Part shown: piece by piece, positions 1-64,000 of the stretch
How positions within the stretch are numbered: the stretch's first letter is position 1
Layout: each line of letters opens with the position of its first letter
Source: Scrofimicrobium sp. R131
Lineage (GTDB): Bacteria > Actinomycetota > Actinomycetes > Actinomycetales > Actinomycetaceae
Direction: 5' to 3'
Length of the DNA: 64,000 nt
Assembly (NCBI RefSeq): GCF_040256745.1
Contig: NZ_CP138335.1
Coordinates: 868,001-932,000, forward strand
Position numbers and translations under genes: made by a program
The notes under the pieces: generated by a model
Told to the model about the DNA's origin: nothing
The model's database searches: none
What the model saw: only the letters and a program-made list of their open reading frames with translations

Positions 1-1
1 G

Positions 2-55
2 GCCGGCACGCACGGCCCGCTCAAATGGTTCAAAGATAAGCTCGGTGGCCTGTGA
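2..55 (+). CDS. C-terminal tail of an upstream protein, probably DnaJ
   Basis: An open frame enters from the left edge and ends at TGA 53-55 after about 17 residues (…HGPLKWFKDKLGGL). Its stop overlaps the GTG start of rsmE. In many actinobacteria the order is hrcA-dnaJ-rsmE-phoH-ybeY, so a DnaJ C-terminus is expected here. The tail itself is too short to identify the family. Confidence 0.45.
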   Translation, partial: AGTHGPLKWFKDKLGGL

Positions 56-822
56 CCCTGCCGGTCTTTTTCGCTCCCGAACTTCTGGGGGCCGACCGCG
101 ATGATCGCGGCGCCGCCCTCTCCTGGTCGGGCCCGGAAGCCGACCACGCCCGCAAGGTGATGCGCCTGGGGCCGGCAGACCGGCTCGACCTGGTTGACGG
201 GGCCGGCACCCGCGCCACCTGCGTGATCGAGTCGGTGAGTTCGACCGGGGTGGAGCTGACCGTGGCGGAATCCCGGGTGGAGCCCGCCCCGGCGGTGACC
301 GTCACCCTGGTGCAGGCCCTGGCCAAAGGGGGCCGGGACGAACAGGCGGTTGAACTCTGCACCGAGCTGGGGGTGGACCGAATCGTCCCGTGGAGTGCGC
401 AGCGCTCCATTGCCCGCTGGCCCGCTGACCGGGCGGAGAAGTCTCGGCAGAAATGGGTGAACGTGGTGCGGGCGGCCACCAAGCAGTCGCGCCGGGCGTT
501 CCTGCCGGTGGTGGATCAACTGGTTGACTCGGGTCGGCTCGCCCAGCAACTGGCCGAAATCTCCAGGCGCGGGGGCCTGGTGCTGATTTGTGACGAGGAG
601 GGGACCCGCACCCTGACTGATCAGGTTCACATGTGGGAGCAGACGGCAGGCGAAATCGTGGTGGTGGTCGGCCCGGAAGGGGGACTGACCGACGCGGAGC
701 GGGATGCGTTTCGGGACGGCGGCGGGCAGCTGGTCCTGATTGGCCCCACGGTGCTCCGTTCCTCCACTGCCGGTGGGGCAGCCCTCACCCTAGTCAATGT
801 GCTGACGGGGCGGTGGCGCTAA
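52..822 (+). CDS. rsmE: 16S rRNA (uracil1498-N3)-methyltransferase RsmE
   Basis: This SPOUT-fold methyltransferase of 256 residues is the usual RsmE length. The family methylates U1498 of 16S rRNA in the decoding region, using S-adenosylmethionine. The C-terminal cofactor-binding knot is recognisable from GPEGGLTDAE near residue 207 and VLRSSTAGG near 234, the counterpart of the usual GPEGG and LRTETA motifs. The N-terminal part is the PUA-like RNA-binding segment. The GTG start overlaps the stop of the preceding gene, so translation is probably coupled. phoH and ybeY follow, both also linked to RNA and ribosome metabolism, which is a common actinobacterial arrangement. Confidence 0.93.
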   Translation: MTLPVFFAPELLGADRDDRGAALSWSGPEADHARKVMRLGPADRLDLVDGAGTRATCVIESVSSTGVELTVAESRVEPAPAVTVTLVQALAKGGRDEQAVELCTELGVDRIVPWSAQRSIARWPADRAEKSRQKWVNVVRAATKQSRRAFLPVVDQLVDSGRLAQQLAEISRRGGLVLICDEEGTRTLTDQVHMWEQTAGEIVVVVGPEGGLTDAERDAFRDGGGQLVLIGPTVLRSSTAGGAALTLVNVLTGRWR

Positions 823-933
823 ACTGGTGAGGAAAGTTGCTTCGATCGAGACAGAAAGCGATTCACCATCGTCATCTCCAACAACCTGGTAGACCCGGGT
901 CGCCAGAGCCAGTACTTTAACCTTCCGGCCGAC

Positions 934-1911
934 GTGGACCCCGCCGCTTTTCTGGGTCCGGCCGACCAGGTCGTCCGAACCATTGAGCGCGGATTCCCGC
1001 AGGTCGAAATCTACGTTGACCACCGTCAGCTGCGCGTGGTGGGGCCTCCCGCCACCGTCAACCTGGTGGTGACCCTGCTGGAAGAACTGGTTGCCCTCGT
1101 GCAGGACGGAGGCACCATTGACGCTGCCACCGTGCAGGAAGTGATCGCCCTGCTGCCCCCCGCCACCGCGGGGGTGCGCCCGCCCGCCCTCCAAACCGGT
1201 CGGGGCAAGGTCATCAAGGCGAAGACTCCCGGCCAAGCCGCCTACCTGGAGGACCTGGAAACCTACCCGATCGTGTTTGGGATCGGGCCCGCCGGAACCG
1301 GCAAAACCTATCTGGCCATGGCCGAGGCGGTCAGCGCCCTCCTGGAGGGCCAGGTGAAGAAGATTGTCCTCACGCGCCCCGCGGTGGAGGCGGGGGAGAA
1401 CCTGGGCTTTTTGCCGGGCAGTGCCACCGAGAAAATTGACCCCTACCTGCGGCCACTCTTTGACGCCCTGGACGAACTGCTGGAGGAAGGCTCGCTGCCG
1501 CGGCTGATGGCCAGCGGTGCCATTGAGATTGCTCCGCTCGCCTACATGCGCGGCCGGACGCTAAACGACGCCTACATCATTTTGGATGAGGCCCAGAACA
1601 CCACGCCCGCTCAGATGAAAATGTTCCTGACCCGGCTCGGCTTCGGCTCGCACATGGTGGTGACCGGGGACGACTCGCAAATTGACCTGGGCCGGGGGAT
1701 GACCTCGGGCCTGGTGCTGATTCAGGAGATCCTGAAAGATGTGGCCCAGGTGAAGTTCTCCTACCTGACCAGCGCGGACGTGGTCCGAAACCCGCTGGTT
1801 GCCGAAATCATCGATGCGTACTCCCGCTGGGAAGCCGGGCGCCCCCAGGAGGCTGGAACCGGACCCGGATCCCGGCCTTCCCCCTCGTCAATCGAAAGGC
1901 AAACCCCGTGA
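934..1911 (+). CDS. phoH: PhoH-family ATPase
   Basis: This PhoH-like P-loop ATPase is a cytoplasmic protein associated with RNA metabolism and usually paired with YbeY. Walker A (GPAGTGKT) lies near residue 118 and Walker B (IILDEAQN) near 215. The N-terminal KH-like region and the RPAVEAGE segment also fit the family. The start is uncertain. GTG 934 has no Shine-Dalgarno, while the frame stays open upstream to 823 and the translated upstream stretch (…NNLVDPGRQSQYFNLPAD) looks coding. A strong GAGGAAAG at 829-836 has no ATG, GTG or TTG in this frame at the right distance. The last four bases overlap ybeY (GTGA). Confidence 0.9.
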
Positions 1912-2360
1912 GTGTTGAGGTGATCAACGAAACCACCTACCCGGTGGAACTGGCTGAATTTGGGGCCCTGGCCGAGTACGTGCTCACCCAGATGCACGTT
2001 GGCTCGGCCGTGGAACTGTCCATCATGTTTATCGATCCGGAGGCGATGGAACGCCTCCACGAGGATTGGCTCGGCCTGCCCGGCCCCACTGACGTGATGA
2101 GCTTCCCGATGGATGAGCTGCGGCCCGGCACCCCCGCCAGCCCGACCCAGGAGGGCATCCTGGGCGACGTGGTCATCTGTCCGGACGTGGCGGTAGAGCA
2201 GGCCAAAGCGGCCGGCCACTCCGACATGGACGAGATGCTGCTGCTGGCTACGCACGGGATTTTGCACCTGCTGGGCTACGACCATGCCGAGCCGGAGGAA
2301 GAGGAAATTATGTTCGGCCTGCAGCGCAAACTGCTGCTCACCTTCCTGGCCCAAGCATGA
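1908..2360 (+). CDS. ybeY: Endoribonuclease YbeY (rRNA maturation)
   Basis: This 150-residue metalloprotein matches YbeY, which is involved in 16S rRNA 3'-end maturation and 70S ribosome quality control. The zinc-binding signature [11 protein letters not shown] (residues about 115-125) holds the three ligand histidines. GTG 1908 overlaps the phoH stop, and the ybeY stop overlaps the ATG of the next gene (ATGA), so phoH, ybeY and the CNNM/CorC gene are probably translated as one coupled unit. Confidence 0.95.
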
Positions 2361-3673
2361 GCGACCTGTCGACCATTCCGTTTGTCCCCCTGCTGATTCT
2401 TGGGTTGGCGTGCCTGGCCTTGGCCGGGTTCCTAAGCGCCATCGAGATCTCCCTGTCCTCGCTGTCGCGCGCCTACGTGGAAGATCTGGCGGAGGACGGA
2501 TCCAAGGCGGCGGTCCGCCTCAGCCGGGTGCTGGAGGAGCGGCCCCGCGCCGTGGTCGGGCTGCATGGAGCCCGCGTCGTCTCCGTCACGGTGGCGGTGC
2601 TCTCGGTCACCCTGGTCACGATGGATCTGCTGCAACCCAGCCAGCTGTCCTGGTGGGTGGTGGCCCTGATCGTGCTCGGCGTGATGGCCCTGATCGAAGT
2701 GCTGATGGTGCTGGTGCTGCCGTGGTTCATGGTGTCGCGCAACTACCTGAGCGTGGCGCTGCTGGGGAGCCGGCTGACGCTGCGCCTGCTGGCCGTCACC
2801 CACTGGTTTGACCCGCTGATCGGACGGGCTTCAGCCCGGCTCGGCAGTGAGCGTTCCGACGCCCAGCGCCTGGCTGTGGCGGAGGACCTGCGCGAAATTG
2901 CCGACGAGGTGGGCGAGGCCGACTCCTTCGACGAGGAGGACAAAGAGATGATCCGCTCGGTCTTCGAGCTGGGTCAAACCCGGGTTCGCGAGGTGATGGT
3001 GCCCCGCACCTCCATGGTCACCATTGAGAGCGACAAGTCGTTGGATAAGGCCCTGCGCCTGTTCCTACGCTCGGGCTTTTCGCGGGTCCCGGTGATCGGG
3101 CAGGACGTCGACGATGCGATTGGCATCCTCTACTTCAAAGACGTGGTGCGCCGACTGATAGACCATGCGGATCTGGCCGCCAGCCCGGTCATGTCCTACG
3201 TCCGCCCGGCAGTGTTCATCCCCGAGACCCGTTTCGTCGACGATGAACTGCGGGAAATGCAGGCCAACAACACGCACCTGGCCCTGGTCATCGACGAGTA
3301 CGGCGGCGTTTCCGGCCTGGTTACGCTGGAGGACCTGATTGAAGAGCTGGTCGGCGAAGTGGTCGATGAACACGACCGGGCCGAACTGGAGCCGGAACAG
3401 CTGGCGCCCAACGTTTGGCGGGTCCCCGCCCGCTACTCCCTGAACGACCTGGAGGAGCTGGTTGGGCTCGAGTTTGACGACGAGGCGGTGGATTCGGTTG
3501 GGGGCCTGCTCACCTGGGCCATCGACCGGGTGCCGTTGCCCGGGGCGGAAGCCACCGTCCACGGTGTGCACCTGGTGGCGGAGGAAACGGTGGGCCGACG
3601 CAACGAAGTAGGATCAATCCTGGTGACCCGGGTGGACCCGGAGCCAGCAGCTGAGGAGGAGCAGGGTGAGTAG
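2357..3673 (+). CDS. Hemolysin-like CNNM/CorC membrane protein with CBS pair
   Basis: The protein is 438 residues long. Its N-terminal CNNM (DUF21) membrane domain has about four hydrophobic segments, the first two around residues 8-28 and 65-90. A tandem CBS pair follows at about 215-330 ([10 protein letters not shown] and [16 protein letters not shown]), then a C-terminal CorC_HlyC domain at about 345-425. Members of this family are proposed Mg2+ or Co2+ transporters or transport regulators; calling it hemolysin is historical. The gene sits between ybeY and era, its usual actinobacterial position. Its end overlaps era by 8 bases. Confidence 0.9.
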
Positions 3674-4583
3674 CGAACCAACGGAGTACCGCGCCGGCTT
3701 TGTCTCCATTGTGGGCCGTCCCAACGTGGGTAAATCGACCCTCACGAACGCGCTGGTGGGCCAGAAGGTGGCGATCACCTCGATGCGGCCCGAAACTACC
3801 CGCCACAATATTCGCGGCATTGTCAGCGACGAACGGGGCCAGCTGATCCTGGTCGACACCCCCGGCTACCACCGGCCCCGGACCCTGCTGGGCAAACGCC
3901 TCAACGACATGGTGCGCGAGGCCCTGGCCGACGTCGACGTGGTGGCGTTTTGCCTCCCCGCCGACCAGAAGGTGGGCCCCGGCGACGAGTTCATCGCCCG
4001 TGAGCTGAAGCATCTGCGGATCCCGGTGGTGGCGGTCGCAACCAAGATCGACAAGGTGAGTCGGGATCGGCTGGCCGAGCACCTGCTGGACCTGGACCGG
4101 CTGGGCGACTGGCAGGCGATCGTCCCGGTTTCGGCCCAAAAGGCAGACAACCTGCAGGTGCTGATCGACGTGCTGTTGGGACTGATGCCGGTCTCGCCCC
4201 CGCTCTACCCGGTTGGCGAAATCACCGAGGAATCGGATGAAACCCTGATTGCCGAGTTCGTGCGGGAGGCGGCGCTGGAGGGAGTGCGGGACGAGCTGCC
4301 CCACTCGCTGGCGGTCCAGGTGGAGGAAATGGTCGAGCGGAAAGCTCAGCCCGGCTCGAAGCGCCCCCCGATGGTTGACGTCCACGTGAATATCTTTGTC
4401 GAGCGGGACTCGCAAAAAGCCATCATCATCGGCAAAAAAGGTGAGCGGCTCAAAGAGGTGGGAACGGTCGCCCGCCGGGAGATTGAGCACCTGCTGGGTC
4501 GAAGGGTGTTCCTGGCCCTGCACGTCAAGGTAGCCAAGGACTGGCAGTCCGACCCGAAGATGCTGCGCCGGTTCGGTTTCTGA
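3666..4583 (+). CDS. era: GTPase Era
   Basis: Era is a ribosome-assembly GTPase that binds the 3' end of 16S rRNA. The G1 loop GRPNVGKST (residues about 16-24), G3 DTPG (near 64) and G4 TKID (near 125) are all present. The C-terminal KH domain contains IIIGKKGERLKEVG near residue 256. The total of 305 residues is normal for Era. GTG 3666 lies inside the end of the preceding gene and is preceded by GAGGAGCAGG, a good ribosome-binding site. With rsmE, phoH and ybeY it makes a ribosome-biogenesis neighbourhood. Confidence 0.96.
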   Translation: MSSEPTEYRAGFVSIVGRPNVGKSTLTNALVGQKVAITSMRPETTRHNIRGIVSDERGQLILVDTPGYHRPRTLLGKRLNDMVREALADVDVVAFCLPADQKVGPGDEFIARELKHLRIPVVAVATKIDKVSRDRLAEHLLDLDRLGDWQAIVPVSAQKADNLQVLIDVLLGLMPVSPPLYPVGEITEESDETLIAEFVREAALEGVRDELPHSLAVQVEEMVERKAQPGSKRPPMVDVHVNIFVERDSQKAIIIGKKGERLKEVGTVARREIEHLLGRRVFLALHVKVAKDWQSDPKMLRRFGF

Positions 4584-4699
4584 GGCTGACCTGGGATTTC
4601 CCGGTCCGGTTCGGCGCGCATCTGCGGTCTGGGCCGGCAGTATTTTCGCCTCTCGTCCCGATCCGGGTATGGTTCGAAGAGAGGAAGGGAGATTTTCCA

Positions 4700-5554
4700 A
4701 TGGCTGCACCCCGGCAAGGACAGATGGAGCGGGTGGGGGAGCGTCCCTTTGACCTGATGGCCTCCGATTACGACCTGACCCTGGCGACCTACCCGGGGGG
4801 AGTGGTGGGTCGGCGCACCTTGGATCGACTCCGACAGGTGCGCGACCTGGGGGTGCATCTGGCGATCATCTCGGGCCGCGGCACGGTGGGTCTGATCAAC
4901 AACCTGCGCCGCCACGACCTCGACTTTGAGGGCCTGTACGTGGTCGGCTACAACGGGGCGGAGGTGACCCAGGGCTGGGACGGAACGGTGCTGAACTCGT
5001 TCACCATTGAGCCGGATTTGGTCGCCGAAGTGATGGACGAGGTGAAGGGTTTCCCGGTGGAAGCGATTGTGCCCCACCACGACGACATCTTCACCGACCT
5101 GGAGGACGGGATTTTGGCCCGGATGGAGGCGAACCACAACCACACGGCGGTGACGGTGGTGCGGGACTGGGCCGGCCTGGGGGTCAAGCCGTTCAAGGTA
5201 CTGGTTGGTGGCGAGCAGGCCGACCTGATTCGGGCAGCCGCTCACCTGGAGCAAAGTTTGGGGGACCGGGCGGAAATTGCCTTCTCGGCCCCGCAGCTGC
5301 TGGAGGTTAACGCGCGGGGAGTGTCGAAGGGACTGGCCCTGCGCGCCCTGGCCGAGCACCTGGGCTTGTCCCTGGAGCGAACCCTTTCATTTGGCGATAA
5401 CGAGAACGACATTCCGCTGCTGCAGACCGCCGGGGTTGGGGTTGCCATGGGCAACGCGTTGGACTCGGTCAAGGCGATTGCGGATCGGGTAACCACCTCG
5501 GTGGACGAGGATGGGGTGGCGGATGTGCTGGAGGAGTTCTTTGGGCTCGACTAG
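4700..5554 (+). CDS. HAD-superfamily (Cof-type) phosphatase
   Basis: The 284-residue protein is a cytoplasmic HAD hydrolase of the Cof/IIB type. Motif I is DYDLT (a DxDxT, nucleophile near residue 18), motif II is IISGRG, and motif III/IV is FGDNENDIPLL, followed by GVAMGNA. Such enzymes dephosphorylate sugar phosphates or small cofactors; the substrate cannot be told from the sequence. ATG 4700 is preceded by a clear GAGGAAGGGAG. It stands alone between era and the leu leader. Confidence 0.85.
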   Translation: MAAPRQGQMERVGERPFDLMASDYDLTLATYPGGVVGRRTLDRLRQVRDLGVHLAIISGRGTVGLINNLRRHDLDFEGLYVVGYNGAEVTQGWDGTVLNSFTIEPDLVAEVMDEVKGFPVEAIVPHHDDIFTDLEDGILARMEANHNHTAVTVVRDWAGLGVKPFKVLVGGEQADLIRAAAHLEQSLGDRAEIAFSAPQLLEVNARGVSKGLALRALAEHLGLSLERTLSFGDNENDIPLLQTAGVGVAMGNALDSVKAIADRVTTSVDEDGVADVLEEFFGLD

Positions 5555-5619
5555 CCGGGGGCACGTTCAAAAGATGAGCGCTAGTTGCGCTTGTTTGTGC
5601 TCCTCGCTACATTGCCCTT

Positions 5620-5676
5620 ATGCGCTTTTCCTTACTTCTCGACCTGCTTATCCGCCGCGGCGTGCCTGAATCCTGA
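5620..5676 (+). CDS. Leucine-rich leader peptide of leuA
   Basis: A short ATG frame of 18 codons carries the run LLLDLL, five leucine codons in six, and ends just before a GC-rich stem that begins within its own last codons. Leader peptides with leucine runs upstream of leuA are known attenuation signals in actinobacteria. Ribosome stalling at the leucine codons when Leu-tRNA is scarce would alter folding of the downstream stem and raise leuA expression. The role here is inferred from that precedent. Confidence 0.8.
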   Translation: MRFSLLLDLLIRRGVPES

Positions 5677-5694
5677 TCGGAGGACGCGCCGCGG
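5655..5694 (+). promoter_or_regulatory. Attenuator stem-loop of the leuA leader
   Basis: CCGCGGCGTG at 5655-5664 pairs with CGCGCCGCGG at 5685-5694, a 10-bp stem with one G-U pair and a 20-base loop that contains the leader-peptide stop. The left arm lies inside the leader coding sequence, so ribosome position would control its formation. No U-run follows, so the mechanism may not be classical termination. Confidence 0.7.
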
Positions 5695-5742
5695 AGTGTT
5701 GGTTTCTGATCTCCCGAACTGGCAGCTAAGTAAGGAATAGAA

Positions 5743-7491
5743 GTGAAAACCTCAGGAAAGCGAAACGCCCAGCAGTCTTCCCGCATGCCCGTCTCGAAGT
5801 ATCGGGCCGCACTGGACACCAACCCAATCAGCCTGCCGGACCGGACCTGGCCCGACCAGCGTCTGACCCGTGCCCCCCGCTGGCTCAACACCGACCTGCG
5901 TGACGGCAACCAGGCCCTGGTGGAACCGATGGATCCGGGTCGGAAGCGGAAAATGTTCGACCTGCTGGTCAAGATGGGCTTCAAAGAAATTGAGATTGGC
6001 TTCCCCGCCGCCTCGCAGACCGACTACGACTTCGTCCGTGCGCTGATTGAGGATGAAGCGGTGCCGGAGGACGTCACCGTCTCGGTCCTGACCCAGTCCC
6101 GGCCCGAGCTGATTGAACGCACGGTTCAGTCCCTGGTGGGTTTCCCCCGGGCCAACGTGCACCTGTACAACGCCACCTCCCCCCTCTTTCGCGAGGTGGT
6201 GTTCCGCAACGACTGGCCCGCCACCGTGGACCTGGCCGTCAGCGGCACCCGCGAAGTCATGGCGCAGGCAGAGAAGTTCCTGGACGACGGCACCGTGTTC
6301 GGGTACCAGTACTCGCCCGAGGTGTTCATCGACACGGAGATCGACAAGGCCCTGGAGATTTCCGAGCGGGTCAGCGACGTCTGGGAGGTGGGCGCGGATC
6401 GGGAGCTGATCCTCAACCTGCCGGCCACGGTGGAACGAACCACCCCGAACGTCTACGCCGACCAAATTGAATACATGTGTCGACACCTGACTCGGCGCGA
6501 GCACACGACCATTTCCGTCCACCCGCACAACGACCGTGGTACCGGTGTGGCCGCCACCGAACTGGCGCTGCTGGCCGGGGCCGACCGGGTCGAAGGCTGC
6601 CTGTTTGGGCAGGGGGAGCGGACCGGCAACGTCGACCTGATCACGGTGGCCCTGAACCTGTACACCCAGGGAGTGGACCCGGAACTGGACTTCTCTGACA
6701 TTGACCGGATCCGCCAGGTGTCCGAATACTGCACCGGGATGCGGGTGCCGGACCGGACCCCGTACGCGGGGGACCTGGTGTACACCTCGTTCTCCGGCTC
6801 GCACCAGGACGCGATCAACAAGGGCTTTGCGCTGCGCCAGCAGCAAATCGACGAGGGGGCCAAGGAGAGCGAACTGGTCTGGCAGATTCCCTACCTGCCG
6901 ATCGACCCGCACGACGTGGGCCGCTCCTACGAAGCGGTGGTCCGGGTCAACTCGCAGTCGGGCAAGGGCGGGATCGCCTACCTGATGTCCAACGCTCACT
7001 CGATGGAGCTGCCCCGGCGCCTGCAGGTGGAGTTCTCCCGCCTGGTCCAGCGCCACTCCGACACGGTCGGGGGAGAGGTCGACGCCGATACCCTGTGGCG
7101 GATCTTTGCCGACGCCTACCTGCCGACTTCGGCCGCGCCCGGCCTGGAGCCGTGGGGCCGATTTGTGCTCGGCAAGACCTCGGTGACCGCTGACAATGAT
7201 GGGGCCCGGCTGCACGCCGAACTGTTTGACCAGGGCCAGCAGGTGATTCTCTCCGCCACGGGTAACGGTCCGATCGACGCTTTTGTTCGCGCCCTGTCCG
7301 AACGCGGAATGGACATTCGGATCCTCGACTACGCTGAGCACGCCCTCACCCACGGTGAGGATGCCGACGCGGCCGCCTACATCGAAGTGGAGTTCGACAA
7401 CCAGGTGGTCTGGGGCGTGGGAATTGACCCCTCGATTGCCCGCGCGTCCTACAAGGCGGTGATTTCGGCGCTGAACCGCGCCCTGCGCTGA
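5743..7491 (+). CDS. leuA: 2-isopropylmalate synthase LeuA
   Basis: LeuA condenses acetyl-CoA with 2-oxoisovalerate, the first committed step of leucine synthesis in the cytoplasm. The 582 residues fit the long actinobacterial type. LNTDLRDGNQAL near residue 49 is the metal- and substrate-binding start of the TIM barrel. VHPHNDRGTG (near 259) and VEGCLFGQGERTGNVDL (near 284) complete the catalytic core. The C-terminal 130 residues form the leucine-sensing allosteric domain. GTG 5743 is chosen because AAGGAA precedes it; ATG 5785 is an alternative. recO follows after two bases. Confidence 0.97.
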   Translation: MKTSGKRNAQQSSRMPVSKYRAALDTNPISLPDRTWPDQRLTRAPRWLNTDLRDGNQALVEPMDPGRKRKMFDLLVKMGFKEIEIGFPAASQTDYDFVRALIEDEAVPEDVTVSVLTQSRPELIERTVQSLVGFPRANVHLYNATSPLFREVVFRNDWPATVDLAVSGTREVMAQAEKFLDDGTVFGYQYSPEVFIDTEIDKALEISERVSDVWEVGADRELILNLPATVERTTPNVYADQIEYMCRHLTRREHTTISVHPHNDRGTGVAATELALLAGADRVEGCLFGQGERTGNVDLITVALNLYTQGVDPELDFSDIDRIRQVSEYCTGMRVPDRTPYAGDLVYTSFSGSHQDAINKGFALRQQQIDEGAKESELVWQIPYLPIDPHDVGRSYEAVVRVNSQSGKGGIAYLMSNAHSMELPRRLQVEFSRLVQRHSDTVGGEVDADTLWRIFADAYLPTSAAPGLEPWGRFVLGKTSVTADNDGARLHAELFDQGQQVILSATGNGPIDAFVRALSERGMDIRILDYAEHALTHGEDADAAAYIEVEFDNQVVWGVGIDPSIARASYKAVISALNRALR

Positions 7492-7493
7492 CC

Positions 7494-8231
7494 ATGCTGC
7501 GAACCTACCGCGACCAGGCCATTGTTCTGCGCAGCTACAAGCTGGGGGAAGCAGATCGGATTGTGATCCTCCTGGGGAAGGAATCCGGCCAGATTCGGGC
7601 GGTCGCGAAGGGAATCCGGAAGCCCACCTCCCGGTTTGGGGGACGACTGGACGCATTCAACCTGGTGGACCTGCAACTGCATCGGGGCCGAAACCTGGAC
7701 ACGGTAACCCAGGTGGAGTTGCTGTCCGGTTACGCCCGGCCGCTGGGAGAGAACTACGAGGCGTTCACCGCGGCCAAAGTGATGGTGGAAACGGTGCAGA
7801 AGCTGACCGAAAGCGCACCCGAACCCGCCTACTATCCACTGCTGCACGGGGCCCTGGGGGCGCTGGTGGCCGGGCGGATTCCTCCGGACCTGATCACCGC
7901 CTCGTTCCTGTTTCGCCTGATGCGCCTGGCCGGATGGGATCCGGCGCTCCACAGCTGCGCCGGCTGCGGGCAGCCCGGGCCGCACCGGCTGTTCTCCGCC
8001 GAGGTGGGAGGCTTCGTCTGCTCGAGCTGTGCGCCGCCCGGGTCCACGGAGGCGCCGCCCGCGGAGCTGATCCAGGCGCTGCTCAACGGCGACTGGGAGC
8101 AGGCGGGACAGACCGGGCCGCGTCAGGGTGAGCAGGTGCGCAACCTGGCGGGGTGGTGGACGCAGTACCATTTGGAGCAGCGGCTTCGTTCCTTCCCGTT
8201 CCTGCAAAAGGAGTCCGATGAGTATTCCTGA
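7494..8231 (+). CDS. recO: DNA repair protein RecO
   Basis: RecO loads RecA in RecF-pathway recombination. The 245-residue protein has the N-terminal OB-fold (TYRDQAIVLRSYKLGEADRI) and the conserved zinc site formed by CAGC near residue 155 and CSSC near 176. ATG 7494 follows the leuA stop after two bases. The 3' end overlaps uppS, matching the usual actinobacterial leuA-recO-uppS order. Confidence 0.95.
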   Translation: MLRTYRDQAIVLRSYKLGEADRIVILLGKESGQIRAVAKGIRKPTSRFGGRLDAFNLVDLQLHRGRNLDTVTQVELLSGYARPLGENYEAFTAAKVMVETVQKLTESAPEPAYYPLLHGALGALVAGRIPPDLITASFLFRLMRLAGWDPALHSCAGCGQPGPHRLFSAEVGGFVCSSCAPPGSTEAPPAELIQALLNGDWEQAGQTGPRQGEQVRNLAGWWTQYHLEQRLRSFPFLQKESDEYS

Positions 8232-8973
8232 CCCGCGTCCGATCCGGGCCGAAACCAAGATGCCCAAGCACGTGGCGGTGATCATGGACGGCAATGGGCG
8301 CTGGGCCAACGCCCGGGGGTTGCCCCGCACGGAGGGGCACCGCGCCGGAGAGTTGGCGCTGATGGACACCGTCGCCGGAGCGGTCGAGGCGGGGGTTGGT
8401 TACATCTCCATGTACGCCTTCTCGACGGAGAACTGGAGCCGATCCCCAGCTGAAGTGCGCTTCCTGATGGGCTATTCTCGGGACACCATTCGGCGCCGAG
8501 CCGCCCAGTTGCACCGGTGGGGGGTGCGGATCCGCTGGGTTGGACGGGCCCCGCGCCTGTGGAAGTCCGTAATCAACGAGCTGCGGGCGGCGGAAGAACT
8601 GACAGCCAACAACCGCGGGACACAGCTGCTCCTGTGCGTCAACTACGGTGGGCGCGCAGAGTTGACGGATGCGGCTCGGGCTCTAGCCGAAGAGGTGGAG
8701 CGGGGCGAGCGTACCGCCCGCTCAATCAACGAGAAAGCGCTGGCCCGACACCTGTACGTCCCCGACGTACCCGACGTGGACCTGCTGATCCGCACCTCGG
8801 GGGAGCAGCGAATTTCGAACTTCCTGCTCTGGCAGCTGGCCTACGCGGAACTGGACTTTGTTGACCTGGCCTGGCCCGAGTTTGGGCGGGAACAGCTATG
8901 GGAGCGGCTCCTGGCTTACGGTTCCCGGCAGCGGCGCTTTGGCGGGGCAGTCGACCTGGTTGAGCCGGCGTGA
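8218..8973 (+). CDS. uppS: Isoprenyl diphosphate synthase (UppS family)
   Basis: This cis-prenyltransferase of 251 residues makes the polyprenyl carrier lipid for peptidoglycan synthesis. Signature elements are VIMDGNGRWA with the catalytic Asp near residue 24, EGH, FSTENWSR and the C-terminal IRTSGEQRISNFLLWQ. ATG 8218 is chosen because AAAAGGAG precedes it and because it matches the family N-terminus, although the frame is open further upstream. It overlaps recO by 14 bases. Its last 78 bases overlap the convergent DedA-like gene. Chain length (C50 or C55) cannot be read from sequence. Confidence 0.95.
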   Translation: MSIPDPRPIRAETKMPKHVAVIMDGNGRWANARGLPRTEGHRAGELALMDTVAGAVEAGVGYISMYAFSTENWSRSPAEVRFLMGYSRDTIRRRAAQLHRWGVRIRWVGRAPRLWKSVINELRAAEELTANNRGTQLLLCVNYGGRAELTDAARALAEEVERGERTARSINEKALARHLYVPDVPDVDLLIRTSGEQRISNFLLWQLAYAELDFVDLAWPEFGREQLWERLLAYGSRQRRFGGAVDLVEPA

Positions 8974-9453
8974 AGCCCGCTGCTTGACCACCTTGAGCAG
9001 GTAGAACAGCGCCACGATCCCGACCAGGGCCACGTAGGACCAGGGGTTTCCGGCCAGGGCCGTCACCGCTGCGGTCCAGACGGCCAGCAGCCCCAAACCG
9101 TAGAGAAAAGCCCAGGCGATGGCGCCCGGGATCATGGCCAGGGTGAAGCGGCGCCAGTTCATTCGCACCACGCCGGCCCCGGCAATGATGGCGGTTTGAA
9201 TGCCAACGGTCAGGAAGCACAGCGGGATGATGACGATTCCCCACCGTTCCAGCAGGGCGGCGCCCTTGCGGGGAGTGGGCCCGTCGAACCAGGCTGCCAG
9301 GCGGGCCTGCCAGCCGGTGGTTTTCTTGGTGCGGGCGGCGGCAGCCGGAAGGGTCCGCGCCAGCCAGTAGGTGCCTTGGGCGCGGCAGAAGACGACGACG
9401 AACAGGAAGCCGATCAGGAGGGGGCCGGATTCGGCCCAGGAGGGGACACTCAT
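8896..9453 (-). CDS. DedA-like membrane protein
   Basis: The 185-residue hydrophobic protein has about four membrane segments. The central pattern, a glycine-containing hydrophobic segment followed by MNWRRF and a second hydrophobic stretch, resembles the VTT/DedA fold of lipid-transport proteins. The canonical FxPGxR motif is not obvious, so the assignment is moderate. ATG 9453 overlaps the stop of the zur-type gene (ATGA), so it is probably the last gene of the metal operon. Its 3' end runs 78 bases into uppS on the other strand. Confidence 0.65.
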   Translation of the reverse strand: MSVPSWAESGPLLIGFLFVVVFCRAQGTYWLARTLPAAAARTKKTTGWQARLAAWFDGPTPRKGAALLERWGIVIIPLCFLTVGIQTAIIAGAGVVRMNWRRFTLAMIPGAIAWAFLYGLGLLAVWTAAVTALAGNPWSYVALVGIVALFYLLKVVKQRASRRLNQVDCPAKAPLPGTVSQEPLP

Positions 9454-9848
9454 GAGGAGGGGACCTTACTGTAGCACTGCTCGCAGAGACCAAAGATCTC
9501 CAGGAAGTGGGTGGGCTGGTGGAAGCCGTGTTCGGCGGCCAGGTTGTTCACCCAGGATTCGAGCAGCTCCGGCCTGATTTCCTCCACGCGGCCACAGGAC
9601 CGGCAGATCAGGTGGTGGTGGTGAGCTTCTTCAGTGCAGAGCCGGTACAGGATCTCCCCGTCCAGACCGCGAACCGTATCCACCTGCTGGTTGTCGACCA
9701 GGGTTTGCAGGTTGCGGTACACGGTGGCCAGGGATACCTTTTGGCCCGCTGAATGCAGATCGTCGTGCACCTGTTGAGCCGACCGAAAGTCACTCTGCTG
9801 GCTCAGCTGTTCTAGCACGGCGGCCCGCTGGCGGGTCATGCGTTGCAC
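9450..9848 (-). CDS. zur: Fur-family metalloregulator, Zur type
   Basis: The 132-residue repressor has an N-terminal winged helix (RMTRQRAAVLEQL…VSLATVYRNLQTL), a histidine-rich metal site (AHHHHLICRSC) and two CxxC pairs (CRSC and CEQC) for structural zinc. GTG 9848 is chosen because GGAAGGAGC precedes it at the right distance; an in-frame GTG at 9872 lacks such a site. Encoding directly behind a Zn/Mn-type ABC permease and ATPase suggests it controls zinc uptake. Zur rather than Fur is inferred from this context. Confidence 0.88.
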   Translation of the reverse strand: MQRMTRQRAAVLEQLSQQSDFRSAQQVHDDLHSAGQKVSLATVYRNLQTLVDNQQVDTVRGLDGEILYRLCTEEAHHHHLICRSCGRVEEIRPELLESWVNNLAAEHGFHQPTHFLEIFGLCEQCYSKVPSS

Positions 9849-9886
9849 TGGTGCTCCTTCCTGGGAAAACACTCACTATCATACAA

Positions 9887-9904
9887 GGTTAGGCTTCCCT
9901 AACC
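9887..9904. promoter_or_regulatory. Inverted repeat between the ABC permease and zur
   Basis: GGTTAGG and CCTAACC form a perfect 7-bp inverted repeat with a four-base spacer. It overlaps the permease stop and lies about 40 bases before the zur start. It could be an operator or an intra-operon hairpin. Its halves resemble DtxR half-sites, but their spacing differs from a DtxR box. Confidence 0.4.
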
Positions 9905-10749
9905 ACCTTTTCTCGGTGGTGGAGGTGCCACCTGCGCCACTGGCCCACGCCAACAAACATCAGGGCGTAGACCCCAATGGCCAGCATAACAATCATGGCT
10001 CCGGGGGAAAGGTCAACCGAAGTGGTGATCCAGAGGCCGCTGGCGCTCAGCACCGCCCCCAGGATCGAGGCCAGAGCCATCGTCTGGCGAAATGGGCGCC
10101 GCCACAGCTGCACGATAGCCACCGGAATGATCATCACCGCCGAGACCAGCAGTGCCCCCACCACCCGCATGGAGATGGCCACGGTCAGCGCGGACATAAC
10201 CGCAATCAGCATTGAGAGGCCCCGAACCGGCAGGCCTGACGTCTGCGCGAAATCCTCATCGTTGCAGACGGAAAACAGGGCCGGGCCCAGACCGACACCC
10301 AGAGCAATCACCACTGCGGCCAGCACCCCAATAATGGTGATGTCCATCCAGGTGACGGTGGCCAGAGAGCCAAACAGGTACGAGTTCAGCTGGGTGGAGG
10401 TGCCGCCGGCCACCCCCATCAGCAGGACGCCCCCGGCGATGCCGCCGTAAAACAGGATGGCCAGCGCGACGTCAGCGGAGGAGCGGCCCGAGCGGCGAAC
10501 CAACTCAATCACCACCGCGCCGATGATCGAGGTCAGGATCGCCCCGGGGATGGCCAGCTGATCGACGGGGACCAGGTTGGTGGCGGTGCCGACCAACCAC
10601 CCGAGGGCCACCCCGGTCAGGGCCACGTGCCCAATGCCGTCGCCAAGCATGGCCAGGCGCCGCTGAACCAGGTAGGTGCCGACGATGGGCGCAGACAGGC
10701 CGACGAGGACCGCGGCCAGCAGGGAGCGCAGCAGCAGTGTCTCAATCAT
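9889..10749 (-). CDS. Metal ABC transporter permease (ABC-3 family)
   Basis: The 286-residue inner-membrane protein is of the ZnuB/MntB type. It starts MIETLLLRSLLAAVLVG and has about eight predicted membrane segments. GTYLVQRRLAMLGDGIGHVALTGVALG near residue 24 is the family signature. The short C-terminal tail HLHHREK is histidine-rich. It overlaps the ATPase gene by four bases. No gene for a periplasmic-type binding protein is adjacent, so that partner must be encoded elsewhere. Confidence 0.92.
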   Translation of the reverse strand: MIETLLLRSLLAAVLVGLSAPIVGTYLVQRRLAMLGDGIGHVALTGVALGWLVGTATNLVPVDQLAIPGAILTSIIGAVVIELVRRSGRSSADVALAILFYGGIAGGVLLMGVAGGTSTQLNSYLFGSLATVTWMDITIIGVLAAVVIALGVGLGPALFSVCNDEDFAQTSGLPVRGLSMLIAVMSALTVAISMRVVGALLVSAVMIIPVAIVQLWRRPFRQTMALASILGAVLSASGLWITTSVDLSPGAMIVMLAIGVYALMFVGVGQWRRWHLHHREKVVREA

Positions 10750-11501
10750 TTGATCTCCAGGTTCATCCCGGGAGCCACCCCGCGCCGCGGCGGCTCGTGA
10801 TGGTGATGCTCCTCCTCGGTCAGGTGGGCGCCGTCGTGCACCAGGTGGCCCGAGGAGATCCGGAGTTCCCGGTCAATCAGCGGCCGCAATTCGCCGAGCT
10901 CGTGGAGCACGATCAGCGAGGTGTGGCCGGCCGCCTTCTGGGCGCCGATCACCCCGGCCAGGACCTCGCGGTTGTGTCGGTCCAGTCCGGTCAGTGGCTC
11001 GTCCAGCAGAAGCATTTGGGGCTGGCGGACCAGGGCGCGCGCGATCAAGGTCCGCTGCTGCTGGCCGCCGGAGAGCTGTTGGAAGATGTCCCGCTGGCGG
11101 GCGCGAAGTCCGACCAGTTCGAGAGCCTCGTCCACCTGGGCTTTAGAGCCGCGGGGGCGCCACCAGCGCCGGGGCCCCAACAGGCCGGTCTCGACGATTT
11201 CCCGGACCGAGCTGGAGATGCCCCCGCCGACCGAGTTTCGTTGCGGGACGTAGCCAATCTGCCCCCAGGGAACCTGGTGGACCGGCCCGCCCCCACCGGG
11301 CAGCTCCACCCCGAACAGGTTGATCTGTCCGCTCTGGTGGGGAATTAGACCCAAGAGTGCCTTGAGCAGGGTGGACTTGCCCGAGCCGTTGGCCCCGGTG
11401 AGGGCCACGCAGCTGCCCGCGGTGATTTCCGCACTGATTCCGTGCAGGATGGGGGCCGCGCCGTAACCGACCTCCAGCTCATGAAAGCTGATGGGTATCA
11501 T
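10746..11501 (-). CDS. Metal ABC transporter ATP-binding protein with His-rich tail
   Basis: This 251-residue ABC ATPase has Walker A TGANGSGKST, signature LSGGQQQRT and Walker B MLLLDEP followed by the H-loop VLHE. The tail contains EEEHHHHEPP, which suggests zinc binding. ATG 11501 is chosen over the upstream TTG 11537, because the upstream start would place a TTGACA -35 and a Zur-like box inside the gene. It is the first gene of ATPase-permease-zur-DedA on the minus strand. Confidence 0.9.
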   Translation of the reverse strand: MIPISFHELEVGYGAAPILHGISAEITAGSCVALTGANGSGKSTLLKALLGLIPHQSGQINLFGVELPGGGGPVHQVPWGQIGYVPQRNSVGGGISSSVREIVETGLLGPRRWWRPRGSKAQVDEALELVGLRARQRDIFQQLSGGQQQRTLIARALVRQPQMLLLDEPLTGLDRHNREVLAGVIGAQKAAGHTSLIVLHELGELRPLIDRELRISSGHLVHDGAHLTEEEHHHHEPPRRGVAPGMNLEIK

Positions 11502-11521
11502 GCTCCCATCCAACCCTCTAA

Positions 11522-11536
11522 TGAGAATGGATGTCA
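11522..11536. promoter_or_regulatory. Candidate Zur box at the metal ABC operon promoter
   Basis: TGAGAATGGATGTCA matches 11 of 15 positions of the actinobacterial Zur-type palindrome TGAAAATGATTTTCA. It overlaps a minus-strand TTGACA hexamer (11537-11532) about 30 bases before the ATPase start, a suitable place for repression by the Zur encoded in the same operon. The match was judged by eye. Confidence 0.5.
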
Positions 11537-11543
11537 ACTGGAG

Positions 11544-13421
11544 TTAGTTCTCCAAGGTTGAGAGATCCCCCTCGTCCTCTCCCAGGGCCCGCGCCCGCAG
11601 CACCCGGCGCATAATCTTGCCCGAACGGGTCTTGGGCAGCGTCTCCACGTAGATGATCTCCTCCGGCTTAGCAATCGGTGACAGGTGGTGGGAGACGTGG
11701 GCGCGAATGTCCTCGGTCATCTCCCTGGACCCGGCAAAGCCCGGATTCAAAACCGCGTAAACGTGAATGGCGTTGCCCTTGACCTCGTGGGGCAGGCCGA
11801 TGGCGGCCGCTTCCGCCACCGCCGGGTGCGAGGCCAGGGCCGACTCCACCTCGGCCGTTCCCAGCCGGTGGCCGGACACCTTGATGATGTCGTCGGTTCG
11901 CCCCAGCACCCAGAAGTAGCCATCCTCGTCTCGTCGGGCCGCGTCACCGGTGACGTAACGGTCGGCGGTCAGCGACCAGTAGGTGTCCACGTAGCGCTGG
12001 TCATCCTTGTAGATGGTGCGCATCATGGCCGGGTTGGGATGCTTGAGCACCAAGAATCCCTCCGTGTTATCCGGCACCGGATTCCCGTCCGCGTCGACCA
12101 CTTCGGCTTCCTGCCCAAACACCGGGTGTCCGGCAGAGCCGGGTTTCTGGGGCATCGAGGGCACCCCGGCGATCTGGAAAATGCCGGTCTCGGTCTGCCA
12201 CCAGGTGTCCATGATGGGGGCTTGCCCCTGGCCCACCACCTCGTAAAACCAGCGCCAAGCCTCCGGATTGATCGGCTCACCCACTGATCCCAGCAGGCGC
12301 AACGAACTCAGATCGTGCCGGTTGACCCAGGCGTCGCCAAACCGCATCAGCGAGCGGATGGCAGTGGGGGCGGTGTACATAATCGTGATCCCGAAGTGCT
12401 CTACCAGCGACCACCAGCGGTCCGGGTGGGGATAGGTCGGCCCGCCCTCGTACATGAAGATGGTGGCCCCGTTCAGCAGGGGACCGTAAATCAGGTAGGA
12501 GTGGCCAGTGATCCACCCGGCGTCAGCCGTGCACCAGTAGCGGTCCTCGTCGTGAATGTCGAAGGTGTTGCGCAAAGTGGTGTACGTGCCAACCATGTAG
12601 CCGCCGTGCGTGTGCAGGATGGCTTTCGGCGCCCCGGTCGAGCCGGAGGTGTAGAGGATAAACAGCGGGTGCTCGGAATCGACCTGGACGGTCTCGCACC
12701 GGCCGCGCGCAATAGGGAGCGCCGTCAGATCGTGGTACCAGTGGTCGCGGAGCGGGTCCATCGTCACTTCGGTGCCGGTCCGGCGCACGACCACCACGTT
12801 TTCGACCGTGGGGGAGAAGCGCACCGCCTCGTCCACGATCTCCTTCAGCGGGAAAATGGAGCCGTTGACCCAGGAGCCGTCCGCGGTGATGACGATCTTT
12901 GATTCGGAATCGTCAATCCGGGAGGTGAGCGCGTCGGCCGAGAAGCCGGCGAAAATCACCGAGTGGACCGCACCAATCTTGGCGCAGGCCAGCATGGCGA
13001 AGAAGACCTCCGGAATCCGCGGGAGGTAAATGGTTACCCGGTCCCCCTGCTGGACCCCCATGGCTTTGAGGACGTTAGCCATCACCTCGACTTCGCGATT
13101 CAGAGAGAAATAAGAGAACGTCCTGGTTTCCCGGCCATCTTCGGACTCCCACAGCAGGGCTAGCTTGTTCTTGCGCGGACCATCCAGGTGGCGGTCCACC
13201 GCGTTGGTGACAATGTTCGTCTTCCCACCCACAAACCACTTGTAGAACGGCTTATTCGAGTCGTCCAATACCTGATCCCAGGGCTGGGACCAGGTCAGCT
13301 CGGCTGCCTGGGCCGCCCAATAAGCCTGGGGATCGGCGGCTGCCTCTCGTTCCACCTTGGCCCAGTCCTGGACCCAGGCGTGATCGATCGTTTCTTGGTT
13401 GGGGTAGTAAACGGATGTCAT
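11544..13421 (-). CDS. acs: Acetyl-CoA synthetase
   Basis: This AMP-forming acetate:CoA ligase of 625 residues activates acetate to acetyl-CoA in the cytoplasm. The ANL motifs are YTSGSTGAPK (near residue 261), ADAGWITGHSYL, TWWQTETG, GRTDDIIKVSGHR, and the C-terminal PKTRSGKIMRR whose Lys is the catalytic and acetylation-regulated residue. ATG 13421 is chosen because GAGGAGG precedes it. It is followed at a short distance by the metal ABC operon on the same strand, but the Zur-like box suggests a separate promoter there. Confidence 0.96.
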   Translation of the reverse strand: MTSVYYPNQETIDHAWVQDWAKVEREAAADPQAYWAAQAAELTWSQPWDQVLDDSNKPFYKWFVGGKTNIVTNAVDRHLDGPRKNKLALLWESEDGRETRTFSYFSLNREVEVMANVLKAMGVQQGDRVTIYLPRIPEVFFAMLACAKIGAVHSVIFAGFSADALTSRIDDSESKIVITADGSWVNGSIFPLKEIVDEAVRFSPTVENVVVVRRTGTEVTMDPLRDHWYHDLTALPIARGRCETVQVDSEHPLFILYTSGSTGAPKAILHTHGGYMVGTYTTLRNTFDIHDEDRYWCTADAGWITGHSYLIYGPLLNGATIFMYEGGPTYPHPDRWWSLVEHFGITIMYTAPTAIRSLMRFGDAWVNRHDLSSLRLLGSVGEPINPEAWRWFYEVVGQGQAPIMDTWWQTETGIFQIAGVPSMPQKPGSAGHPVFGQEAEVVDADGNPVPDNTEGFLVLKHPNPAMMRTIYKDDQRYVDTYWSLTADRYVTGDAARRDEDGYFWVLGRTDDIIKVSGHRLGTAEVESALASHPAVAEAAAIGLPHEVKGNAIHVYAVLNPGFAGSREMTEDIRAHVSHHLSPIAKPEEIIYVETLPKTRSGKIMRRVLRARALGEDEGDLSTLEN

Positions 13422-13480
13422 CAAAAGCCTCCTCGTTGTGACTTAGGTCCTAGAATGACACAGTCACCGGAGGTTTGTCA

Positions 13481-14401
13481 TCAGCTGGTCGTCAGCGTCG
13501 CCACATACTCTCGCAGGACCCGCTCAGCCACCGGCGCCTCCATCGTGCCGACGGTAGCCAGGAGCGCGGGCCGCAGCCCGTCGGGCAAATCCGCCCCCGT
13601 CGACAGGTTGAGCACGTGCCCGCCGGCCACTTTCACCAGGTGGATGCCAGCGGCCACATCCCAGGGGCCGAACGACATGCCCAGCAGGGCTCCCTCCCAA
13701 CCGGCGGCCACCATGGCCAGGTCCAGGGCGCTGGCCCCGGTCCGCCGCACCACCATGTAGTTGGTGGTCAGGTCGGTGAGGTGGCGCAGAGCTAGGTCGG
13801 GCTCCACCAGCAGGGCGCGGCGGTTGGGGTAGTAGCTGACCAGCAGGGCCCCGTTCTCGGTCCGGGGCCCGCGCGAGTGCAACTCGGTGATCCGCCCCTC
13901 CCGGTCCACGTGCCAAGCTCGCTCCAGGTCTGCAGCAAAAAGTTCCCCGGTGTAGGGGATGGTGATGGCGCCCGCCACCACCTTTCCATCCAACTCGGCC
14001 GCCACCGACGTGCCAAAGTAAGTGGAGCCCGAGGCGAAGTTGGCAGTTCCATCGATCGGGTCCACCAGCCAGCGCACCCGTGCTCCCAGCCGGGCCAACT
14101 CCGGGTCAGCCGGGGTCGCCTCGCCCCCCTGTGAAGGGTCGGTGGAGGCCGGTTCCAGGGGGAGCACCTCCTCGCCCATCTCCTCTCCCAACAGCCGAGA
14201 GCCCGGAATCGCGCGCCCGAAGAACCGGCGCAAATCCGCCTCGACCGCCCGATCGTGGACCGTCACCGGGTCGTGCAAATCGCGCTTAGTCTCGTAGGAA
14301 GAGATGGTCCGAGCCACCCTCCGCAGGTAGGGGGCCACGCTGAGGGCGCCCGCCGATGCCAGGTCTGCCAGGCGCGCTGCCAGTTCCACTTTGGATGCCA
14401 C
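13481..14401 (-). CDS. Inositol monophosphatase-family phosphatase
   Basis: The 306-residue cytoplasmic Mg2+-dependent phosphatase carries the family motifs LLGEEMGEE, DPIDGTANF (near residue 116) and WDVAAGIHLVKVAGG near the C-terminus. Candidate substrates are inositol phosphate, histidinol phosphate or a nucleotide phosphate such as PAP; the sequence does not decide. GTG 14401 is chosen because an AAAGG lies upstream and the preceding frame has no family similarity; ATG 14434 is possible. An ino1 gene elsewhere in this window makes an inositol phosphatase role attractive. Confidence 0.85.
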   Translation of the reverse strand: MASKVELAARLADLASAGALSVAPYLRRVARTISSYETKRDLHDPVTVHDRAVEADLRRFFGRAIPGSRLLGEEMGEEVLPLEPASTDPSQGGEATPADPELARLGARVRWLVDPIDGTANFASGSTYFGTSVAAELDGKVVAGAITIPYTGELFAADLERAWHVDREGRITELHSRGPRTENGALLVSYYPNRRALLVEPDLALRHLTDLTTNYMVVRRTGASALDLAMVAAGWEGALLGMSFGPWDVAAGIHLVKVAGGHVLNLSTGADLPDGLRPALLATVGTMEAPVAERVLREYVATLTTS

Positions 14402-14672
14402 AATCTTGCCTTTCGAACGGTCTTCTGGTCCCATTGTGTTACTAGTCGAAGGAAAAAGACACCTTGCACGTGACCAAGTCCACCCGAACGAATGGGGTCG
14501 AATCGGGAAAAGACTTTGGGCCGACTGCCAGTCCGTGGCAGAATAGGGGACTGTACTCAGCCGCTGTTGACCCCTCTCATCTCGGTGGCTGTGTCCGGGG
14601 AAAGTGAACGCCGCGTGACCCACCGTGACGTTTCCAAGTACCAACCTGATTTGAGCTAGGAGTACCACACCA
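14402..14672 (+). promoter_or_regulatory. Intergenic region with rpsP promoter and leader
   Basis: This 271-base stretch separates the divergent phosphatase gene and rpsP. TTGGGC near 14515 and CAGAAT near 14539 are plausible -35 and -10 elements facing rpsP, leaving an untranslated leader of more than 100 bases. The leader includes GGTGG and CCACC segments that could pair. I see no gene in it. Confidence 0.4.
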
Positions 14673-15101
14673 GTGGCAGTTCGTATTCGTTTGAAGCGCA
14701 TGGGCAAGATCCATGCACCCTTCTACCGCGTCGTTGTCGTCGATTCACGCAAGAAGCGTGATGGCCGCGTCATCGAAGAGGTGGGCATCTACAACCCGAT
14801 GCCCAACCCGTCCATCATTGAGATTGAGTCCGAGCGGGTGCAGCACTGGCTGAAGGTGGGCGCGCAGCCCTCCGACACCGTCCGTCGCCTGCTGGTTCTG
14901 TCCGGTGACATCGCCCGGTTCAACGGCAAGGAAGACGCCGTCAGCCGGATCCAGGTTGCCAACGTGGACCGCGAAGCCGAGGCCAAGGAAGCGGTGGAAG
15001 CCGTTCAGGCCAACGCGCAGAAGGCCAAGGCTAAGGCTGCGGAAGAGAAGGCAAAGCAGGAAGTTGCCGAAGAGCCCGCCGCTGAGGCAGAAGGCGAGTG
15101 A
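14673..15101 (+). CDS. rpsP: 30S ribosomal protein S16
   Basis: bS16 is recognised from [29 protein letters not shown] at the N-terminus. The protein is 142 residues, longer than the 80-90 of many bacteria, because of an alanine- and lysine-rich C-terminal extension (about 100-142) that is common in actinobacteria. GTG 14673 is preceded by TAGGAG. Its stop overlaps the GTG codon just ahead of the khpA start, and khpA, rimM and trmD follow, the classical S16 operon. Confidence 0.97.
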
Positions 15102-15103
15102 CC

Positions 15104-15337
15104 ATGCTAGCCGATGCTCTGGAACACCTTGTCTTAGGCATTGTTGACCATCCGGAAGATGTGCGCGTTTCGTCGCGGCGTCAACGGCGCGGTCAGCTGC
15201 TGGAAGTGCGGGTCAACCCGGAAGATCTGGGCCGGGTTATCGGCCGCAACGGCCGCACCGCGCGGGCGCTGCGCAAGGTCATCTCCGCATTGAGCACCGG
15301 CGGCTTTGTCCGCGTTGACGTGGTGGACGGCCACTAA
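15104..15337 (+). CDS. khpA: KH-domain RNA-binding protein KhpA
   Basis: The 77-residue protein consists of a single KH domain, with VIGRNGRTARALRKVI as the GxxG loop region. KhpA-type proteins bind RNA and influence cell division and envelope synthesis in Gram-positive bacteria. The order rpsP-khpA-rimM-trmD is conserved. ATG 15104 gives the best N-terminal fit; GTG 15098, overlapping the rpsP stop, is an alternative. Confidence 0.92.
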   Translation: MLADALEHLVLGIVDHPEDVRVSSRRQRRGQLLEVRVNPEDLGRVIGRNGRTARALRKVISALSTGGFVRVDVVDGH

Positions 15338-15356
15338 GTCCACCGGACTACAGACA

Positions 15357-15392
15357 AAATGGTGGGTTCGACTCGGTTCGAACCCACCATTT
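15357..15392 (+). terminator. Strong hairpin between khpA and rimM
   Basis: A 15-bp perfect stem (15357-15371 with 15378-15392) closes a six-base loop. No U-run follows, so it may be an intrinsic terminator of partial strength, an RNA-processing site or a stabilising 3' structure that separates S16/KhpA expression from RimM/TrmD. The right arm contains GGTTCGAACCC, which resembles a tRNA T-arm, but no tRNA surrounds it. Confidence 0.65.
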
Positions 15393-15411
15393 CGCTATGG
15401 AAAAGGAAACT

Positions 15412-15924
15412 ATGACTCAGGAAAAACTGGTGGCTGGCATTGTGGGGGCACCCCGCGGGCTCCGAGGCGAGGTCAGCGTCATTTTGCGCACCGACCTGCC
15501 TGAGGAACGGTTCGAGCCGGGAACGACCCTGACCACAAACCGGCCCGAGTGGCCCGCCCTGACGGTTGAGTCGCTCGGCTACCACCGGGACCGGGCCTAC
15601 CTGACGTTCGCGGAGATCACCACCCGGGAGGAGGCGGAGGCGCTCAAGGGCGCTGAGCTGCTGGTTGATCCCGATCTGGAAGAGGAAGACGCCTGGTACG
15701 CCCACGAGCTGATCGGCCTTCGGGTGCTCGATTCTGAGGAACGCGAGCTGGGGGTGGTGACCGGGCTCCAGGTGGGACTGGCCCAGGACCTGCTCGAGGT
15801 GAAGGCGAACGGGCAGACCGTGCTGGTTCCCCTCGTGATTGAACTGGTGCCCGAGGTCGACCCGGCCGCCGGGATCGTGCGGGTCACCCCGCCGGACGGC
15901 CTGTTCCCGGGGAGCACCAACTAA
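15412..15924 (+). CDS. rimM: Ribosome maturation factor RimM
   Basis: RimM (170 residues) assists assembly of the 30S head around S19. The N-terminal domain starts KLVAGIVGAPRGLRGEV, the counterpart of the usual VGKIVxxHGLRGEV. The C-terminal PRC-barrel contains ELIGLRVLDSEERELGVVTGL. ATG 15412 is chosen because AAAAGGAAA precedes it; ATG 15397 would place that site inside the gene. Its stop overlaps the trmD start by one base. Confidence 0.95.
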   Translation: MTQEKLVAGIVGAPRGLRGEVSVILRTDLPEERFEPGTTLTTNRPEWPALTVESLGYHRDRAYLTFAEITTREEAEALKGAELLVDPDLEEEDAWYAHELIGLRVLDSEERELGVVTGLQVGLAQDLLEVKANGQTVLVPLVIELVPEVDPAAGIVRVTPPDGLFPGSTN

Positions 15925-17255
15925 TGCGGTTTGACCTGGTCACCATTTTCCCCGAGTACTTCCAGGTGCTGGACCTGTCGCTGCTGGGTCGGGCCCGGCA
16001 GCAGGGGTTGGTGCAGGTGGAGGTGTATCAGCTGCGCGACTGGGCAGAAGGCAAGCATCGCAGTGTCGACGACGCCCCGGCCGGTGGGGGCGCCGGAATG
16101 GTCATGCGGCCCGATGTCTGGGGGCGGGCCCTGGATCAGCTGTTGGCCGAGCCGGTGGCCGCGCCTGAAGCTGCGCCCGTGGCCGAGTCGGCAACCGGGC
16201 CGCGCCGGGTACTGGCCATTCCCAGCCCGGCCGGCGAACCCCTCACCCAGGCTCGCCTGGAAGACCTGACCGGTGCCGATCAGGTAATCGTGGCCTGCGG
16301 TCGCTACGAGGGTCCCGATGCTCGGATTGCGGAGCACTACCGCTCCATCGGGGTGGAGGTGCTGGAGTTTTCCCTCGGCGACTATGTCCTCAACGGGGGC
16401 GAGGTGGCCGCGCTGGCGCTGGTGGAGGGGGTGGGTCGACTCCTCGACGGTGTAGTGGGGAACCCGGACTCGCTGGTGGAGGAGTCGCACGCGGGGGCCG
16501 GGCTGCTCGAATACCCGGTCTACACTCAGCCGCGCCAGTGGCGTGGACTGGAGATTCCGCCGGTGCTGGCCAGCGGCAATCACGCCCAGATCGACCGCTG
16601 GCGCCGGGAACAGTCCCTGCGCCGCACTGCTGAACGGCGCCCCGAACTGCTCAGCCCGGAGGGGCTGTCCACCCCGGACCTCGAGGTGGTGGCCCGCGCC
16701 GGCTACCTGCTGGTGCCCCGGCGGGCCCGCGTCCACCTCCGCCCAGCCACCGGCGAGGACGTGCCGGCACTGGTCGCGCTGGCCCGGCGCACCTTCCCGG
16801 ACGCCTGCCCGCCCGAGGTGAGCGCCGAGGACATTGCGCACTTTATCGACGAGGAGTTCACGCCGGCGCGTTTCACTGCGCACCTGGCCAATCCGGACGC
16901 CTCCGTCTGGGTGGGGGAGGTCGAGGGCGAACTGGTGGCCTACACGCTCTGCTTCCGTCAGGCCCCCGCGGATTTGCGCGCGGCGCCCCCCGGAGCCGCC
17001 TACGTGTCCAAATGCTATGCGGACCCGAGCGTGCGCGGCTCTGGCCTGACCGGAGCCCTGCTGGACGAGGCGGTGGCCGACCTGCGCGCGCGGTGGGGAG
17101 TGGACTCGGTGGTGCTCGCCACCCACATTGGGAATCGGCGTGCCTCCAAGTTCTATCGGCGCCACGGCTTCAAGAAGCGGGGCCGGCGACACTTCCTGGT
17201 TGGCCAAACCGACAACATCGACGACGTCTTCGTGCTGGATCTCACGCGAGCCTAG
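15924..17255 (+). CDS. trmD: tRNA (guanine37-N1)-methyltransferase TrmD fused to a GNAT domain
   Basis: The 443-residue protein is a fusion. Residues 1 to about 262 are TrmD, which methylates G37 next to the anticodon and prevents frameshifting. Its motifs are TIFPEYF, CGRYEGPDARI, FSLGDYVLNGGE and the SGNHAQIDRWRR tail. From about 270 to 443 the frame continues into a GNAT acetyltransferase-like domain (VHLRPATGEDVPALV, then the acetyl-CoA loop VRGSGLTGALL, and ASKFYRRHGF). No stop or start signal separates them. TrmD alone is normally about 240-270 residues. The GNAT substrate is unknown. Confidence 0.93.
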   Translation: MRFDLVTIFPEYFQVLDLSLLGRARQQGLVQVEVYQLRDWAEGKHRSVDDAPAGGGAGMVMRPDVWGRALDQLLAEPVAAPEAAPVAESATGPRRVLAIPSPAGEPLTQARLEDLTGADQVIVACGRYEGPDARIAEHYRSIGVEVLEFSLGDYVLNGGEVAALALVEGVGRLLDGVVGNPDSLVEESHAGAGLLEYPVYTQPRQWRGLEIPPVLASGNHAQIDRWRREQSLRRTAERRPELLSPEGLSTPDLEVVARAGYLLVPRRARVHLRPATGEDVPALVALARRTFPDACPPEVSAEDIAHFIDEEFTPARFTAHLANPDASVWVGEVEGELVAYTLCFRQAPADLRAAPPGAAYVSKCYADPSVRGSGLTGALLDEAVADLRARWGVDSVVLATHIGNRRASKFYRRHGFKKRGRRHFLVGQTDNIDDVFVLDLTRA

Positions 17256-17269
17256 GGCGGAGCATGTGG

Positions 17270-17447
17270 CAAAATAGATCAGTGGACTGCCCGGCGTAAC
17301 CTGCCGCAGGGGGGCGCAAGATGGGCATCCGCACCAGGATAGCGAACCGTCCCTTTCGGGGCCGCTCGGTTGGAAATGGCCAGCTGAGTACGGTGAGTTC
17401 GCCAAACTGGCATGGCTGACCTGCGGCAGTTGTGCTTGGGAGTTGAC
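17270..17447 (+). promoter_or_regulatory. Promoter and structured leader of rplS
   Basis: CAAAAT at 17270-17275 is a plausible -10. The leader that follows contains CTGCCGCAGG at 17301-17310, which is perfectly complementary to CCTGCGGCAG at 17420-17429. These close a roughly 130-base domain that also contains an AACCG/CGGTT stem. The closing stem ends about ten bases before the GGGAG ribosome-binding site. Autoregulation by L19 is inferred from other bacteria in which rplS has such leaders. Confidence 0.55.
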
Positions 17448-17795
17448 ATGCAGAAACTTGATTCCGTTGATGCCGCTTCGCTTCGCGACGACATTCCTCC
17501 GTTCCGTCCCGGCGACACCGTCAAGGTGCACGTGAAGGTCGTGGAAGGTAACCGCTCGCGGATCCAGATTTTCCAGGGCGTCGTGCTGGCTCGTTCCGGC
17601 CAGGGCGTCTCTGAAACCTTCATCGTTCGTAAGGTTTCCTTCGGCGTTGGGGTGGAACGAACCTTCCCGGTTCACTCTCCGTCCATCGACCAGATTGAAG
17701 TGGTAACCCGCGGCGACGTGCGTCGGGCCAAGCTGTACTACCTGCGTAACCTGCACGGTAAGGCCGCCAAGATCAAGGAAAAGATCACGCGCTAA
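17448..17795 (+). CDS. rplS: 50S ribosomal protein L19
   Basis: bL19 lies at the 30S-50S interface. The 115-residue protein is typical: [22 protein letters not shown]…[30 protein letters not shown] and [19 protein letters not shown] 17448 is preceded by GGGAG; an in-frame ATG at 17412 has no family similarity ahead of this start. It follows trmD as usual but has its own leader. A terminator follows. Confidence 0.97.
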
Positions 17796-17808
17796 CTCAC
17801 ACGTAGAG

Positions 17809-17849
17809 ATGGGTCCTGAGCCGCCCGGCTTGGGACCCATTACTATTTT
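17809..17849 (+). terminator. Intrinsic terminator after rplS
   Basis: ATGGGTCC at 17809-17816 pairs with GGACCCAT ending at 17840, with an inner GAGCCG/CGGCTT stem. TACTATTTT follows, giving a U-rich tail. Confidence 0.8.
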
Positions 17850-17869
17850 GAGGGGATACACTTTCACCC

Positions 17870-18571
17870 ATGAGCTTTCTTTCCCGCCGCACTGCCCAGC
17901 ATAAAGCGGCGGAATCCTCCGAAGGATCCTGGTGGTCCTGGGTCCGTGAGGTACTAATCGTCCTGATCCTGGCCCTGGTCATCTCCACGCTGCTTCGGCA
18001 CTTCGTCGTGCAGGTGTACTCGATCCCATCGCCCTCCATGGTTCCCACCCTGCAGGTGGGGGACCGGATCGTGGTGGATAGGATTCCTGGGAGTGGCAAG
18101 GATATTCACCGCGGAGACGTGGTTGTCTTCGAAGACTCTCAGGGGTGGATGGCCTCGGCGGATCAGGGGCGGACTTCGTTCCTGCGGCCAATTGGCGAGT
18201 TCTTGGGCCTGGTGCCCGCCAACGGGGAGCAGATCATCGTCAAACGGGTGATCGGCGTGGGCGGGGACCAGGTGGCCTGCTGCACCGCAGAGGGGCAGCT
18301 GACCGTGAACGGCACCCCGATCTCGGAGGAGTATTTGCCTGACGGTGAGGTTCCCTCCCGCGACGAGTTTGAAGTGACCGTTCCGGAAGGGCACTACTGG
18401 GTGATGGGCGACAATCGGTCACATTCGGCCGACTCGCTGTACCACTACCAGCGCGGGGAGCAACCGTTCATTGCCGACCAGGACGTGATCGGTCGAGTGT
18501 GGTCCGTGATTTGGCCCGTTAATCACTGGTCGTCGGTTTCCCATCGGGACGCATTTGCCGATGTTGGCTGA
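17870..18571 (+). CDS. lepB: Type I signal peptidase
   Basis: This membrane-bound serine/lysine protease of 233 residues removes signal peptides from exported proteins. One N-terminal membrane segment (about 26-46) precedes the catalytic Ser in SIPSPSMVPTL. The catalytic Lys lies in IVKRVIGVGGD, and the C-terminal GDNRSHSADS box completes the family signature. It overlaps rnhB by 11 bases, the usual lepB-rnhB arrangement in actinobacteria. Confidence 0.95.
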   Translation: MSFLSRRTAQHKAAESSEGSWWSWVREVLIVLILALVISTLLRHFVVQVYSIPSPSMVPTLQVGDRIVVDRIPGSGKDIHRGDVVVFEDSQGWMASADQGRTSFLRPIGEFLGLVPANGEQIIVKRVIGVGGDQVACCTAEGQLTVNGTPISEEYLPDGEVPSRDEFEVTVPEGHYWVMGDNRSHSADSLYHYQRGEQPFIADQDVIGRVWSVIWPVNHWSSVSHRDAFADVG

Positions 18572-19181
18572 CCTGACGCGGGAACAGATCCTGGCCGAGC
18601 AGTACGGCCTCGTAGCCGGCGTGGACGAGGTGGGGCGCGGGTGTCTGGCCGGGCCCGTCTGCGTGGGACTGGTGGTGGCTCCCCTGGACCGGCCCATCCC
18701 GACCGGGCTGACCGACTCGAAACTACTCAGCCCCACCCGGCGCCAGAAACTGGTGCCCCAGGTGGAGGAATGGGCGCTCGCCTGGGCCCTCGGCTGGGCC
18801 GGACCGGACGAGGTGGACCACCTCGGCATCGTGGGGGCGCTTCGCGCCGCCGGGCACCGGGCGCTGGCCCAGATCGACCTGGAAGTCGGGATTGTGCTGC
18901 TGGACGGGAACCACGACTGGTTCAGCGACCTGTGGACCCCGCCCGTGGTCACCCAGGTGAAGGCGGATCGGGATTGTGCCTCGGTGGCGGGCGCATCCGT
19001 GCTGGCGAAGGTGGCCCGGGACCGCTACATGGAGTCACTGGCGGACCCCGGGTACGATTGGGCGCATAACAAGGGATACGGTTCGGCGAAACATCGCGCC
19101 GCTCTGGCCAACCTCGGGGTGAGTGACCACCACCGGAAGACGTGGAAATTGCTGACAGAAGGGACGGCTACAGGTGGGTAG
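18561..19181 (+). CDS. rnhB: Ribonuclease HII
   Basis: RNase HII (206 residues from ATG 18561) removes RNA from RNA-DNA hybrids and single ribonucleotides from DNA. The active-site motif is VAGVDEVGRGCLAGPV; DSKLLSP and VKADRDCASVAGASVLAKVARD follow as in the family. TTG 18555, two codons upstream, is an alternative start. Its 3' end overlaps the DUF2469 gene by eight bases. Confidence 0.94.
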   Translation: MLADLTREQILAEQYGLVAGVDEVGRGCLAGPVCVGLVVAPLDRPIPTGLTDSKLLSPTRRQKLVPQVEEWALAWALGWAGPDEVDHLGIVGALRAAGHRALAQIDLEVGIVLLDGNHDWFSDLWTPPVVTQVKADRDCASVAGASVLAKVARDRYMESLADPGYDWAHNKGYGSAKHRAALANLGVSDHHRKTWKLLTEGTATGG

Positions 19182-19476
19182 CGACGACATTGAGAACTAC
19201 GAGAACAGCCGGGAACTGGACCTGTTTCGCGAATACAAAGACGTGGTGGGGCTGTTCAACTACGTGGTGGAAACTGAGCGGCGCTTCTACCTGTGTAACC
19301 AGGTGGACATGCAGGCCCGGCCGGCCGGCGGCGACGTCTTCTTTGAGCTGACCCTGACTGATGCCTGGGTGTGGGACATTTACCGCCCCTCCCGTTTCGT
19401 CAAATCCGTTCGGGTGGTGACCTTCAAGGACGTGAACGTCGAGGAGCTCTCCAAGCCCGAGCTGGGTCTGCCCTAA
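19174..19476 (+). CDS. DUF2469 family protein
   Basis: The 100-residue acidic protein matches the actinobacterial DUF2469 family, conserved between rnhB and yraN. Recognisable parts are ENYENSRELDLFREYKDVVGLFNYVVETERRFYL and the PSRFVKSVRVVTFKDVNVEEL tail. No function is established. No signal peptide or membrane segment is seen. GTG 19174 sits inside the end of rnhB. Confidence 0.88.
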   Translation: MGSDDIENYENSRELDLFREYKDVVGLFNYVVETERRFYLCNQVDMQARPAGGDVFFELTLTDAWVWDIYRPSRFVKSVRVVTFKDVNVEELSKPELGLP

Positions 19477-19561
19477 GTCCACAAACCTCCCGGGTGGGGG
19501 TTGTCCACAAGCTTCCAGTTGGCCAGTGGGTTCGGGTTGAACGCCCGGGCACACTGGCCCC

Positions 19562-19912
19562 ATGACTAAAGGAACGAATCAGCTGGGTCGGCGCGGTGAA
19601 GCCGCGGCCGAACGGTACTTGACTGCGCGCGGACTGAAGGTGTTGCAGCGTAACTGGCGCGACGGCCCCCGCGGCGAAATCGACCTGATCCTCGAGGACG
19701 GCGCCACCGTCGTATTTGTCGAGGTGAAAACGCGCCGCGGCGGTGAGGTGGCTGAAGTATTGAGCCCGGCCAAACGGTTCCGGCTCACCTGCCTGGCCGC
19801 GGCCTGGCTGCGCCAAAGCCCCGGCTTTCACCCGTACCGGATCGACCTGGTGGGGGTGCAGCCCGGACCCCAGGGCGCGCAGATTCACTGGTGGAAGGGG
19901 ATCGACCGGTGA
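19562..19912 (+). CDS. YraN family (UPF0102) nuclease-like protein
   Basis: The 116-residue protein has the UPF0102 core LGRRGEAAAERYL, then a restriction-endonuclease-like motif GEIDLILEDGATVVFVEVKTR in which D, E and K match the nuclease-fold active site. Its biological role is unsettled. It precedes comM and dprA, with which it is usually clustered, and its stop overlaps the comM GTG. Confidence 0.9.
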   Translation: MTKGTNQLGRRGEAAAERYLTARGLKVLQRNWRDGPRGEIDLILEDGATVVFVEVKTRRGGEVAEVLSPAKRFRLTCLAAAWLRQSPGFHPYRIDLVGVQPGPQGAQIHWWKGIDR

Positions 19913-21420
19913 GCACCGCCTACGCAATCAGCCTCACCGGCCTGCGGGGGGTCCCGGTTCGGGTGGAGGCCCAACTGGGGACCGGCCTGGTCCAAACCAC
20001 GATTGTGGGCCTGGCCGACACGGCTTTGCGAGAGTCGAAAGAGCGGCTCCGTTCGGCCCTGCAAAGCTGCCAGGTTCCCTCCCTCAACCGGCGCCTGACC
20101 ATCAATCTGTCTCCTGCCTCGCTGCCAAAAACCGGTTCCGGGTTCGACCTGTCGATCGCGGCGGCTGTTCTGTCTGTGCGGGGACTGGTCGACCCTGAGC
20201 TGCTGCCCGGCACGGTGTTCGCCGCGGAACTGGGGTTGGATGGGACCGTCCGACCGATTCCCGGGATCTTGGCCCACGCCTGGTCCGCCCAAGATCAAGG
20301 ATTCCGCCGGATTGTGGTGGCTGAGGAAAGCCGAGCCGAAGCCGACCAGGTGCAGGGGATCGAGGTGATTGGGTGTCGCCACTTGAGCCAACTGGTGCAG
20401 GCGTTTCAGCCAGGTGGTGCCGGTTGGGATCAGTTCTGTCCACCGCCGGCCGTGGCGGCGGATCCGGTCCCCGGGGCATTGGCGGATGAAGACGTCGACC
20501 TGAATGAGGTGCGGGGACAACCGGCGGCCCGGTGGGCGGCGCTGGTGGCTGCCGTCGGAGGACACCACCTGCTGCTGCACGGCGAAGCGGGCAGCGGCAA
20601 AACCCTGCTGGCCGAGCGGATTGGCACCTTGCTCCCGCCGCTGGACTCACACGACGCCCTGGTGCTGGGGGCGATGCGGTCGGCTACCTCGTCCGGGGGA
20701 ACGCTGGATCGGCGGGCCCCCAACCAAATTGCCGGCCCCAACACCACCGTGCCCGCTCTGCTCGGCGGCGGACCCAGGCTGGTCCGGCCCGGCCTGATTT
20801 CCCTGGCCCACGGCGGGGTGCTGGTGCTAAATGAAGCCCCCGAGTTTCCCCGGCGGGTGCTCGATGCCCTTCGCGGCCCGCTGGATAACGGTGAGGTGAC
20901 CATCCGACGTACCGGTGGGGTGGTGACGTTCCCGGCGCAGTTTCAGCTGGTGTTGACGGCCAACCCCTGTGGGTGTGGTCCCCGCTGTCACTGCACCCCC
21001 AGTCAGCGTCACCGATATCGACAACGCCTGTCCGGTCCGCTGCTGGATCGGATTGATATTCAGTGGGAGATGAACCAACCCACCCTGACCGAACTGGAAC
21101 GGGACCAACCCATCAGTTCTGCCGAGGCCCAGCAGCAGGTGGCGGCGGCGCGTGCGCGGGGGCGGGCCCGCTGGTCCACCTGGCCCCTGAACGCACACGT
21201 TCCCGGCCGGTTCCTGCGCACTGAAGGTTCGATCCCGGACAGCTTCCTGCGCGTGCTGGAACTGACCGTCTCGCGCGGGAACCTGAGTTTGCGCGGGGCT
21301 GATCGGATTCTGCGTCTGGCCTGGTCCATCGCGGATCTGGCCGGACATCAGCGGCCCACCGCCGAGGACCTCAGTTCCGCCATGACCCTGCGGTTGGATC
21401 ACCCGTGGGGGCGCTCATGA
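19909..21420 (+). CDS. comM: YifB/ComM family Mg-chelatase-like ATPase
   Basis: This AAA+ protein of 503 residues belongs to the ComM family, a branch-migration helicase acting in natural transformation in some bacteria. The N-terminal S5-like domain ends near 180. Walker A is GEAGSGKTLLAE near residue 224. The Walker B position reads GVLVLNEAPEF near 306, with Asn where the family usually has Asp. LTANPCGCGPRCHC and the C-terminal Mg-chelatase lid follow. GTG 19909 is chosen because AAGGGG precedes it and the start overlaps yraN. The ATGA overlap with dprA suggests coupling. Confidence 0.92.
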   Translation: MSTAYAISLTGLRGVPVRVEAQLGTGLVQTTIVGLADTALRESKERLRSALQSCQVPSLNRRLTINLSPASLPKTGSGFDLSIAAAVLSVRGLVDPELLPGTVFAAELGLDGTVRPIPGILAHAWSAQDQGFRRIVVAEESRAEADQVQGIEVIGCRHLSQLVQAFQPGGAGWDQFCPPPAVAADPVPGALADEDVDLNEVRGQPAARWAALVAAVGGHHLLLHGEAGSGKTLLAERIGTLLPPLDSHDALVLGAMRSATSSGGTLDRRAPNQIAGPNTTVPALLGGGPRLVRPGLISLAHGGVLVLNEAPEFPRRVLDALRGPLDNGEVTIRRTGGVVTFPAQFQLVLTANPCGCGPRCHCTPSQRHRYRQRLSGPLLDRIDIQWEMNQPTLTELERDQPISSAEAQQQVAAARARGRARWSTWPLNAHVPGRFLRTEGSIPDSFLRVLELTVSRGNLSLRGADRILRLAWSIADLAGHQRPTAEDLSSAMTLRLDHPWGRS

Positions 21421-22559
21421 GTAGTCTGCCGATTGACCCGGCGGACCCGGTCTTAGCCGGGGCGGTCTGGACCCACCTGGCCGAGCCGGGCGACCCGGCC
21501 GTGCGGATCCTGCAGCGGGTCCTAGGGTCGGAAGCGGCCTTGCAGTGGGTGTTTGCCGACGAGGCAGGCCCGGTGCCGGAGGAGACGATCCCCTGGGCCA
21601 CCTGCCACGAGCGTTGGCATCCGAGGGCCCGCGCCCTCAACCTGGGTCAATCGCTGACCGAACTGCATCGACTGGGCGGTCGAATTATCGTCCCGTCCAG
21701 TCCCGACTGGCCGGCCCAACTCGGAGCGTTGGAGGATCGAGAACCGCAGGCGCTCTGGGTTCTGGGCGCCGGAAACCTTGGAGCCCACAGCGTTGCCCTG
21801 GTGGGGGCCCGAGCATCCAGCGACTATGGCAATCGCGTCGGTGCCACCTTGGCGCGAGATCTGGTTTCCGCCGGCTACCCGGTCATCTCCGGTGGTGCCT
21901 ACGGAATCGACGCCGCGGCGCACTGGGCGTCGGTGGCGGCGGCCCGACCGGATGGGTTTGCCGGGGTTGCAGTCCTGTGCGGCGGGGTGGGGAACCGCTA
22001 TCCGCGCTCAAACGAAGAGATGTTCCAGCAGCTGATGAAGGTGGGAATGCTGATTTCTGAGGTTCCACCGCACTGGCGCCCAGCCCGCTGGCGGTTCTTG
22101 GAGCGGAACCGGATCATTGCGGCGCTGAGCCAGGTGACCGTGGTGGTGGAGGCGGGGGTGCGCTCCGGTGCGCTCGCCACGGCGAACCGCGCGCTGGAGC
22201 AGGGGCGGCCGGTGGGGGCAGTTCCCGGCCCGATAACTTCCCCGACCTCCAGTGGATGTCACCAGCTCCTGCGCGACGGGGCCGAGCTGATCGGCAGCCT
22301 GGACGACGTCTTGAACCTGCTGCCCGGCCAGGGGGTTGGGGGTGAGTCGGCCGGGACGACCGCCAGTCCGGCGGATTTAAGTCCGGTGGCCCGGGTTGTC
22401 TGGGATGCGTTCCCCCGCTCTGGCCTGGCCGGGGTGCAGCAGTTGGGGCTGGCCGGCGGCCTAGGGGTGAGTGAAGTGGAAACCGCGCTGCTAGAAATGC
22501 AGCTTCGGGGGCTGGTGGGCCGGGAGGGGGCGACCTGGGTGCGCCTGGAGGTACAGTAG
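21417..22559 (+). CDS. dprA: DNA-processing protein DprA
   Basis: DprA (380 residues) binds incoming single-stranded DNA and loads RecA during transformation, though it is also common in non-competent species. The Rossmann-like core is VALVGARASSDYG…SGGAYGIDAAAH. RYPRSNEEMFQ, FLERNRIIAALSQVTVVVEA and GALATANRALEQGRPVGAVPG follow. A C-terminal winged-helix-like domain is present (about 315-378). ATG 21417 overlaps the comM stop. Confidence 0.95.
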   Translation: MSSLPIDPADPVLAGAVWTHLAEPGDPAVRILQRVLGSEAALQWVFADEAGPVPEETIPWATCHERWHPRARALNLGQSLTELHRLGGRIIVPSSPDWPAQLGALEDREPQALWVLGAGNLGAHSVALVGARASSDYGNRVGATLARDLVSAGYPVISGGAYGIDAAAHWASVAAARPDGFAGVAVLCGGVGNRYPRSNEEMFQQLMKVGMLISEVPPHWRPARWRFLERNRIIAALSQVTVVVEAGVRSGALATANRALEQGRPVGAVPGPITSPTSSGCHQLLRDGAELIGSLDDVLNLLPGQGVGGESAGTTASPADLSPVARVVWDAFPRSGLAGVQQLGLAGGLGVSEVETALLEMQLRGLVGREGATWVRLEVQ

Positions 22560-22574
22560 CGGCCAGGGGGTGTT

Positions 22575-23447
22575 TTGGTGCTGAGATGGGAGCGCTATCT
22601 GCGTGAGCGGCAGGGTTTTTCTGCGGCCACGGTTCGCAGCTACCGCGCGGATGTGGACAACCTCTTGGAGTTCCTAGGAATCAGGCAGCTGGAGGAACTC
22701 AACGATGCCCTGACGGTGAGGACCCTGCGTGCCTGGCTCAGCCACCGGGTGGCAGAAGGCAAGAGCCGGGCGACGATTGCGCGAAATGCGGCGGCGGTGC
22801 GCTCGTTTACCGCCTGGGCACACCGGGAGGGTTGGCTGACGGTTGACGTCGGCCAGGGCCTGGTAACGGCCGGGGTGGAAAACCACCTTCCCCAGGTGCT
22901 GTCTCAGGCGAGCGTGACGCAACTGCTGGACTATGCTGCGCAGCACGCCGAAACTCCGATTGCCGTGAGGGATTGGGCGATGACCGAGTTGCTCTACAGC
23001 TCGGGCCTGCGGATTGCCGAGCTGTGTTCCCTGGATGTCACCAGCGTGCAGGACCCGATGATCCGGGTCCGAGGAAAAGGCGGCAAGGAGCGGGTCGTTC
23101 CCTACGGTCGGCCAGCGGCCAGAGCCTTGGATCGGTGGTTGGAACGGCGGGAAGAACTGGCCGCTCCGGGTGAGGTGGCCCTGTTTGTCGGTCAGCGCGG
23201 GGGACGACTGAACCAGCGGGTGGCCCGCGCCGCCCTGCATCAGCTGACCCAAGCCGCCGGGGTGGAGGACATCAGCCCCCACGCGCTGCGCCACTCTTCC
23301 GCGACGCATCTGCTGGAAGAAGGGGCAGATTTGCGCCACGTGCAAGAGTTCCTGGGGCACTCTTCGCTCCAAACCACCCAGCGCTACACCCACGTGGATG
23401 CCGCCCGGCTGACCAAAGTTTTCCGCCAGGCACATCCGCGGGCCTAG
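22575..23447 (+). CDS. xerC: Tyrosine recombinase XerC
   Basis: The 290-residue site-specific recombinase has an N-terminal SAM-like core-binding domain and the catalytic residues Arg in SSGLRIAEL, Lys in GKGGKERVVPYG, HALRHSSATHLLEEGADLR, HSSLQTTQRYTH with the nucleophile Tyr. It fits XerC, which resolves chromosome dimers with XerD, and the dprA-xerC order is common. TTG 22575 or GTG 22578 is the start. It converges on the M23 peptidase gene with a four-base overlap. Confidence 0.92.
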   Translation: MVLRWERYLRERQGFSAATVRSYRADVDNLLEFLGIRQLEELNDALTVRTLRAWLSHRVAEGKSRATIARNAAAVRSFTAWAHREGWLTVDVGQGLVTAGVENHLPQVLSQASVTQLLDYAAQHAETPIAVRDWAMTELLYSSGLRIAELCSLDVTSVQDPMIRVRGKGGKERVVPYGRPAARALDRWLERREELAAPGEVALFVGQRGGRLNQRVARAALHQLTQAAGVEDISPHALRHSSATHLLEEGADLRHVQEFLGHSSLQTTQRYTHVDAARLTKVFRQAHPRA

Positions 23448-23854
23448 GGCCAAGACTTGAGTCGAATCGGTCCCAGCGTGAGCGCCAGCGGATCCACGTA
23501 CTGATCCCCGGGATATTTCGCCCCCCAGTGCAGCGAACCTGAAGTCGCCATTCGACCCAGCACCTGGCCGCGTTCAACCGCTTCCCCTACCTGCACGATC
23601 GGGGTCACCGGTTCGAAGGTGAGACGCAGGCCAGAAGCTAGCTCGACCGAGATGACAGACCGATCGACCAGCGGCCCGGCGTAGATCACCCGTCCCGGCG
23701 CGGGACTGACCACCTCCTGGTCCAGGTGTGCGACCAGGTCCACCCCACGGTGACCGGGCAGCCACCGCTCGGCCGGGGGATCGAAGGGGCGAGCCACTTG
23801 ACCGGGGGCTAAAACCCCAAGCAATAGCAGACTGAGAGTGAGCAGAGATTTCAT
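23444..23854 (-). CDS. Secreted M23-family peptidase-like protein
   Basis: The 136-residue protein begins with a signal peptide (MKSLLTLSLLLLGVLA). An M23/LytM-type domain follows: HRGVDLVAHLDQEVVSPAPGRV and SLHWGAKYPGDQYVDPLALL. The first metal His and Asp are seen in HRGVD and the last His in LHWG, while the usual HxH pair is reduced to one His, as in the actinobacterial xerC-adjacent subfamily. It may be a cell-wall hydrolase or a non-catalytic binding protein. ATG 23854 has TGAGGGA upstream and gives the signal peptide at the N-terminus. Confidence 0.8.
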   Translation of the reverse strand: MKSLLTLSLLLLGVLAPGQVARPFDPPAERWLPGHRGVDLVAHLDQEVVSPAPGRVIYAGPLVDRSVISVELASGLRLTFEPVTPIVQVGEAVERGQVLGRMATSGSLHWGAKYPGDQYVDPLALTLGPIRLKSWP

Positions 23855-24154
23855 TCCCTCAGTGTGGGCTGGGGCCACCGCCCGAGCTAGACTCGGATCG
23901 TCCAACGGTGGATAACCGGGGCCAGCAGAGCTGGGGACAGATCACAGTTTGGTCAATGCGCACAACCTCAGGCGTCCTCTACAATGGGAGACGCATCCAC
24001 TTCGGTGGGTGACTTCGCGTGTCAGCAAACGGAGAGCGGGGCTAGAGTCCTTCGGGCGCCTCGCACCTTGACACCAGGGCTCGGACTTCCGAGCAGGAAC
24101 TGAAATTTGGGCGCAAGCCCCCTAGCAGGCTGCCTAGGCAGCGAAAGGACGAAC
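23855..24154 (+). promoter_or_regulatory. Promoter and long leader of rpsB
   Basis: TACAAT at 23980-23985 is a good -10, leaving a leader of about 165 bases before rpsB. The leader has a perfect palindrome GCTGCCTAGGCAGC near 24128-24141 and a CCTAG/CTAGG stem option just before the ribosome-binding site AAAGGACG. Autoregulation by S2 is inferred; the structure has not been tested. No gene is seen in the stretch. Confidence 0.45.
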
Positions 24155-25006
24155 ATGGCTGTTGTAACCATGCGTCAGCTCCTCGAAAGTGGAGTGCACT
24201 TCGGACACCAGACCCGCCGTTGGAACCCGAAGATGAAGCCGTACATCCTGACGGAACGTAACGGCATTTACATTATCGACTTGCAGCAGACTGTGGCCGA
24301 CATCGATCGGGCTTACGACTTTGTCAAGACCACGGTTGCTCGCGGCGGCTCCATCCTCTTCGTGGGGACCAAGAAGCAGGCTCAGGAATCGGTCGAAGAG
24401 CAGGCCCGCCGGGTCGGGATGCCCTTCGTCAACCACCGCTGGCTGGGCGGGATGCTCACCAACTTCAATACCGTGGCCAAGCGGATTCAGCGGCTCAAGG
24501 AGCTGGAAGCGATTGACTTCGACGATGTGGCTTCTTCGGGTCACACCAAGAAGGAACTGCTGATGATGCGCCGCGAGAAGGACAAGCTGGCCCGCACCCT
24601 GGGCGGCATCCGCGACATGAACAAGCTGCCGGCGGCGGTTTGGGTAGTTGACACCAACAAGGAACACCTGGCCGTGACCGAGGCGACCAAGCTCTCGATC
24701 CCCGTCATCGGCATTCTGGACACCAACTGTGATCCCGAGGAAGTCACCTACGGCATCCCGGGCAACGACGACGCGATCCGCGCCGTGGACCTGCTGACCC
24801 GAGTGGTGGCTGACGCCTGCGCCGACGGCCTGCTGGCTCGCTCCGCCCCGAAGAAGGATTCGGCTGAAGTTGCCGACGTTGAGCCCCTGACCGAGTGGGA
24901 ACGCGAACTGCTGGAAAAGAACTCCGAAGAGGCCGCTGAAGCCGCTCCTGAGGCTGCCCCCGAAGCAGCCGCGGAAGAAGCTAAAGAAGAAGCCGCCGAA
25001 GCGTAA
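24155..25006 (+). CDS. rpsB: 30S ribosomal protein S2
   Basis: uS2 (283 residues) is recognised by [24 protein letters not shown] and [16 protein letters not shown]. An alanine/glutamate-rich C-terminal tail (about 250-283) extends beyond the E. coli length, as in many actinobacteria. ATG 24155 is preceded by AAAGGACG. tsf follows after 27 bases, the conserved S2-EF-Ts pair. Confidence 0.97.
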
Positions 25007-25033
25007 CCAACTACCAATAAAGGACGAATAGCA

Positions 25034-25861
25034 ATGGCAAATTTCACTGCCGCTGACGTCAAGGCCCTGCGTGAGGAAACCGGCGCAGGCATGATGGACG
25101 TCAAGAACGCCCTCACCGAAGCTGACGGCGACAAGGACAAGGCGCTGGAGATCATCCGCCTGAAGGGCCTGAAGTCGCTGTCCAAGCGTGAGGGGCGCGA
25201 AGCACTGGCCGGCCTGATCGTGGCCGCCGTGAACGGCAACGTCGGGACCATGGTTGAGGTCAACTCTGAGACCGACTTCGTGGCCAAGAACCAGAAGTTC
25301 ATCGACTTCGCCGGACAGGTGCTGGAAGCCGCGGTTGCCGCCAATGCCGGTGACCTCGAGGCGCTGCTGGCCGCCCCCGCCGGGGACGGCACCGTACAGG
25401 ACCTGGTCAACCAGATGGGCGCGGTCGTGGGCGAAAAGGTTGAGGTTCGGCGCGTGGCTCGCGTTGAAGGCGAGAACGTGGATCTCTACCTGCACCAGAC
25501 CAACCCGGATCTGCCCGCTCAGGTCGGCGTCTTCGTCGTCACCGACGCGAACGGGGCCGAGGTGGCGCACGACATCGCGATGCACGTCGCGGCGTTCCGT
25601 CCGTCCTGGCTGGACCGCGATTCCATTCCCAGCGACATCCTGGACAAGGAACGCGACACCCTGACCAAGCTGACCCTGCAGGACGGCAAGCCCGAGGCGA
25701 TCGTTCCGAAGATCGTGGAGGGTCGCCTGAACGCCTTCTACAAGGACAACTGCCTGGTCGATCAGGACTTTGCCCGGGATCCTTCCCAGACGGTTGGCAA
25801 GGTGCTGAAAGGCAAGAACGCTAAAGTCACCGAGTTTGTGCGCTTCCAGGTAGGCGCGTAA
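25034..25861 (+). CDS. tsf: Elongation factor Ts
   Basis: EF-Ts (275 residues) exchanges GDP for GTP on EF-Tu. The N-terminal UBA-like domain includes VKALREETGAGMMDVKNAL. The core contains EVNSETDFVAKN, the EF-Tu contacting motif. The C-terminal LVDQDFARDPSQTVGKVL completes the family. A strong terminator follows before pyrH. Confidence 0.97.
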   Translation: MANFTAADVKALREETGAGMMDVKNALTEADGDKDKALEIIRLKGLKSLSKREGREALAGLIVAAVNGNVGTMVEVNSETDFVAKNQKFIDFAGQVLEAAVAANAGDLEALLAAPAGDGTVQDLVNQMGAVVGEKVEVRRVARVEGENVDLYLHQTNPDLPAQVGVFVVTDANGAEVAHDIAMHVAAFRPSWLDRDSIPSDILDKERDTLTKLTLQDGKPEAIVPKIVEGRLNAFYKDNCLVDQDFARDPSQTVGKVLKGKNAKVTEFVRFQVGA

Positions 25862-25869
25862 CACTTCTC

Positions 25870-25906
25870 CCAGTGGCCCCGTCTCCGCCAGGAACGGGGC
25901 CACTGG
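25870..25906 (+). terminator. Terminator-like hairpin after tsf
   Basis: CCAGTGGCCCCGT at 25870-25882 pairs with ACGGGGCCACTGG ending at 25906, a 13-bp perfect stem with an 11-base loop. The following bases are only mildly U-rich. Confidence 0.75.
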
Positions 25907-25932
25907 CCTAATCAAACACCGAGGGAGTCCTG

Positions 25933-26643
25933 ATGAGTGCACGTCGAGTCCTACTGAAACTGTCCGGGGAGGTGTTCGGCGGCGGCAAAGTCGGGCTGGA
26001 CCCCAATGTGGTCTCCCAGGTGGCCGAGCAAATCGCTGACGCCAACCGGGCCGGAATCCAGATTGCCATCGTCGTCGGTGGCGGCAACTTCTTCCGGGGT
26101 GCGGAACTGTCCCAGCACGGCCTGGACCGCTCTCGGGCCGACTACATGGGGATGCTGGGGACCGTGCTGAACGCGCTGGCCCTGCAGGACTTCATTCAGC
26201 AGGCGGGGACCGAATGTCGGGTGCAGACCGCCATCACCATGCAGCAGGTGGCCGAGCCCTATATTCCGCTGCGGGCCATCCGCCACCTCGAACTGGGCCG
26301 GGTAGTGATTTTCGGGGCCGGTTCCGGGATGCCGTTCTTCTCCACCGATACGGTGGCCGTCCAGCGGGCCCTCGAATCTCACTGCGATGAGCTGCTGGTG
26401 GGCAAGAATGGCGTCAGCGGCGTTTACACCGCCGACCCGCGCCTTGACCCCGAAGCCAAGTTGCTCCCCAAACTGACCTACGCCGAGGCGCTGGCGCAAA
26501 ACCTGAAGGTGATGGATGCAGCAGCGTTTGCCCTGTGCCAGGAAAACGGGCTGAACACCAGAATCTTCGGCATGGCCGAGCCGGGGAATGTTGCCCGGGC
26601 CCTCAAAGGTGAGACAATCGGATCACTTGTTACTCGCGACTAA
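25933..26643 (+). CDS. pyrH: UMP kinase
   Basis: UMP kinase (236 residues) makes UDP in pyrimidine nucleotide synthesis. It has [23 protein letters not shown] and [23 protein letters not shown], the amino-acid-kinase fold signature. ATG 25933 is preceded by GAGGGAG. frr follows closely, the conserved pyrH-frr pair. Confidence 0.97.
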
Positions 26644-26652
26644 GGACACCCC

Positions 26653-27210
26653 ATGATTGATGACATTCTTTTGGATGCCGAAGAAAAAATGGAGAAAGCG
26701 GTCGAGGCGACCGCGGGCGACTTTGCCAACATTCGCACCGGGCGGGCCAACCCGGGCATGTTCACCGAACTGCTGGTGGACTACTACGGGGCGCCCACTC
26801 CGCTGCAGCAGCTGGCTTCGGTCAACATTCCTGAAGCCCGGACCGTGCTGATCTCGCCCTTTGATCGCAGTGCCACCAACGACATTATTGCCGCCATTGT
26901 GGCGGCTGACCTGGGGGTTAACCCCAACGATGACGGCAAGGTCATCCGGGTCACCCTCCCGATCCTGACCGAGGAGCGCCGGCGCGAGTACGTCAAGCAA
27001 GCCAAGGGACGCGCCGAAGATGGGCGGGTCCAGATCCGGGGGATGCGGCGCAAAGCCAAAGACCTGTTGGATCGCCTCAAGAAGGACGGCGAAGCGGGCG
27101 AGGACGAAGTCGATCGCGGCGAGAAGTCCCTCGAGGCTTTGACCAAGCAGTACACTGACAAGATTGACCGGCTGCTGGAGGCCAAAGAGGCCGACCTGAT
27201 GGAGGTCTGA
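26653..27210 (+). CDS. frr: Ribosome recycling factor
   Basis: RRF (185 residues) releases ribosomes after termination together with EF-G. The sequence spans the normal family length, with EKMEKAVEATAGDFANIRTGRANP, DRSATNDIIAAI and a coiled-coil-forming C-terminus rich in Lys and Glu. cdsA follows after nine bases. Confidence 0.97.
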   Translation: MIDDILLDAEEKMEKAVEATAGDFANIRTGRANPGMFTELLVDYYGAPTPLQQLASVNIPEARTVLISPFDRSATNDIIAAIVAADLGVNPNDDGKVIRVTLPILTEERRREYVKQAKGRAEDGRVQIRGMRRKAKDLLDRLKKDGEAGEDEVDRGEKSLEALTKQYTDKIDRLLEAKEADLMEV

Positions 27211-27219
27211 CCTCAAACG

Positions 27220-28092
27220 ATGCTTAGTCTTTGGCAGGCACCCCCCACGCCCAACTACCAACCGCTCAAGCCTTCGGGCCGGGCGGGACGAAATATGCCC
27301 GCTGCGGTCACCTCGGCGGTGATTCTGCTCGCCGCCCTGGCGATCGCGCTGCTGTTCGCTCGCCCTGTGTTCGTCGGCTTCGTGGCCCTGCTGGTGGTGG
27401 TGGCCTCCTGGGAGGTCGCGGGAGCGTTTGCCCGCAAGGGTCTGGTCGTGATGCTGCCACCCATCTATCTGGGCGGAATCGCGATGGTCCTGACCGGGGC
27501 CTTCGTCAGCTCCTTCTGGGTGATGGCCAGCCTGTCGCTGACTTTCTGCGCGATCGTAATCTGGCGTCTGGCGTCGACCAAGCTCGAATCGTCCGCGGTG
27601 ATGGATATCCTGGCCTCGGTCTTCGTCGCGGTCTACATTCCGTTCACCGCCTCCTTTGTGGCGTTGATTTCTGAGCGCTCGGTCTCCGTCTGGCCGGTAG
27701 CTTTCTTCGTCATCATTGTGGTCTGCAATGATCTGGGTGGTTGGATGGCCGGAATCATGTTCGGGCGCCATCCGATGGCTCCGAAACTGTCGCCAAAGAA
27801 GTCGTGGGAGGGCTTTGCCGGCTCGGTTATTCTCACCACTTTGGCGGGCGTGGGATCTACTTTTGTTCTCGAAATTCCCTGGTGGTGGGGGATCCTCTTC
27901 GGCATCTTCGCGGCGGGTCTGGGCACCCTTGGGGACCTGCTGGAATCGTTGATCAAACGCGAAGTTGGCTTGAAGGACATGTCGGCCATCGTGCCCGGCC
28001 ACGGTGGGCTGATGGACCGGCTCGACTCGATTCTTTTCGCGGCCCCGGCATTCTACTTCCTGTTTGCGTTGGCGCTAGGGTGGATGGGATGA
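27220..28092 (+). CDS. cdsA: Phosphatidate cytidylyltransferase
   Basis: This membrane enzyme of 290 residues makes CDP-diacylglycerol from phosphatidate and CTP, the precursor of phosphatidylinositol and phosphatidylglycerol. It has about seven membrane segments. The signature near the C-terminus is GLKDMSAIVPGHGGLMDRLDS. The N-terminal 25 residues are hydrophilic, so ATG 27295 could be an alternative start. Its ATGA overlap with rlmN suggests coupling. Confidence 0.93.
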   Translation: MLSLWQAPPTPNYQPLKPSGRAGRNMPAAVTSAVILLAALAIALLFARPVFVGFVALLVVVASWEVAGAFARKGLVVMLPPIYLGGIAMVLTGAFVSSFWVMASLSLTFCAIVIWRLASTKLESSAVMDILASVFVAVYIPFTASFVALISERSVSVWPVAFFVIIVVCNDLGGWMAGIMFGRHPMAPKLSPKKSWEGFAGSVILTTLAGVGSTFVLEIPWWWGILFGIFAAGLGTLGDLLESLIKREVGLKDMSAIVPGHGGLMDRLDSILFAAPAFYFLFALALGWMG

Positions 28093-29267
28093 ACCAGTTA
28101 GCGAGAGAAGTTCGCCCCACCGATCAGCCACCCGAGGGTGCCACCGATCCGCAGGCGCGCCCAGTTCTGTCCTTCACCGCTAAGCGCCGCGGCAAGCCGC
28201 CGGTGCACCTGGCGGATTTGACCGGGGCCGAACGGCGAGACTGGTTCAAAGAGCAGGGCCTGCCCGGGTTTCGGGCGGACCAGCTGTCCCGGCACTACTT
28301 TGGGCACAACCTGACCGCGAAGATGACGGACGTTCCGGTTTCGCTGCCGAAAGAGACGTTCCTGCCAGAGTTGATCACCCTGGCGCACGAGCAGCAAGCA
28401 GACGGTGGAGAGACCATCAAACACCTGTGGTCGCTCTACGATCACGCCCGGGTTGAAAGCGTGCTGATGCGCTACCCGGGGCGTACCACCCTGTGCGTCT
28501 CTTCGCAGGCCGGGTGCGGGATGGCCTGTCCGTTCTGCGCCACCGGCCAGATGGGCCTGACGCGGAACCTCTCTGCCGGCGAGATCATTGAGCAGGTGCG
28601 CCAGGCTCGGATTGCCTGCGAAACCGGTCAGCTGGCCGGCGGCCCCACCCACCTGACCAACGTGGTCTTCATGGGGATGGGGGAACCGTTGGCCAACTGG
28701 AAGGCGCTGAAAGCCGCCCTGCACCGGCTGATTGATCCGGCCCCGGAGGGGTTCAACCTGTCGGCGCGCAACGTCACCGTTTCCACGGTGGGTTTGGTTC
28801 CCGGGATCGGGAAGTTGGCGGACGAGGGGTTGCCGGTCACCCTGGCAGTTTCCCTGCACGCCCCGGACGACGACCTGCGGGACGAACTGATTCCGATCAA
28901 CTCGCGCTGGAAGGTGGGGGAGCTGCTGGACGCGGCTCGCACCTATTTCGTTCGGACCGGCCGGCGGGTCTCGATCGAGTACGCGCTGATCAAAGACATG
29001 AACGATCAGCAGTGGCGAGCTCAACTGCTGGCGGATGAGCTGAACCGTCGCGGGCACGGCTGGGCCCACGTGAACCCAATTCCACTCAACCCGACCCCTG
29101 GAACCATCTGGACCGCTTCGACTAAGGCCGCGCAGGACCAGTTTGTGGCCACGTTGCGGGCGGCCGGAATCAGGACCTCCATCCGGGACACCCGCGGCGC
29201 CGACATCGACGGAGCCTGTGGTCAGCTAGCCACCTCTTGGGCTGAAAAAGACAAGGAGCTGAAGTAA
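28089..29267 (+). CDS. rlmN: Dual-specificity 23S rRNA/tRNA methyltransferase RlmN
   Basis: RlmN is a radical-SAM enzyme that methylates A2503 of 23S rRNA and A37 of certain tRNAs at C2. The 392-residue protein has the cluster motif CGMACPFCATGQMG, the downstream GMGEPLANW, and the C-terminal PTPGTIWTAS and DTRGADIDGACGQLA with the conserved Cys. ATG 28089 overlaps the cdsA stop. The next gene starts on its last base (TAATG). Confidence 0.96.
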   Translation: MNQLAREVRPTDQPPEGATDPQARPVLSFTAKRRGKPPVHLADLTGAERRDWFKEQGLPGFRADQLSRHYFGHNLTAKMTDVPVSLPKETFLPELITLAHEQQADGGETIKHLWSLYDHARVESVLMRYPGRTTLCVSSQAGCGMACPFCATGQMGLTRNLSAGEIIEQVRQARIACETGQLAGGPTHLTNVVFMGMGEPLANWKALKAALHRLIDPAPEGFNLSARNVTVSTVGLVPGIGKLADEGLPVTLAVSLHAPDDDLRDELIPINSRWKVGELLDAARTYFVRTGRRVSIEYALIKDMNDQQWRAQLLADELNRRGHGWAHVNPIPLNPTPGTIWTASTKAAQDQFVATLRAAGIRTSIRDTRGADIDGACGQLATSWAEKDKELK

Positions 29268-29821
29268 TGGCCGAAATATTCCCAAAGGCGGGTCTACTGC
29301 GGCGCGGATATGATCGCGAGACCGTGGATCAGTTTTTCGCTCAGGCTCGCGCCGCCTATGAGGGCGGCATTCCCGCGGAGCAGTTCTCTGCCTCCCAGGT
29401 GCGCCAGGCGTCCTTCGAGCTTCGGCGCGGCGGCTACGACACCCGCTCGGTCGACTCCGCCCTGAACCGCTTGGAGGCGGCCTTCACCCAGCGCGACAAG
29501 GTGGACTACATTTCGGTGAACGGTGAGGCCAACTGGTACGCCAAAGTAGCTGAGTCGGCGACCACCCTCTACCCGCGGCTGCTGCGCCCCGATGGCGCCC
29601 GTTTTTCTCACCCCCCGCGCGGAGAGAAGGGCTACCGGACCGACGAAGTCGACGCGCTCATGCATCGGATCACTCTGTTCTTTGATCAGAACCAACCTCT
29701 GACGGTGGGGGATGTTCGCCTGGCCCTGTTCCACAGTGCCAAGGGAGAGAAAGCCTACCGAGAAGACCAGGTAGACGCCTACCTGGGCCGGGTCGTTGAG
29801 ATCATCCTCGCCGCCTCATGA
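29267..29821 (+). CDS. DivIVA-domain repeat protein
   Basis: The 184-residue protein contains four DivIVA-like short motifs: GYDRETVDQFF (from residue 14), GYDTRSVDSALNRL (56), GYRTDEVDALMHRI (122) and AYREDQVDAYLGRV (163). Spacing within each pair is nearly equal (42 and 41), which indicates an internal duplication. DivIVA motifs target curved membranes or polar growth machinery. The DivIVA repeat family in actinobacteria has no settled function. It has no long coiled coil and no membrane segment. Neighbours are rlmN and dxr, with overlaps at both ends. Confidence 0.85.
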   Translation: MAEIFPKAGLLRRGYDRETVDQFFAQARAAYEGGIPAEQFSASQVRQASFELRRGGYDTRSVDSALNRLEAAFTQRDKVDYISVNGEANWYAKVAESATTLYPRLLRPDGARFSHPPRGEKGYRTDEVDALMHRITLFFDQNQPLTVGDVRLALFHSAKGEKAYREDQVDAYLGRVVEIILAAS

Positions 29822-30996
29822 AGCTGGTCATCCTGGGCTCAACCGGGTCAATCGGGACCCAGGCCCTCAACGTGGTGCGGTCACATCCGGATCAGTTCGA
29901 GGTGGTGGCCCTCGCCGCGGGTGGCTCCCAGCCTGAGCTGCTGGCCCAGCAAGTTCGGGAGTTCTCTCCCGAGCGGGTGGCGCTGGGAACAGGGGAGTTG
30001 GCAGACCTGTCTGCCGCTTTTCCCCAGGTTGAGTTTTCCCTCGGGCCCGAAGCGGTGGAGGAGCTGGCCGGTTCCTATCCGGAGGCGACCGTCCTCAACG
30101 GCATCACCGGGGGTGTGGGCCTCGGCTCGACCCTGGCTGCCCTCGCGGCCGGCAGCACTCTGGCCTTGGCCAATAAGGAATCACTGGTGGTGGGCGGCTC
30201 CCTGGTTCGACAGGCCATGCGCCGGCCCGGCCAGATCATCCCGGTCGACTCCGAGCATTCGGCGATTGCTCAGGCACTGCTGGCCGGCGTTCACCACCGG
30301 GGGCTGGTTAGCCCCGTGGTTGACGGACGCTCCGAGCTGTCCCAGATCGTCCTGACCGCCTCGGGCGGTCCATTTCGCGGCCGCAGCCGGGCCGAGCTGA
30401 CCGGGGTGACCCCGGAGCAGGCCCTGGCTCACCCCACCTGGAGCATGGGTCCGATGGTGACCATCAACTCGTCCACTCTGATGAACAAGGGGTTGGAGCT
30501 GATCGAGGCGGCCCTCCTGTTTGACGTGGCCCCGGCTCAGATTGTACCCGTGATTCACCCGCAGTCGATCGTGCACTCGATGGTCACCTGGGAGGACGGA
30601 TCCACCATCGCCCAGGCGGCGCCGCCCAACATGGAGGTGCCGATCGCGCTGGGACTGGACTGGCCGCACCACCATCCCGGGGTTGGGGTTCCGCTGACCT
30701 GGGATCAGGCCCAGTCGTGGACTTTTGAGCCGATCGACCCGCAGGTGTTTCCCGCCCTCGACCTGGCCGCGCAAGCCCTAGCCGCCTCGGCCACCCACCC
30801 GGCCGTATTGAACGCGGCCAACGAGGTGGCGGTGGAAGCGTTCCTGGCGGGGCGCCTGTCCTGGCTCTCCATTGTGGACGCGGTCCGCGATGCCGTCGAA
30901 GCGCATCCCGGCCAGAGCAACCCCACCCGCGCTGAGATCGAAGAGATCCAAGCCTGGGCTGTGGCCCGAGCCCGAGCGTACGTGGCGGCCCACTAA
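29818..30996 (+). CDS. dxr: 1-deoxy-D-xylulose 5-phosphate reductoisomerase
   Basis: Dxr (392 residues) makes MEP, the second step of the non-mevalonate isoprenoid pathway, using NADPH. The NADPH-binding start is LVILGSTGSIGTQALNVV. PVDSEHSAIAQAL, TASGGPFRGRSR and WSMGPMVTINSSTLMNKGLELIEA are the metal- and substrate-binding motifs. It is followed directly by rseP and then ispG, a conserved actinobacterial cluster. Confidence 0.97.
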   Translation: MKLVILGSTGSIGTQALNVVRSHPDQFEVVALAAGGSQPELLAQQVREFSPERVALGTGELADLSAAFPQVEFSLGPEAVEELAGSYPEATVLNGITGGVGLGSTLAALAAGSTLALANKESLVVGGSLVRQAMRRPGQIIPVDSEHSAIAQALLAGVHHRGLVSPVVDGRSELSQIVLTASGGPFRGRSRAELTGVTPEQALAHPTWSMGPMVTINSSTLMNKGLELIEAALLFDVAPAQIVPVIHPQSIVHSMVTWEDGSTIAQAAPPNMEVPIALGLDWPHHHPGVGVPLTWDQAQSWTFEPIDPQVFPALDLAAQALAASATHPAVLNAANEVAVEAFLAGRLSWLSIVDAVRDAVEAHPGQSNPTRAEIEEIQAWAVARARAYVAAH

Positions 30997-32204
30997 TGTT
31001 CCTCCTGGGCATCCTGGCCCTGATCGTGGGCTTGATTATTTCGGTTGCACTGCACGAACTTGGCCACCTGATGCCGGCCAAGAAGTTCGGGGCGCTCGTA
31101 CCTGAGTACTGGGTCGGCTTTGGCCCCACCCTGTACCAGCGCCGGGTCGGGGGCACCACCTACGGGATCAAAGCGATCCTCCTGGGTGGGTACGTGCGAA
31201 TCCTCGGCATGTTCCCACCGGGGAAAACGGCTGGTCACCGGCGCACCCTGGTCGAGGAAGCGCGTCTTCAGTCGGCGGAAGAACTGGCGGCCGCCCGGCG
31301 CCAGGGCTTGACCGGCACCCCCTTCTACCAGTTGGGTACCGGCCAGAAGCTCATCATCATGCTGGGCGGGCCGGTGATGAACCTGCTCCTGTCGTTCATT
31401 CTGACCGGGATCGTGGTGACGGGAATTGGGTGGCAGCAGCCCACCACCACCGTTTCCGACGTGGTGTCCACCACCACCGAACTGGGCCTGACCGGCGACA
31501 GCGCCCCCACCCCCGCAAGTTCAGCCGGGCTGCAGGCCGGTGACCAGATCGTCGCCTGGGACGGACACCCGGTCGAGGACTGGAGCCAACTGCAAACCCT
31601 GATGGAGACCGCGCCCTCGCAGGTGACGGTGGACCGAGCGGGCCAACGCCTCGAACTGGACATTACCCCGTTGGCCACGGACCAGGGCCCCAAAATTGGT
31701 ATTTTCCCCGAGCTGGAGCGTGTCCACGGCACCGTCGGCCAGGCCGCCTCGGCCGCCACCGGGCTGCTAACCGGCACCGTCCAGGCGCTGGTGACCCTGC
31801 CGGCCAACCTGTGGGAGCTGACGACCGAGCTGGCCACCGACGCCCCGCGCGACCCGGCCGGCGCCGTCTCGGTGGTGGGGGTGGCCCGACTGGCGGGCGA
31901 AGTCTCCACCGTTAGCTCCGGGCTCGAGCGGGTCTCCATGCTGCTGTCCCTGCTGGCGTCGCTGAACATGGCCCTCTTCGTCTTCAATCTGATTCCACTG
32001 CCCCCACTCGATGGGGGACACGTGGCCGGGGCCCTTTGGGGTGGTGTGCGAAACCTGTGGGCTCGCCTGCGACGCCAACCCCGCCCAGCTCCGGTCGACA
32101 CCGCGAAAATGGTTCCGCTCAGCTACGGCGTCTTCCTGGTGCTGATCGTCATGTCCTTGATCCTGATGGCAGCGGACATCATAAAGCCGTTGGAGCTGTT
32201 CTGA
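30996..32204 (+). CDS. Site-2 protease-like membrane zinc peptidase (RseP family)
   Basis: This intramembrane metalloprotease of 402 residues has HELGH in the first membrane segment (near residue 20). A PDZ domain lies around 160-225, followed by NLIPLPPLDGGH near the C-terminus, which supplies the third zinc ligand. Such enzymes cleave anti-sigma factors or signal-peptide remnants; the target is unknown here. ATG 30996 overlaps the dxr stop by one base. Confidence 0.93.
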   Translation: MFLLGILALIVGLIISVALHELGHLMPAKKFGALVPEYWVGFGPTLYQRRVGGTTYGIKAILLGGYVRILGMFPPGKTAGHRRTLVEEARLQSAEELAAARRQGLTGTPFYQLGTGQKLIIMLGGPVMNLLLSFILTGIVVTGIGWQQPTTTVSDVVSTTTELGLTGDSAPTPASSAGLQAGDQIVAWDGHPVEDWSQLQTLMETAPSQVTVDRAGQRLELDITPLATDQGPKIGIFPELERVHGTVGQAASAATGLLTGTVQALVTLPANLWELTTELATDAPRDPAGAVSVVGVARLAGEVSTVSSGLERVSMLLSLLASLNMALFVFNLIPLPPLDGGHVAGALWGGVRNLWARLRRQPRPAPVDTAKMVPLSYGVFLVLIVMSLILMAADIIKPLELF

Positions 32205-32220
32205 GGGATTGACCTCAACA

Positions 32221-32251
32221 TTGGCCAGTGCGGTCTACCAGGGTAGATAAT
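32221..32251 (+). promoter_or_regulatory. Probable ispG promoter with leaderless start
   Basis: TTGGCC at 32221 and TAGATAAT ending at 32251 are separated by about 17 bases. The GTG start of ispG lies only seven bases beyond the -10, where transcription would begin. No ribosome-binding site precedes the GTG, so a leaderless mRNA is likely. Confidence 0.5.
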
Positions 32252-32257
32252 GGCAGG

Positions 32258-33394
32258 GTGATCAACCTTGGAATGCCTAAAGTGAAGGACACGCCGTTTC
32301 CTCGGCGCAAGACTCGTCTTATCCACGTGGGGGACGTCCCGGTCGGTGGGGGCTCACCCATTTCGGTCCAGTCGATGACCACGACCAAGACCCACGACAT
32401 TGGGGCCACCCTGCAGCAAATTGCGGAGTTGACCGCGGCCGGCTGCGACATCGTTCGAGTGGCGGTGCCGACCGACAAGGATGCGGAAGCCCTGCCAATC
32501 ATTGCCCGGCAGTCCACGATTCCCGTGATCGCCGACATTCACTTTCAGCCGCGCTACGTGTTCGCCGCGATTGAGGCGGGCTGCGGCGCCGTCCGGGTGA
32601 ACCCCGGGAACATCCGCAAGTTTGACGACCAGGTGGCTGAGATTACCAAGGCCGCCAAGGATCACGGTACCTCCCTCCGGATCGGCGTGAACGCCGGCTC
32701 CCTCGACCGCCGGATGTACGACAAATACGGGGGCGCGACCGCGGAGGCGCTGGCGGAGTCAGCCATCTGGGAGGCATCGCTGTTCGAAGAGCACGACTTC
32801 CACGACTTCAAGATCTCGGTCAAGCACCACGACCCGGTCACGATGATTCGGGCCTACGAGATCCTGGCCGATGCGGGGGACTGGCCGCTGCACCTGGGCG
32901 TGACCGAAGCCGGTCCGGCCTTCCAGGGCACCATCAAGTCGGCCACCGCTTTCGGCGCGCTGCTGCGCGAGGGGATTGGCGACACCATTCGGGTTTCGCT
33001 TTCGGCCCCGCCGGTGGAAGAAGTCAAGGTCGGCCTGCAGATCCTCCAGTCGATGGGGCTGCGCGAACGGACCCTTGAGATCGTGTCCTGCCCCTCGTGC
33101 GGTCGGGCGCAGGTGGACGTCTACACCCTGGCCGAAGAGGTAACCGAAGGACTGAAAGACCTGACCGTGCCGCTGCGGGTGGCCGTGATGGGCTGCGTTG
33201 TCAACGGTCCCGGTGAGGCGCGCGAAGCCGACCTCGGGGTCGCGTCCGGCAACGGCAAGGGACAGATCTTCATTCGTGGCCAGGTGGTGGAGACCGTGCC
33301 CGAAGACCAGATCGTTGAGACCCTGATCAAGCACGCCAACCTGTTGGCCGAGGAGATGGGCCTGGGCGAGGGTGAGGTTGAGGTTATTGCGTAA
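32258..33394 (+). CDS. ispG: 4-hydroxy-3-methylbut-2-enyl diphosphate synthase IspG
   Basis: IspG (378 residues) is the [4Fe-4S] enzyme of the penultimate MEP-pathway step. The TIM-barrel start is [13 protein letters not shown]. The iron-sulfur ligands are in [11 protein letters not shown] and [17 protein letters not shown] 32258 gives the family-typical N-terminus (INLGMP) and fits a leaderless transcript; ATG 32273 is an alternative. Confidence 0.95.
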
Positions 33395-33845
33395 GTGGGC
33401 GCTGGCGGCGCTGGGGGCGGGAGCGGCCCTGGCCTATTCTGGCTTTCCTCGTCGTGTAGGGGTGACCCGGTCGCAGGCAGACCTGTCTTTGCCCGGCGAC
33501 CTGCTGCTCCCAACAGCTGACGTGCAGGCGGATCGGGCGCACGAGTTCGGGGCCACTCCGGCCGAGCTTTGGCCCGCCGTGCTGGCGGTGGAGGACCTCT
33601 ACGCCTACCTGTGGGACCGGCCGCTGACGGTGGTGGCAGAGGAGCCGGGAGAACTGCTGATCCTGGCCACCCCCAGCCACCTCGACGACTGGCATGCCAC
33701 TTTGACGGCCGCTCTTCTGCCCAGCACCGACGGGCGCACCGTGGTGCACCTGCGGGAGCGGTATCAGGGGAAGCGTCCCCTGACCGTCACCACGGCGCTG
33801 GCCGCCCCTCTCACCTGGATTCGGATCAGCCGCAGCCTCGCGTGA
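33372..33845 (+). CDS. Small protein with hydrophobic N-terminus and SRPBCC-like region
   Basis: The 157-residue protein starts inside the end of ispG. Its N-terminus ([20 protein letters not shown]) may be a membrane anchor or signal peptide. The stretch from about 52 ([36 protein letters not shown]) resembles the start of SRPBCC or polyketide-cyclase-like ligand-binding domains. Only part of that fold is visible and I do not recognise a specific family. Its role is unknown; position suggests co-expression with ispG. Confidence 0.6.
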
Positions 33846-33875
33846 GCGCGTTGGCGTCTCCGGTCCTGCTCACAG

Positions 33876-33881
33876 TAAGGT
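33876..33881 (+). promoter_or_regulatory. Probable -10 element of proS
   Basis: TAAGGT lies seven bases before GTG 33889, and no ribosome-binding site precedes that start, which suggests another leaderless transcript. TTGGCG near 33851 is a possible -35 with 19-base spacing. Confidence 0.4.
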
Positions 33882-33888
33882 TGGAATC

Positions 33889-35664
33889 GTGCTAACTTCA
33901 ATGTCTGATTTGTTTGTCCGGACCCTGCGTGAGGATCCGGCCGAAGCCGAACTAGCCAGCCACAAGCTGCTGCTCCGTGCCGGCTATGTCCGCCGCGTCG
34001 CCCCCGGGATCTACACTTGGCTCCCGCTGGGACTGCGGGTATTGCGCAATGTTGAGCGGATCGTGCGCGAGGAAATGAACCGCGTGGGTGCCCAGGAGGT
34101 GCTGTTCCCGGCTCTGCTGCCGGCCGAACCGTACCGCGCCACCGGGCGCTGGGATGAGTACGGGCCCACCCTGTTCCGTCTGCAGGACCGCCGCCAGGGG
34201 GACTACCTGCTGGCTCCGACGCACGAGGAGATGTTTACCCTGGCCGTGGCCGGGATGTACAACTCTTACAAGGACCTGCCGCTGACGCTGTACCAGATTC
34301 AGACCAAGTACCGCGATGAGGCTCGGCCGCGCGGGGGACTGCTGCGTGGGCGTGAGTTTGTCATGAAGGACGCGTACAGCTTCGACCTGACCGATGAGGG
34401 CCTGGATGAGTCCTATCGGAAGCAGCGCGGAGCCTACCAGGCCATTTTCGAGCGCCTGGGACTGGACTATGTCATCTGCTCGGCCATGGCGGGTGCGATG
34501 GGGGGCTCGAAGTCAGAGGAGTTCCTCCACCCCAGCCCCGTGGGGGAGGACACCTACGTGGTGTCGCCGGGTGGCTACGTAGCCAACGTCGAGGCGGTCA
34601 CCACGCTGTCGCCTGCCGATCAGTCGGTGGAGGGCCTGCCGGAGCCGCGCGAGCTGCCCACCCCCGGGGCGGGCACGATCGAAGCACTGGTCGAGTTGGC
34701 CAACGAGCAGTACCCCCGCTTGGACCGTCCCTGGACGGCAGCCGACACCCTGAAGAACGTGGTCTTTGCGCTCACCTATCCCGACGACCGGCGAGAGCTG
34801 CTGGTGGTGGGCCTGCCCGGCGACCGTGAGGTTGACGAGAAGCGGCTGGAAGTAGCCGTGGCCCCCGCGGAGTTCGAGGTGGCCACCGAAGCGGACTTTG
34901 CGGCCCACCCGGAACTGGTCCAGGGTTACATTGGCCCGACTGTTCTCTCGCCTAACCGGGAGGACGGAGTCCGCTATCTGGTCGATCCGCGGGTGGTGCC
35001 CGGGACGTCCTGGATTACCGGCGCGAACCGGGTTGATCATCACGTCTTCGGACTGGTGATGGGCCGCGATTTTGCCGCGGAGGGGACCATTGAGGCAGCC
35101 GAGGTGCGCGTCGGCGATCCGGCCCCCGACGGGTCGGGCCCCCTGGAGCTGCACCGTGGGATCGAGATTGGCCACATCTTCCAACTGGGCAAGAAGTATG
35201 CCGAAGCGCTGGATTTGAAGGTGTTGGACCAAAACGGCAAGGCCCAGGTGGTAACCATGGGCTCCTACGGGATTGGCGTCTCCCGCGTGATGGCCGCGCT
35301 GGCCGAGTCTTCCTGCGACGATAAGGGGCTGGCCTGGTCGCCGGTCGTCGCGCCGTTCTCCGTCCAGGTGGTCGTGGCCGGGAAGGGCAACGAGTTGGAC
35401 GCGGCGGCCCTGCGTCTGGCGAACTCGCTGGACGATGCGGGACTGGAAGTGCTGCTGGACGATCGGACCGGAATCAGTGCCGGAGTAAAGTTCGCGGATG
35501 CGGAGTTGTTGGGCAACCCCATCATTCTGGTGGTGGGCCGAGGCCTGAAGAACGGCCTGGTGGAGCTGCGGGATCGCCGGAGCGGGGAGCGCCGAGAAAT
35601 TCCGGTTGAGACCGCGGTGGCCGAGACTTTGGCACTGTGGGATCGACTGCGAGGTGAAGGGTAG
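33889..35664 (+). CDS. proS: Prolyl-tRNA synthetase (bacterial type)
   Basis: This class II aminoacyl-tRNA synthetase charges tRNA-Pro. The 591 residues fit the bacterial form with the inserted editing domain (about 220-400) between motifs 2 and 3. Motif 1 surrounds [15 protein letters not shown], motif 2 is [20 protein letters not shown], motif 3 includes [14 protein letters not shown]. The C-terminal anticodon-binding domain has [25 protein letters not shown] 33889 fits a leaderless start; ATG 33901 is an alternative. def follows after four bases. Confidence 0.95.
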
Positions 35665-35668
35665 AGCA

Positions 35669-36160
35669 ATGGCGATCAGAGAGATTCGCGTAATTGGGGA
35701 TCCGGTGCTGCGCACACCGTGCGAGTGGATCACCGACATCGACGACCGGGTCAAGTCCCTGGTGGAAGACCTGCTTGAGACCGTCGACATGGATGGGCGC
35801 GCCGGACTGGCCGCCAACCAGATCGGCGTGGGCCTGCGGGCATTCTCGTGGAACATCGACGGCGACATCGGCTACGTGTTGAACCCGAAGCTGGTTGCCA
35901 CCGACACTGAGCACATCCAGGACAATGAGGAGGGGTGCCTGTCGGTTCCCGGCCTCTGGTACCGGACTGAGCGCTCGTGGTACGCCCGGGTCGAGGGAAT
36001 CAACCTGGACGGCAAGCCGGTCGTGGTCGAGGGGGAGGAGCTGATGGCTCGCTGCCTCCAGCACGAGACGGATCACCTGGAGGGCATGATCTACATCGAT
36101 CGGCTGGACCGGGCCACGCGCAAACAGGCCCTGCGGGATATCCGCCAGGCCAACTTTTAG
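35669..36160 (+). CDS. def: Peptide deformylase
   Basis: Def (163 residues) removes the formyl group from nascent proteins. The three metal-site motifs are [18 protein letters not shown] and [12 protein letters not shown] 35669 has GAAGGG upstream, and translation from it matches the family N-terminus ([12 protein letters not shown]). It is co-directional with proS and ends at a strong terminator. Confidence 0.95.
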
Positions 36161-36167
36161 CAACGCG

Positions 36168-36200
36168 GGCCCCACCGGGTGACAAACCGGTGGGGCCTTT
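36168..36200 (+). terminator. Intrinsic terminator after def
   Basis: GGCCCCACCGG at 36168-36178 pairs with CCGGTGGGGCC at 36187-36197, followed by TTT. The stem is 11 bp with an eight-base loop. Confidence 0.85.
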
Positions 36201-36292
36201 GCCATACTTGTAATTACACCGTGCAGTTTTCGCACTCCGGGGCCTAAGGACGTAGGGGAAGACGAACCTTGGACCAACAACTGGAGGTAGCG

Positions 36293-36793
36293 ATGACCCG
36301 AGGATTCACCCGCGGTGTACTTTTTGTGCACTCTGCGCCGCCAGCCCTGGGCCCACACATCAACTGGGCGGTGGGCAATGCGCTCTCCCGCGAGGTCAAA
36401 CTCCAGTGGACCGATCAGGCGGCCGCCCCGGGCATGCTTCGAGCTGAACTATCTTGGGTTGGTCCCACCGGGATCGGAGCTCGCCTCGCCTCGGCACTGC
36501 GCGGTTGGGAACACCTGCGCTACGAAGTGACCGAGGAAGCCACCGCCTCCACCGATGGGGGCCGGTGGGCACACACGCCCGAGCTGGGGATTTTCCACTC
36601 GCAAATGGACTCGGTCGGCAACGTGGTGGTCCCGGAGGATCGGATCCGCGCCGCCCTGGAGGAAGCAACCGACTTCCGCTCGCTGCAGGATGCGCTGGAC
36701 CTGGCGCTGGGGCAGGCCTGGGACGACGAGTTGGAGCCGTTCCGCTACGCCGGGGCGGGTGCACCGGTCCGCTGGCTGCACCGGGTGGGTTAG
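36293..36793 (+). CDS. DUF3145 family protein
   Basis: The 166-residue protein matches DUF3145, an actinobacterial family usually next to fatty-acid synthase genes (acpP-fabF). Characteristic text is TRGVLFVHSAPPALGPHINWAVG at the N-terminus and PFRYAGAGAPVRWLHRVG at the C-terminus. Function is unknown. ATG 36293 is chosen because GGAGG precedes it. Here its partner is the carrier-like protein that begins two bases after its stop, with no fabF. Confidence 0.85.
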   Translation: MTRGFTRGVLFVHSAPPALGPHINWAVGNALSREVKLQWTDQAAAPGMLRAELSWVGPTGIGARLASALRGWEHLRYEVTEEATASTDGGRWAHTPELGIFHSQMDSVGNVVVPEDRIRAALEEATDFRSLQDALDLALGQAWDDELEPFRYAGAGAPVRWLHRVG

Positions 36794-36795
36794 CC

Positions 36796-37101
36796 GTGGG
36801 GAGCATCGCGGACCTCCTCGGAGGCGAACTGCCCGACGAGTGGGAACAGTCCGATCGGGTGGCCCGTCAGGAAGGGGCGCGGGAGGTGGCCCTGGAAGCC
36901 ATCCTGACCGAAACCAACTATCCGCCCGAGCAGATGTCTCCGGACCTGCGACTGCGCGAAGAGCTGGAGCTTGACGGCCTTCCCCTCTGGGCGGTGGTCG
37001 CCCAAATCGAACGCGAACTGAAAGTAACCATTCCGGACCGTGAAGTAAAGTCCTGGGTCACGCTGGCTGACCTGTTGGACGCGGTCGAGCGAGCCGGTTA
37101 G
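36796..37101 (+). CDS. Acyl-carrier-like protein lacking the phosphopantetheine serine
   Basis: The 101-residue acidic protein resembles an acyl carrier protein: helix 1 (ALEAILTETNYPPEQMSPD), then LREELELDGLPLWAVVAQIEREL, then a C-terminal helix (LADLLDAVERA). The canonical DSL motif that carries 4'-phosphopantetheine is DGL here (D60-G61-L62), so the attachment serine is absent. It also has an N-terminal extension of about 25 residues. It may be a non-acylated structural or regulatory relative, or a decaying copy. GTG 36796 directly follows the DUF3145 stop. Confidence 0.7.
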   Translation: MGSIADLLGGELPDEWEQSDRVARQEGAREVALEAILTETNYPPEQMSPDLRLREELELDGLPLWAVVAQIERELKVTIPDREVKSWVTLADLLDAVERAG

Positions 37102-37397
37102 GGCTCACCTCAGATCCCTGGACCCAGGGTCGACTGGCCTGTGCCTTCGTGCACGTATCTGCGCAGGTCCAGGCCGTGTTGCCGCGCGCTTTTGACTGCC
37201 CGATACCGGACACCCCCTGGCTGTGTCTCAGCATTTGAACGGTCAAATGTCAGGAAACATAAGGGGTAGACAAAGGTGCACCTATGTTAGCTCGCCTCCG
37301 ATAGCGGCTCGATATATCGCGGTGATACTATGACCGGGAACGCAAGCAGACAGGCTGTTATGAGGGGATGGTATTTGCGGTGGGGGTCCGGGCACTG
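37102..37397 (+). promoter_or_regulatory. Regulatory region ahead of padR-ino1
   Basis: This stretch of about 300 bases without a gene holds two palindromes. CATTTGA and TCAAATG around ACGG (37232-37249) form a 7-bp inverted repeat, and CGATATATCG (37310-37319) is a perfect 10-base palindrome. TATGAC near 37330 could be a -10. Either palindrome may be an operator for the PadR regulator encoded next. Confidence 0.4.
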
Positions 37398-37952
37398 ATG
37401 CTAGAACTGGCCATTTTGGGGGAGTTACATGAACCCAAACATGGCTATGAGCTGCGTCAGAGCCTTTCGGCCGCCCTGGGTCCCCTTCGACGGCTCTCCT
37501 TCGGCTCGCTCTACCCGGCCCTGCATCGCCTCAGTGACCAGGGCCTGATCAAGGTGGTCGGAGACGGGGGTAGTAGCCGCACTTCCCGGCGGCAAGTTAT
37601 CTACCAGATCACGGCTGGGGGCCGGGAGTATCTGACCCGCCACCTTGCCGATGCCTCGGTGGATGACGATGCGCTGGGCCTAACCATGCGGCTGATGTCG
37701 AAAGCCTCGGCCGGCACCCGCTTAGCCCTGCTCAAAGCACGGCGGGCGCAGGTGCTGGCCCGGCGGGAGGCGGCCCGGGTGGCCAGCCGATCGACAGACT
37801 CTTGGGTTCGGGCTCGAGCTGAACTCGACGCTCAACAGAACGAGGCGGAACTGACCTGGTTGGACCGTCTGATTGCCTCGGTGGGGGCCGATCTGACCCC
37901 GAAAACCTACCGCTCCGGTGAGACCCACGGGTCGTCGGAGCCACCATTTTAG
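37398..37952 (+). CDS. PadR-family transcriptional regulator
   Basis: The 184-residue regulator has an N-terminal winged-helix domain ([19 protein letters not shown]…[18 protein letters not shown]) and a C-terminal helical dimerisation part with an Arg/Ala-rich coiled coil. It matches the PadR gene usually next to ino1 in actinobacteria. ATG 37398 gives the family N-terminus; ATG 37368 is in frame upstream but adds unrelated residues. ino1 follows after 17 bases, so the pair is probably co-transcribed and autoregulated. Confidence 0.88.
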
Positions 37953-37969
37953 TTAAACGAAGGATAAAT

Positions 37970-39049
37970 ATGAGTTCCATTCGCACTGCCATCGTCGGTG
38001 TCGGCAACTGCTCTTCAGCGCTGATTCAGGGGGTCGAGTTCTATCGGGACACTCCGGACTCAGCTACCGTCCCCGGCCTGATGCACGTGAATTTTGGCGG
38101 CTACCACATTCGGGACATTGAGTTTGTCGCGGCTTTTGACGTCGCGGCTGACAAGGTTGGGAAGGACCTGGCCGAAGCGATCGGCGAGGATCCGAACTGC
38201 ACCATTCAGTTTGCGGAAGTCCCGCCGCTCGGGGTGACGGTTCAGCGTGGACCCACGCTGGACGGTCTGGGGGAGTATTACCGCGACACCATCGAGGAAT
38301 CTGACGTCGAGCCGGTGGACGTGGTTCAGGCTCTGCGCGACGCCCAGGTGGACGTGGTCGTGTCCTACCTGCCGGTGGGCTCGGAAGAGGCGGACCGCTT
38401 CTACGCCCAGGCCGCCATCGATGCGGGATGTGCTTTTGTCAACTGTCTGCCGGTGTTCATCGCCTCGGATCCGGTCTGGGCGCAAAAGTTCCGCGACGCG
38501 GGCCTGCCGATCGTGGGGGACGACATCAAGAGCCAGTACGGAGCCACCATTTCTCACCGTGACATCGTGCGCCTGATGGAGGAACGCGGCGTCAAGATCG
38601 ATCACACCTACCAGCTGAACGTCGGCGGCAACATGGACTTCAAGAACATGCTGCAACGCTCCCGGCTGGAGTCCAAGAAGATCTCAAAGACTCAGGCGGT
38701 CACCTCGAACATGCACTCGGAGTACGGTGTCGGGGACGTCCACGTGGGCCCCTCGGATTACGTCCCGTGGCTGACCGACCGAAAGTTTGCTTTCGTGCGG
38801 GTGGAGGGGACCACTTTCGGCGAGGTTCCGATCAGCATCGAATACAAGCTTGAGGTTTGGGACTCACCCAACTCGGCCGGCGTGGTGATCGACGCGATCC
38901 GGGCTGCCAAGCTCGGCCTGGACCGCGGCATCGGTGGGCCGCTGTACTCGCCCGCCGCGTACTTCATGAAGTCGCCCCCGCAGCAGATGGTTGACCAGCA
39001 GGCGCGGGCCCAGGTTGAGGGATTCATCGTGGGTGAGGTCGAGGCCTAG
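37970..39049 (+). CDS. ino1: Inositol-1-phosphate synthase
   Basis: Ino1 converts glucose 6-phosphate to inositol 1-phosphate with NAD, the first step towards phosphatidylinositol and mycothiol. The 359 residues are of the short actinobacterial type. [17 protein letters not shown] binds [17 protein letters not shown] and [29 protein letters not shown] are the catalytic core, with the conserved Lys residues. It is paired with PadR. The inositol-monophosphatase-like gene at 13-14 kb could supply the next step. Confidence 0.96.
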
Positions 39050-39051
39050 CT

Positions 39052-39098
39052 CAAGCCGAGCGGGACTCGAACCCGCGACCTTACGATTATGAGTCGTA
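39052..39098 (-). pseudogene. 3' half of a tRNA-Met (CAT)
   Basis: On the minus strand the segment contains a perfect five-base-pair anticodon arm with anticodon CAT, a variable loop, a perfect T-arm (GCGGG/CCCGC around TTCGAGT) and the seven-base 3' acceptor strand TCGGCTT. The 5' acceptor strand and D-arm are absent. It starts three bases after the ino1 stop and is read opposite to it. It looks like a recombination remnant or attachment-site scar rather than a functional tRNA. Confidence 0.7.
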
Positions 39099-39115
39099 CG
39101 GCCTGGCTCGAACCG

Positions 39116-39147
39116 GGTGGGGGCTGAGGGATTCCTCGGCCCCCACC
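39116..39147. terminator. Bidirectional terminator-like hairpin between ino1 and the aminotransferase gene
   Basis: GGTGGGGGCTGAGG at 39116-39129 pairs with CCTCGGCCCCCACC at 39134-39147, a 14-bp stem with one G-U pair and a four-base loop. It sits between convergent genes and could end transcription from both sides. Confidence 0.75.
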
Positions 39148-39151
39148 GTGG

Positions 39152-40366
39152 TCAGCGGACGCGGGTTTCGTCGCAGTATTCTGCGATTCGACCAATAGCT
39201 TCGGTCAGCACCTCGTCATCGGGCAGGGCAACCAGCCGGAAGTGGTCCGGTGCCGGCCAGTTGAACGAGCTGCCGTGGCTGACCAAAATCTTCTTTTTCC
39301 GCAGCAGGTCCAGGGCCCAGGCTTCGTCGTCCTCGATCGGGTAGGCCTCAGGGTCCAGCCTGGGGAACAGGTAAAGCGCCCCGTCTGCGCGTTCACAGGT
39401 GACGCCGGGGATCTCGGACACGAGCCGGTGGGCCAGGTGCAATTGATCGTAGAAGCGCCCGCCGGGTCGGATCAGGTCGTTGATCGACTGGTATCCGCCG
39501 AGGGCCGTCTGAATGGCATATTGGGCCGGGACGTTGGCGCACATCCGCATGTTGCTCAGGAGGTTGACTCCCTCGATGATGTCCTCAGCCTCGTCGAGGG
39601 GCCCGCTAATCACAGTCCAGCCGGCCCGGTACCCGCAGGCACGGTAGGCCTTGGACAGTCCGGACATGGTGAAGCAGAGGACGTCGTCCCCGCACAGCTC
39701 CGCCGCGTAGACGTGCTGGCCGTGGTAGATGATCTTCTCGTAGATCTCGTCGGCAAAGACAATCAGCCCGTGCTTGCGGGCCAGGTCGATCATGCCCTGC
39801 AGTACCTCGCGGCTGTAGACCGCGCCGGTGGGATTGTTCGGGTTGATGATCACCAGGGCGGTGGTGCGGTCGGTGATCTTCGATTCCAGGTCGGCCAGGT
39901 CCGGGTTCCAACCGTTGGCCTCGTCAGCCAGGTAGTGGACCGGCTTGCCGCCACTGAGCGTAACCTGTGCGGTCCAGAGCGGGTAGTCGGGGGCGGGAAT
40001 CAGAATCTCGTCGTCCGTATTGACAATCACCTGCAGCAGCAGGGAGATCAGCTCACTGACGCCGTTGCCCAGGTAGACGTCGTTGACATCTACCGGCCGG
40101 CCGAAGGCCAACTCGTAGTGGCTGGCGACCGCGGTCCGGGCCGAACGCACCCCCCGAGCATCCGCGTACCCTTCAGCCTTGGGCAGGTTTGCCACCACCG
40201 AGCGCACCATCGTCTCGGGGGTCTGGAAACCGAAAGGAGCCAGGTTGCCAATGTTCAGTTTCAGGATGCGCTCCCCGGCGCGTTCCATCCGCTGAGCTTC
40301 CACCATGTTGGCCCCACGAACGTCGTATCGCACCCCTTTGAGGCGTCGTGCCTGCTGATATTTCAT
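39152..40366 (-). CDS. Class I/II aminotransferase, AlaA-like
   Basis: This PLP-dependent aminotransferase of 404 residues has INPNNPTGAVYSREVL, ADEIYEKIIY, SGLSKAYRACGYRAGW (the PLP lysine) and the C-terminal FRLVALPDDEVLTEAI. The N-terminus and the SGLSKAYR motif fit the AlaA group, glutamate-pyruvate transaminase. The substrate is inferred. It lies 39 bases downstream of aspA on the same strand, so aspartate deamination and transamination may be co-regulated. Confidence 0.88.
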   Translation of the reverse strand: MKYQQARRLKGVRYDVRGANMVEAQRMERAGERILKLNIGNLAPFGFQTPETMVRSVVANLPKAEGYADARGVRSARTAVASHYELAFGRPVDVNDVYLGNGVSELISLLLQVIVNTDDEILIPAPDYPLWTAQVTLSGGKPVHYLADEANGWNPDLADLESKITDRTTALVIINPNNPTGAVYSREVLQGMIDLARKHGLIVFADEIYEKIIYHGQHVYAAELCGDDVLCFTMSGLSKAYRACGYRAGWTVISGPLDEAEDIIEGVNLLSNMRMCANVPAQYAIQTALGGYQSINDLIRPGGRFYDQLHLAHRLVSEIPGVTCERADGALYLFPRLDPEAYPIEDDEAWALDLLRKKKILVSHGSSFNWPAPDHFRLVALPDDEVLTEAIGRIAEYCDETRVR

Positions 40367-40405
40367 TGCCGTCTCCCTGAGTGCCGGGCCCGCCCCGGCT
40401 CGAAC

Positions 40406-41833
40406 CTAATCGTAATACTCTCCTTCGTAGATTGGATGCAGCAGCCGCTCAGTGGAGAGAAGTTCGTCCACCTGCGCGCTGGTGAGGAGGCCCTTCTCCA
40501 CCACCACCTCGCGCACTGTCTTGCCGGTGGCTGAGCACTCGCGCCCCACCTCGTCCCCGGCCGCATGCCCAATCACGTCGTTCAGATAGGTGACAATCCC
40601 GATCGAGTTCTCCACGTACTGGCGACAGACGTCCTCATTGACAGTAATGCCCTCCACGCACCGTTCACGCAAAACCTTTGCTCCCTGGCTCAGGAGCCGC
40701 CCGGACTCGAACAGGCACTGAGCAATGACCGGCTCCATCACGTTCAACTGCAGTTGCCCCGCCTCCGAAGCCATCATCACCGTGGTGTCGTTCCCGATCA
40801 CCTTGAAGCAAATCTGGTTCACCACCTCGGGAATCACGGGGTTGACCTTGGCCGGCATGATTGAGGACCCGGCCTGCATCTGGGGCAGGTTGAGCTCATT
40901 CAGGCCCGCCCGGGGACCGGACGACAGCAGTCGCAGGTCGGAACTGATCTTGGAAATCTTGGTGGCCGCGCGCCGCATCGCCCCGTGCATGGCCAGGTAG
41001 GCGCCGGTGTCCGAAGTGGCCTCAATCAGGTTTTTCCCCGCCACGATCGGCAGTCCGGTCACCTCGGCGAGGCGGGCTACCACCCGTTCCTGGTGTCCCG
41101 GCGGCGTGTTTACCCCGGTGCCAATGGCCGTGGCTCCCAGGTTCACCTCCAGCAGGAGCAGGGCCATCGCGTGCAGGTGCAGCATCTCTTCGCGCAGCAT
41201 CTCGGCAAAGGCCCCGAACTCCTGGCCCGAGGTCATGGGGACGGCGTCCTGCAGCTGGGTGCGGCCCATTTTGATCGTGTTCTGGTAGCGCTGGGCGAGC
41301 CGGTCAAAAGAGTCGGCCAGCCGCCCCAACTCGGCAATCAGCACCTCCGCCGTGCGGTGAACGGCTACCCGCAGGCCGGCCGGATAGGCGTCGTTGGTCG
41401 ATTGGGACTTGTTGACGTCGTCGTTCGGGTGGATGATGTCGTAGCGCCCCCGGCCGTATCCGAGCACCTCCAGGGCCAGGTTGGCCACCACCTCGTTCGT
41501 GTTCATGTTGACGGAGGTGCCGGCCCCACCTTGGAACAGGTCGACGGGAAACTGGTCCAGGCACCGACCTTCCGTCAGGATCAGGTCGCAGGCGGTGACG
41601 ATGGCCTCCGCGGTTTTGGCCGGCAGGACCCGCGCGTCGCGGTTGGCCAGCGCCTCGGCTTTCTTGACTTCCACCATTCCCCGAATTAACTGGGGCACGT
41701 CCGACACGCGCACCCCGGAAATGGGGAAGTTGTCGATGGCGCGCTGGGTGTGAACGCCAAAATAGGCATCGGCGGGTACCTGGTACGGTCCCAGCAGGTC
41801 GGTTTCGGTGCGAGTCGGGGAATTTGTCGTCAT
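40406..41833 (-). CDS. aspA: Aspartate ammonia-lyase
   Basis: Aspartase (475 residues) converts aspartate to fumarate and ammonia. The fumarase/aspartase signature is [12 protein letters not shown], with the catalytic Ser, and the N-terminal [21 protein letters not shown] and [13 protein letters not shown] are typical. ATG 41833 is chosen because GGAAGC precedes it and because it matches the family start. With the downstream aminotransferase it forms an amino-acid catabolic or anaerobic fumarate-generating operon. Confidence 0.93.
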
Positions 41834-41905
41834 TGCGCTTCCGATCAGCAGGTTGAGCGGCCTCATTGCGGTGGATTCCCCTAAATGCTACACCGCGATA
41901 AGTGG

Positions 41906-41958
41906 GGGAGGAATCGGGGCGAGGCGAGCCCAGGTGAGGCAATACCCCGATTCCTCCC
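41906..41958 (-). terminator. Long-stem hairpin between the Fe transporter operon and aspA
   Basis: GGGAGGAATCGGGG at 41906-41919 pairs perfectly with CCCCGATTCCTCCC at 41945-41958, a 14-bp stem with a 25-base loop. It lies just after the ATPase stop and ahead of aspA, so it probably ends the iron uptake operon. Confidence 0.7.
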
Positions 41959-41967
41959 GACGCGAGG

Positions 41968-42735
41968 TTAGTCTCGCGCCCGATAGTAGTCAGCGAGGGG
42001 ATAGTCCCCATCTCTGCGCACGTGGAACTTGGCTCCAAAAGTGGGTTCCAGCACCGCCTCGGAAATGACCTCCCGGGGTGGGCCGGCAAAGCACAGCTCC
42101 CCGTCGACCAGCCCAATCACCCGGTCCGCGTAGGCGGAGGCATAGTTGATGTCGTGGATGACGACCACGAAAGTTTTTCCCATCTCGTCTGCGGCCTGGC
42201 GCAACTGGCTCATCATGGCCACGCCGTGTCCGATGTCGAGGTTGTTCAGCGGCTCGTCCAGCAGGACGTACTCCGTGTCCTGGGCCAGGACCATCGCCAC
42301 GTAGGCCCGTTGGCGCTGGCCGCCGGAGAGCTCATCCAGGTAGCGCTCAGCCAGGTCGTTCAGCTGGAGGAAGTCCATGGCCGAGGCGACCGCCTCCCGG
42401 TCGGCTGGCGTCAGTCGGCCCTTGGAATGGGGGAACCGTCCCAGCTCGACCAACTGGCGCACCTGGAGTCGGGCGACAAAATGGTTTTCTTGCCGGAGGA
42501 CCGAAACTGTGCGGGCCAGACGATCCGACTTGGTCTGGCGCGTATCCATACCGTTGATCGTCACCGTGCCGGTGGTGGGTTCCAGCAGGCGTCCGATAAT
42601 GGTTAGCAGGGTTGACTTGCCGGCTCCGTTCGGCCCGACCAGGGCGGTGATGCCGCCGCTCGGGATATCCAGATCCAGCGGGCCGAGCACCGTGGTTTTG
42701 CCGTATGTCTTGCTGATCCCTCGAACCTGAATCAC
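41968..42735 (-). CDS. Iron-siderophore-type ABC transporter ATP-binding protein
   Basis: The 255-residue ATPase is of the FepC/FecE type: Walker A GPNGAGKST, signature LSGGQRQRA, Walker B EYVLLDEPLNNLD, H-loop VIHD. GTG 42735 overlaps the stop of the upstream permease and is chosen because the frame ahead of it has no ABC similarity. It is the last gene of a four-gene minus-strand operon: binding protein, two permeases, ATPase. Confidence 0.92.
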   Translation of the reverse strand: MIQVRGISKTYGKTTVLGPLDLDIPSGGITALVGPNGAGKSTLLTIIGRLLEPTTGTVTINGMDTRQTKSDRLARTVSVLRQENHFVARLQVRQLVELGRFPHSKGRLTPADREAVASAMDFLQLNDLAERYLDELSGGQRQRAYVAMVLAQDTEYVLLDEPLNNLDIGHGVAMMSQLRQAADEMGKTFVVVIHDINYASAYADRVIGLVDGELCFAGPPREVISEAVLEPTFGAKFHVRRDGDYPLADYYRARD

Positions 42736-43772
42736 AGCACACCTTTTCGCAATAGGAACACCAGGAAGGTGAGGCCCCCGATGAACTCGATGATGACCGA
42801 CAGCAGGCCGGCAGCGTAGAACACGTGGCGCAGAATGAAGTAGCCGCTGAGCAGGACAGCGGTCCCCAAGACCACGACCAGTGGCAGCGTCACCCGGTGC
42901 TGACCGGAACCGGACAGCTGGTAGGTCAGGGTGGCCACGATGAAACCCAGGAACGCCAGTGGGCCCACCAGGGCGGTCGAAATGGACATCAGCGCCGAGA
43001 CGATGATCAGGACGCCGGTCACCTCCCGGCGGTAGTTCAGGCCGAGCGAGGTGGCGACGGCCGGCCCCAGGGCGAGGACATCCAGATGGTGACGCCGGGT
43101 CCAAACCAGAGCCACCAGCAGGGCGGCCAGTCCCGCCGCGTAGGGCAGATAGGCCGGGTTCGAGTTGGAAAGGTTGCCAAACAGGCGCGCCCGCAGCAGG
43201 TCAAAATCAGATGGGGTCAGCAGTCGCTGCATGAAGGTGGAAAGTGAGCCGAGGCCGATCCCGAGCACCACCCCGATCAGGAGGGTCACGTGCAGGCTGG
43301 CCCGCCGGTAGGTGAACAGCCAGGTGAACAGGGCGGTGGTGACGCCAATCATCAGCAGGCTCTGGATGGCAATCTTCGCCAGCCCGTCCGTGTTGGCCAG
43401 CATGGCTCCGCCAAAAAAGAAGACCAGCGCGGTTTGCATCACCACGTAGATGGCTTCGAATCCCATGATCGACGGGGTGAGGATCCGGTTCCCGGTGATG
43501 GTGTGGAACAGGACCGTGCCCACCCCCTGGCAGGTGGCCACTACCACGATGGTGGCCACCGAAACCAGGCGCAGCTGGACGGCTAGGTCGCGCCCGGCGG
43601 AACCGGGAGCGCCGGGCAGATCCCACCCGAGCACCCCGGCCGCCGCGACGAGGGCGAGGAGGCCAAAGCCGGTCAGTAGGAGGGACTGTCGGCCGAGCCG
43701 GAAACGAGGGGGCGAGGCGAACGCTCGCTCAGGGGAGGGGGCCAATTTTGGGGCCACGGCCAGTTCAGTCAC
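42732..43772 (-). CDS. FecCD-type ABC permease (second)
   Basis: The 346-residue integral membrane protein has about nine predicted membrane segments and FecCD-family motifs (TGNRILTPSIMGFEAIYV, GPLAFLGFIVATLTYQLSGS). In the YclNOPQ-like arrangement it corresponds to the second permease subunit. It overlaps the first permease by eight bases and the ATPase by four, so translation is coupled. Confidence 0.9.
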   Translation of the reverse strand: MTELAVAPKLAPSPERAFASPPRFRLGRQSLLLTGFGLLALVAAAGVLGWDLPGAPGSAGRDLAVQLRLVSVATIVVVATCQGVGTVLFHTITGNRILTPSIMGFEAIYVVMQTALVFFFGGAMLANTDGLAKIAIQSLLMIGVTTALFTWLFTYRRASLHVTLLIGVVLGIGLGSLSTFMQRLLTPSDFDLLRARLFGNLSNSNPAYLPYAAGLAALLVALVWTRRHHLDVLALGPAVATSLGLNYRREVTGVLIIVSALMSISTALVGPLAFLGFIVATLTYQLSGSGQHRVTLPLVVVLGTAVLLSGYFILRHVFYAAGLLSVIIEFIGGLTFLVFLLRKGVL

Positions 43773-44760
43773 GGGGCACCTGCCGCAGGAGGAGCCCGAT
43801 GAAGACGATGGAGCCGACGATTCCCAGGATGACCGCTACCGGAATCTCAAAGGGCATCCGGACGGTTCGACCCAGCAGATCAGCCGCCGTGACCAGGCCG
43901 ACGCCGCCCAGACAGACCCACGGCAGGTTGGACCGGAGGTTGTCCCCGCGCAGCAGCGACACGACATTCGGGACAATTAGGCCCAGGAATGGCAGGAAGC
44001 CAACCACGACCGTGGTGACCCCGGTTGCCACCGCTACCAGGGAGGCTCCCAGAAATACGGTGCGCTGGTAGTTCAGCCCCACCGAGGTGGCCAGGTCCTG
44101 ACCCAAGCCCGCAATGGTGAAGCGGTCGGCGGCCACGTAGATGACCACGACTACCAGCGCCACCAGCCAGAGCACCTCGTAGCGGCCGCGCACCACGCCG
44201 GTGAAGCTGCCCTGGAACCAGGTGCCCAGCATTTGCAGCAGGTTGGTGGTGACCGCCAAGTAGGTGGTGAATGCGGAAACCACCGCGCCCAGCATGATCC
44301 CGATCAGGGGGACCACCAGTGAGGTCCGGAGCTGAACGCGGCGGAGGATCAGCAGGAACACGGTGGTTCCAACCAGAGCCGCGATTGAGGCGACCAGCAT
44401 TTTGACCGGGAGACTGGCGGCCGGGGCGACAATGGTGACGACCAGCAGACCGAGGCCGGCCCACTCGGCGGTGCCGGTGGTGGTGGGCTCTGCAAACCGG
44501 TTCTGGGTGATCATCTGCATCAGTAGGCCCGAGACCGCCATCGCCGAACCGGCGAGGATGAGTGCGGCCGTGCGCGGCACCCGGGTGATCCAGAACATTT
44601 CCTGACCGAGAGCGCCCTGGCTCAGGTCGTAAACTCCCACAAAGAGCGAAGCCACCACCAGCCCCGCCACCGCCAGGGTAGCCACCAGCAGAGGCCAGTG
44701 ACGTAACCGGGCGGGGCGGGGCGGGGCCAGCCGAACCTGTGGGCGGGCAATGGTGGTCAC
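43765..44760 (-). CDS. FecCD-type ABC permease (first)
   Basis: The 331-residue membrane protein has about nine predicted segments and the family motifs RVPRTAALILAGSAMAVSGLLMQM and GFLPFLGLIVPNVVSLLRGDN. It would pair with the second permease to form the membrane channel. The gene begins six bases after the binding-protein stop. Confidence 0.92.
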   Translation of the reverse strand: MTTIARPQVRLAPPRPARLRHWPLLVATLAVAGLVVASLFVGVYDLSQGALGQEMFWITRVPRTAALILAGSAMAVSGLLMQMITQNRFAEPTTTGTAEWAGLGLLVVTIVAPAASLPVKMLVASIAALVGTTVFLLILRRVQLRTSLVVPLIGIMLGAVVSAFTTYLAVTTNLLQMLGTWFQGSFTGVVRGRYEVLWLVALVVVVIYVAADRFTIAGLGQDLATSVGLNYQRTVFLGASLVAVATGVTTVVVGFLPFLGLIVPNVVSLLRGDNLRSNLPWVCLGGVGLVTAADLLGRTVRMPFEIPVAVILGIVGSIVFIGLLLRQVPRD

Positions 44761-44766
44761 GGCTGG

Positions 44767-45864
44767 CTAGCCTTTCTGAGCCGCCGCGAACTGCTCAGCC
44801 ACCTGGTTGAACAGCTTCGTGTAAGCCTGGATTCCCTCGTCCAAGTAGAAGTTGGGATCCAGGTAGATGATCTGACCCTTCTTGACGGCGGGAACTTCCT
44901 TCAGCGCTTCGGACTGCTCGATCAGCTCTTTCGCCGGCACGTAGTCGTCGACTTCCAGGGCGCCGTCGCGGTCCAGCACCACCAGCCATTCCGGGTTGGC
45001 CTGGGCGATGGCTTCCACACTGATCTCGTCGCCGTGCGAGGTGTCTTCGGCTGCCTGCTCGATCCCGGGCTTGAGCCCCAGGGTCGGGAACAGCAGCCCC
45101 ACCCCGCGGCCCTCACCGGGGGCAGCGTAGGCGATCTTGCCGCCGGAGGTGATCAGCCCAACCACGGTGTCCTCTCCGTTGTAGGCCGACTTCGCCTCGG
45201 AAATAGACTGGTCCAGCTGGGTGGCCAGCTCCTGTGCCTCCTGCTCACGGTCAAAGATTTGGCCGAGAATCTGGGCTTGCCGCTTCATTTCGGCCACGTG
45301 GTCTTCGCCTTCGCGGGCGTTGATCTCGATGGTGACCGGTTGGATCTTCTTCAGATCGTCGTAGTATTTGGCGAAGCGGTAGCCGCCGATGATCAGCTCC
45401 GGATCCGCCTCGATGACGGCTTCGAGGTTGGGCTCGCCGTGGTTGCCCACGTCCAGCACCGCTTCGTTTTGCGTGTACTCGGGCCAGAGCTGGCCCATCA
45501 CTCCCTTGGGGGCGGCCGCCAGCTCCACCCCCCAGTCGCTGAGGGTCTGGAAGGTGGTGTTGTCCAGAGCGACGACGCGCTCCGGGTTTACGGGCACTTC
45601 GATTTGTCCGTGGTTGTCTTCAATCGTGACGGTACCCGAAGCTTGTTCGGCCGGGGCTGCCGATTCTGACTGGGTGCCTTCCGAGCCGGACTGCCCGGAC
45701 GGGGGGCCGCCCGCGCTGCATCCGGCGAGCAGGGCGCCGGCAGTCAGCAGGCCGAGGGCGGCCAGGGTCGGGCGGGTTACAGAGGAACGGTGGAGCCAGT
45801 TTTGCTGACGCCCGGTGGGGGCGGCAGTGGTTCCGGCTGCTTGACGATGCATCCGCACGTTCAC
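44767..45864 (-). CDS. Iron-siderophore-type substrate-binding lipoprotein
   Basis: The 365-residue lipoprotein has a lipobox (GALLAGC) near residue 50, after an unusually long basic N-region; a start nearer the hydrophobic segment is possible. The mature part is a class III binding protein: VTIEDNHGQIEVPVNPERVVALD, EADPELIIGGYRFAKYYDDL and QANPEWLVVLDRDGAL. Substrate preference (siderophore or heme) is not readable. A near-consensus DtxR box lies upstream. Confidence 0.9.
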   Translation of the reverse strand: MNVRMHRQAAGTTAAPTGRQQNWLHRSSVTRPTLAALGLLTAGALLAGCSAGGPPSGQSGSEGTQSESAAPAEQASGTVTIEDNHGQIEVPVNPERVVALDNTTFQTLSDWGVELAAAPKGVMGQLWPEYTQNEAVLDVGNHGEPNLEAVIEADPELIIGGYRFAKYYDDLKKIQPVTIEINAREGEDHVAEMKRQAQILGQIFDREQEAQELATQLDQSISEAKSAYNGEDTVVGLITSGGKIAYAAPGEGRGVGLLFPTLGLKPGIEQAAEDTSHGDEISVEAIAQANPEWLVVLDRDGALEVDDYVPAKELIEQSEALKEVPAVKKGQIIYLDPNFYLDEGIQAYTKLFNQVAEQFAAAQKG

Positions 45865-45946
45865 TTTATCTCCTGTATCTCAGGGAACGAGGTGGTGCCT
45901 GGCCGGGGCTTGATCTCCGAGCAGGCCGACCGGTGCTCGACCGATC

Positions 45947-45965
45947 TGAGGTTAGCATAACCTAA
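45947..45965. promoter_or_regulatory. DtxR/IdeR iron box
   Basis: TGAGGTTAGCATAACCTAA matches 17 of 19 positions of the DtxR consensus TTAGGTTAGSCTAACCTAA. It lies 83 bases upstream of the binding-protein start, so iron-loaded DtxR would repress the operon. This supports an iron-related substrate. Confidence 0.85.
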
Positions 45966-46036
45966 CTTAAGACCAATTAGACAAAGGTGGCGTGTTGAAA
46001 ATGCAAGACTTGAAATCTGGCTGTGCGTTTGATAAA

Positions 46037-46051
46037 TAAGGCTACCCTAAG
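46037..46051. promoter_or_regulatory. Second, weaker DtxR-like site
   Basis: TAAGGCTACCCTAAG is partly palindromic and matches about 12 of 19 positions of the DtxR box when extended. It lies 72 bases further upstream and may be an auxiliary site. Confidence 0.3.
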
Positions 46052-46223
46052 TAACGATAATGAGGTCAGAATCGTTGTCGTTTGGCCCAAAAGCGGGTCT
46101 GCCTCAGCGGTGATGGGAAAGCCTGTGGGGTGAGTTCTGGATGGGTGTGCGGGGCCTGGAATTGTGGTCGGGATCTCACAACTGCCGAGTGGCCAAATAA
46201 GTGCGCCCAGTTGAGGTGAGACC

Positions 46224-46256
46224 AAAAGAGGCGGGACCCGAATGGACCCCGCCTCT
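46224..46256 (-). terminator. Intrinsic terminator of aceE
   Basis: AGAGGCGGG (46227-46235) pairs with CCCGCCTCT (46248-46256). Read on the minus strand the stem is followed by TTTTGG, a short U-run. Confidence 0.8.
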
Positions 46257-46272
46257 ATCTCGGGCTAGCTAA

Positions 46273-49023
46273 CTAGCGGACCGTGTTCTGCGGCGCGTGA
46301 GGCGCAGCATCGATGGAGTAGTTGAACAGCTGGTAGCGGTCGATTGCCTGCTTGACCACTGCCGGATCAATCTTTCCCTGGCCGGCCAAGCCCTGCAGGG
46401 CCCGGACCACAACCGACTCGGCATCGATATGGAAGAACCGGCGGGCAGCCCGACGGGTGTCGGACACGCCGAAGCCGTCCGCGCCCAGGGTCAGGTACTC
46501 GCCCGGAACCCACGGACGAATCTGGTCCTGCACCAGGTTGTCCCAGTCCGAAGTAGCCACGAACGGACCTTCGGCCCCGGCCAGTTGCTTGGCAACGAAC
46601 GGAACGCGCGGCTCCTCTTCCGGATGCAGGAAGTTGTGCCGATCCGCTTCCATTCCGTCCAGGCGCAGCTCGTTCCACGAGGTGACCGACCAGGTGGCGG
46701 CGTCCACTCCCCAGTCCTCGGCCAGCATTCGGCGGGCTTCACGAATCCAAGGCACACCCACCCCGGAGGCCAGTAGCTGGACCTTGGGGCCACCGAAACC
46801 GGCATGGTCATCGAGCCGGTAGATTCCCTTAATCAGACCCTCAAGGTCCAGGTTTTCGGGCTGAGCCGGCTGGTGGATTGGCTCGTTGTAAACGGTCAGG
46901 TAGTAGAGCACGTTCGGATCGCGTGAGTCGCCCTCGCCGTACATCCGGTGGAGACCATCGCGGAAGATGTGGCTGATCTCGTAGGCGTAGGCCGGGTCGT
47001 AGGTGACAAACCCGTGGTTGGTGGCGGCCAGAATGTGGCTGTGACCATCCAGGTGCTGCAGACCCTCACCCGTCAGGGTGGTGCGACCGGCCGTGGCTCC
47101 AACCACGAAGCCGCGGGACAGCTGGTCAGCCGCGGCCCAGAACTGGTCACCGGTCCGCTGGAAGCCGAACATCGAGTAGAAGATGTAGATCGGCACCATC
47201 GGCAGGTTGTGGGTCGCGTAGGCGGTCCCAACCACCTGCATGGCGGCGGCCGAGCCGGCCTCGGTGATGCCGGTGTGCAGAATCTGCCCCTCGATGCTCT
47301 CCTTGTAGGACAGCATCATGTCCGCGTCAACCGCGGTGTAGTTCTGGCCGTGCGTGTTGAAGATCTTCGCGGTGGGGAAGATGGCATCCAATCCGAAGGT
47401 CCGGGCCTCGTCGGGAATGATCGGCACGAAGTACTTGCCGGCGTTCTTGTCCCGCATCAGGTCCTTCAAAACGCGGACAAAGGCCATGGTCGAGGCGACC
47501 TGCTGACCGCCCGAGCCCTTGAGGAGCGCGTCGAAGGGACGGCCCGGCAACTCGGGCAGGAACGGAGTGTTAGCCCGACGTTCAGGCAGGTAGCCGCCCA
47601 GACGTTCGCGCCGCTCCTTCATGTAGAGCAGAGCCGGGTCGTCCTCGGGTGGCAGGTAGTAGGGCGGGCACTCGGGATCCGCTTCCAACTGCTCGTCGGT
47701 GATCGGAATCTGCAGGCGATCGCGCAGTTGCTTGGAGTCCTCCAGCGTCAGCTTCTTCATCTGGTGGGTGGAGTTACGACCGGCGAAGTTCGAGCCGAGC
47801 GCGTAGCCCTTGATCGTGTGAGCCAGGATCACGGTCGGCTGCCCGGTGTGCTCCATCGCGGCCTTGTAGGCGGCGAACACCTTCCGGTAGTCGTGACCAC
47901 CGCGGGTTAGGGCCCAAATCTGGTCGTCAGTCCAGTTCTCGACCATCGCCTTGGTGCGCGGGTCTCGACCAAAGAAGTGCTCCCGGACGTAGGCGCCGTC
48001 GTTCGCCTTGAAGGTCTGGTAGTCGCCGTCCAGAGTCTCGTTCATGACGTTGACCAGGGCGTGCTCCTTGTCGGCGGCCAACAGCTGATCCCAACCGCGG
48101 CCCCAGACGACCTTGATGACGTTCCAACCCGAACCCTTGAAGAAGGACTCCAGCTCCTGCATGATCTTGCCGTTGCCTCGCACCGGGCCGTCCAGGCGCT
48201 GGAGGTTACAGTTCACGACAAAGGTCAGGTTGTCCAGCCCCTGCTGGGCTGCCAGCTGAACCATGCCGCGCGACTCCGGCTCGTCCATCTCACCGTCGCC
48301 GAGGAAAGCCCAAGTGTGCTGCTGGCTGGTGTCCTTGATCCCACGCAGGTGCAGGTACCGGTCAAACCAAGCCTGGTAAATCGCCTCGGCCGGGCCCAAG
48401 CCCAGCGAGACGGTCGGGTACTCCCAGAAGTTCGGCATGTGACGCGGGTGCGGGTAGGAGGGCAAGCCGCCCTCGACCGAGACCTGCTGGCGGAAGCCGT
48501 CCATCTCTTCCTCGGACAGGCGGCCCTCCAGGAAAGCGCGGGCGTACGGTCCGGGGGAGGCATGCCCCTGGAAGAAGATGTGGTCCCCGCCGCCCGGGTG
48601 GTCCTTCCCGCGGAAGAAGTGGTTCAAGCCGACTTCGTACAGGGTGGCCACGGAAGCGTAGGAGGAAATGTGCCCGCCAACCTTGACGCCCTTGCGCTGG
48701 GCGCGGGTAACCATCACGGCCGCGTTCCAGCGAATCCAGCGGCGGTACTTGCGCTCAATCGCCTCGTCCCCGGGGAAGAAAGGTTCCTGCTCCACCGGAA
48801 TCGTATTGATGTAGGGGGTGGTCATCTCCTGCGGGATCTGCACGTCACGCCGACGAGCCTCATCCAGCATGTGCAGGAGCACGTAGCGGGCCCGAGGGCC
48901 ACCCTTCTCATCAATTAGCGCATCAAGAGACTCCAACCAGTCCTGCGTTTCCTGCGGGTCGTTGTCCGGGACCTGACTCAGGATTCCGTTCACTACTGGT
49001 CGTTGATCTTTGCTTGGTGTCAC
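46273..49023 (-). CDS. aceE: Pyruvate dehydrogenase E1 component (homodimeric AceE)
   Basis: AceE (916 residues) is the thiamine-diphosphate E1 enzyme that decarboxylates pyruvate and acetylates the lipoyl domain of E2. The ThDP motif is [12 protein letters not shown]…[16 protein letters not shown]. The single-chain form is normal in actinobacteria. GTG 49023 is preceded by GAGGAAG. E2 and E3 genes are not adjacent, so the complex is encoded at several loci. Confidence 0.97.
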
Positions 49024-49299
49024 AAGAAATCACTTCCTCGTCGGAGATAATGCACGCCGCTGCCACGGGAGCAACGCGGCCAGATGGTCCTATTGTCCCC
49101 CGAATGGACCGACAATGCTAACCCCAAGCGGACCTTGGACCCATGATTTTGCCCTCAGTCAGGTAGCCTTTTTCACCTTCGGCGCGCGCCCACCACCTGA
49201 AGGTGATCATTTTGTGACTTGCGCGGCTTGGTAGCATACGATCTTGCCAAGGATCATTTTCGGATCCGACAGATTCAAGCCTGCGGGCTGGTGAGAAAG
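49024..49299 (+). promoter_or_regulatory. Divergent promoter region of aceE and the DUF3052 gene
   Basis: TTGTGA near 49212 and TAGCAT near 49232 could be the promoter facing the DUF3052 gene. The aceE promoter must lie on the other strand near 49050-49120 but no hexamers stand out. No gene is seen here. Confidence 0.35.
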
Positions 49300-49713
49300 G
49301 TGGTTGGCCAGGTGGCTGTTAGCCTCGGTTTTGCTCCGGGACAGATTGTGCAAGAGTTTTACGTCGACGACGATGTGGACGACGCGCTTCGAGATTCAAT
49401 CATCGCGGACACTGGTCACGAGCTTGTTGATCTTGACTACGGCGACGTGGTTGACGGCGTCATCATCTGGTGGAGGGCAGAGGACGCCGAAGAAGAGGAC
49501 CTGGATGACGTCCTGGTCGACGCGCTTTCCAACCTCGACGACGGAGGGGGAGTCATCTGGGTGCTGAGCCCCAAAGCCGGTACCGCCGGTTCGGTTCCCG
49601 TGGCCGACATTGAGGATTCAGCTCGCAGTTGCGGTCTCCAGTGCACCTCCGCCACCAAGGTGGCCGACGGGTGGGCGGGGATCCGGCTGGTTGCCCGGGG
49701 GCGCGGAAAATAA
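49300..49713 (+). CDS. DUF3052 family protein
   Basis: The 137-residue acidic protein matches DUF3052, an actinobacterial family usually next to aceE: AVSLGFAPGQIVQEFYVDDDVDDALRDSI, WWRAEDAEEEDLDDVLVDAL, then GVIWVLSPKAG and WAGIRLVARGRGK. Function is unknown. GTG 49300 is the working start; GTG 49312, with AAAGG upstream, and GTG 49291 are alternatives. Confidence 0.85.
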   Translation: MVGQVAVSLGFAPGQIVQEFYVDDDVDDALRDSIIADTGHELVDLDYGDVVDGVIIWWRAEDAEEEDLDDVLVDALSNLDDGGGVIWVLSPKAGTAGSVPVADIEDSARSCGLQCTSATKVADGWAGIRLVARGRGK

Positions 49714-49799
49714 CCGCTGCCAACGTTTGCGTTGGTGACCTGAGTATCGCTATCATGTGACAGTTGTCAGCCGCCAGTTGGCGCCCGTTGGCAAATGTA

Positions 49800-49876
49800 G
49801 GGCCTATAGCTCAGTTGGCTAGAGCGCCACGTTTACACCGTGGATGTCGGGGGTTCGAGTCCCTCTGGGCCCACCA
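49800..49876 (+). tRNA. tRNA-Val (TAC anticodon)
   Basis: A complete cloverleaf is seen. The acceptor GGGCCTA pairs with TGGGCCC with one G-U pair. The D-arm GCTCAGTTGGCTAGAGC and anticodon arm CCACG/CGTGG with loop TTTACAC (anticodon TAC, reading GUA) follow. The T-arm is GGGGG/CCCTC with TTCGAGT, allowing a G-U pair. Discriminator A and an encoded CCA end at 49876. Mobile DNA relics begin directly after it. Confidence 0.97.
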
Positions 49877-50441
49877 TTTCGGACGTAGTCAAACCTCTGA
49901 CATGGGTGTTCTGGCCCGTCGTGACGACGTATGGCTCCGCGTGGCCGAGGGGCGCTTCCTCGTCTTCATTGATGTCGATGCCGTCGGCGAGGTGGGCGGC
50001 GAAGATCTTGTCGGACGCGTCTTCCAACCTGCGCCGGTTGGTGGCGGGCTCGGCGAGTTCGTCGGATCGGGAGGCGAAGCGCTCGTCGAATGCCGCCTCG
50101 ACCTACTTGGCGAGGCCGACGTGCCAGGCCTTGTTGACCGAGATGTGGGCGTAGCAGTTAGCGACGAGTTGCTCGACGACGGCAACGGGGATTGCACGGC
50201 GCGTGCACTTGGTTTTGCGGGTGCGTCTGCCTCTGTAGGAGTAGTAGGCGTACTGGGTGCCCTGCTTGTTCATGGGGAGCTCGCGTCGTAACCGGGAGCT
50301 GCACGCCCCGCAAATCAGAGATCCTTTGAGGTAGTGGTCGTGGACACGCTTGCGTGCTCGGGCTTGCTTCGCGGTGTCGAGGCTCGACTGCACCCGCTGC
50401 CAGGTCGTCAGATCGATCAGCGGCTCGTGCGAAGGCGACAA
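49877..50441 (-). pseudogene. C-terminal relic of a large serine recombinase
   Basis: The minus strand reads HEPLIDLTTWQRVQ, then YLKGSLICGACSSRL with the CxxC zinc ribbon, YAYYSYRGRRTRKTKCTRR and a coiled-coil-like ASRSDELAEPATNRRRLEDAS. These are the recombinase-domain end, zinc ribbon and coiled coil of a phage-type serine integrase. A TAG at 50103-50105 interrupts the frame, and the catalytic N-terminal domain is missing. The last residues read into the complement of tRNA-Val and are not real coding sequence. Confidence 0.75.
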
Positions 50442-51027
50442 GAACCGTCGTCGTTGTGTCCTCGGTTTCCTCGGCGCGGTTGTATCGCTGATAAATTGCC
50501 GCTAGTACCGGGTGGTCATCCACGATCTGGAGTGCCCGCGTGCTGAACCCGTCGGGGTTGTGGAACGAGGAGAAGTGCGGGCGTCGTGCTTGGTGGACGT
50601 TGCAGAGGAGTCCTTGGGCGCGTTCTTCGTAGATGCAAGGGATTCGCACGGCATGCGTGATCACACCCCACGGGTCCCGCGTGTCCCGCGTCGATTTTGC
50701 CCGCATCACATCGAAAGCGGCCGAGACCGCCTCCCATAGATCGAGTTCATGCCGACGAGCGAGAGCGGCGAATCTACCGTGGACGTAATACATGAGCTCG
50801 GCTGCTGCAAGGTCGTGTGCCCAGGCGCTGTCTCCAGCGCCATGGAGTTGGTAGAGCAGGTTGGGAAAGGTCTCACTGCGGTCGTCACCAAGGTCCATAT
50901 CCGAGATGAAGCGGCGCAGGTGCTTGACGTCGAATGGCACAAGCAGCATGAGCCATTGCTGCTCTGGGAACGTTCGAGACCTCGCAGTCTTGGCCGGCGC
51001 TGGGCAACGATCCACGAGGTGCATCAT
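50158..51027 (-). CDS. Unrecognised accessory protein, truncated by the recombinase relic
   Basis: The frame codes for 289 residues. The first 195 or so look like a genuine soluble alpha-helical protein (LLYQLHGAGDSAWAHDLAAAELMYYVHGRFAALARRHELDLWEAV…VRIPCIYEERAQGLLCNVHQARRPHFSSFH). The remainder overlaps the recombinase zinc ribbon in another frame and turns Arg/Pro/His-rich, so the original C-terminus is probably lost near 50441. I do not recognise the family. It belongs to the island next to tRNA-Val. Confidence 0.4.
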   Translation of the reverse strand: MMHLVDRCPAPAKTARSRTFPEQQWLMLLVPFDVKHLRRFISDMDLGDDRSETFPNLLYQLHGAGDSAWAHDLAAAELMYYVHGRFAALARRHELDLWEAVSAAFDVMRAKSTRDTRDPWGVITHAVRIPCIYEERAQGLLCNVHQARRPHFSSFHNPDGFSTRALQIVDDHPVLAAIYQRYNRAEETEDTTTTVLVAFARAADRSDDLAAGAVEPRHREASPSTQACPRPLPQRISDLRGVQLPVTTRAPHEQAGHPVRLLLLQRQTHPQNQVHAPCNPRCRRRATRR

Positions 51028-51113
51028 GCACGTCGCTCATTGCTTGATGCCGCGCGAGACTGGCTTGCAGCGCGTCTCCCTGGTTTTTTGCTCACACGAA
51101 GCGTCCGCAGCCA

Positions 51114-51987
51114 TTGCTTGAGCTGACGCTCTTTGACACGCTCGACCCCACCGTGCTGCCGCGACCGGCGCTGAACCGCGACCGGCGCGTCTCAGGGCGC
51201 GATACTTTGCGCGCTCGCGGCATCGAGCGCTCGGTGTTCCACATGCTCACCTCCCCCCGACGTGCCAAAGCTTGTGCTCCACTCTCTGCAGAGCGTTGAG
51301 AAAGACCCGCTGGCGAATGACTCGACATGGACGCTCTGGGGAAGTCGTCCGGCAGTGCTCAAGGCAGTCGGCCCAGAGAGTCTCGACTACGTCGGCGAGC
51401 TTGACAATCAGAAGATCGCTCATCGACTTGTCGACAGCACGAGCAACCTGTTCCTCATGCTCTCCGTGTCGGTCCACCCTGAGGCTACTGAGGAGCGCTT
51501 CGCCGAGGTTCGGGACAGTGCTAGCGCACGGCACGGCAAGTTCCGAACGCGGGCGATCCGCGAGCTACGTCAAAGCTTCCTTACGCTGAGTCTCGACCTG
51601 GCAAGCATGCAGTGTGATGTTGCTGCGTTCTGGAAGCGCCCCGGGTATGGGGAGGGCGACCAGGAGTTCAGCTATGTCCTGACTCCTGACGAGCGCTCAC
51701 GCACACGCAAAGCGAAGAAATCACCGGGAGCGCCCATCAGCTTCAACGACAGACTCAAATAGCGGCATGAGGAATGGTTCGAACAGCTGCGGCAGGCGGA
51801 CAACGACTATCGCGACATTCTTTCGACCGTGTCCTCACTCAGTTCCTCTGCTGATGCTTTCCGCACTGGGCGTCTCGCGCTCTGGGTCGCGGTCATGTCT
51901 CTCATTGTTGCGGTAGCGACGGTTTTCGTGTTGCAGGTTGATAAGAAGAGTCTCTTCGAGTGGATCTGGCAGATATTCTCTGGATAA
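51114..51987 (+). pseudogene. Broken or recoded gene for a C-terminally membrane-anchored protein
   Basis: Three pieces line up. An ATG frame (51114 to about 51250) ends at a six-C run (51253-51258). The next frame, from there through GTG 51262, reads VPKLVLHSLQSVEKDPLAND… to TAG 51760-51762. Beyond that stop the same frame continues without interruption to TAA 51987. The last part reads RHEEWFEQLRQADNDYRDIL… and a membrane helix (LALWVAVMSLIVAVATVFVL). The joined product would be about 290 residues with a single C-terminal anchor. A frameshift and a nonsense mutation in a decaying gene is the simplest reading. Confidence 0.6.
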
Positions 51988-52026
51988 TCCTCGCCACATG
52001 CAATATTTTCGTATAACATTAATGGC

Positions 52027-52284
52027 ATGAGCGAGCACGAAACGATCAACGGCATCCCCGTCACCGAGAAGCAGATTGCCGCATGGGCGGCCGAGGCGGA
52101 GGCTGGTTACGATGTGGTGGCGTTGAAGAAGCGGGGCCGTGGTCGACCTGGTCGTGGCGCTGAGCCGTCGCAGGTCATCGCATTGCGTCTCACGGCTGAA
52201 GAGATCAGCGCTCTTGACGCGCGAGCGGAGCGTGAAGGCATGTCTCGCTCCGAAGTGATCCGTAAGGCACTGGCTTTGACGTGA
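52027..52284 (+). CDS. Ribbon-helix-helix antitoxin-like protein
   Basis: The 85-residue protein has a C-terminal ribbon-helix-helix domain (VIALRLTAEEISALDARAEREGMSRSEVIRKALAL) after a basic linker (KKRGRGRPGRG). Such proteins are DNA-binding antitoxins and autorepressors. Its stop overlaps the GTG of the next gene, typical of toxin-antitoxin pairs. The flanking DNA is lower in G+C than the core genes. Confidence 0.8.
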   Translation: MSEHETINGIPVTEKQIAAWAAEAEAGYDVVALKKRGRGRPGRGAEPSQVIALRLTAEEISALDARAEREGMSRSEVIRKALALT

Positions 52285-52520
52285 AGGTCCACCCGTCGGC
52301 ACTCAAGCACGGCGTAGGCGCCGAAGACGCTATCCATGCTGCAACATGGGCGACCTGGATTGAGGACCTCGATGATGACAGCCCGGCCAGGCAGCTCAGG
52401 CTCGGGTTCGACACCCGTGGCCGGCTGCTGGAGACAGTGGTTCTGGTCTTCGACAGCGGAAGCGAACTCGTGATCCACGCCATGAAGGCCAGACCGCAGA
52501 TGTTTGATCTCCTGCCGTAG
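52281..52520 (+). CDS. Toxin-like partner of the RHH protein
   Basis: The 79-residue protein (VHPSALKHGVGAEDAIHAA…LRLGFDTRGRLLETVVLVFDSGSELVIHAMKARPQMFDLL) resembles small toxins of RHH-linked modules, with a BrnT/RelE-like alpha-beta layout and a conserved HAMKARP-type tail. The presumed activity would be RNase-like translation inhibition. It is translationally coupled to the antitoxin. The function is inferred from family look and gene order. Confidence 0.65.
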   Translation: MKVHPSALKHGVGAEDAIHAATWATWIEDLDDDSPARQLRLGFDTRGRLLETVVLVFDSGSELVIHAMKARPQMFDLLP

Positions 52521-52559
52521 CGGCCTCCAGGGCACGGTTCATCTGGTCCGAGCCTTCTC

Positions 52560-52916
52560 CTACACCGTTATCCGGTTAACCGCGAACCTTCTGGCGATCG
52601 ACAGGACGCTCTCGCCACTGTCACGAGCCGTGTGAATGGCGTATATCTGCTTAGCCGTCAGAGGCGTTCGATTGCGTCTCTTTGGTTCTGTTACCGCCCC
52701 TTCGAGCCCCGATTCGCCCGTAGAGCCCGACGAGCCGAGTCCCCGCTTCGCCAGTTCCCACACGGCTTCCAGCCGCTCGACGCGCTTCCACTCATGTGGT
52801 CGGAGTCCGCCTTGCTCCACAGAAAGTGTTCTGTGGGAACTTGAGACATCTGAAGATGCGGAATGTTCTCTTGTGGCTTCCTTGCCTCTGCTAGCTTCTC
52901 CTTGTCTGTCAGTCAT
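52560..52916 (-). pseudogene. Fragment with resolvase-type helix-turn-helix
   Basis: The 118-residue frame ends PKRRNRTPLTAKQIYAIHT…DSGESVLSIARRFAVNRITV, which closely resembles the C-terminal DNA-binding helix-turn-helix of Tn3/Hin-type serine resolvases. The catalytic domain is absent. The N-terminal 65 residues are low-complexity and unconvincing. It is probably the tail of a decayed resolvase. Confidence 0.55.
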
Positions 52917-53119
52917 GAACCTGTTGATCGGGTACAGCTTGCGCAGGGTCTTCGCCAGGGTCGTCGGTGCGGAGCATCACGACAGTTGCGGCGCCGATGT
53001 CGTCGCACCAGTCCCGTGTTGGTTGCGCGGACGGCTTGTTTGCTCCGGCCACTCTGTCAGTCATGAGTCGGATCAACGCCTGACACTGACGGCGGTCGGG
53101 GTTCCAAGGAGCTGCGGCG

Positions 53120-53570
53120 CTACTTCTGCATCCCGAACCTCCGGGGCCAAGCTGGCTTACCGTCCGCGGCATAATACGTTGACTGAGCCACCTCCAATGT
53201 CTTGCAGATGCGCTCGACCCCAATCCTTCGACCGGTCACGATATCGTCCTTGTTTGGGTTGATGAGACCCAATAGCCCTAGTGTTGGCGGTCGAGTTCCG
53301 CCTAGAAGGAAGATCCGGCCGGCTTCAAGATTTCATTCGCGCTTCAGGTCACGGTGCTCCAAGTCAAGCTCACGCAACCGTGCCTACACATCAGTCCTCA
53401 CCCCAGCAGTCATACCGCCATCGATACCATCCTGACGCACCCAAAAGCGCACTGACTCGACGCCGCGTCCGAGCGGCCCAGTCACCCGCGGTATATTCAC
53501 CGGACCGTGCCGAGTTCCGTGCGCAGCGTTCGCACCATCCAGACCGCGCCAACCCTCTCCTCGGCCCAGT
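53120..53570 (-). pseudogene. Relic of an IS3-family insertion sequence
   Basis: Pieces of both IS3 reading frames are visible on the minus strand but out of register. OrfA-like parts are VWMVRTLRTELGT, GVESVRFWVRQDGID, RLRELDLEHRDLKR and NEILKPAGSSF. An OrfB-like start is PNKDDIVTGRRIGVERICKTLEVAQSTYYAADGKP. At least two frameshifts and several stops separate them, and the DDE catalytic part is missing. Confidence 0.75.
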
Positions 53571-53771
53571 AGTGTCGTCCCTTGATCGAGTGTTGGGCCG
53601 TTAGCCCATTCCCAATCCATAGCTACTGAATCACCAACAAACCTTGGGCTCTTCAAAGGGAGAAGGAGCCCTCATCCATTGCGGTCCAACTAGGCACCGG
53701 AACTGATGTAGAGTCTCGGAAAACGAGGCTCAAAAACTACTCGCACCAACTCGCCGGGGGCAGGTTAAAAC

Positions 53772-54437
53772 ATGGTAGTCATTTCAATCGTTGCGCTTAC
53801 TATTTCGGCCTTCGCGCTGCCATTTACCGTCTGGGCAGCGAGAGCGGCCGCAAGGCAAGCAAAGGCGGCGTACGACCAGACGGAGATCCAACGTGAGCAA
53901 GTAGCCGCCGCGCGTGAGCAGACCCAACTGCAACGCGAACTTGCTCACGAGGCACTACAGCCTTATGTGTGGGCGGACATCCAGTCGAATGCGCTGCAAG
54001 GCACGTCGCTGCATGTGGTGGTGGGCAACAGCGGCCCCACAGTTGCGCGCAATGTGAGGGTGACATTTGATCCCCCGCTTACAGCGTCTAAGCTGCAGTC
54101 GGACTACATCGAGAATGTCCAACAGATGCTCGCAAGTGGTCTTCACTCACTTGCTCCGGGACGAGAATGGCTGTGGTCTCTTGGTGCCGGCTCAGAGCTG
54201 CTATCCAGTGAGGAACCACAGGTCCGCACAGTGCGTGTCGAAGGTGATGGTCCATACGGTCCGCTGCCTGTGCTCGAGTTTCAGATCGATATCTCGCAAA
54301 TGCGCCTGAGGGTGGATGCTCCAGTTGGGTCACTGCACTATGTGCGTAAAGCGATTGACGACCTCACTGGGGCTGTGAGCGCAGTAGATTCGACAGTGAA
54401 GCTTGTACTCGATCCCTGTGACCAATCACCGGAGTAG
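53772..54437 (+). CDS. Membrane-anchored coiled-coil protein of unknown function
   Basis: The 221-residue protein starts with a membrane helix (VVISIVALTISAFALPFTVWA), followed by a Gln/Glu/Ala-rich coiled coil (about 24-62). A beta-rich region follows (VWADIQSNALQGTSLHVVVGNSGPTVARNVRVTFDPPL) that looks like an Ig or beta-sandwich fold. ATG 53772 has GGGGGCAGG upstream. It is the longest apparently intact gene of the island and ends at its own terminator. No family is recognised; membrane-coiled-coil proteins of this build are common in accessory and defence loci, but that role is speculative. Confidence 0.7.
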   Translation: MVVISIVALTISAFALPFTVWAARAAARQAKAAYDQTEIQREQVAAAREQTQLQRELAHEALQPYVWADIQSNALQGTSLHVVVGNSGPTVARNVRVTFDPPLTASKLQSDYIENVQQMLASGLHSLAPGREWLWSLGAGSELLSSEEPQVRTVRVEGDGPYGPLPVLEFQIDISQMRLRVDAPVGSLHYVRKAIDDLTGAVSAVDSTVKLVLDPCDQSPE

Positions 54438-54439
54438 AC

Positions 54440-54470
54440 GGCCTAACGCAATGACTTGCGTAGGGCCTTT
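54440..54470 (+). terminator. Terminator after the coiled-coil gene
   Basis: GGCC and ACGCAA pair with TTGCGT and GGCC (54440-54467), with a small internal mismatch, followed by TTT. Confidence 0.65.
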
Positions 54471-54858
54471 GCCGGGCAGTCGTCGAGATCCGAAGACGAG
54501 GCGAGTTCGGATGTTGATCGATCAACATTGCGGTAATCGACCTCGGTGAGGCAATGGCTTTTGCGGGACTATAAGTATGGGGTGCTCCTGCAATCACCTT
54601 GGGAGCCCGCAGGGAAGGCTGCGGCGTGACGATTAGTCAAAGTTGAAACCTGTGCGGCTCTTACGAGGGTATCCGCAGCCCCAATACGACCGGCGAGGCG
54701 CTTGCTTTCCGCCAAACGTGGACGTTTCTTCCAGGACCCCGAAAGTCCAGCTGAAACGAGAGCAAAATGCTTCTGCACCCAAGAGACACGACCGCACCAG
54801 CTGCCAGTTTGGTCTTGGACGAGGCGAGACTGGGCTACCCGGGCCAGGAAGGGCCCTT
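54471..54858. other. Intergenic stretch without a convincing gene
   Basis: About 390 bases with open frames only on the minus strand. The longest of these (54569-54931) has an unusual composition, overlaps the following gene and lacks a ribosome-binding site. I see no RNA gene or repeat I can name. Confidence 0.4.
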
Positions 54859-55272
54859 TCAGGACGCCAGTGAGAGGGTCAACTCCACCGGCTCGGCCTC
54901 GAACCTCTGACCGGTGACGGTGGCAGCCCAACTGGCTCGGCAGGTGACTTGCCGTTGGGCCAGGTCAGCGTGGGCGATCCGATAGGGCAGGGTGAACTGC
55001 TCTGTCTGGCCGGGAACTAATGACCGGCTGGATGTTGGCCACAGGTGCACCGCCTCGGACAGCTCTGAAGGAAAAATCGTTACCGTCAGGTCCTCGGCGG
55101 GTCGGTTGTCGAGATTGGTCAGCTCTAGCGTGTAGGTGAGTGCCTCGCCCAGCTGGACGGGAGTACTCAGAGCGCCAGGATCGGCGCGAAGCTGGAGGGA
55201 CAGGCCCAGCTGGGACCTTTGGAGGGCCGGTGCGCCGAAATCGCCAACAGTTAGCGTGGGGGCATCGGTCAT
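54859..55272 (-). CDS. Short beta-sandwich (DUF11-like) protein
   Basis: The 137-residue protein contains one conserved-repeat (DUF11-like) beta-sandwich: LGEALTYTLELTNLDNRPAEDLTVTIFP…VPGQTEQFTLPYRI, ending in ELTLSLAS. Such domains usually occur as repeats in surface or envelope proteins. Here there is no signal peptide or anchor, so it may be cytoplasmic, truncated, or a remnant of a larger gene. ATG 55272 is chosen; the upstream frame adds unrelated residues. Confidence 0.55.
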   Translation of the reverse strand: MTDAPTLTVGDFGAPALQRSQLGLSLQLRADPGALSTPVQLGEALTYTLELTNLDNRPAEDLTVTIFPSELSEAVHLWPTSSRSLVPGQTEQFTLPYRIAHADLAQRQVTCRASWAATVTGQRFEAEPVELTLSLAS

Positions 55273-55740
55273 GTATTGGAGGATCCTTCCGAGGGACAAA
55301 AGATGCGGTAAATTGGTGGAGCGTCCGGCGCTGCACGGTGTCACTTGGCTGAGTGAGATCTAGACCAATCGGGACTGGGGTTTTGGAGAGAACCGCAGCC
55401 TGATTCCGTTGGCGCTAACACCTGGTGCAGCAGCCGGACGCTGCCTAAGAATGAGTATGGCCCACCAGGCGGGTGGGTACGTGTCACAGGCTGCCACTTC
55501 AGTGGAGCGCGTTGTCAATTAGGTGTTGACCTTGGCTTGTGCGGATATGTCAGTCGGACTGGCTCCCGGCCGAGACCTGGCTGGCTCAGAGTCCTAAGTG
55601 TGAACACTCTCCTTTGAGTTTGGGGAGCAGTGCCTGGTCGAGCTCATGGGAGGGCCCTGCGGGTAGTCTGGCGAGCCAGTTGCTGGGGGGGTAGGGCTTG
55701 GCTTCACCCGCCCGGGTGTCCAGCAAATGCTGAGAAAGAG
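55273..55740. other. Long intergenic region ahead of the exporter
   Basis: Nearly 470 bases have no gene above threshold. A short minus-strand frame (about 55580-55760) reads STLSQHLLDTRAGEAKPYPPSNWLARLPAG and could be a gene remnant; evidence is weak. The right end borders the mfs promoter. Confidence 0.35.
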
Positions 55741-55788
55741 TTGACGTGTGCCATACACCTCCATAAACTGTACCGACGAGACGGTTTA
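55741..55788 (+). promoter_or_regulatory. mfs promoter with TetR-type operator
   Basis: TTGACG (55741-55746) and TAAACT (55764-55769) are separated by 17 bases. TAAACTGT (55764-55771) and ACGGTTTA (55781-55788) form an inverted repeat with one mismatch and a nine-base spacer, covering the -10 and start site. The TetR regulator encoded after the exporter is the likely binder. Confidence 0.65.
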
Positions 55789-55805
55789 GTAGTGGGAGGC
55801 AGTAA

Positions 55806-57308
55806 GTGAGTCGAGAGCTTAGCGCTGCCCGTCAGTGGGCGAGCCTGGCGGTCCTGGTGGCCGGGGTTCTCCTGTTGGCCATTGACGCCACGGTCCTCTA
55901 CCTGGCTGTCCCTGCGCTGACGGCCGATCTGGCGCCGACCGCCACTCAGGTGTTGTGGATTGGCGACATTTACTCGCTGGCGGTGGCCGGGTTCCTGGTC
56001 ACCATGGGTAACCTGGCCGACCGGGTGGGGCGAAAGCGCCTGCTCCTCATTGGTGCTGCTGCCTTCGGGTTCGCCTCGCTGTTGGCCGGCTTCGCCCCCA
56101 ACCCCGGGGTTTTGATTGCCGCACGCCTGATTCTCGGGATCGCGGGGGCAACAATCATGCCTTCGACGCTGTCACTAATTCGCGTCATCTTCCCCGATGA
56201 GGGTCAGCGAACCAAAGCGGTGGCCATCTGGTCTGCCGCCTCCTCGGGCGGCATTGCCATTGGGCCCCTGGTGGGTGGGGCACTGCTGGAGCATTTCTGG
56301 TGGGGCTCCGTCTTCCTGATTAACCTGCCGGTCGTGGTCCTGCTCCTGATCTTCGGTGCCTGGCTCTTGCCCGAGTCGCGCAATCCGCAGCCAGCTCGCT
56401 TCGATCTACTGTCTTCCTTACTGTCTCTGCTGGCTATTGTTCCGTTCGTCTTTGTCATCAAGCAGCTGGCAGGGGGAGACTTTGGGCCGGTGACCATTGG
56501 GGCGTTTGTGGCCGGGGTGGTCGGGCTGGTGCTGTTCGTGACCCGGCAGCGGCGCTCCAAAGACCCGATGATTGACGTGGGACTGTTCGCCAACCCGGCC
56601 TTTACCGGTGCCGTCCTGGTCAATCTGATCTCAATTTTCGCGTTGGCCGGAGTGCTGTTCTTCTTCTCCCAGTACCTACAACTGGCTCGCGGATTGTCGC
56701 CGCTAGGAGCGGGGATCGCTCAGCTGCCGGTGGCCCTGGGGGCCATGTCGGCCTTCGTCTTCGTGGGGTTCTTGTTCCGCCGGCTCGGGCGGGGGCGAGC
56801 CATCGCGGCAGCCCTTCTGCTCGGGGCGGCCGGACTGGTGGGCGTATCGGTAGCCGAACACACCCAGAGCCTGGGCTGGGTGTTGGTCGCGCTGGTGCCG
56901 CTGGGCCTGGGGAACGGGATCGCTGAAGCGCTCAGTATCGACGCGGTTGTGACCGCGGTGCGCCCCGAAAAAGCCGGCTCGGCCGCTTCAATCTCCGAGA
57001 CGGCGTACGAGTTGGGTGGGGCTTTGGGAATCGCCATTTTGGGTTCGGTGGTGACCGTCCTCTATCGGGCCCACCTGGTCTTACCCGCCCACCTGAGTCC
57101 GGCCGCCGCTGAGCAGACGCGGGACTCCCTGGCGAGCGCGGCCCAGGTGCTTGATCCAGGCAGTACCGCCTTCGCCGCAGCCCGCGAGGCATTTGTGAAT
57201 GCGATGGAGACCACTACTTTGATCGCGGCGGCTATTATGGTGGTGGCAGCGCTAGTTGCTGATTTGGTCATTCCCGCCGGGAAAGAGCGGAACGTCGTTC
57301 ACGCCTAA
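55806..57308 (+). CDS. MFS drug exporter (DHA2, 14-TM type)
   Basis: This membrane transporter of 500 residues has about 14 predicted helices. Motif A-like GNLADRVGRKRLLLIG and motif C-like GPLVGGALLEHFWWGSVFLINLPV fit the QacA/EmrB group of proton-driven exporters. Substrates cannot be predicted. GTG 55806 has GGGAGG upstream. The TetR gene begins two bases after its stop or slightly later, so the pair forms a self-regulated resistance unit. Confidence 0.9.
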   Translation: MSRELSAARQWASLAVLVAGVLLLAIDATVLYLAVPALTADLAPTATQVLWIGDIYSLAVAGFLVTMGNLADRVGRKRLLLIGAAAFGFASLLAGFAPNPGVLIAARLILGIAGATIMPSTLSLIRVIFPDEGQRTKAVAIWSAASSGGIAIGPLVGGALLEHFWWGSVFLINLPVVVLLLIFGAWLLPESRNPQPARFDLLSSLLSLLAIVPFVFVIKQLAGGDFGPVTIGAFVAGVVGLVLFVTRQRRSKDPMIDVGLFANPAFTGAVLVNLISIFALAGVLFFFSQYLQLARGLSPLGAGIAQLPVALGAMSAFVFVGFLFRRLGRGRAIAAALLLGAAGLVGVSVAEHTQSLGWVLVALVPLGLGNGIAEALSIDAVVTAVRPEKAGSAASISETAYELGGALGIAILGSVVTVLYRAHLVLPAHLSPAAAEQTRDSLASAAQVLDPGSTAFAAAREAFVNAMETTTLIAAAIMVVAALVADLVIPAGKERNVVHA

Positions 57309-57340
57309 ACATGGGCACACCGAGAGAGGATGCTTCGTCT

Positions 57341-57904
57341 ATGGGAAGAAGTGCAGGCCGGACCCCGGTCGAGACTAGACGCCAAATCCTTGACGCCGCG
57401 GCTCGGATCATTCGGCGCCGAGGTTTGGCCACACCCGTTTCTGAGGTGGCAGCTGAGGCAGGCGTCTCCAAGGGCGGCCTCCTCTACCATTTTCCGAGCA
57501 AAGAAGAACTGCTGCAGGGATTGGCTGTTGATCTGGTCAAACGCTTCCGCACCGAGGTGGAGGCAGCCATCGATCATGACGACCCCAGGCCGGGCCGGGT
57601 AGCCCGGGCGTACCTGCAGGTCAGTTTCGCCGACAGTATCGACACGGTGGGCTTGCGCGACGAGATCTCGTTGGCTGCACACCTGATGGATTCGCCTTCG
57701 CTCCACGAGATACTGCAGTCAGATTCCGAACAGTGGCGCCGGGAAATTGAGGCCGACGGACTGGACCCGGCCGTCACCCGAGTGGTGATTGCCGCCTCGG
57801 ACGGGATCAACATTGGCCCGCTGTGGGGCCCAATCCTGTCGGAAGAGGACACCCGAAAGCTGGCTCAGGACCTGATCGAGCTCACCTACCGGGGCACACT
57901 CTAG
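57341..57904 (+). CDS. TetR-family repressor
   Basis: The 187-residue regulator has the N-terminal HTH TRRQILDAAARIIRRRGL…VSEVAAEAGVSKGGLLYHFPSKEELL and a C-terminal TetR_C_6-like ligand domain. ATG 57341 is chosen because GAGAGGA lies upstream; ATG 57311 has no such site. It probably represses the MFS exporter and itself through the inverted repeat at 55764-55788. Confidence 0.9.
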   Translation: MGRSAGRTPVETRRQILDAAARIIRRRGLATPVSEVAAEAGVSKGGLLYHFPSKEELLQGLAVDLVKRFRTEVEAAIDHDDPRPGRVARAYLQVSFADSIDTVGLRDEISLAAHLMDSPSLHEILQSDSEQWRREIEADGLDPAVTRVVIAASDGINIGPLWGPILSEEDTRKLAQDLIELTYRGTL

Positions 57905-57989
57905 CCCACTTCGATCCGGGAAAAAGAAAGTTCCGCCGGACCCGGTGAAATCCTTGCTGGGACCGGGGACCTAGTGGTTGCATAATCCC

Positions 57990-59909
57990 ATGTGTGGAAT
58001 CGTTGGATACGTAGGTCAGAACCCGTCATCTCGCCCCGAGCAGGTCGTGCTCCAAGGACTGGAGCGCCTCGAGTACCGCGGATATGACTCCGCTGGGATC
58101 GGATTGGGCGCTCCCGGAGCCGAGGCTTTGACCGTGGTCAAGCGGACCGGCAAGCTGGTCAATTTGCGCCGGGCGCTGCAAGATGAGCCTCCGACCCCGG
58201 CCACGGCCGCTATTGGGCACACCCGGTGGGCCACGCACGGGGAGCCGTCGGAAGCAAACGCCCACCCCCAGTTCAACCCGGACCGGTCCTTGGCACTGGT
58301 GCACAACGGCATCATTGAGAACGCTTCGACGCTGGCGGCCGACCTCCACTCTCGCGGCTACCGGTTCGTGTCCCAGACGGACACCGAGGTGGTTCTGCAC
58401 CTGCTGGATTGGACCCTCACCCGCCCGGATTTACCCGAGTGGGACGGCGACCTGCCCGGGCTGGAGGGGGACGAGCTAGTGGCCGGGCGGCGCCTAATGG
58501 CCGCCATGCTGGTGGTTACCCGCGAGTTGGTGGGTGGGTACACCCTGCTGGCACTGCACCGCGATTGCCCCCACCTGGTGGTGGCCGCGCGGCGTTCCTC
58601 GCCCTTGGTGATTGGGCGCGGGGAGCAGGAGAATTACCTGGGCTCGGATCCGTTGGCCTTTGCCGACTACACCACGCACGCGGTGGAAATCGGGCAGGAT
58701 CAGGCGGTGGCGGTCACTCCGACCGCAGTAGTGGTGGTGGACCAGGACGGTCAGGCAGTCACCCCCCGCGAGTTCGAAATTGACTTCCTGCGGGACCGGG
58801 CCTCTAAGGACGGCTGGGACACCTACATGGAGAAGGAGATTCACGAGCAGCCACGCGCCGTGCAGGACACGCTGGCGGATCGGCTCGACGCCCACGGGCG
58901 GCTGACCCTGGACGAACTGCGAATCTCCGAAGAGCTTCTGCGCCGGGTCGACAAAATGATCATCGTCGCCTGTGGGACCGCTTCCTATGCGGGCCAGGTC
59001 GCACGCTACGCCATCGAGCACTGGTGTCGGATCCCGGTCGAGGTGGAACTGGCCCACGAGTTCCGCTATCGCGACCCGGTGGTCAACGAGAAAACGCTGG
59101 TGGTGGCGGTGTCTCAGTCGGGCGAAACCATGGACACGATCATGGCCATTCGCCATGCCCGCAATCAGGGGGCACGGGTGGTGGCGGTGGTGAACACTCC
59201 CGGCTCCACCATCGCGCGCGAGTCCGATGCCGTGCTGCTGACCCATGCGGGTCCGGAAATTGCGGTAGCTTCGACGAAGGCTTTCACCGCCCAGATCACC
59301 GCCACCTATCTGCTGGGGCTGTATTTGGCACAAATCCGCGGGAACAAGTACTTGGACGAGGTGCACGACTATCTGGATGGGCTGGCCCAAATCCCCGCCA
59401 AGATGGAGCGGGTGTTGGCCGAGGCCGAGGCGGTGCGCCAGGTGGCACGCTCCATGGCCGGGGTCGAGTCGGTCATCTTCCTGGGCCGCCACGTCGGCTA
59501 CCCGGTGGCGCTGGAGGGGGCACTGAAACTGAAGGAGATCGCCTACATTCACGCGGAGGGTTTTGCCGCGGGCGAGCTCAAGCACGGTCCAATTGCGCTG
59601 GTTGAGGAGGGGACACCCGTGTTCGTGGTTGTACCCACGCCGAGGCGCCCGGAACTGCACCAAAAGACTGTCTCCAACATTGAGCAGGTCCGGGCCCGGG
59701 GTGGCAAGACGCTGGTGATTGCCGAGGAGGGTGACAACTCGGTCAACGAGTTTGCCGACGTCATCTTCCGGGTGCCTCCGGCCCCCACCCTGTACCTGCC
59801 ACTGCTCGAGGTGATCCCACTGCAGCTGTTTGCCTGCGCATTGGCCGAAGCCAAGGGCTTGGACGTGGACCAGCCCCGAAACCTCGCTAAGTCTGTCACC
59901 GTCGAGTAG
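57990..59909 (+). CDS. glmS: Glutamine-fructose-6-phosphate aminotransferase
   Basis: GlmS (639 residues) makes glucosamine 6-phosphate for peptidoglycan. The start must be ATG 57990, because the catalytic Cys has to follow the initiator (MCGIVGYVG). LEYRGYDSAG and GHTRWATHG complete the glutaminase domain. Two SIS domains follow (VACGTASYAGQVARY; SQSGETMDTI; ASTKAFTAQ) and the C-terminus ends NLAKSVTVE as in the family. It stands alone, without glmM or glmU. Confidence 0.97.
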   Translation: MCGIVGYVGQNPSSRPEQVVLQGLERLEYRGYDSAGIGLGAPGAEALTVVKRTGKLVNLRRALQDEPPTPATAAIGHTRWATHGEPSEANAHPQFNPDRSLALVHNGIIENASTLAADLHSRGYRFVSQTDTEVVLHLLDWTLTRPDLPEWDGDLPGLEGDELVAGRRLMAAMLVVTRELVGGYTLLALHRDCPHLVVAARRSSPLVIGRGEQENYLGSDPLAFADYTTHAVEIGQDQAVAVTPTAVVVVDQDGQAVTPREFEIDFLRDRASKDGWDTYMEKEIHEQPRAVQDTLADRLDAHGRLTLDELRISEELLRRVDKMIIVACGTASYAGQVARYAIEHWCRIPVEVELAHEFRYRDPVVNEKTLVVAVSQSGETMDTIMAIRHARNQGARVVAVVNTPGSTIARESDAVLLTHAGPEIAVASTKAFTAQITATYLLGLYLAQIRGNKYLDEVHDYLDGLAQIPAKMERVLAEAEAVRQVARSMAGVESVIFLGRHVGYPVALEGALKLKEIAYIHAEGFAAGELKHGPIALVEEGTPVFVVVPTPRRPELHQKTVSNIEQVRARGGKTLVIAEEGDNSVNEFADVIFRVPPAPTLYLPLLEVIPLQLFACALAEAKGLDVDQPRNLAKSVTVE

Positions 59910-59926
59910 CGGCCAGGCACTGGACT

Positions 59927-59956
59927 TGGTGGAACCGCCCCCGAGGCGGCCCACCA
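59927..59956 (+). terminator. Hairpin after glmS
   Basis: TGGTGG and CCGCC pair with GGCGG and CCACCA in one extended stem with a small internal loop and a five-base apical loop. No U-run follows, so its strength as a terminator is unclear. Confidence 0.5.
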
Positions 59957-60089
59957 GCGCAGTAGGATAGCTTTGTCGCGCGGCCCGGCCGGGCCCAGGC
60001 GGCAGGGCACGAGGGGGAAGACTTGTTGTTTGGACCGGACTAGCGGGGCACTGGACCGCCATTAGCCAAACACCAGTGAAGGAAACTTG

Positions 60090-60866
60090 ATGAGCACTCC
60101 CGAAAATGTTCCCGTCTATCCGCCCGCCCACACCGTGGCTGACTTTACCGCCAACCTGGCTGCGGTTCGCGCCAAGATCGAGGCTGCCGCTTCCCGCGTT
60201 GGCCGCGACCCTAGTTCCGTTCGCCTCCTGCCTGTCTCCAAAACCGTTCCCGAGGAGCGCCTGCGTTTGGCGGTGGCGGCCGGGTGCCATCAGCTCGGGG
60301 AAAACAAGGTGCAGGAAGCCAAACGTAAGTGGCAGAACCTGACTGATCTGGAGATTTCCTGGGCGGTGATCGGCCACCTGCAGACCAACAAGGCTAAGGA
60401 TGTGGCCGCTTTTGCCAACGAGTTTCAGGCGCTCGATTCCCTCCGCGTGGCGGAGGCGTTGGATCGCCGCCTGGACCGGTTGGGCAGAAGCCTGGATGTG
60501 TACGTACAGGTCAACACCTCGCAGGAACCGCAAAAGTACGGCTTGCCGCCGGAGGAAGTGCGCGCCTTCCTGCACCAGCTGAACCAGTTTGAGACCCTGC
60601 GGGTACAGGGACTGATGACGCTCGCACTGTTCACTTCCGATGGGGAGCGGGTGCGCGAGTGCTTCACCCTGCTGCGGAACCTGCGCGACCAGATTCGCGG
60701 CGAGGATCCGGCGCTGCTGGGCCCGGGCGAACTCTCGATGGGGATGTCCGGCGACTACGAGATTGCGGTTGAAGAGGGGGCCACCTGCGTTCGAGTTGGT
60801 CAGGCCATCTTTGGCTCCCGGGCGCTGCCGGACTCCTACTATTGGCCGGGGGAGACGAATGCCTGA
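60090..60866 (+). CDS. YggS-type PLP homeostasis protein
   Basis: The 258-residue cytoplasmic PLP-binding protein folds as an alanine-racemase-like barrel. The PLP lysine lies in LLPVSKTVP near residue 48. GENKVQEA, WAVIGHLQTNKAK, VQVNTSQEPQKYGL, LMTLALF and LSMGMSGDYEIAVEEGAT are family motifs. It keeps free PLP levels balanced. ATG 60090 has GGAAAC upstream. Its stop overlaps the pyridoxal kinase start by eight bases, linking both to vitamin B6. Confidence 0.92.
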   Translation: MSTPENVPVYPPAHTVADFTANLAAVRAKIEAAASRVGRDPSSVRLLPVSKTVPEERLRLAVAAGCHQLGENKVQEAKRKWQNLTDLEISWAVIGHLQTNKAKDVAAFANEFQALDSLRVAEALDRRLDRLGRSLDVYVQVNTSQEPQKYGLPPEEVRAFLHQLNQFETLRVQGLMTLALFTSDGERVRECFTLLRNLRDQIRGEDPALLGPGELSMGMSGDYEIAVEEGATCVRVGQAIFGSRALPDSYYWPGETNA

Positions 60867-61695
60867 GCAGTTCTACACCACGGATGCCGGGCAGGCGCAG
60901 CAGCTTGAGCTCGACGTTCGACTTCCGCAGGTGCTGGCTTTCGGCTCGCAGTTGCTCCACGGTTCGGTTGGGTTGAATGCGGCGCTGCCGATCTACTCAG
61001 CGGCCGGAATTAGGGCCAGCTCGGTCCCGACGATCCTGCTATCCAACCTTCCGCACTATCCGTCGGTGCAGACTCTGGCGGTCGCGCCAGAGTGGATCCG
61101 GGGGGCGTTGACAGACCTGGCGGCCACCGGCGCCTTGACCGACCTCAGTGCGGTCACTTCTGGCTACTTGGCGATCCCGGCCCAAGCCGAGGTGGTGGCG
61201 AACTGGTTGGAGCAAAGGCACGCCAGTTCCCAACCGTGGTTCGTCCTGGACCCCACTTTGGGCGACGCGGATGTGGGTTTCTACACCGATCCGGCAGTTG
61301 GTCCGGCTGTGCGCGAGTACCTGGTGCCCCGCGCCGACGTGATCACCCCGAACCTGTTTGAGCTGGCCCAACTAAGCGGGGCGGGGACACCGCCGGACGG
61401 ACAGGACTTGTCAGCGCTGGTGGCAATGGCCCGCCAGCTGACTGACGCGGGTGCCAAGTCGGTGGTGGTAACGGGCGTGCCGCTGGATGCGGACCGGGTC
61501 CAAAACGTCGTCGTGACGGCTAGCGAGGTGCAGGTGAGCTCTTCGCCGCGCCTGACCACCGGCGCCAAGGGTCTGGGGGACGTCTTCACCGCCGGCTTGA
61601 CGGCCGCCCTGGTTGCTGGAGCGGAACTACCCGAAGCGGTGATCCGCGGCGCCGCCCAGGTGAACCGGGCGATCGAGCAGCGCCGGCTCGGCTAA
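60859..61695 (+). CDS. Pyridoxal kinase (PdxK/PdxY-like)
   Basis: This ribokinase-fold enzyme of 278 residues phosphorylates pyridoxal in the B6 salvage pathway. VLAFGSQLLHGSVGLNAALPIYSAAG is the substrate-binding start. PWFVLDPTLGD, VITPNLFELAQLSG and the catalytic GAKGLGDVFTAGL, where the usual GTGD is GLGD, follow. ATG 60859 is chosen; it overlaps the upstream gene and GGGGGAGA lies just ahead. The pairing with a YggS-type protein supports the assignment. Confidence 0.88.
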   Translation: MPEQFYTTDAGQAQQLELDVRLPQVLAFGSQLLHGSVGLNAALPIYSAAGIRASSVPTILLSNLPHYPSVQTLAVAPEWIRGALTDLAATGALTDLSAVTSGYLAIPAQAEVVANWLEQRHASSQPWFVLDPTLGDADVGFYTDPAVGPAVREYLVPRADVITPNLFELAQLSGAGTPPDGQDLSALVAMARQLTDAGAKSVVVTGVPLDADRVQNVVVTASEVQVSSSPRLTTGAKGLGDVFTAGLTAALVAGAELPEAVIRGAAQVNRAIEQRRLG

Positions 61696-61721
61696 GGGCT
61701 GCTGGGCCGGCGAGCCGGAGC

Positions 61722-62402
61722 CTACTTCAGGCTTGATTCGCCGCGAAGCGCCCGGTCTACCATCAGCGCTGCCTGGGTCCGATTCGTGGTTCCGAGCCTG
61801 GTCATCACGGAGGATAGGTGCGTTTTGACCGTGGCCAAACTGACCATCAGCTGGTCGGCAATTTCCTGGTTGGTGTAGCCCTTTCCAACCAGGAGTGCGA
61901 CTTCCAGCTCCCGGTCGGTGAGAGAGTCGAGCACGGGTGACGGCCCGGGTTTGGACGAGGCGGCCCCAACCTGGTTCACCTGGTTGAGGACGAACCGGGT
62001 GGCCCGGGGGGACAGTGACCCCTCACCCTGAGCGACCAGCCGGGCTGCCTGTACGATCTCGTCTGGGGGTGCATCCTTGGCGATAAACCCGTTGACACCG
62101 GCTGAGACCGCGTCCAAGATGGCGGCCTCGGTGTCGAAGGAAGTCATTGCCAGGATGCCGGGACGCTCGGATCGCCGTCGGAGGGCTCGAGTGGCCTCTA
62201 TTCCGCTAATTCGGCTCATCCGCAGGTCCATCAGGACCACGTCGGGGTTGGTCCGGGCGACCACGTCCAGTACCTGGTCGCCGTCGTCGGCCTCACCCAC
62301 GACCTCAACTCCACTGGCCCGAAGAATTGTTCCCAATAATTGTCTGACCAGGGCATCATCGTCGATGATTACCGCTGTCACGCTCTTGTCCACGGCAGCC
62401 AC
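61722..62402 (-). CDS. NarL-family response regulator
   Basis: The 226-residue regulator has a receiver domain (VIIDDDALVRQLL, phosphorylated Asp in DVVLMDLRM) and a C-terminal LuxR-type HTH (LTDRELEVALLVGKGYTNQEIADQLMVSLATVKTHLSSVMTRLG). GTG 62402 is chosen because GGAGG lies six bases upstream; it overlaps the kinase stop. The cognate sensor is the histidine kinase immediately upstream on this strand. Confidence 0.92.
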   Translation of the reverse strand: MAAVDKSVTAVIIDDDALVRQLLGTILRASGVEVVGEADDGDQVLDVVARTNPDVVLMDLRMSRISGIEATRALRRRSERPGILAMTSFDTEAAILDAVSAGVNGFIAKDAPPDEIVQAARLVAQGEGSLSPRATRFVLNQVNQVGAASSKPGPSPVLDSLTDRELEVALLVGKGYTNQEIADQLMVSLATVKTHLSSVMTRLGTTNRTQAALMVDRALRGESSLK

Positions 62403-63637
62403 GCCCGGACCTCCCATCTGTTGTTGTTGGCTGCGGCTGATAGTCCGCCCCCGAGTGATTCTGCCCGTTCCCGCATCCCCAGCAGTCCGGTGCCCGTTCC
62501 CGGTGGGGTCCAGTCTTTCCAATTCGGATCGGCGTAGTCGGTGGGTGCCCTGGGTACAATCCAGTTGGAGACGGCAATGTCGACCCGGACTTCCGGCTGG
62601 ACGGCAACCAGCACCCCGATGCCCGAACCACGGGCGTGCTTGAGGGCGTTGGTCAGTGCTTCCTGCACAATCCGATAGGTGGCCCGCGCCAGGGCCGGAG
62701 GCAGCTCATTCAAGCCGGGTGCCGCAATCTCTGCGTTTACCTTCACCCCGGTTTGCCTGGTCTGCTCGACCAAGGCCCGCAGGTCGGCAAATGTGGGGAC
62801 CCCGCCCTGGTAGCCGTCCTGGGTCGAGTCGCGCAGGGATGAAATCAGCACCCGCATTTCGTCGGTGGCCCGATGGGCTTGCTCTCGAATGGCCCGGGCA
62901 TTGGCGAGCACCTGCTCATCGGTTGAGGTCACCTCTAGCACCCCGGCGTGCAGAGATGCCAACGACAGGTGGTTGGCCACGGTGTCGTGCATTTCCCGCG
63001 CGATCAGCTCCCGTTCGTCCTGGCGGCTGAGTTCACCCCGCAGCTGGACCGCCTCGGCACTGACCTGGTTGGCAGCCAGCTGAGCCCCCGCGGCCAGTCC
63101 GGCCCACCGGCGTGCCCCGCCCACCGCGATCGAGACCAGCAAAATGGCTATGCCCCCGATCAGGTAGGTGGGCCCATCCAGAGCCACATCCCCGGGCTCA
63201 GTAATCCAAACGGAACCGTTGACGCCGTAGTGCCAGTCCCGCCAAAGGGGGAGGGAAATAGTCACGGTCGCCAGGACAATTGCCCAGATCCAAGTGTTTC
63301 GAGACCCGCGGGCCAAAACCCAGGGGAGGGCGACCGCCGGTGCCAGCGGTGAGAGCGGAAGCAGGACGGTGAGCGCCGAAGTCAGGAGGAAAACCGCGGT
63401 GGGGGCTGACCGGCGCCAGATTAGCAGGATTGCGCACGGGAGGGCCGCCAGGAACCCCAGGGTGTGCCAGAGAGTCACGCTGCTGGCGGAAGAAAAGTTG
63501 ATCGGGAGCACCGCGAAGGCAATGCCAAAGAAACCCACCACGACGACGGCGGCTGCGGTCCCGAGTGCGGACAGCAGGCGGCGCCACCAGGGCAACTGGG
63601 CTGCCCGGGACGGGTTTTGCAGATCCGGAATCGACAT
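62378..63637 (-). CDS. NarL-type sensor histidine kinase
   Basis: The 419-residue membrane kinase has about six N-terminal membrane helices and no obvious extracytoplasmic sensor. The HisKA_3 phosphoacceptor is IAREMHDTVANHLSL, and the ATPase parts are NALKHARGSG and GTGLLGMRERAESLGGGL. The signal is unknown; intramembrane-sensing kinases of this build often respond to envelope stress. It is co-transcribed with the response regulator. A divergent proline-rich membrane protein gene begins 185 bases upstream. Confidence 0.92.
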   Translation of the reverse strand: MSIPDLQNPSRAAQLPWWRRLLSALGTAAAVVVVGFFGIAFAVLPINFSSASSVTLWHTLGFLAALPCAILLIWRRSAPTAVFLLTSALTVLLPLSPLAPAVALPWVLARGSRNTWIWAIVLATVTISLPLWRDWHYGVNGSVWITEPGDVALDGPTYLIGGIAILLVSIAVGGARRWAGLAAGAQLAANQVSAEAVQLRGELSRQDERELIAREMHDTVANHLSLASLHAGVLEVTSTDEQVLANARAIREQAHRATDEMRVLISSLRDSTQDGYQGGVPTFADLRALVEQTRQTGVKVNAEIAAPGLNELPPALARATYRIVQEALTNALKHARGSGIGVLVAVQPEVRVDIAVSNWIVPRAPTDYADPNWKDWTPPGTGTGLLGMRERAESLGGGLSAAANNNRWEVRAWLPWTRA

Positions 63638-63822
63638 GCCCCCACGATAGAAGAGAGCTCCGACAAGTCCTTCCTCCGTTCGGCCACTAGTTGGCCCCCG
63701 ACCTCATCCTTTCGGCTCGAAACTCTGGCCTGATGGACGATCCCTCGAGAGTGGGGGAGTCGGTAGCGTCCTGGGTAGGGCCAGCACCCTGGCCAAACTG
63801 TTCCCATCAGAAAGGAATCCAA

Positions 63823-64000
63823 ATGTCCTACAACCCGTACGGCCCCGACTCCAATCAGCCCCAGACCGGTCCGCTACCGCCCGCTCCTACGCCTCCCGGT
63901 GCCGTCCCGCCCGGGTCGGTTCCCCCTCCCGCGGGTGCGCCCACCTCCAAGCTTCCCCTGATTGCACTGATCGTGGCCATTGTTGGCACGGTGTTTGCCT
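63823..64000 (+). CDS. Proline-rich membrane protein, partial
   Basis: An ATG frame preceded by GAAAGGAA runs off the right edge. Its first 45 residues are rich in Pro, Gly and Gln (NPYGPDSNQPQTGPLPPAP), followed by a hydrophobic segment (LPLIALIVAIVGTVFA). This layout fits actinobacterial DUF4190-like or related small membrane proteins. Its divergence from a NarL-type kinase suggests a regulatory link, which is inference. Confidence 0.75.
   Translation, partial: MSYNPYGPDSNQPQTGPLPPAPTPPGAVPPGSVPPPAGAPTSKLPLIALIVAIVGTVFA

Follow-up and report, generated by a model that had tools for sequence, protein, structure and literature searches.

The trmD gene of Scrofimicrobium sp. R131 is best read as encoding a single polypeptide made of known parts, a tRNA m1G37 methyltransferase and a probable accessory small-molecule N-acetyltransferase of the GNAT superfamily. 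The two are genuinely joined, and the fusion is ancient and largely preserved across the Actinomycetaceae. TrmD is an essential tRNA methyltransferase and an antibiotic target, and across this family, whose members live with humans and animals and include Schaalia, Actinomyces, Winkia and Gleimia, it bears an additional, conserved enzyme domain. As to what the fusion is for, we infer enzymatic activity, a small-amine substrate and co-expression as the role of the join; that TrmD and a self-contained small-amine N-acetyltransferase are fused for co-expression is the best explanation as a whole, and we give it about an even chance of being right. No paper describing such a fusion was found in the literature searched, most subscription papers lying outside that search, so within it the conserved bifunctional combination is without a description.

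The window, the whole stretch of 64,000 nucleotides that was analysed, comes from a 2.22-Mb genome of the Scrofimicrobium group of the Actinomycetaceae and contains the standard rpsP-khpA-rimM-trmD-rplS operon. The order is rpsP, khpA, rimM, trmD-GNAT and rplS, and then the signal peptidase gene (lepB). The features are as follows, in window coordinates:

14673–15101 (+), rpsP (S16), operon partner; PF00886
15098–15337 (+), khpA-type KH-domain RNA-binding protein; PF13083
15397–15924 (+), rimM; PF01782 and PF24986
15924–17255 (+), trmD-GNAT fusion gene, 443 aa, its ATG overlapping the rimM stop codon
15924–16658 (+), TrmD domain, residues 1–245; NCBIfam NF000648 and structural model
16659–16724 (+), junction, residues 246–267, an ordinary TrmD C-terminal tail (L..D..LA..G) and a short linker
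16725–17252 (+), GNAT domain of PaiA/LcGNAT fold, residues ~268–443; PF00583, hmmsearch and model
16794–16811 (+), FPDACP, residues 291–296, acceptor-side motif separating the clade from PaiA
17001–17018 (+), YVSKCY, residues 360–365, with Y365 equivalent to LcGNAT Tyr97 and residue 360 at the position of LcGNAT Glu92
17034–17051 (+), acetyl-CoA pyrophosphate loop RGSGLT, residues 371–376
17133–17156 (+), NRRASKFY, residues 404–411, with Y411 equivalent to the catalytic Tyr142 of PaiA/LcGNAT
17412–17795 (+), rplS (L19); PF01245

The frame at 15924–17255 (+) is free of stops throughout, and the coordinates and the length of 443 residues given for it by the initial annotation are exact. Between rplS and lepB lies a strong terminator-like hairpin of 15 pairs (17808–17841, +), which probably marks where the rpsP-rplS operon ends. 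Elsewhere in the window, an Rfam tRNA match of 58 bases at 39052–39109 (−) is weak (30.2 bits against a cut-off of 29), was not called by ARAGORN and may be a chance match or a tRNA remnant.

Judged by the equivalog profiles, the N-terminal domain is an ordinary tRNA m1G37 methyltransferase TrmD. NCBIfam NF000648 gives 277.7 bits over residues 1–243 (cut-off 220), and TIGR00088 gives 218.3 bits for the TrmD part (cut-off 195). The domain is the full TrmD that it had been taken for; the RWRR tail is present at residues 225–228, and the GDYVLNGGE segment of the SAM knot is kept at residues 152–160. The fusion is the sole TrmD in the host genome. Residues 1–246 of the structural model align to solved actinobacterial TrmD with Z ~24. 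The stand-alone enzymes of Corynebacterium diphtheriae (7kff) and Mycobacterium abscessus (6qqr) have the methyltransferase domain, the fold and the invariant residues in common with the fusion but lack the C-terminal GNAT. The L..D..LA..G tail at the junction is also found in stand-alone TrmD of relatives in the order and in the fusions with a long junction.

The rest of the protein belongs, on its profile, fold, loop and catalytic tyrosine, to the GNAT superfamily. It matches PF00583 at residues 310–416 with 52.6 bits (cut-off 20.7), and a GNAT profile search with hmmsearch places 8osp first (2.7e-29), with 1tiq at 2e-27. An AlphaFold2 model made from a 78-sequence alignment has a pLDDT of 91.4; its residues 269–443 superpose on Bacillus subtilis PaiA (1tiq) with a Z of 23.3 over 171 residues at an rmsd of 2.1 Å, and the GNAT model on LcGNAT of Lactobacillus curiae (8osp) with a Z of 22.6. 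The CoA loop, R371-G-S-G374-L-T376, follows a slightly relaxed pattern, [R/H/Q]xxGx[A/S/T]; compared with the pattern R/QxxGxG/A, the window protein has Thr in place of the final Gly or Ala. Across 79 fused GNATs, F291 (79/79), Y365, N404 and A407 are invariant, Y411 and K363 are each present in 78, P296 in 77, C295 in 76 and the loop glycine G374 in 72. The GNAT domain with an acetyl-CoA loop reported after TrmD is upheld by PF00583, the fold and RGSGLT; it is complete and catalytically plausible, and the loop glycine is conserved in most fused relatives. The catalytic helix-4 tyrosine (Y411) is also found in all 48 stand-alone GNATs. Residue 360 (17001–17003) is Glu in 41 of the 79 fused proteins and Tyr in 38, the window protein included; most stand-alone copies have Glu there, but Tsukamurella has Tyr and Dietzia Gly.

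The initial annotation had itself named a sequencing error or a random readthrough as what might undo the fusion, and its claim withstands both. Of 121 Actinomycetaceae genomes that are 95% complete or better, 110 have an orthologous GNAT, covering 29 of 33 genera and lying each time in a long open frame. TrmD and GNAT were confirmed in one frame for 78 distinct proteins, including the window protein and proteins of Ruania relatives; a few of the remaining matches hold one in-frame stop. In a first sample of relatives the fusion was present in four of five genomes of the same genus and in nearly all of the same family, the fifth same-genus genome (85% complete) giving zero matches. Outside the Actinomycetaceae it is present in two more families of the order, Ruania included, and in a Georgenia MAG. 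A 198-genome sample of the phylum yielded the orthologue in just 12 genomes beyond the host's own, and no TrmD lay near it in the 11 loci fetched from that sample. For close pairs, distant high-GC pairs having been left out because they looked saturated or biased, dN/dS is ~0.04–0.26 for the GNAT part, with one outlier of 0.50, and ~0.02–0.32 for TrmD. The GNAT part is under purifying selection. As the fusion recurs in dozens of independently sequenced genomes, an assembly artefact or sequencing error is excluded, and the conserved fusions together with dN/dS values well below 1 in close pairs exclude unselected readthrough; the probability left to either is negligible.

The closest known enzymes are LcGNAT and PaiA. 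LcGNAT, the nearest relative with a solved structure, acetylates free canavanine, and mutation of its Tyr142, Tyr97 or Glu92 impairs activity (PMC10416765). It is the best profile match to the fused domain, shares its fold over the whole domain, and its Tyr97 and Tyr142 correspond to Y365 and Y411; it differs in being a stand-alone protein, associated with a guanidine riboswitch and with Glu92, whereas the window protein is fused and has Tyr at that position. Since this Tyr replaces Glu at the putative general-base position, activity or chemistry may differ. A guanidine riboswitch link of the LcGNAT kind was rejected, no match above the gathering score being found either in the window or at any of 16 loci that carry stand-alone orthologues. 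PaiA, a spermidine/spermine acetyltransferase (PMC10416765), has the fold and the catalytic tyrosines in common with the fused GNAT but belongs to another clade and has other acceptor motifs. RimI, also of the GNAT superfamily, is a weak profile match only (30.6 bits against the TIGR01575 cut-off of 86.4). The host encodes a separate RimI elsewhere in its genome (118.5 bits), as do all 12 genomes checked, above the cut-off, which rules out the fused GNAT as a RimI replacement.

The fused GNATs form one clade with a set of stand-alone actinobacterial GNATs, apart from the PaiA-like paralogues that co-occur in some Actinomycetaceae (support 100/100). The clade has FPxACP in place of the TFxET[FH] or similar sequence of PaiA-like proteins, and SKxY in place of their ERxY; four PaiA paralogues lack the P, C and P of FPxACP. 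The stand-alone members, from Mycobacterium, Dietzia, Nocardia, Tsukamurella, Aeromicrobium, Kocuria, Microbacterium and Cellulomonas, share SKxY, N404, R406, Y411, G427 and D433 with the fused ones, none of which was imposed by the search, whereas their agreement in FPxACP was imposed by the search motif. Alike in clade and conserved residues but unfused, they are likely to be true orthologues. No trmD lies beside them in the fetched flanks of up to 4 kb. The differences between fused and stand-alone copies, at residues 293, 371 and 422, are variable among fused proteins or are conservative swaps, and the comparison gave no clear fusion-specific pocket residue. Together with the position of the stand-alone copies away from trmD, this speaks against the fusion having created an activity directed at tRNA. 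The M. barrassiae orthologue (L078, 4010–5558) adjoins a gene for an AFG1/ZapE-type ATPase, with a similar neighbour at the Dietzia and Nocardia loci; we take the M. barrassiae locus to be the neighbourhood of M. tuberculosis Rv2669. The substrate of Rv2669 is listed as unknown (PMC10407107).

In the explanation that we favour, the C-terminal domain would be an active acetyl-CoA-dependent N-acetyltransferase from an actinobacterial sister clade of the polyamine and amino-acid acetylases PaiA and LcGNAT. It would acetylate a small free amine, perhaps a metabolite or antimetabolite resembling an amino acid or a polyamine, and would work as a self-contained module whose reaction has no need of TrmD or tRNA. 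The domain would have been joined to TrmD in an ancestor of the Actinomycetaceae and allied families, tying its expression to the ribosome-biogenesis operon, and co-expression in this growth-linked operon would be the simplest account of the fusion. What favours a small free amine is the subclass, together with the invariance of the catalytic tyrosines and the existence of independent orthologues that stand alone. Among such amines spermidine has no special claim. PaiA is the best NCBIfam profile and is matched by all 20 members, and the fold and tyrosines match, as they should if the domain were a PaiA fused to TrmD that acetylates spermidine or spermine and so tunes the polyamines that support tRNA structure. 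The score against the PaiA equivalog NF053587 is, however, 33.7 bits, far below the curated cut-off of 250; the PaiA motifs TFxETF and ER[IV]Y are replaced; and in the tree the domain does not group with PaiA but stands apart, and some members of the family have PaiA-like paralogues as well. Being so well separated (100/100), the clade allows only a weak transfer of substrate by homology. No spermidine synthase (speE) was found at E 1e-10 in 34 genomes, the host included, and PotA exceeded its cut-off in only one of them, which weakens a polyamine substrate, although uptake may proceed by transporters other than PotA. We consider a spermidine/spermine acetyltransferase unlikely.

A second possibility is that TrmD brings a macromolecule of translation within reach of the GNAT, whose target would then be a base in tRNA, the amino group of an aminoacyl-tRNA, TrmD itself or a ribosomal protein of the operon. 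GNATs of the TacT/AtaT type acetylate the amino group of aminoacyl-tRNA, and the domain is fused to a tRNA-binding enzyme in a ribosome-biogenesis operon and kept so across most of the Actinomycetaceae. The initial annotation had proposed targets of this kind (a neighbouring tRNA base, TrmD, an operon ribosomal protein); they are not disproved, but the evidence lends them no support. The stand-alone orthologues, with the same conserved residues and pocket, sit away from trmD; the domain falls in the small-amine and amino-acid subclass, whose nearest solved relatives use free small amines (PMC10416765); RimI is encoded separately; and losses of the GNAT leave TrmD intact. Nor does the pI of the domain, with a median of 5.9 among the fused proteins and 8.0 in the window protein, give a family-wide sign of RNA binding; most fused GNATs are acidic to neutral, and the domain is not strongly basic. 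A macromolecular target is accordingly improbable in our view. Even so, the retention of the fusion in three families might reflect a functional tie to tRNA methylation. In a related version, the substrate of the GNAT would be linked to translation, being aminoacyl-tRNA, a nucleoside of tRNA, or else an amino acid or antimetabolite that is about to be charged, and the enzyme would couple acetyl-CoA status or detoxification to m1G37 methylation in the Actinomycetaceae. The chance of this is small; were it so, the stand-alone mycobacterial orthologues would be unrecognised enzymes of the same pathway.

The GNAT could instead serve TrmD mainly in a structural or regulatory way, through stability or dimer geometry, with catalysis secondary or lost. 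What is known of loss and decay of the domain bears on this. Eleven of the 121 Actinomycetaceae genomes are without a recognisable GNAT: in two of them TrmD has its usual length (278 and 292 aa), and nine have an extension after TrmD in which the catalytic motifs are eroded and the catalytic tyrosines mostly lost. These extensions (L128, L171–L173, L175–L178 and L180), of ~140–240 aa and from several lineages, look like decayed GNATs and are possibly pseudoenzymes. Comparison with hhalign revealed GNAT ancestry in two of three extension groups (E 3.7e-7 and 2.3e-7), and none by this profile comparison in the third. The persistence of such degenerate or unrecognisable domains fits a structural role, as does the change of the general-base Glu to Tyr in half of the fused proteins, but the near-invariance of the catalytic tyrosines and the CoA-loop glycine in intact members does not, and G018 and G271 have lost the GNAT outright while TrmD is normal. 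We therefore hold a mainly structural domain to be a doubtful reading. Lineages have given up the GNAT domain several times, often where the genome is small, and its repeated loss or decay with TrmD intact implies that TrmD does not need it. The self-contained acetyltransferase remains the preferred reading. The fusion predicts co-expression, and perhaps a functional link, of tRNA m1G37 methylation with this acetyltransferase clade, and the natural losses, the decayed copies and the stand-alone orthologues provide ready comparisons for a substrate search.

The history of the fusion may be read in two ways, both possible: either the two domains fused twice, or they fused once and fissions, losses and a deletion in the tail came later. 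Two types of junction exist, most fusions keeping the normal TrmD tail and the Ruania-type ones joining the GNAT directly after RRPDL. The TrmD tree has well-supported branches that make the 'fused' label change seven or more times, and within its fused clade nests one family of the order that has TrmD alone. In the GNAT tree, a single clade of fused copies set against the stand-alone ones is rejected (p-AU 0.013, for a group chosen after viewing a tree), with weak support and poor resolution. Two fusions near-identical to that of Schaalia odontolytica occur in genomes titled Xylanimonas cellulosilytica 352_XCEL (L062) and Sanguibacter keddieii 250_SKED (L063), which are probably mislabelled.
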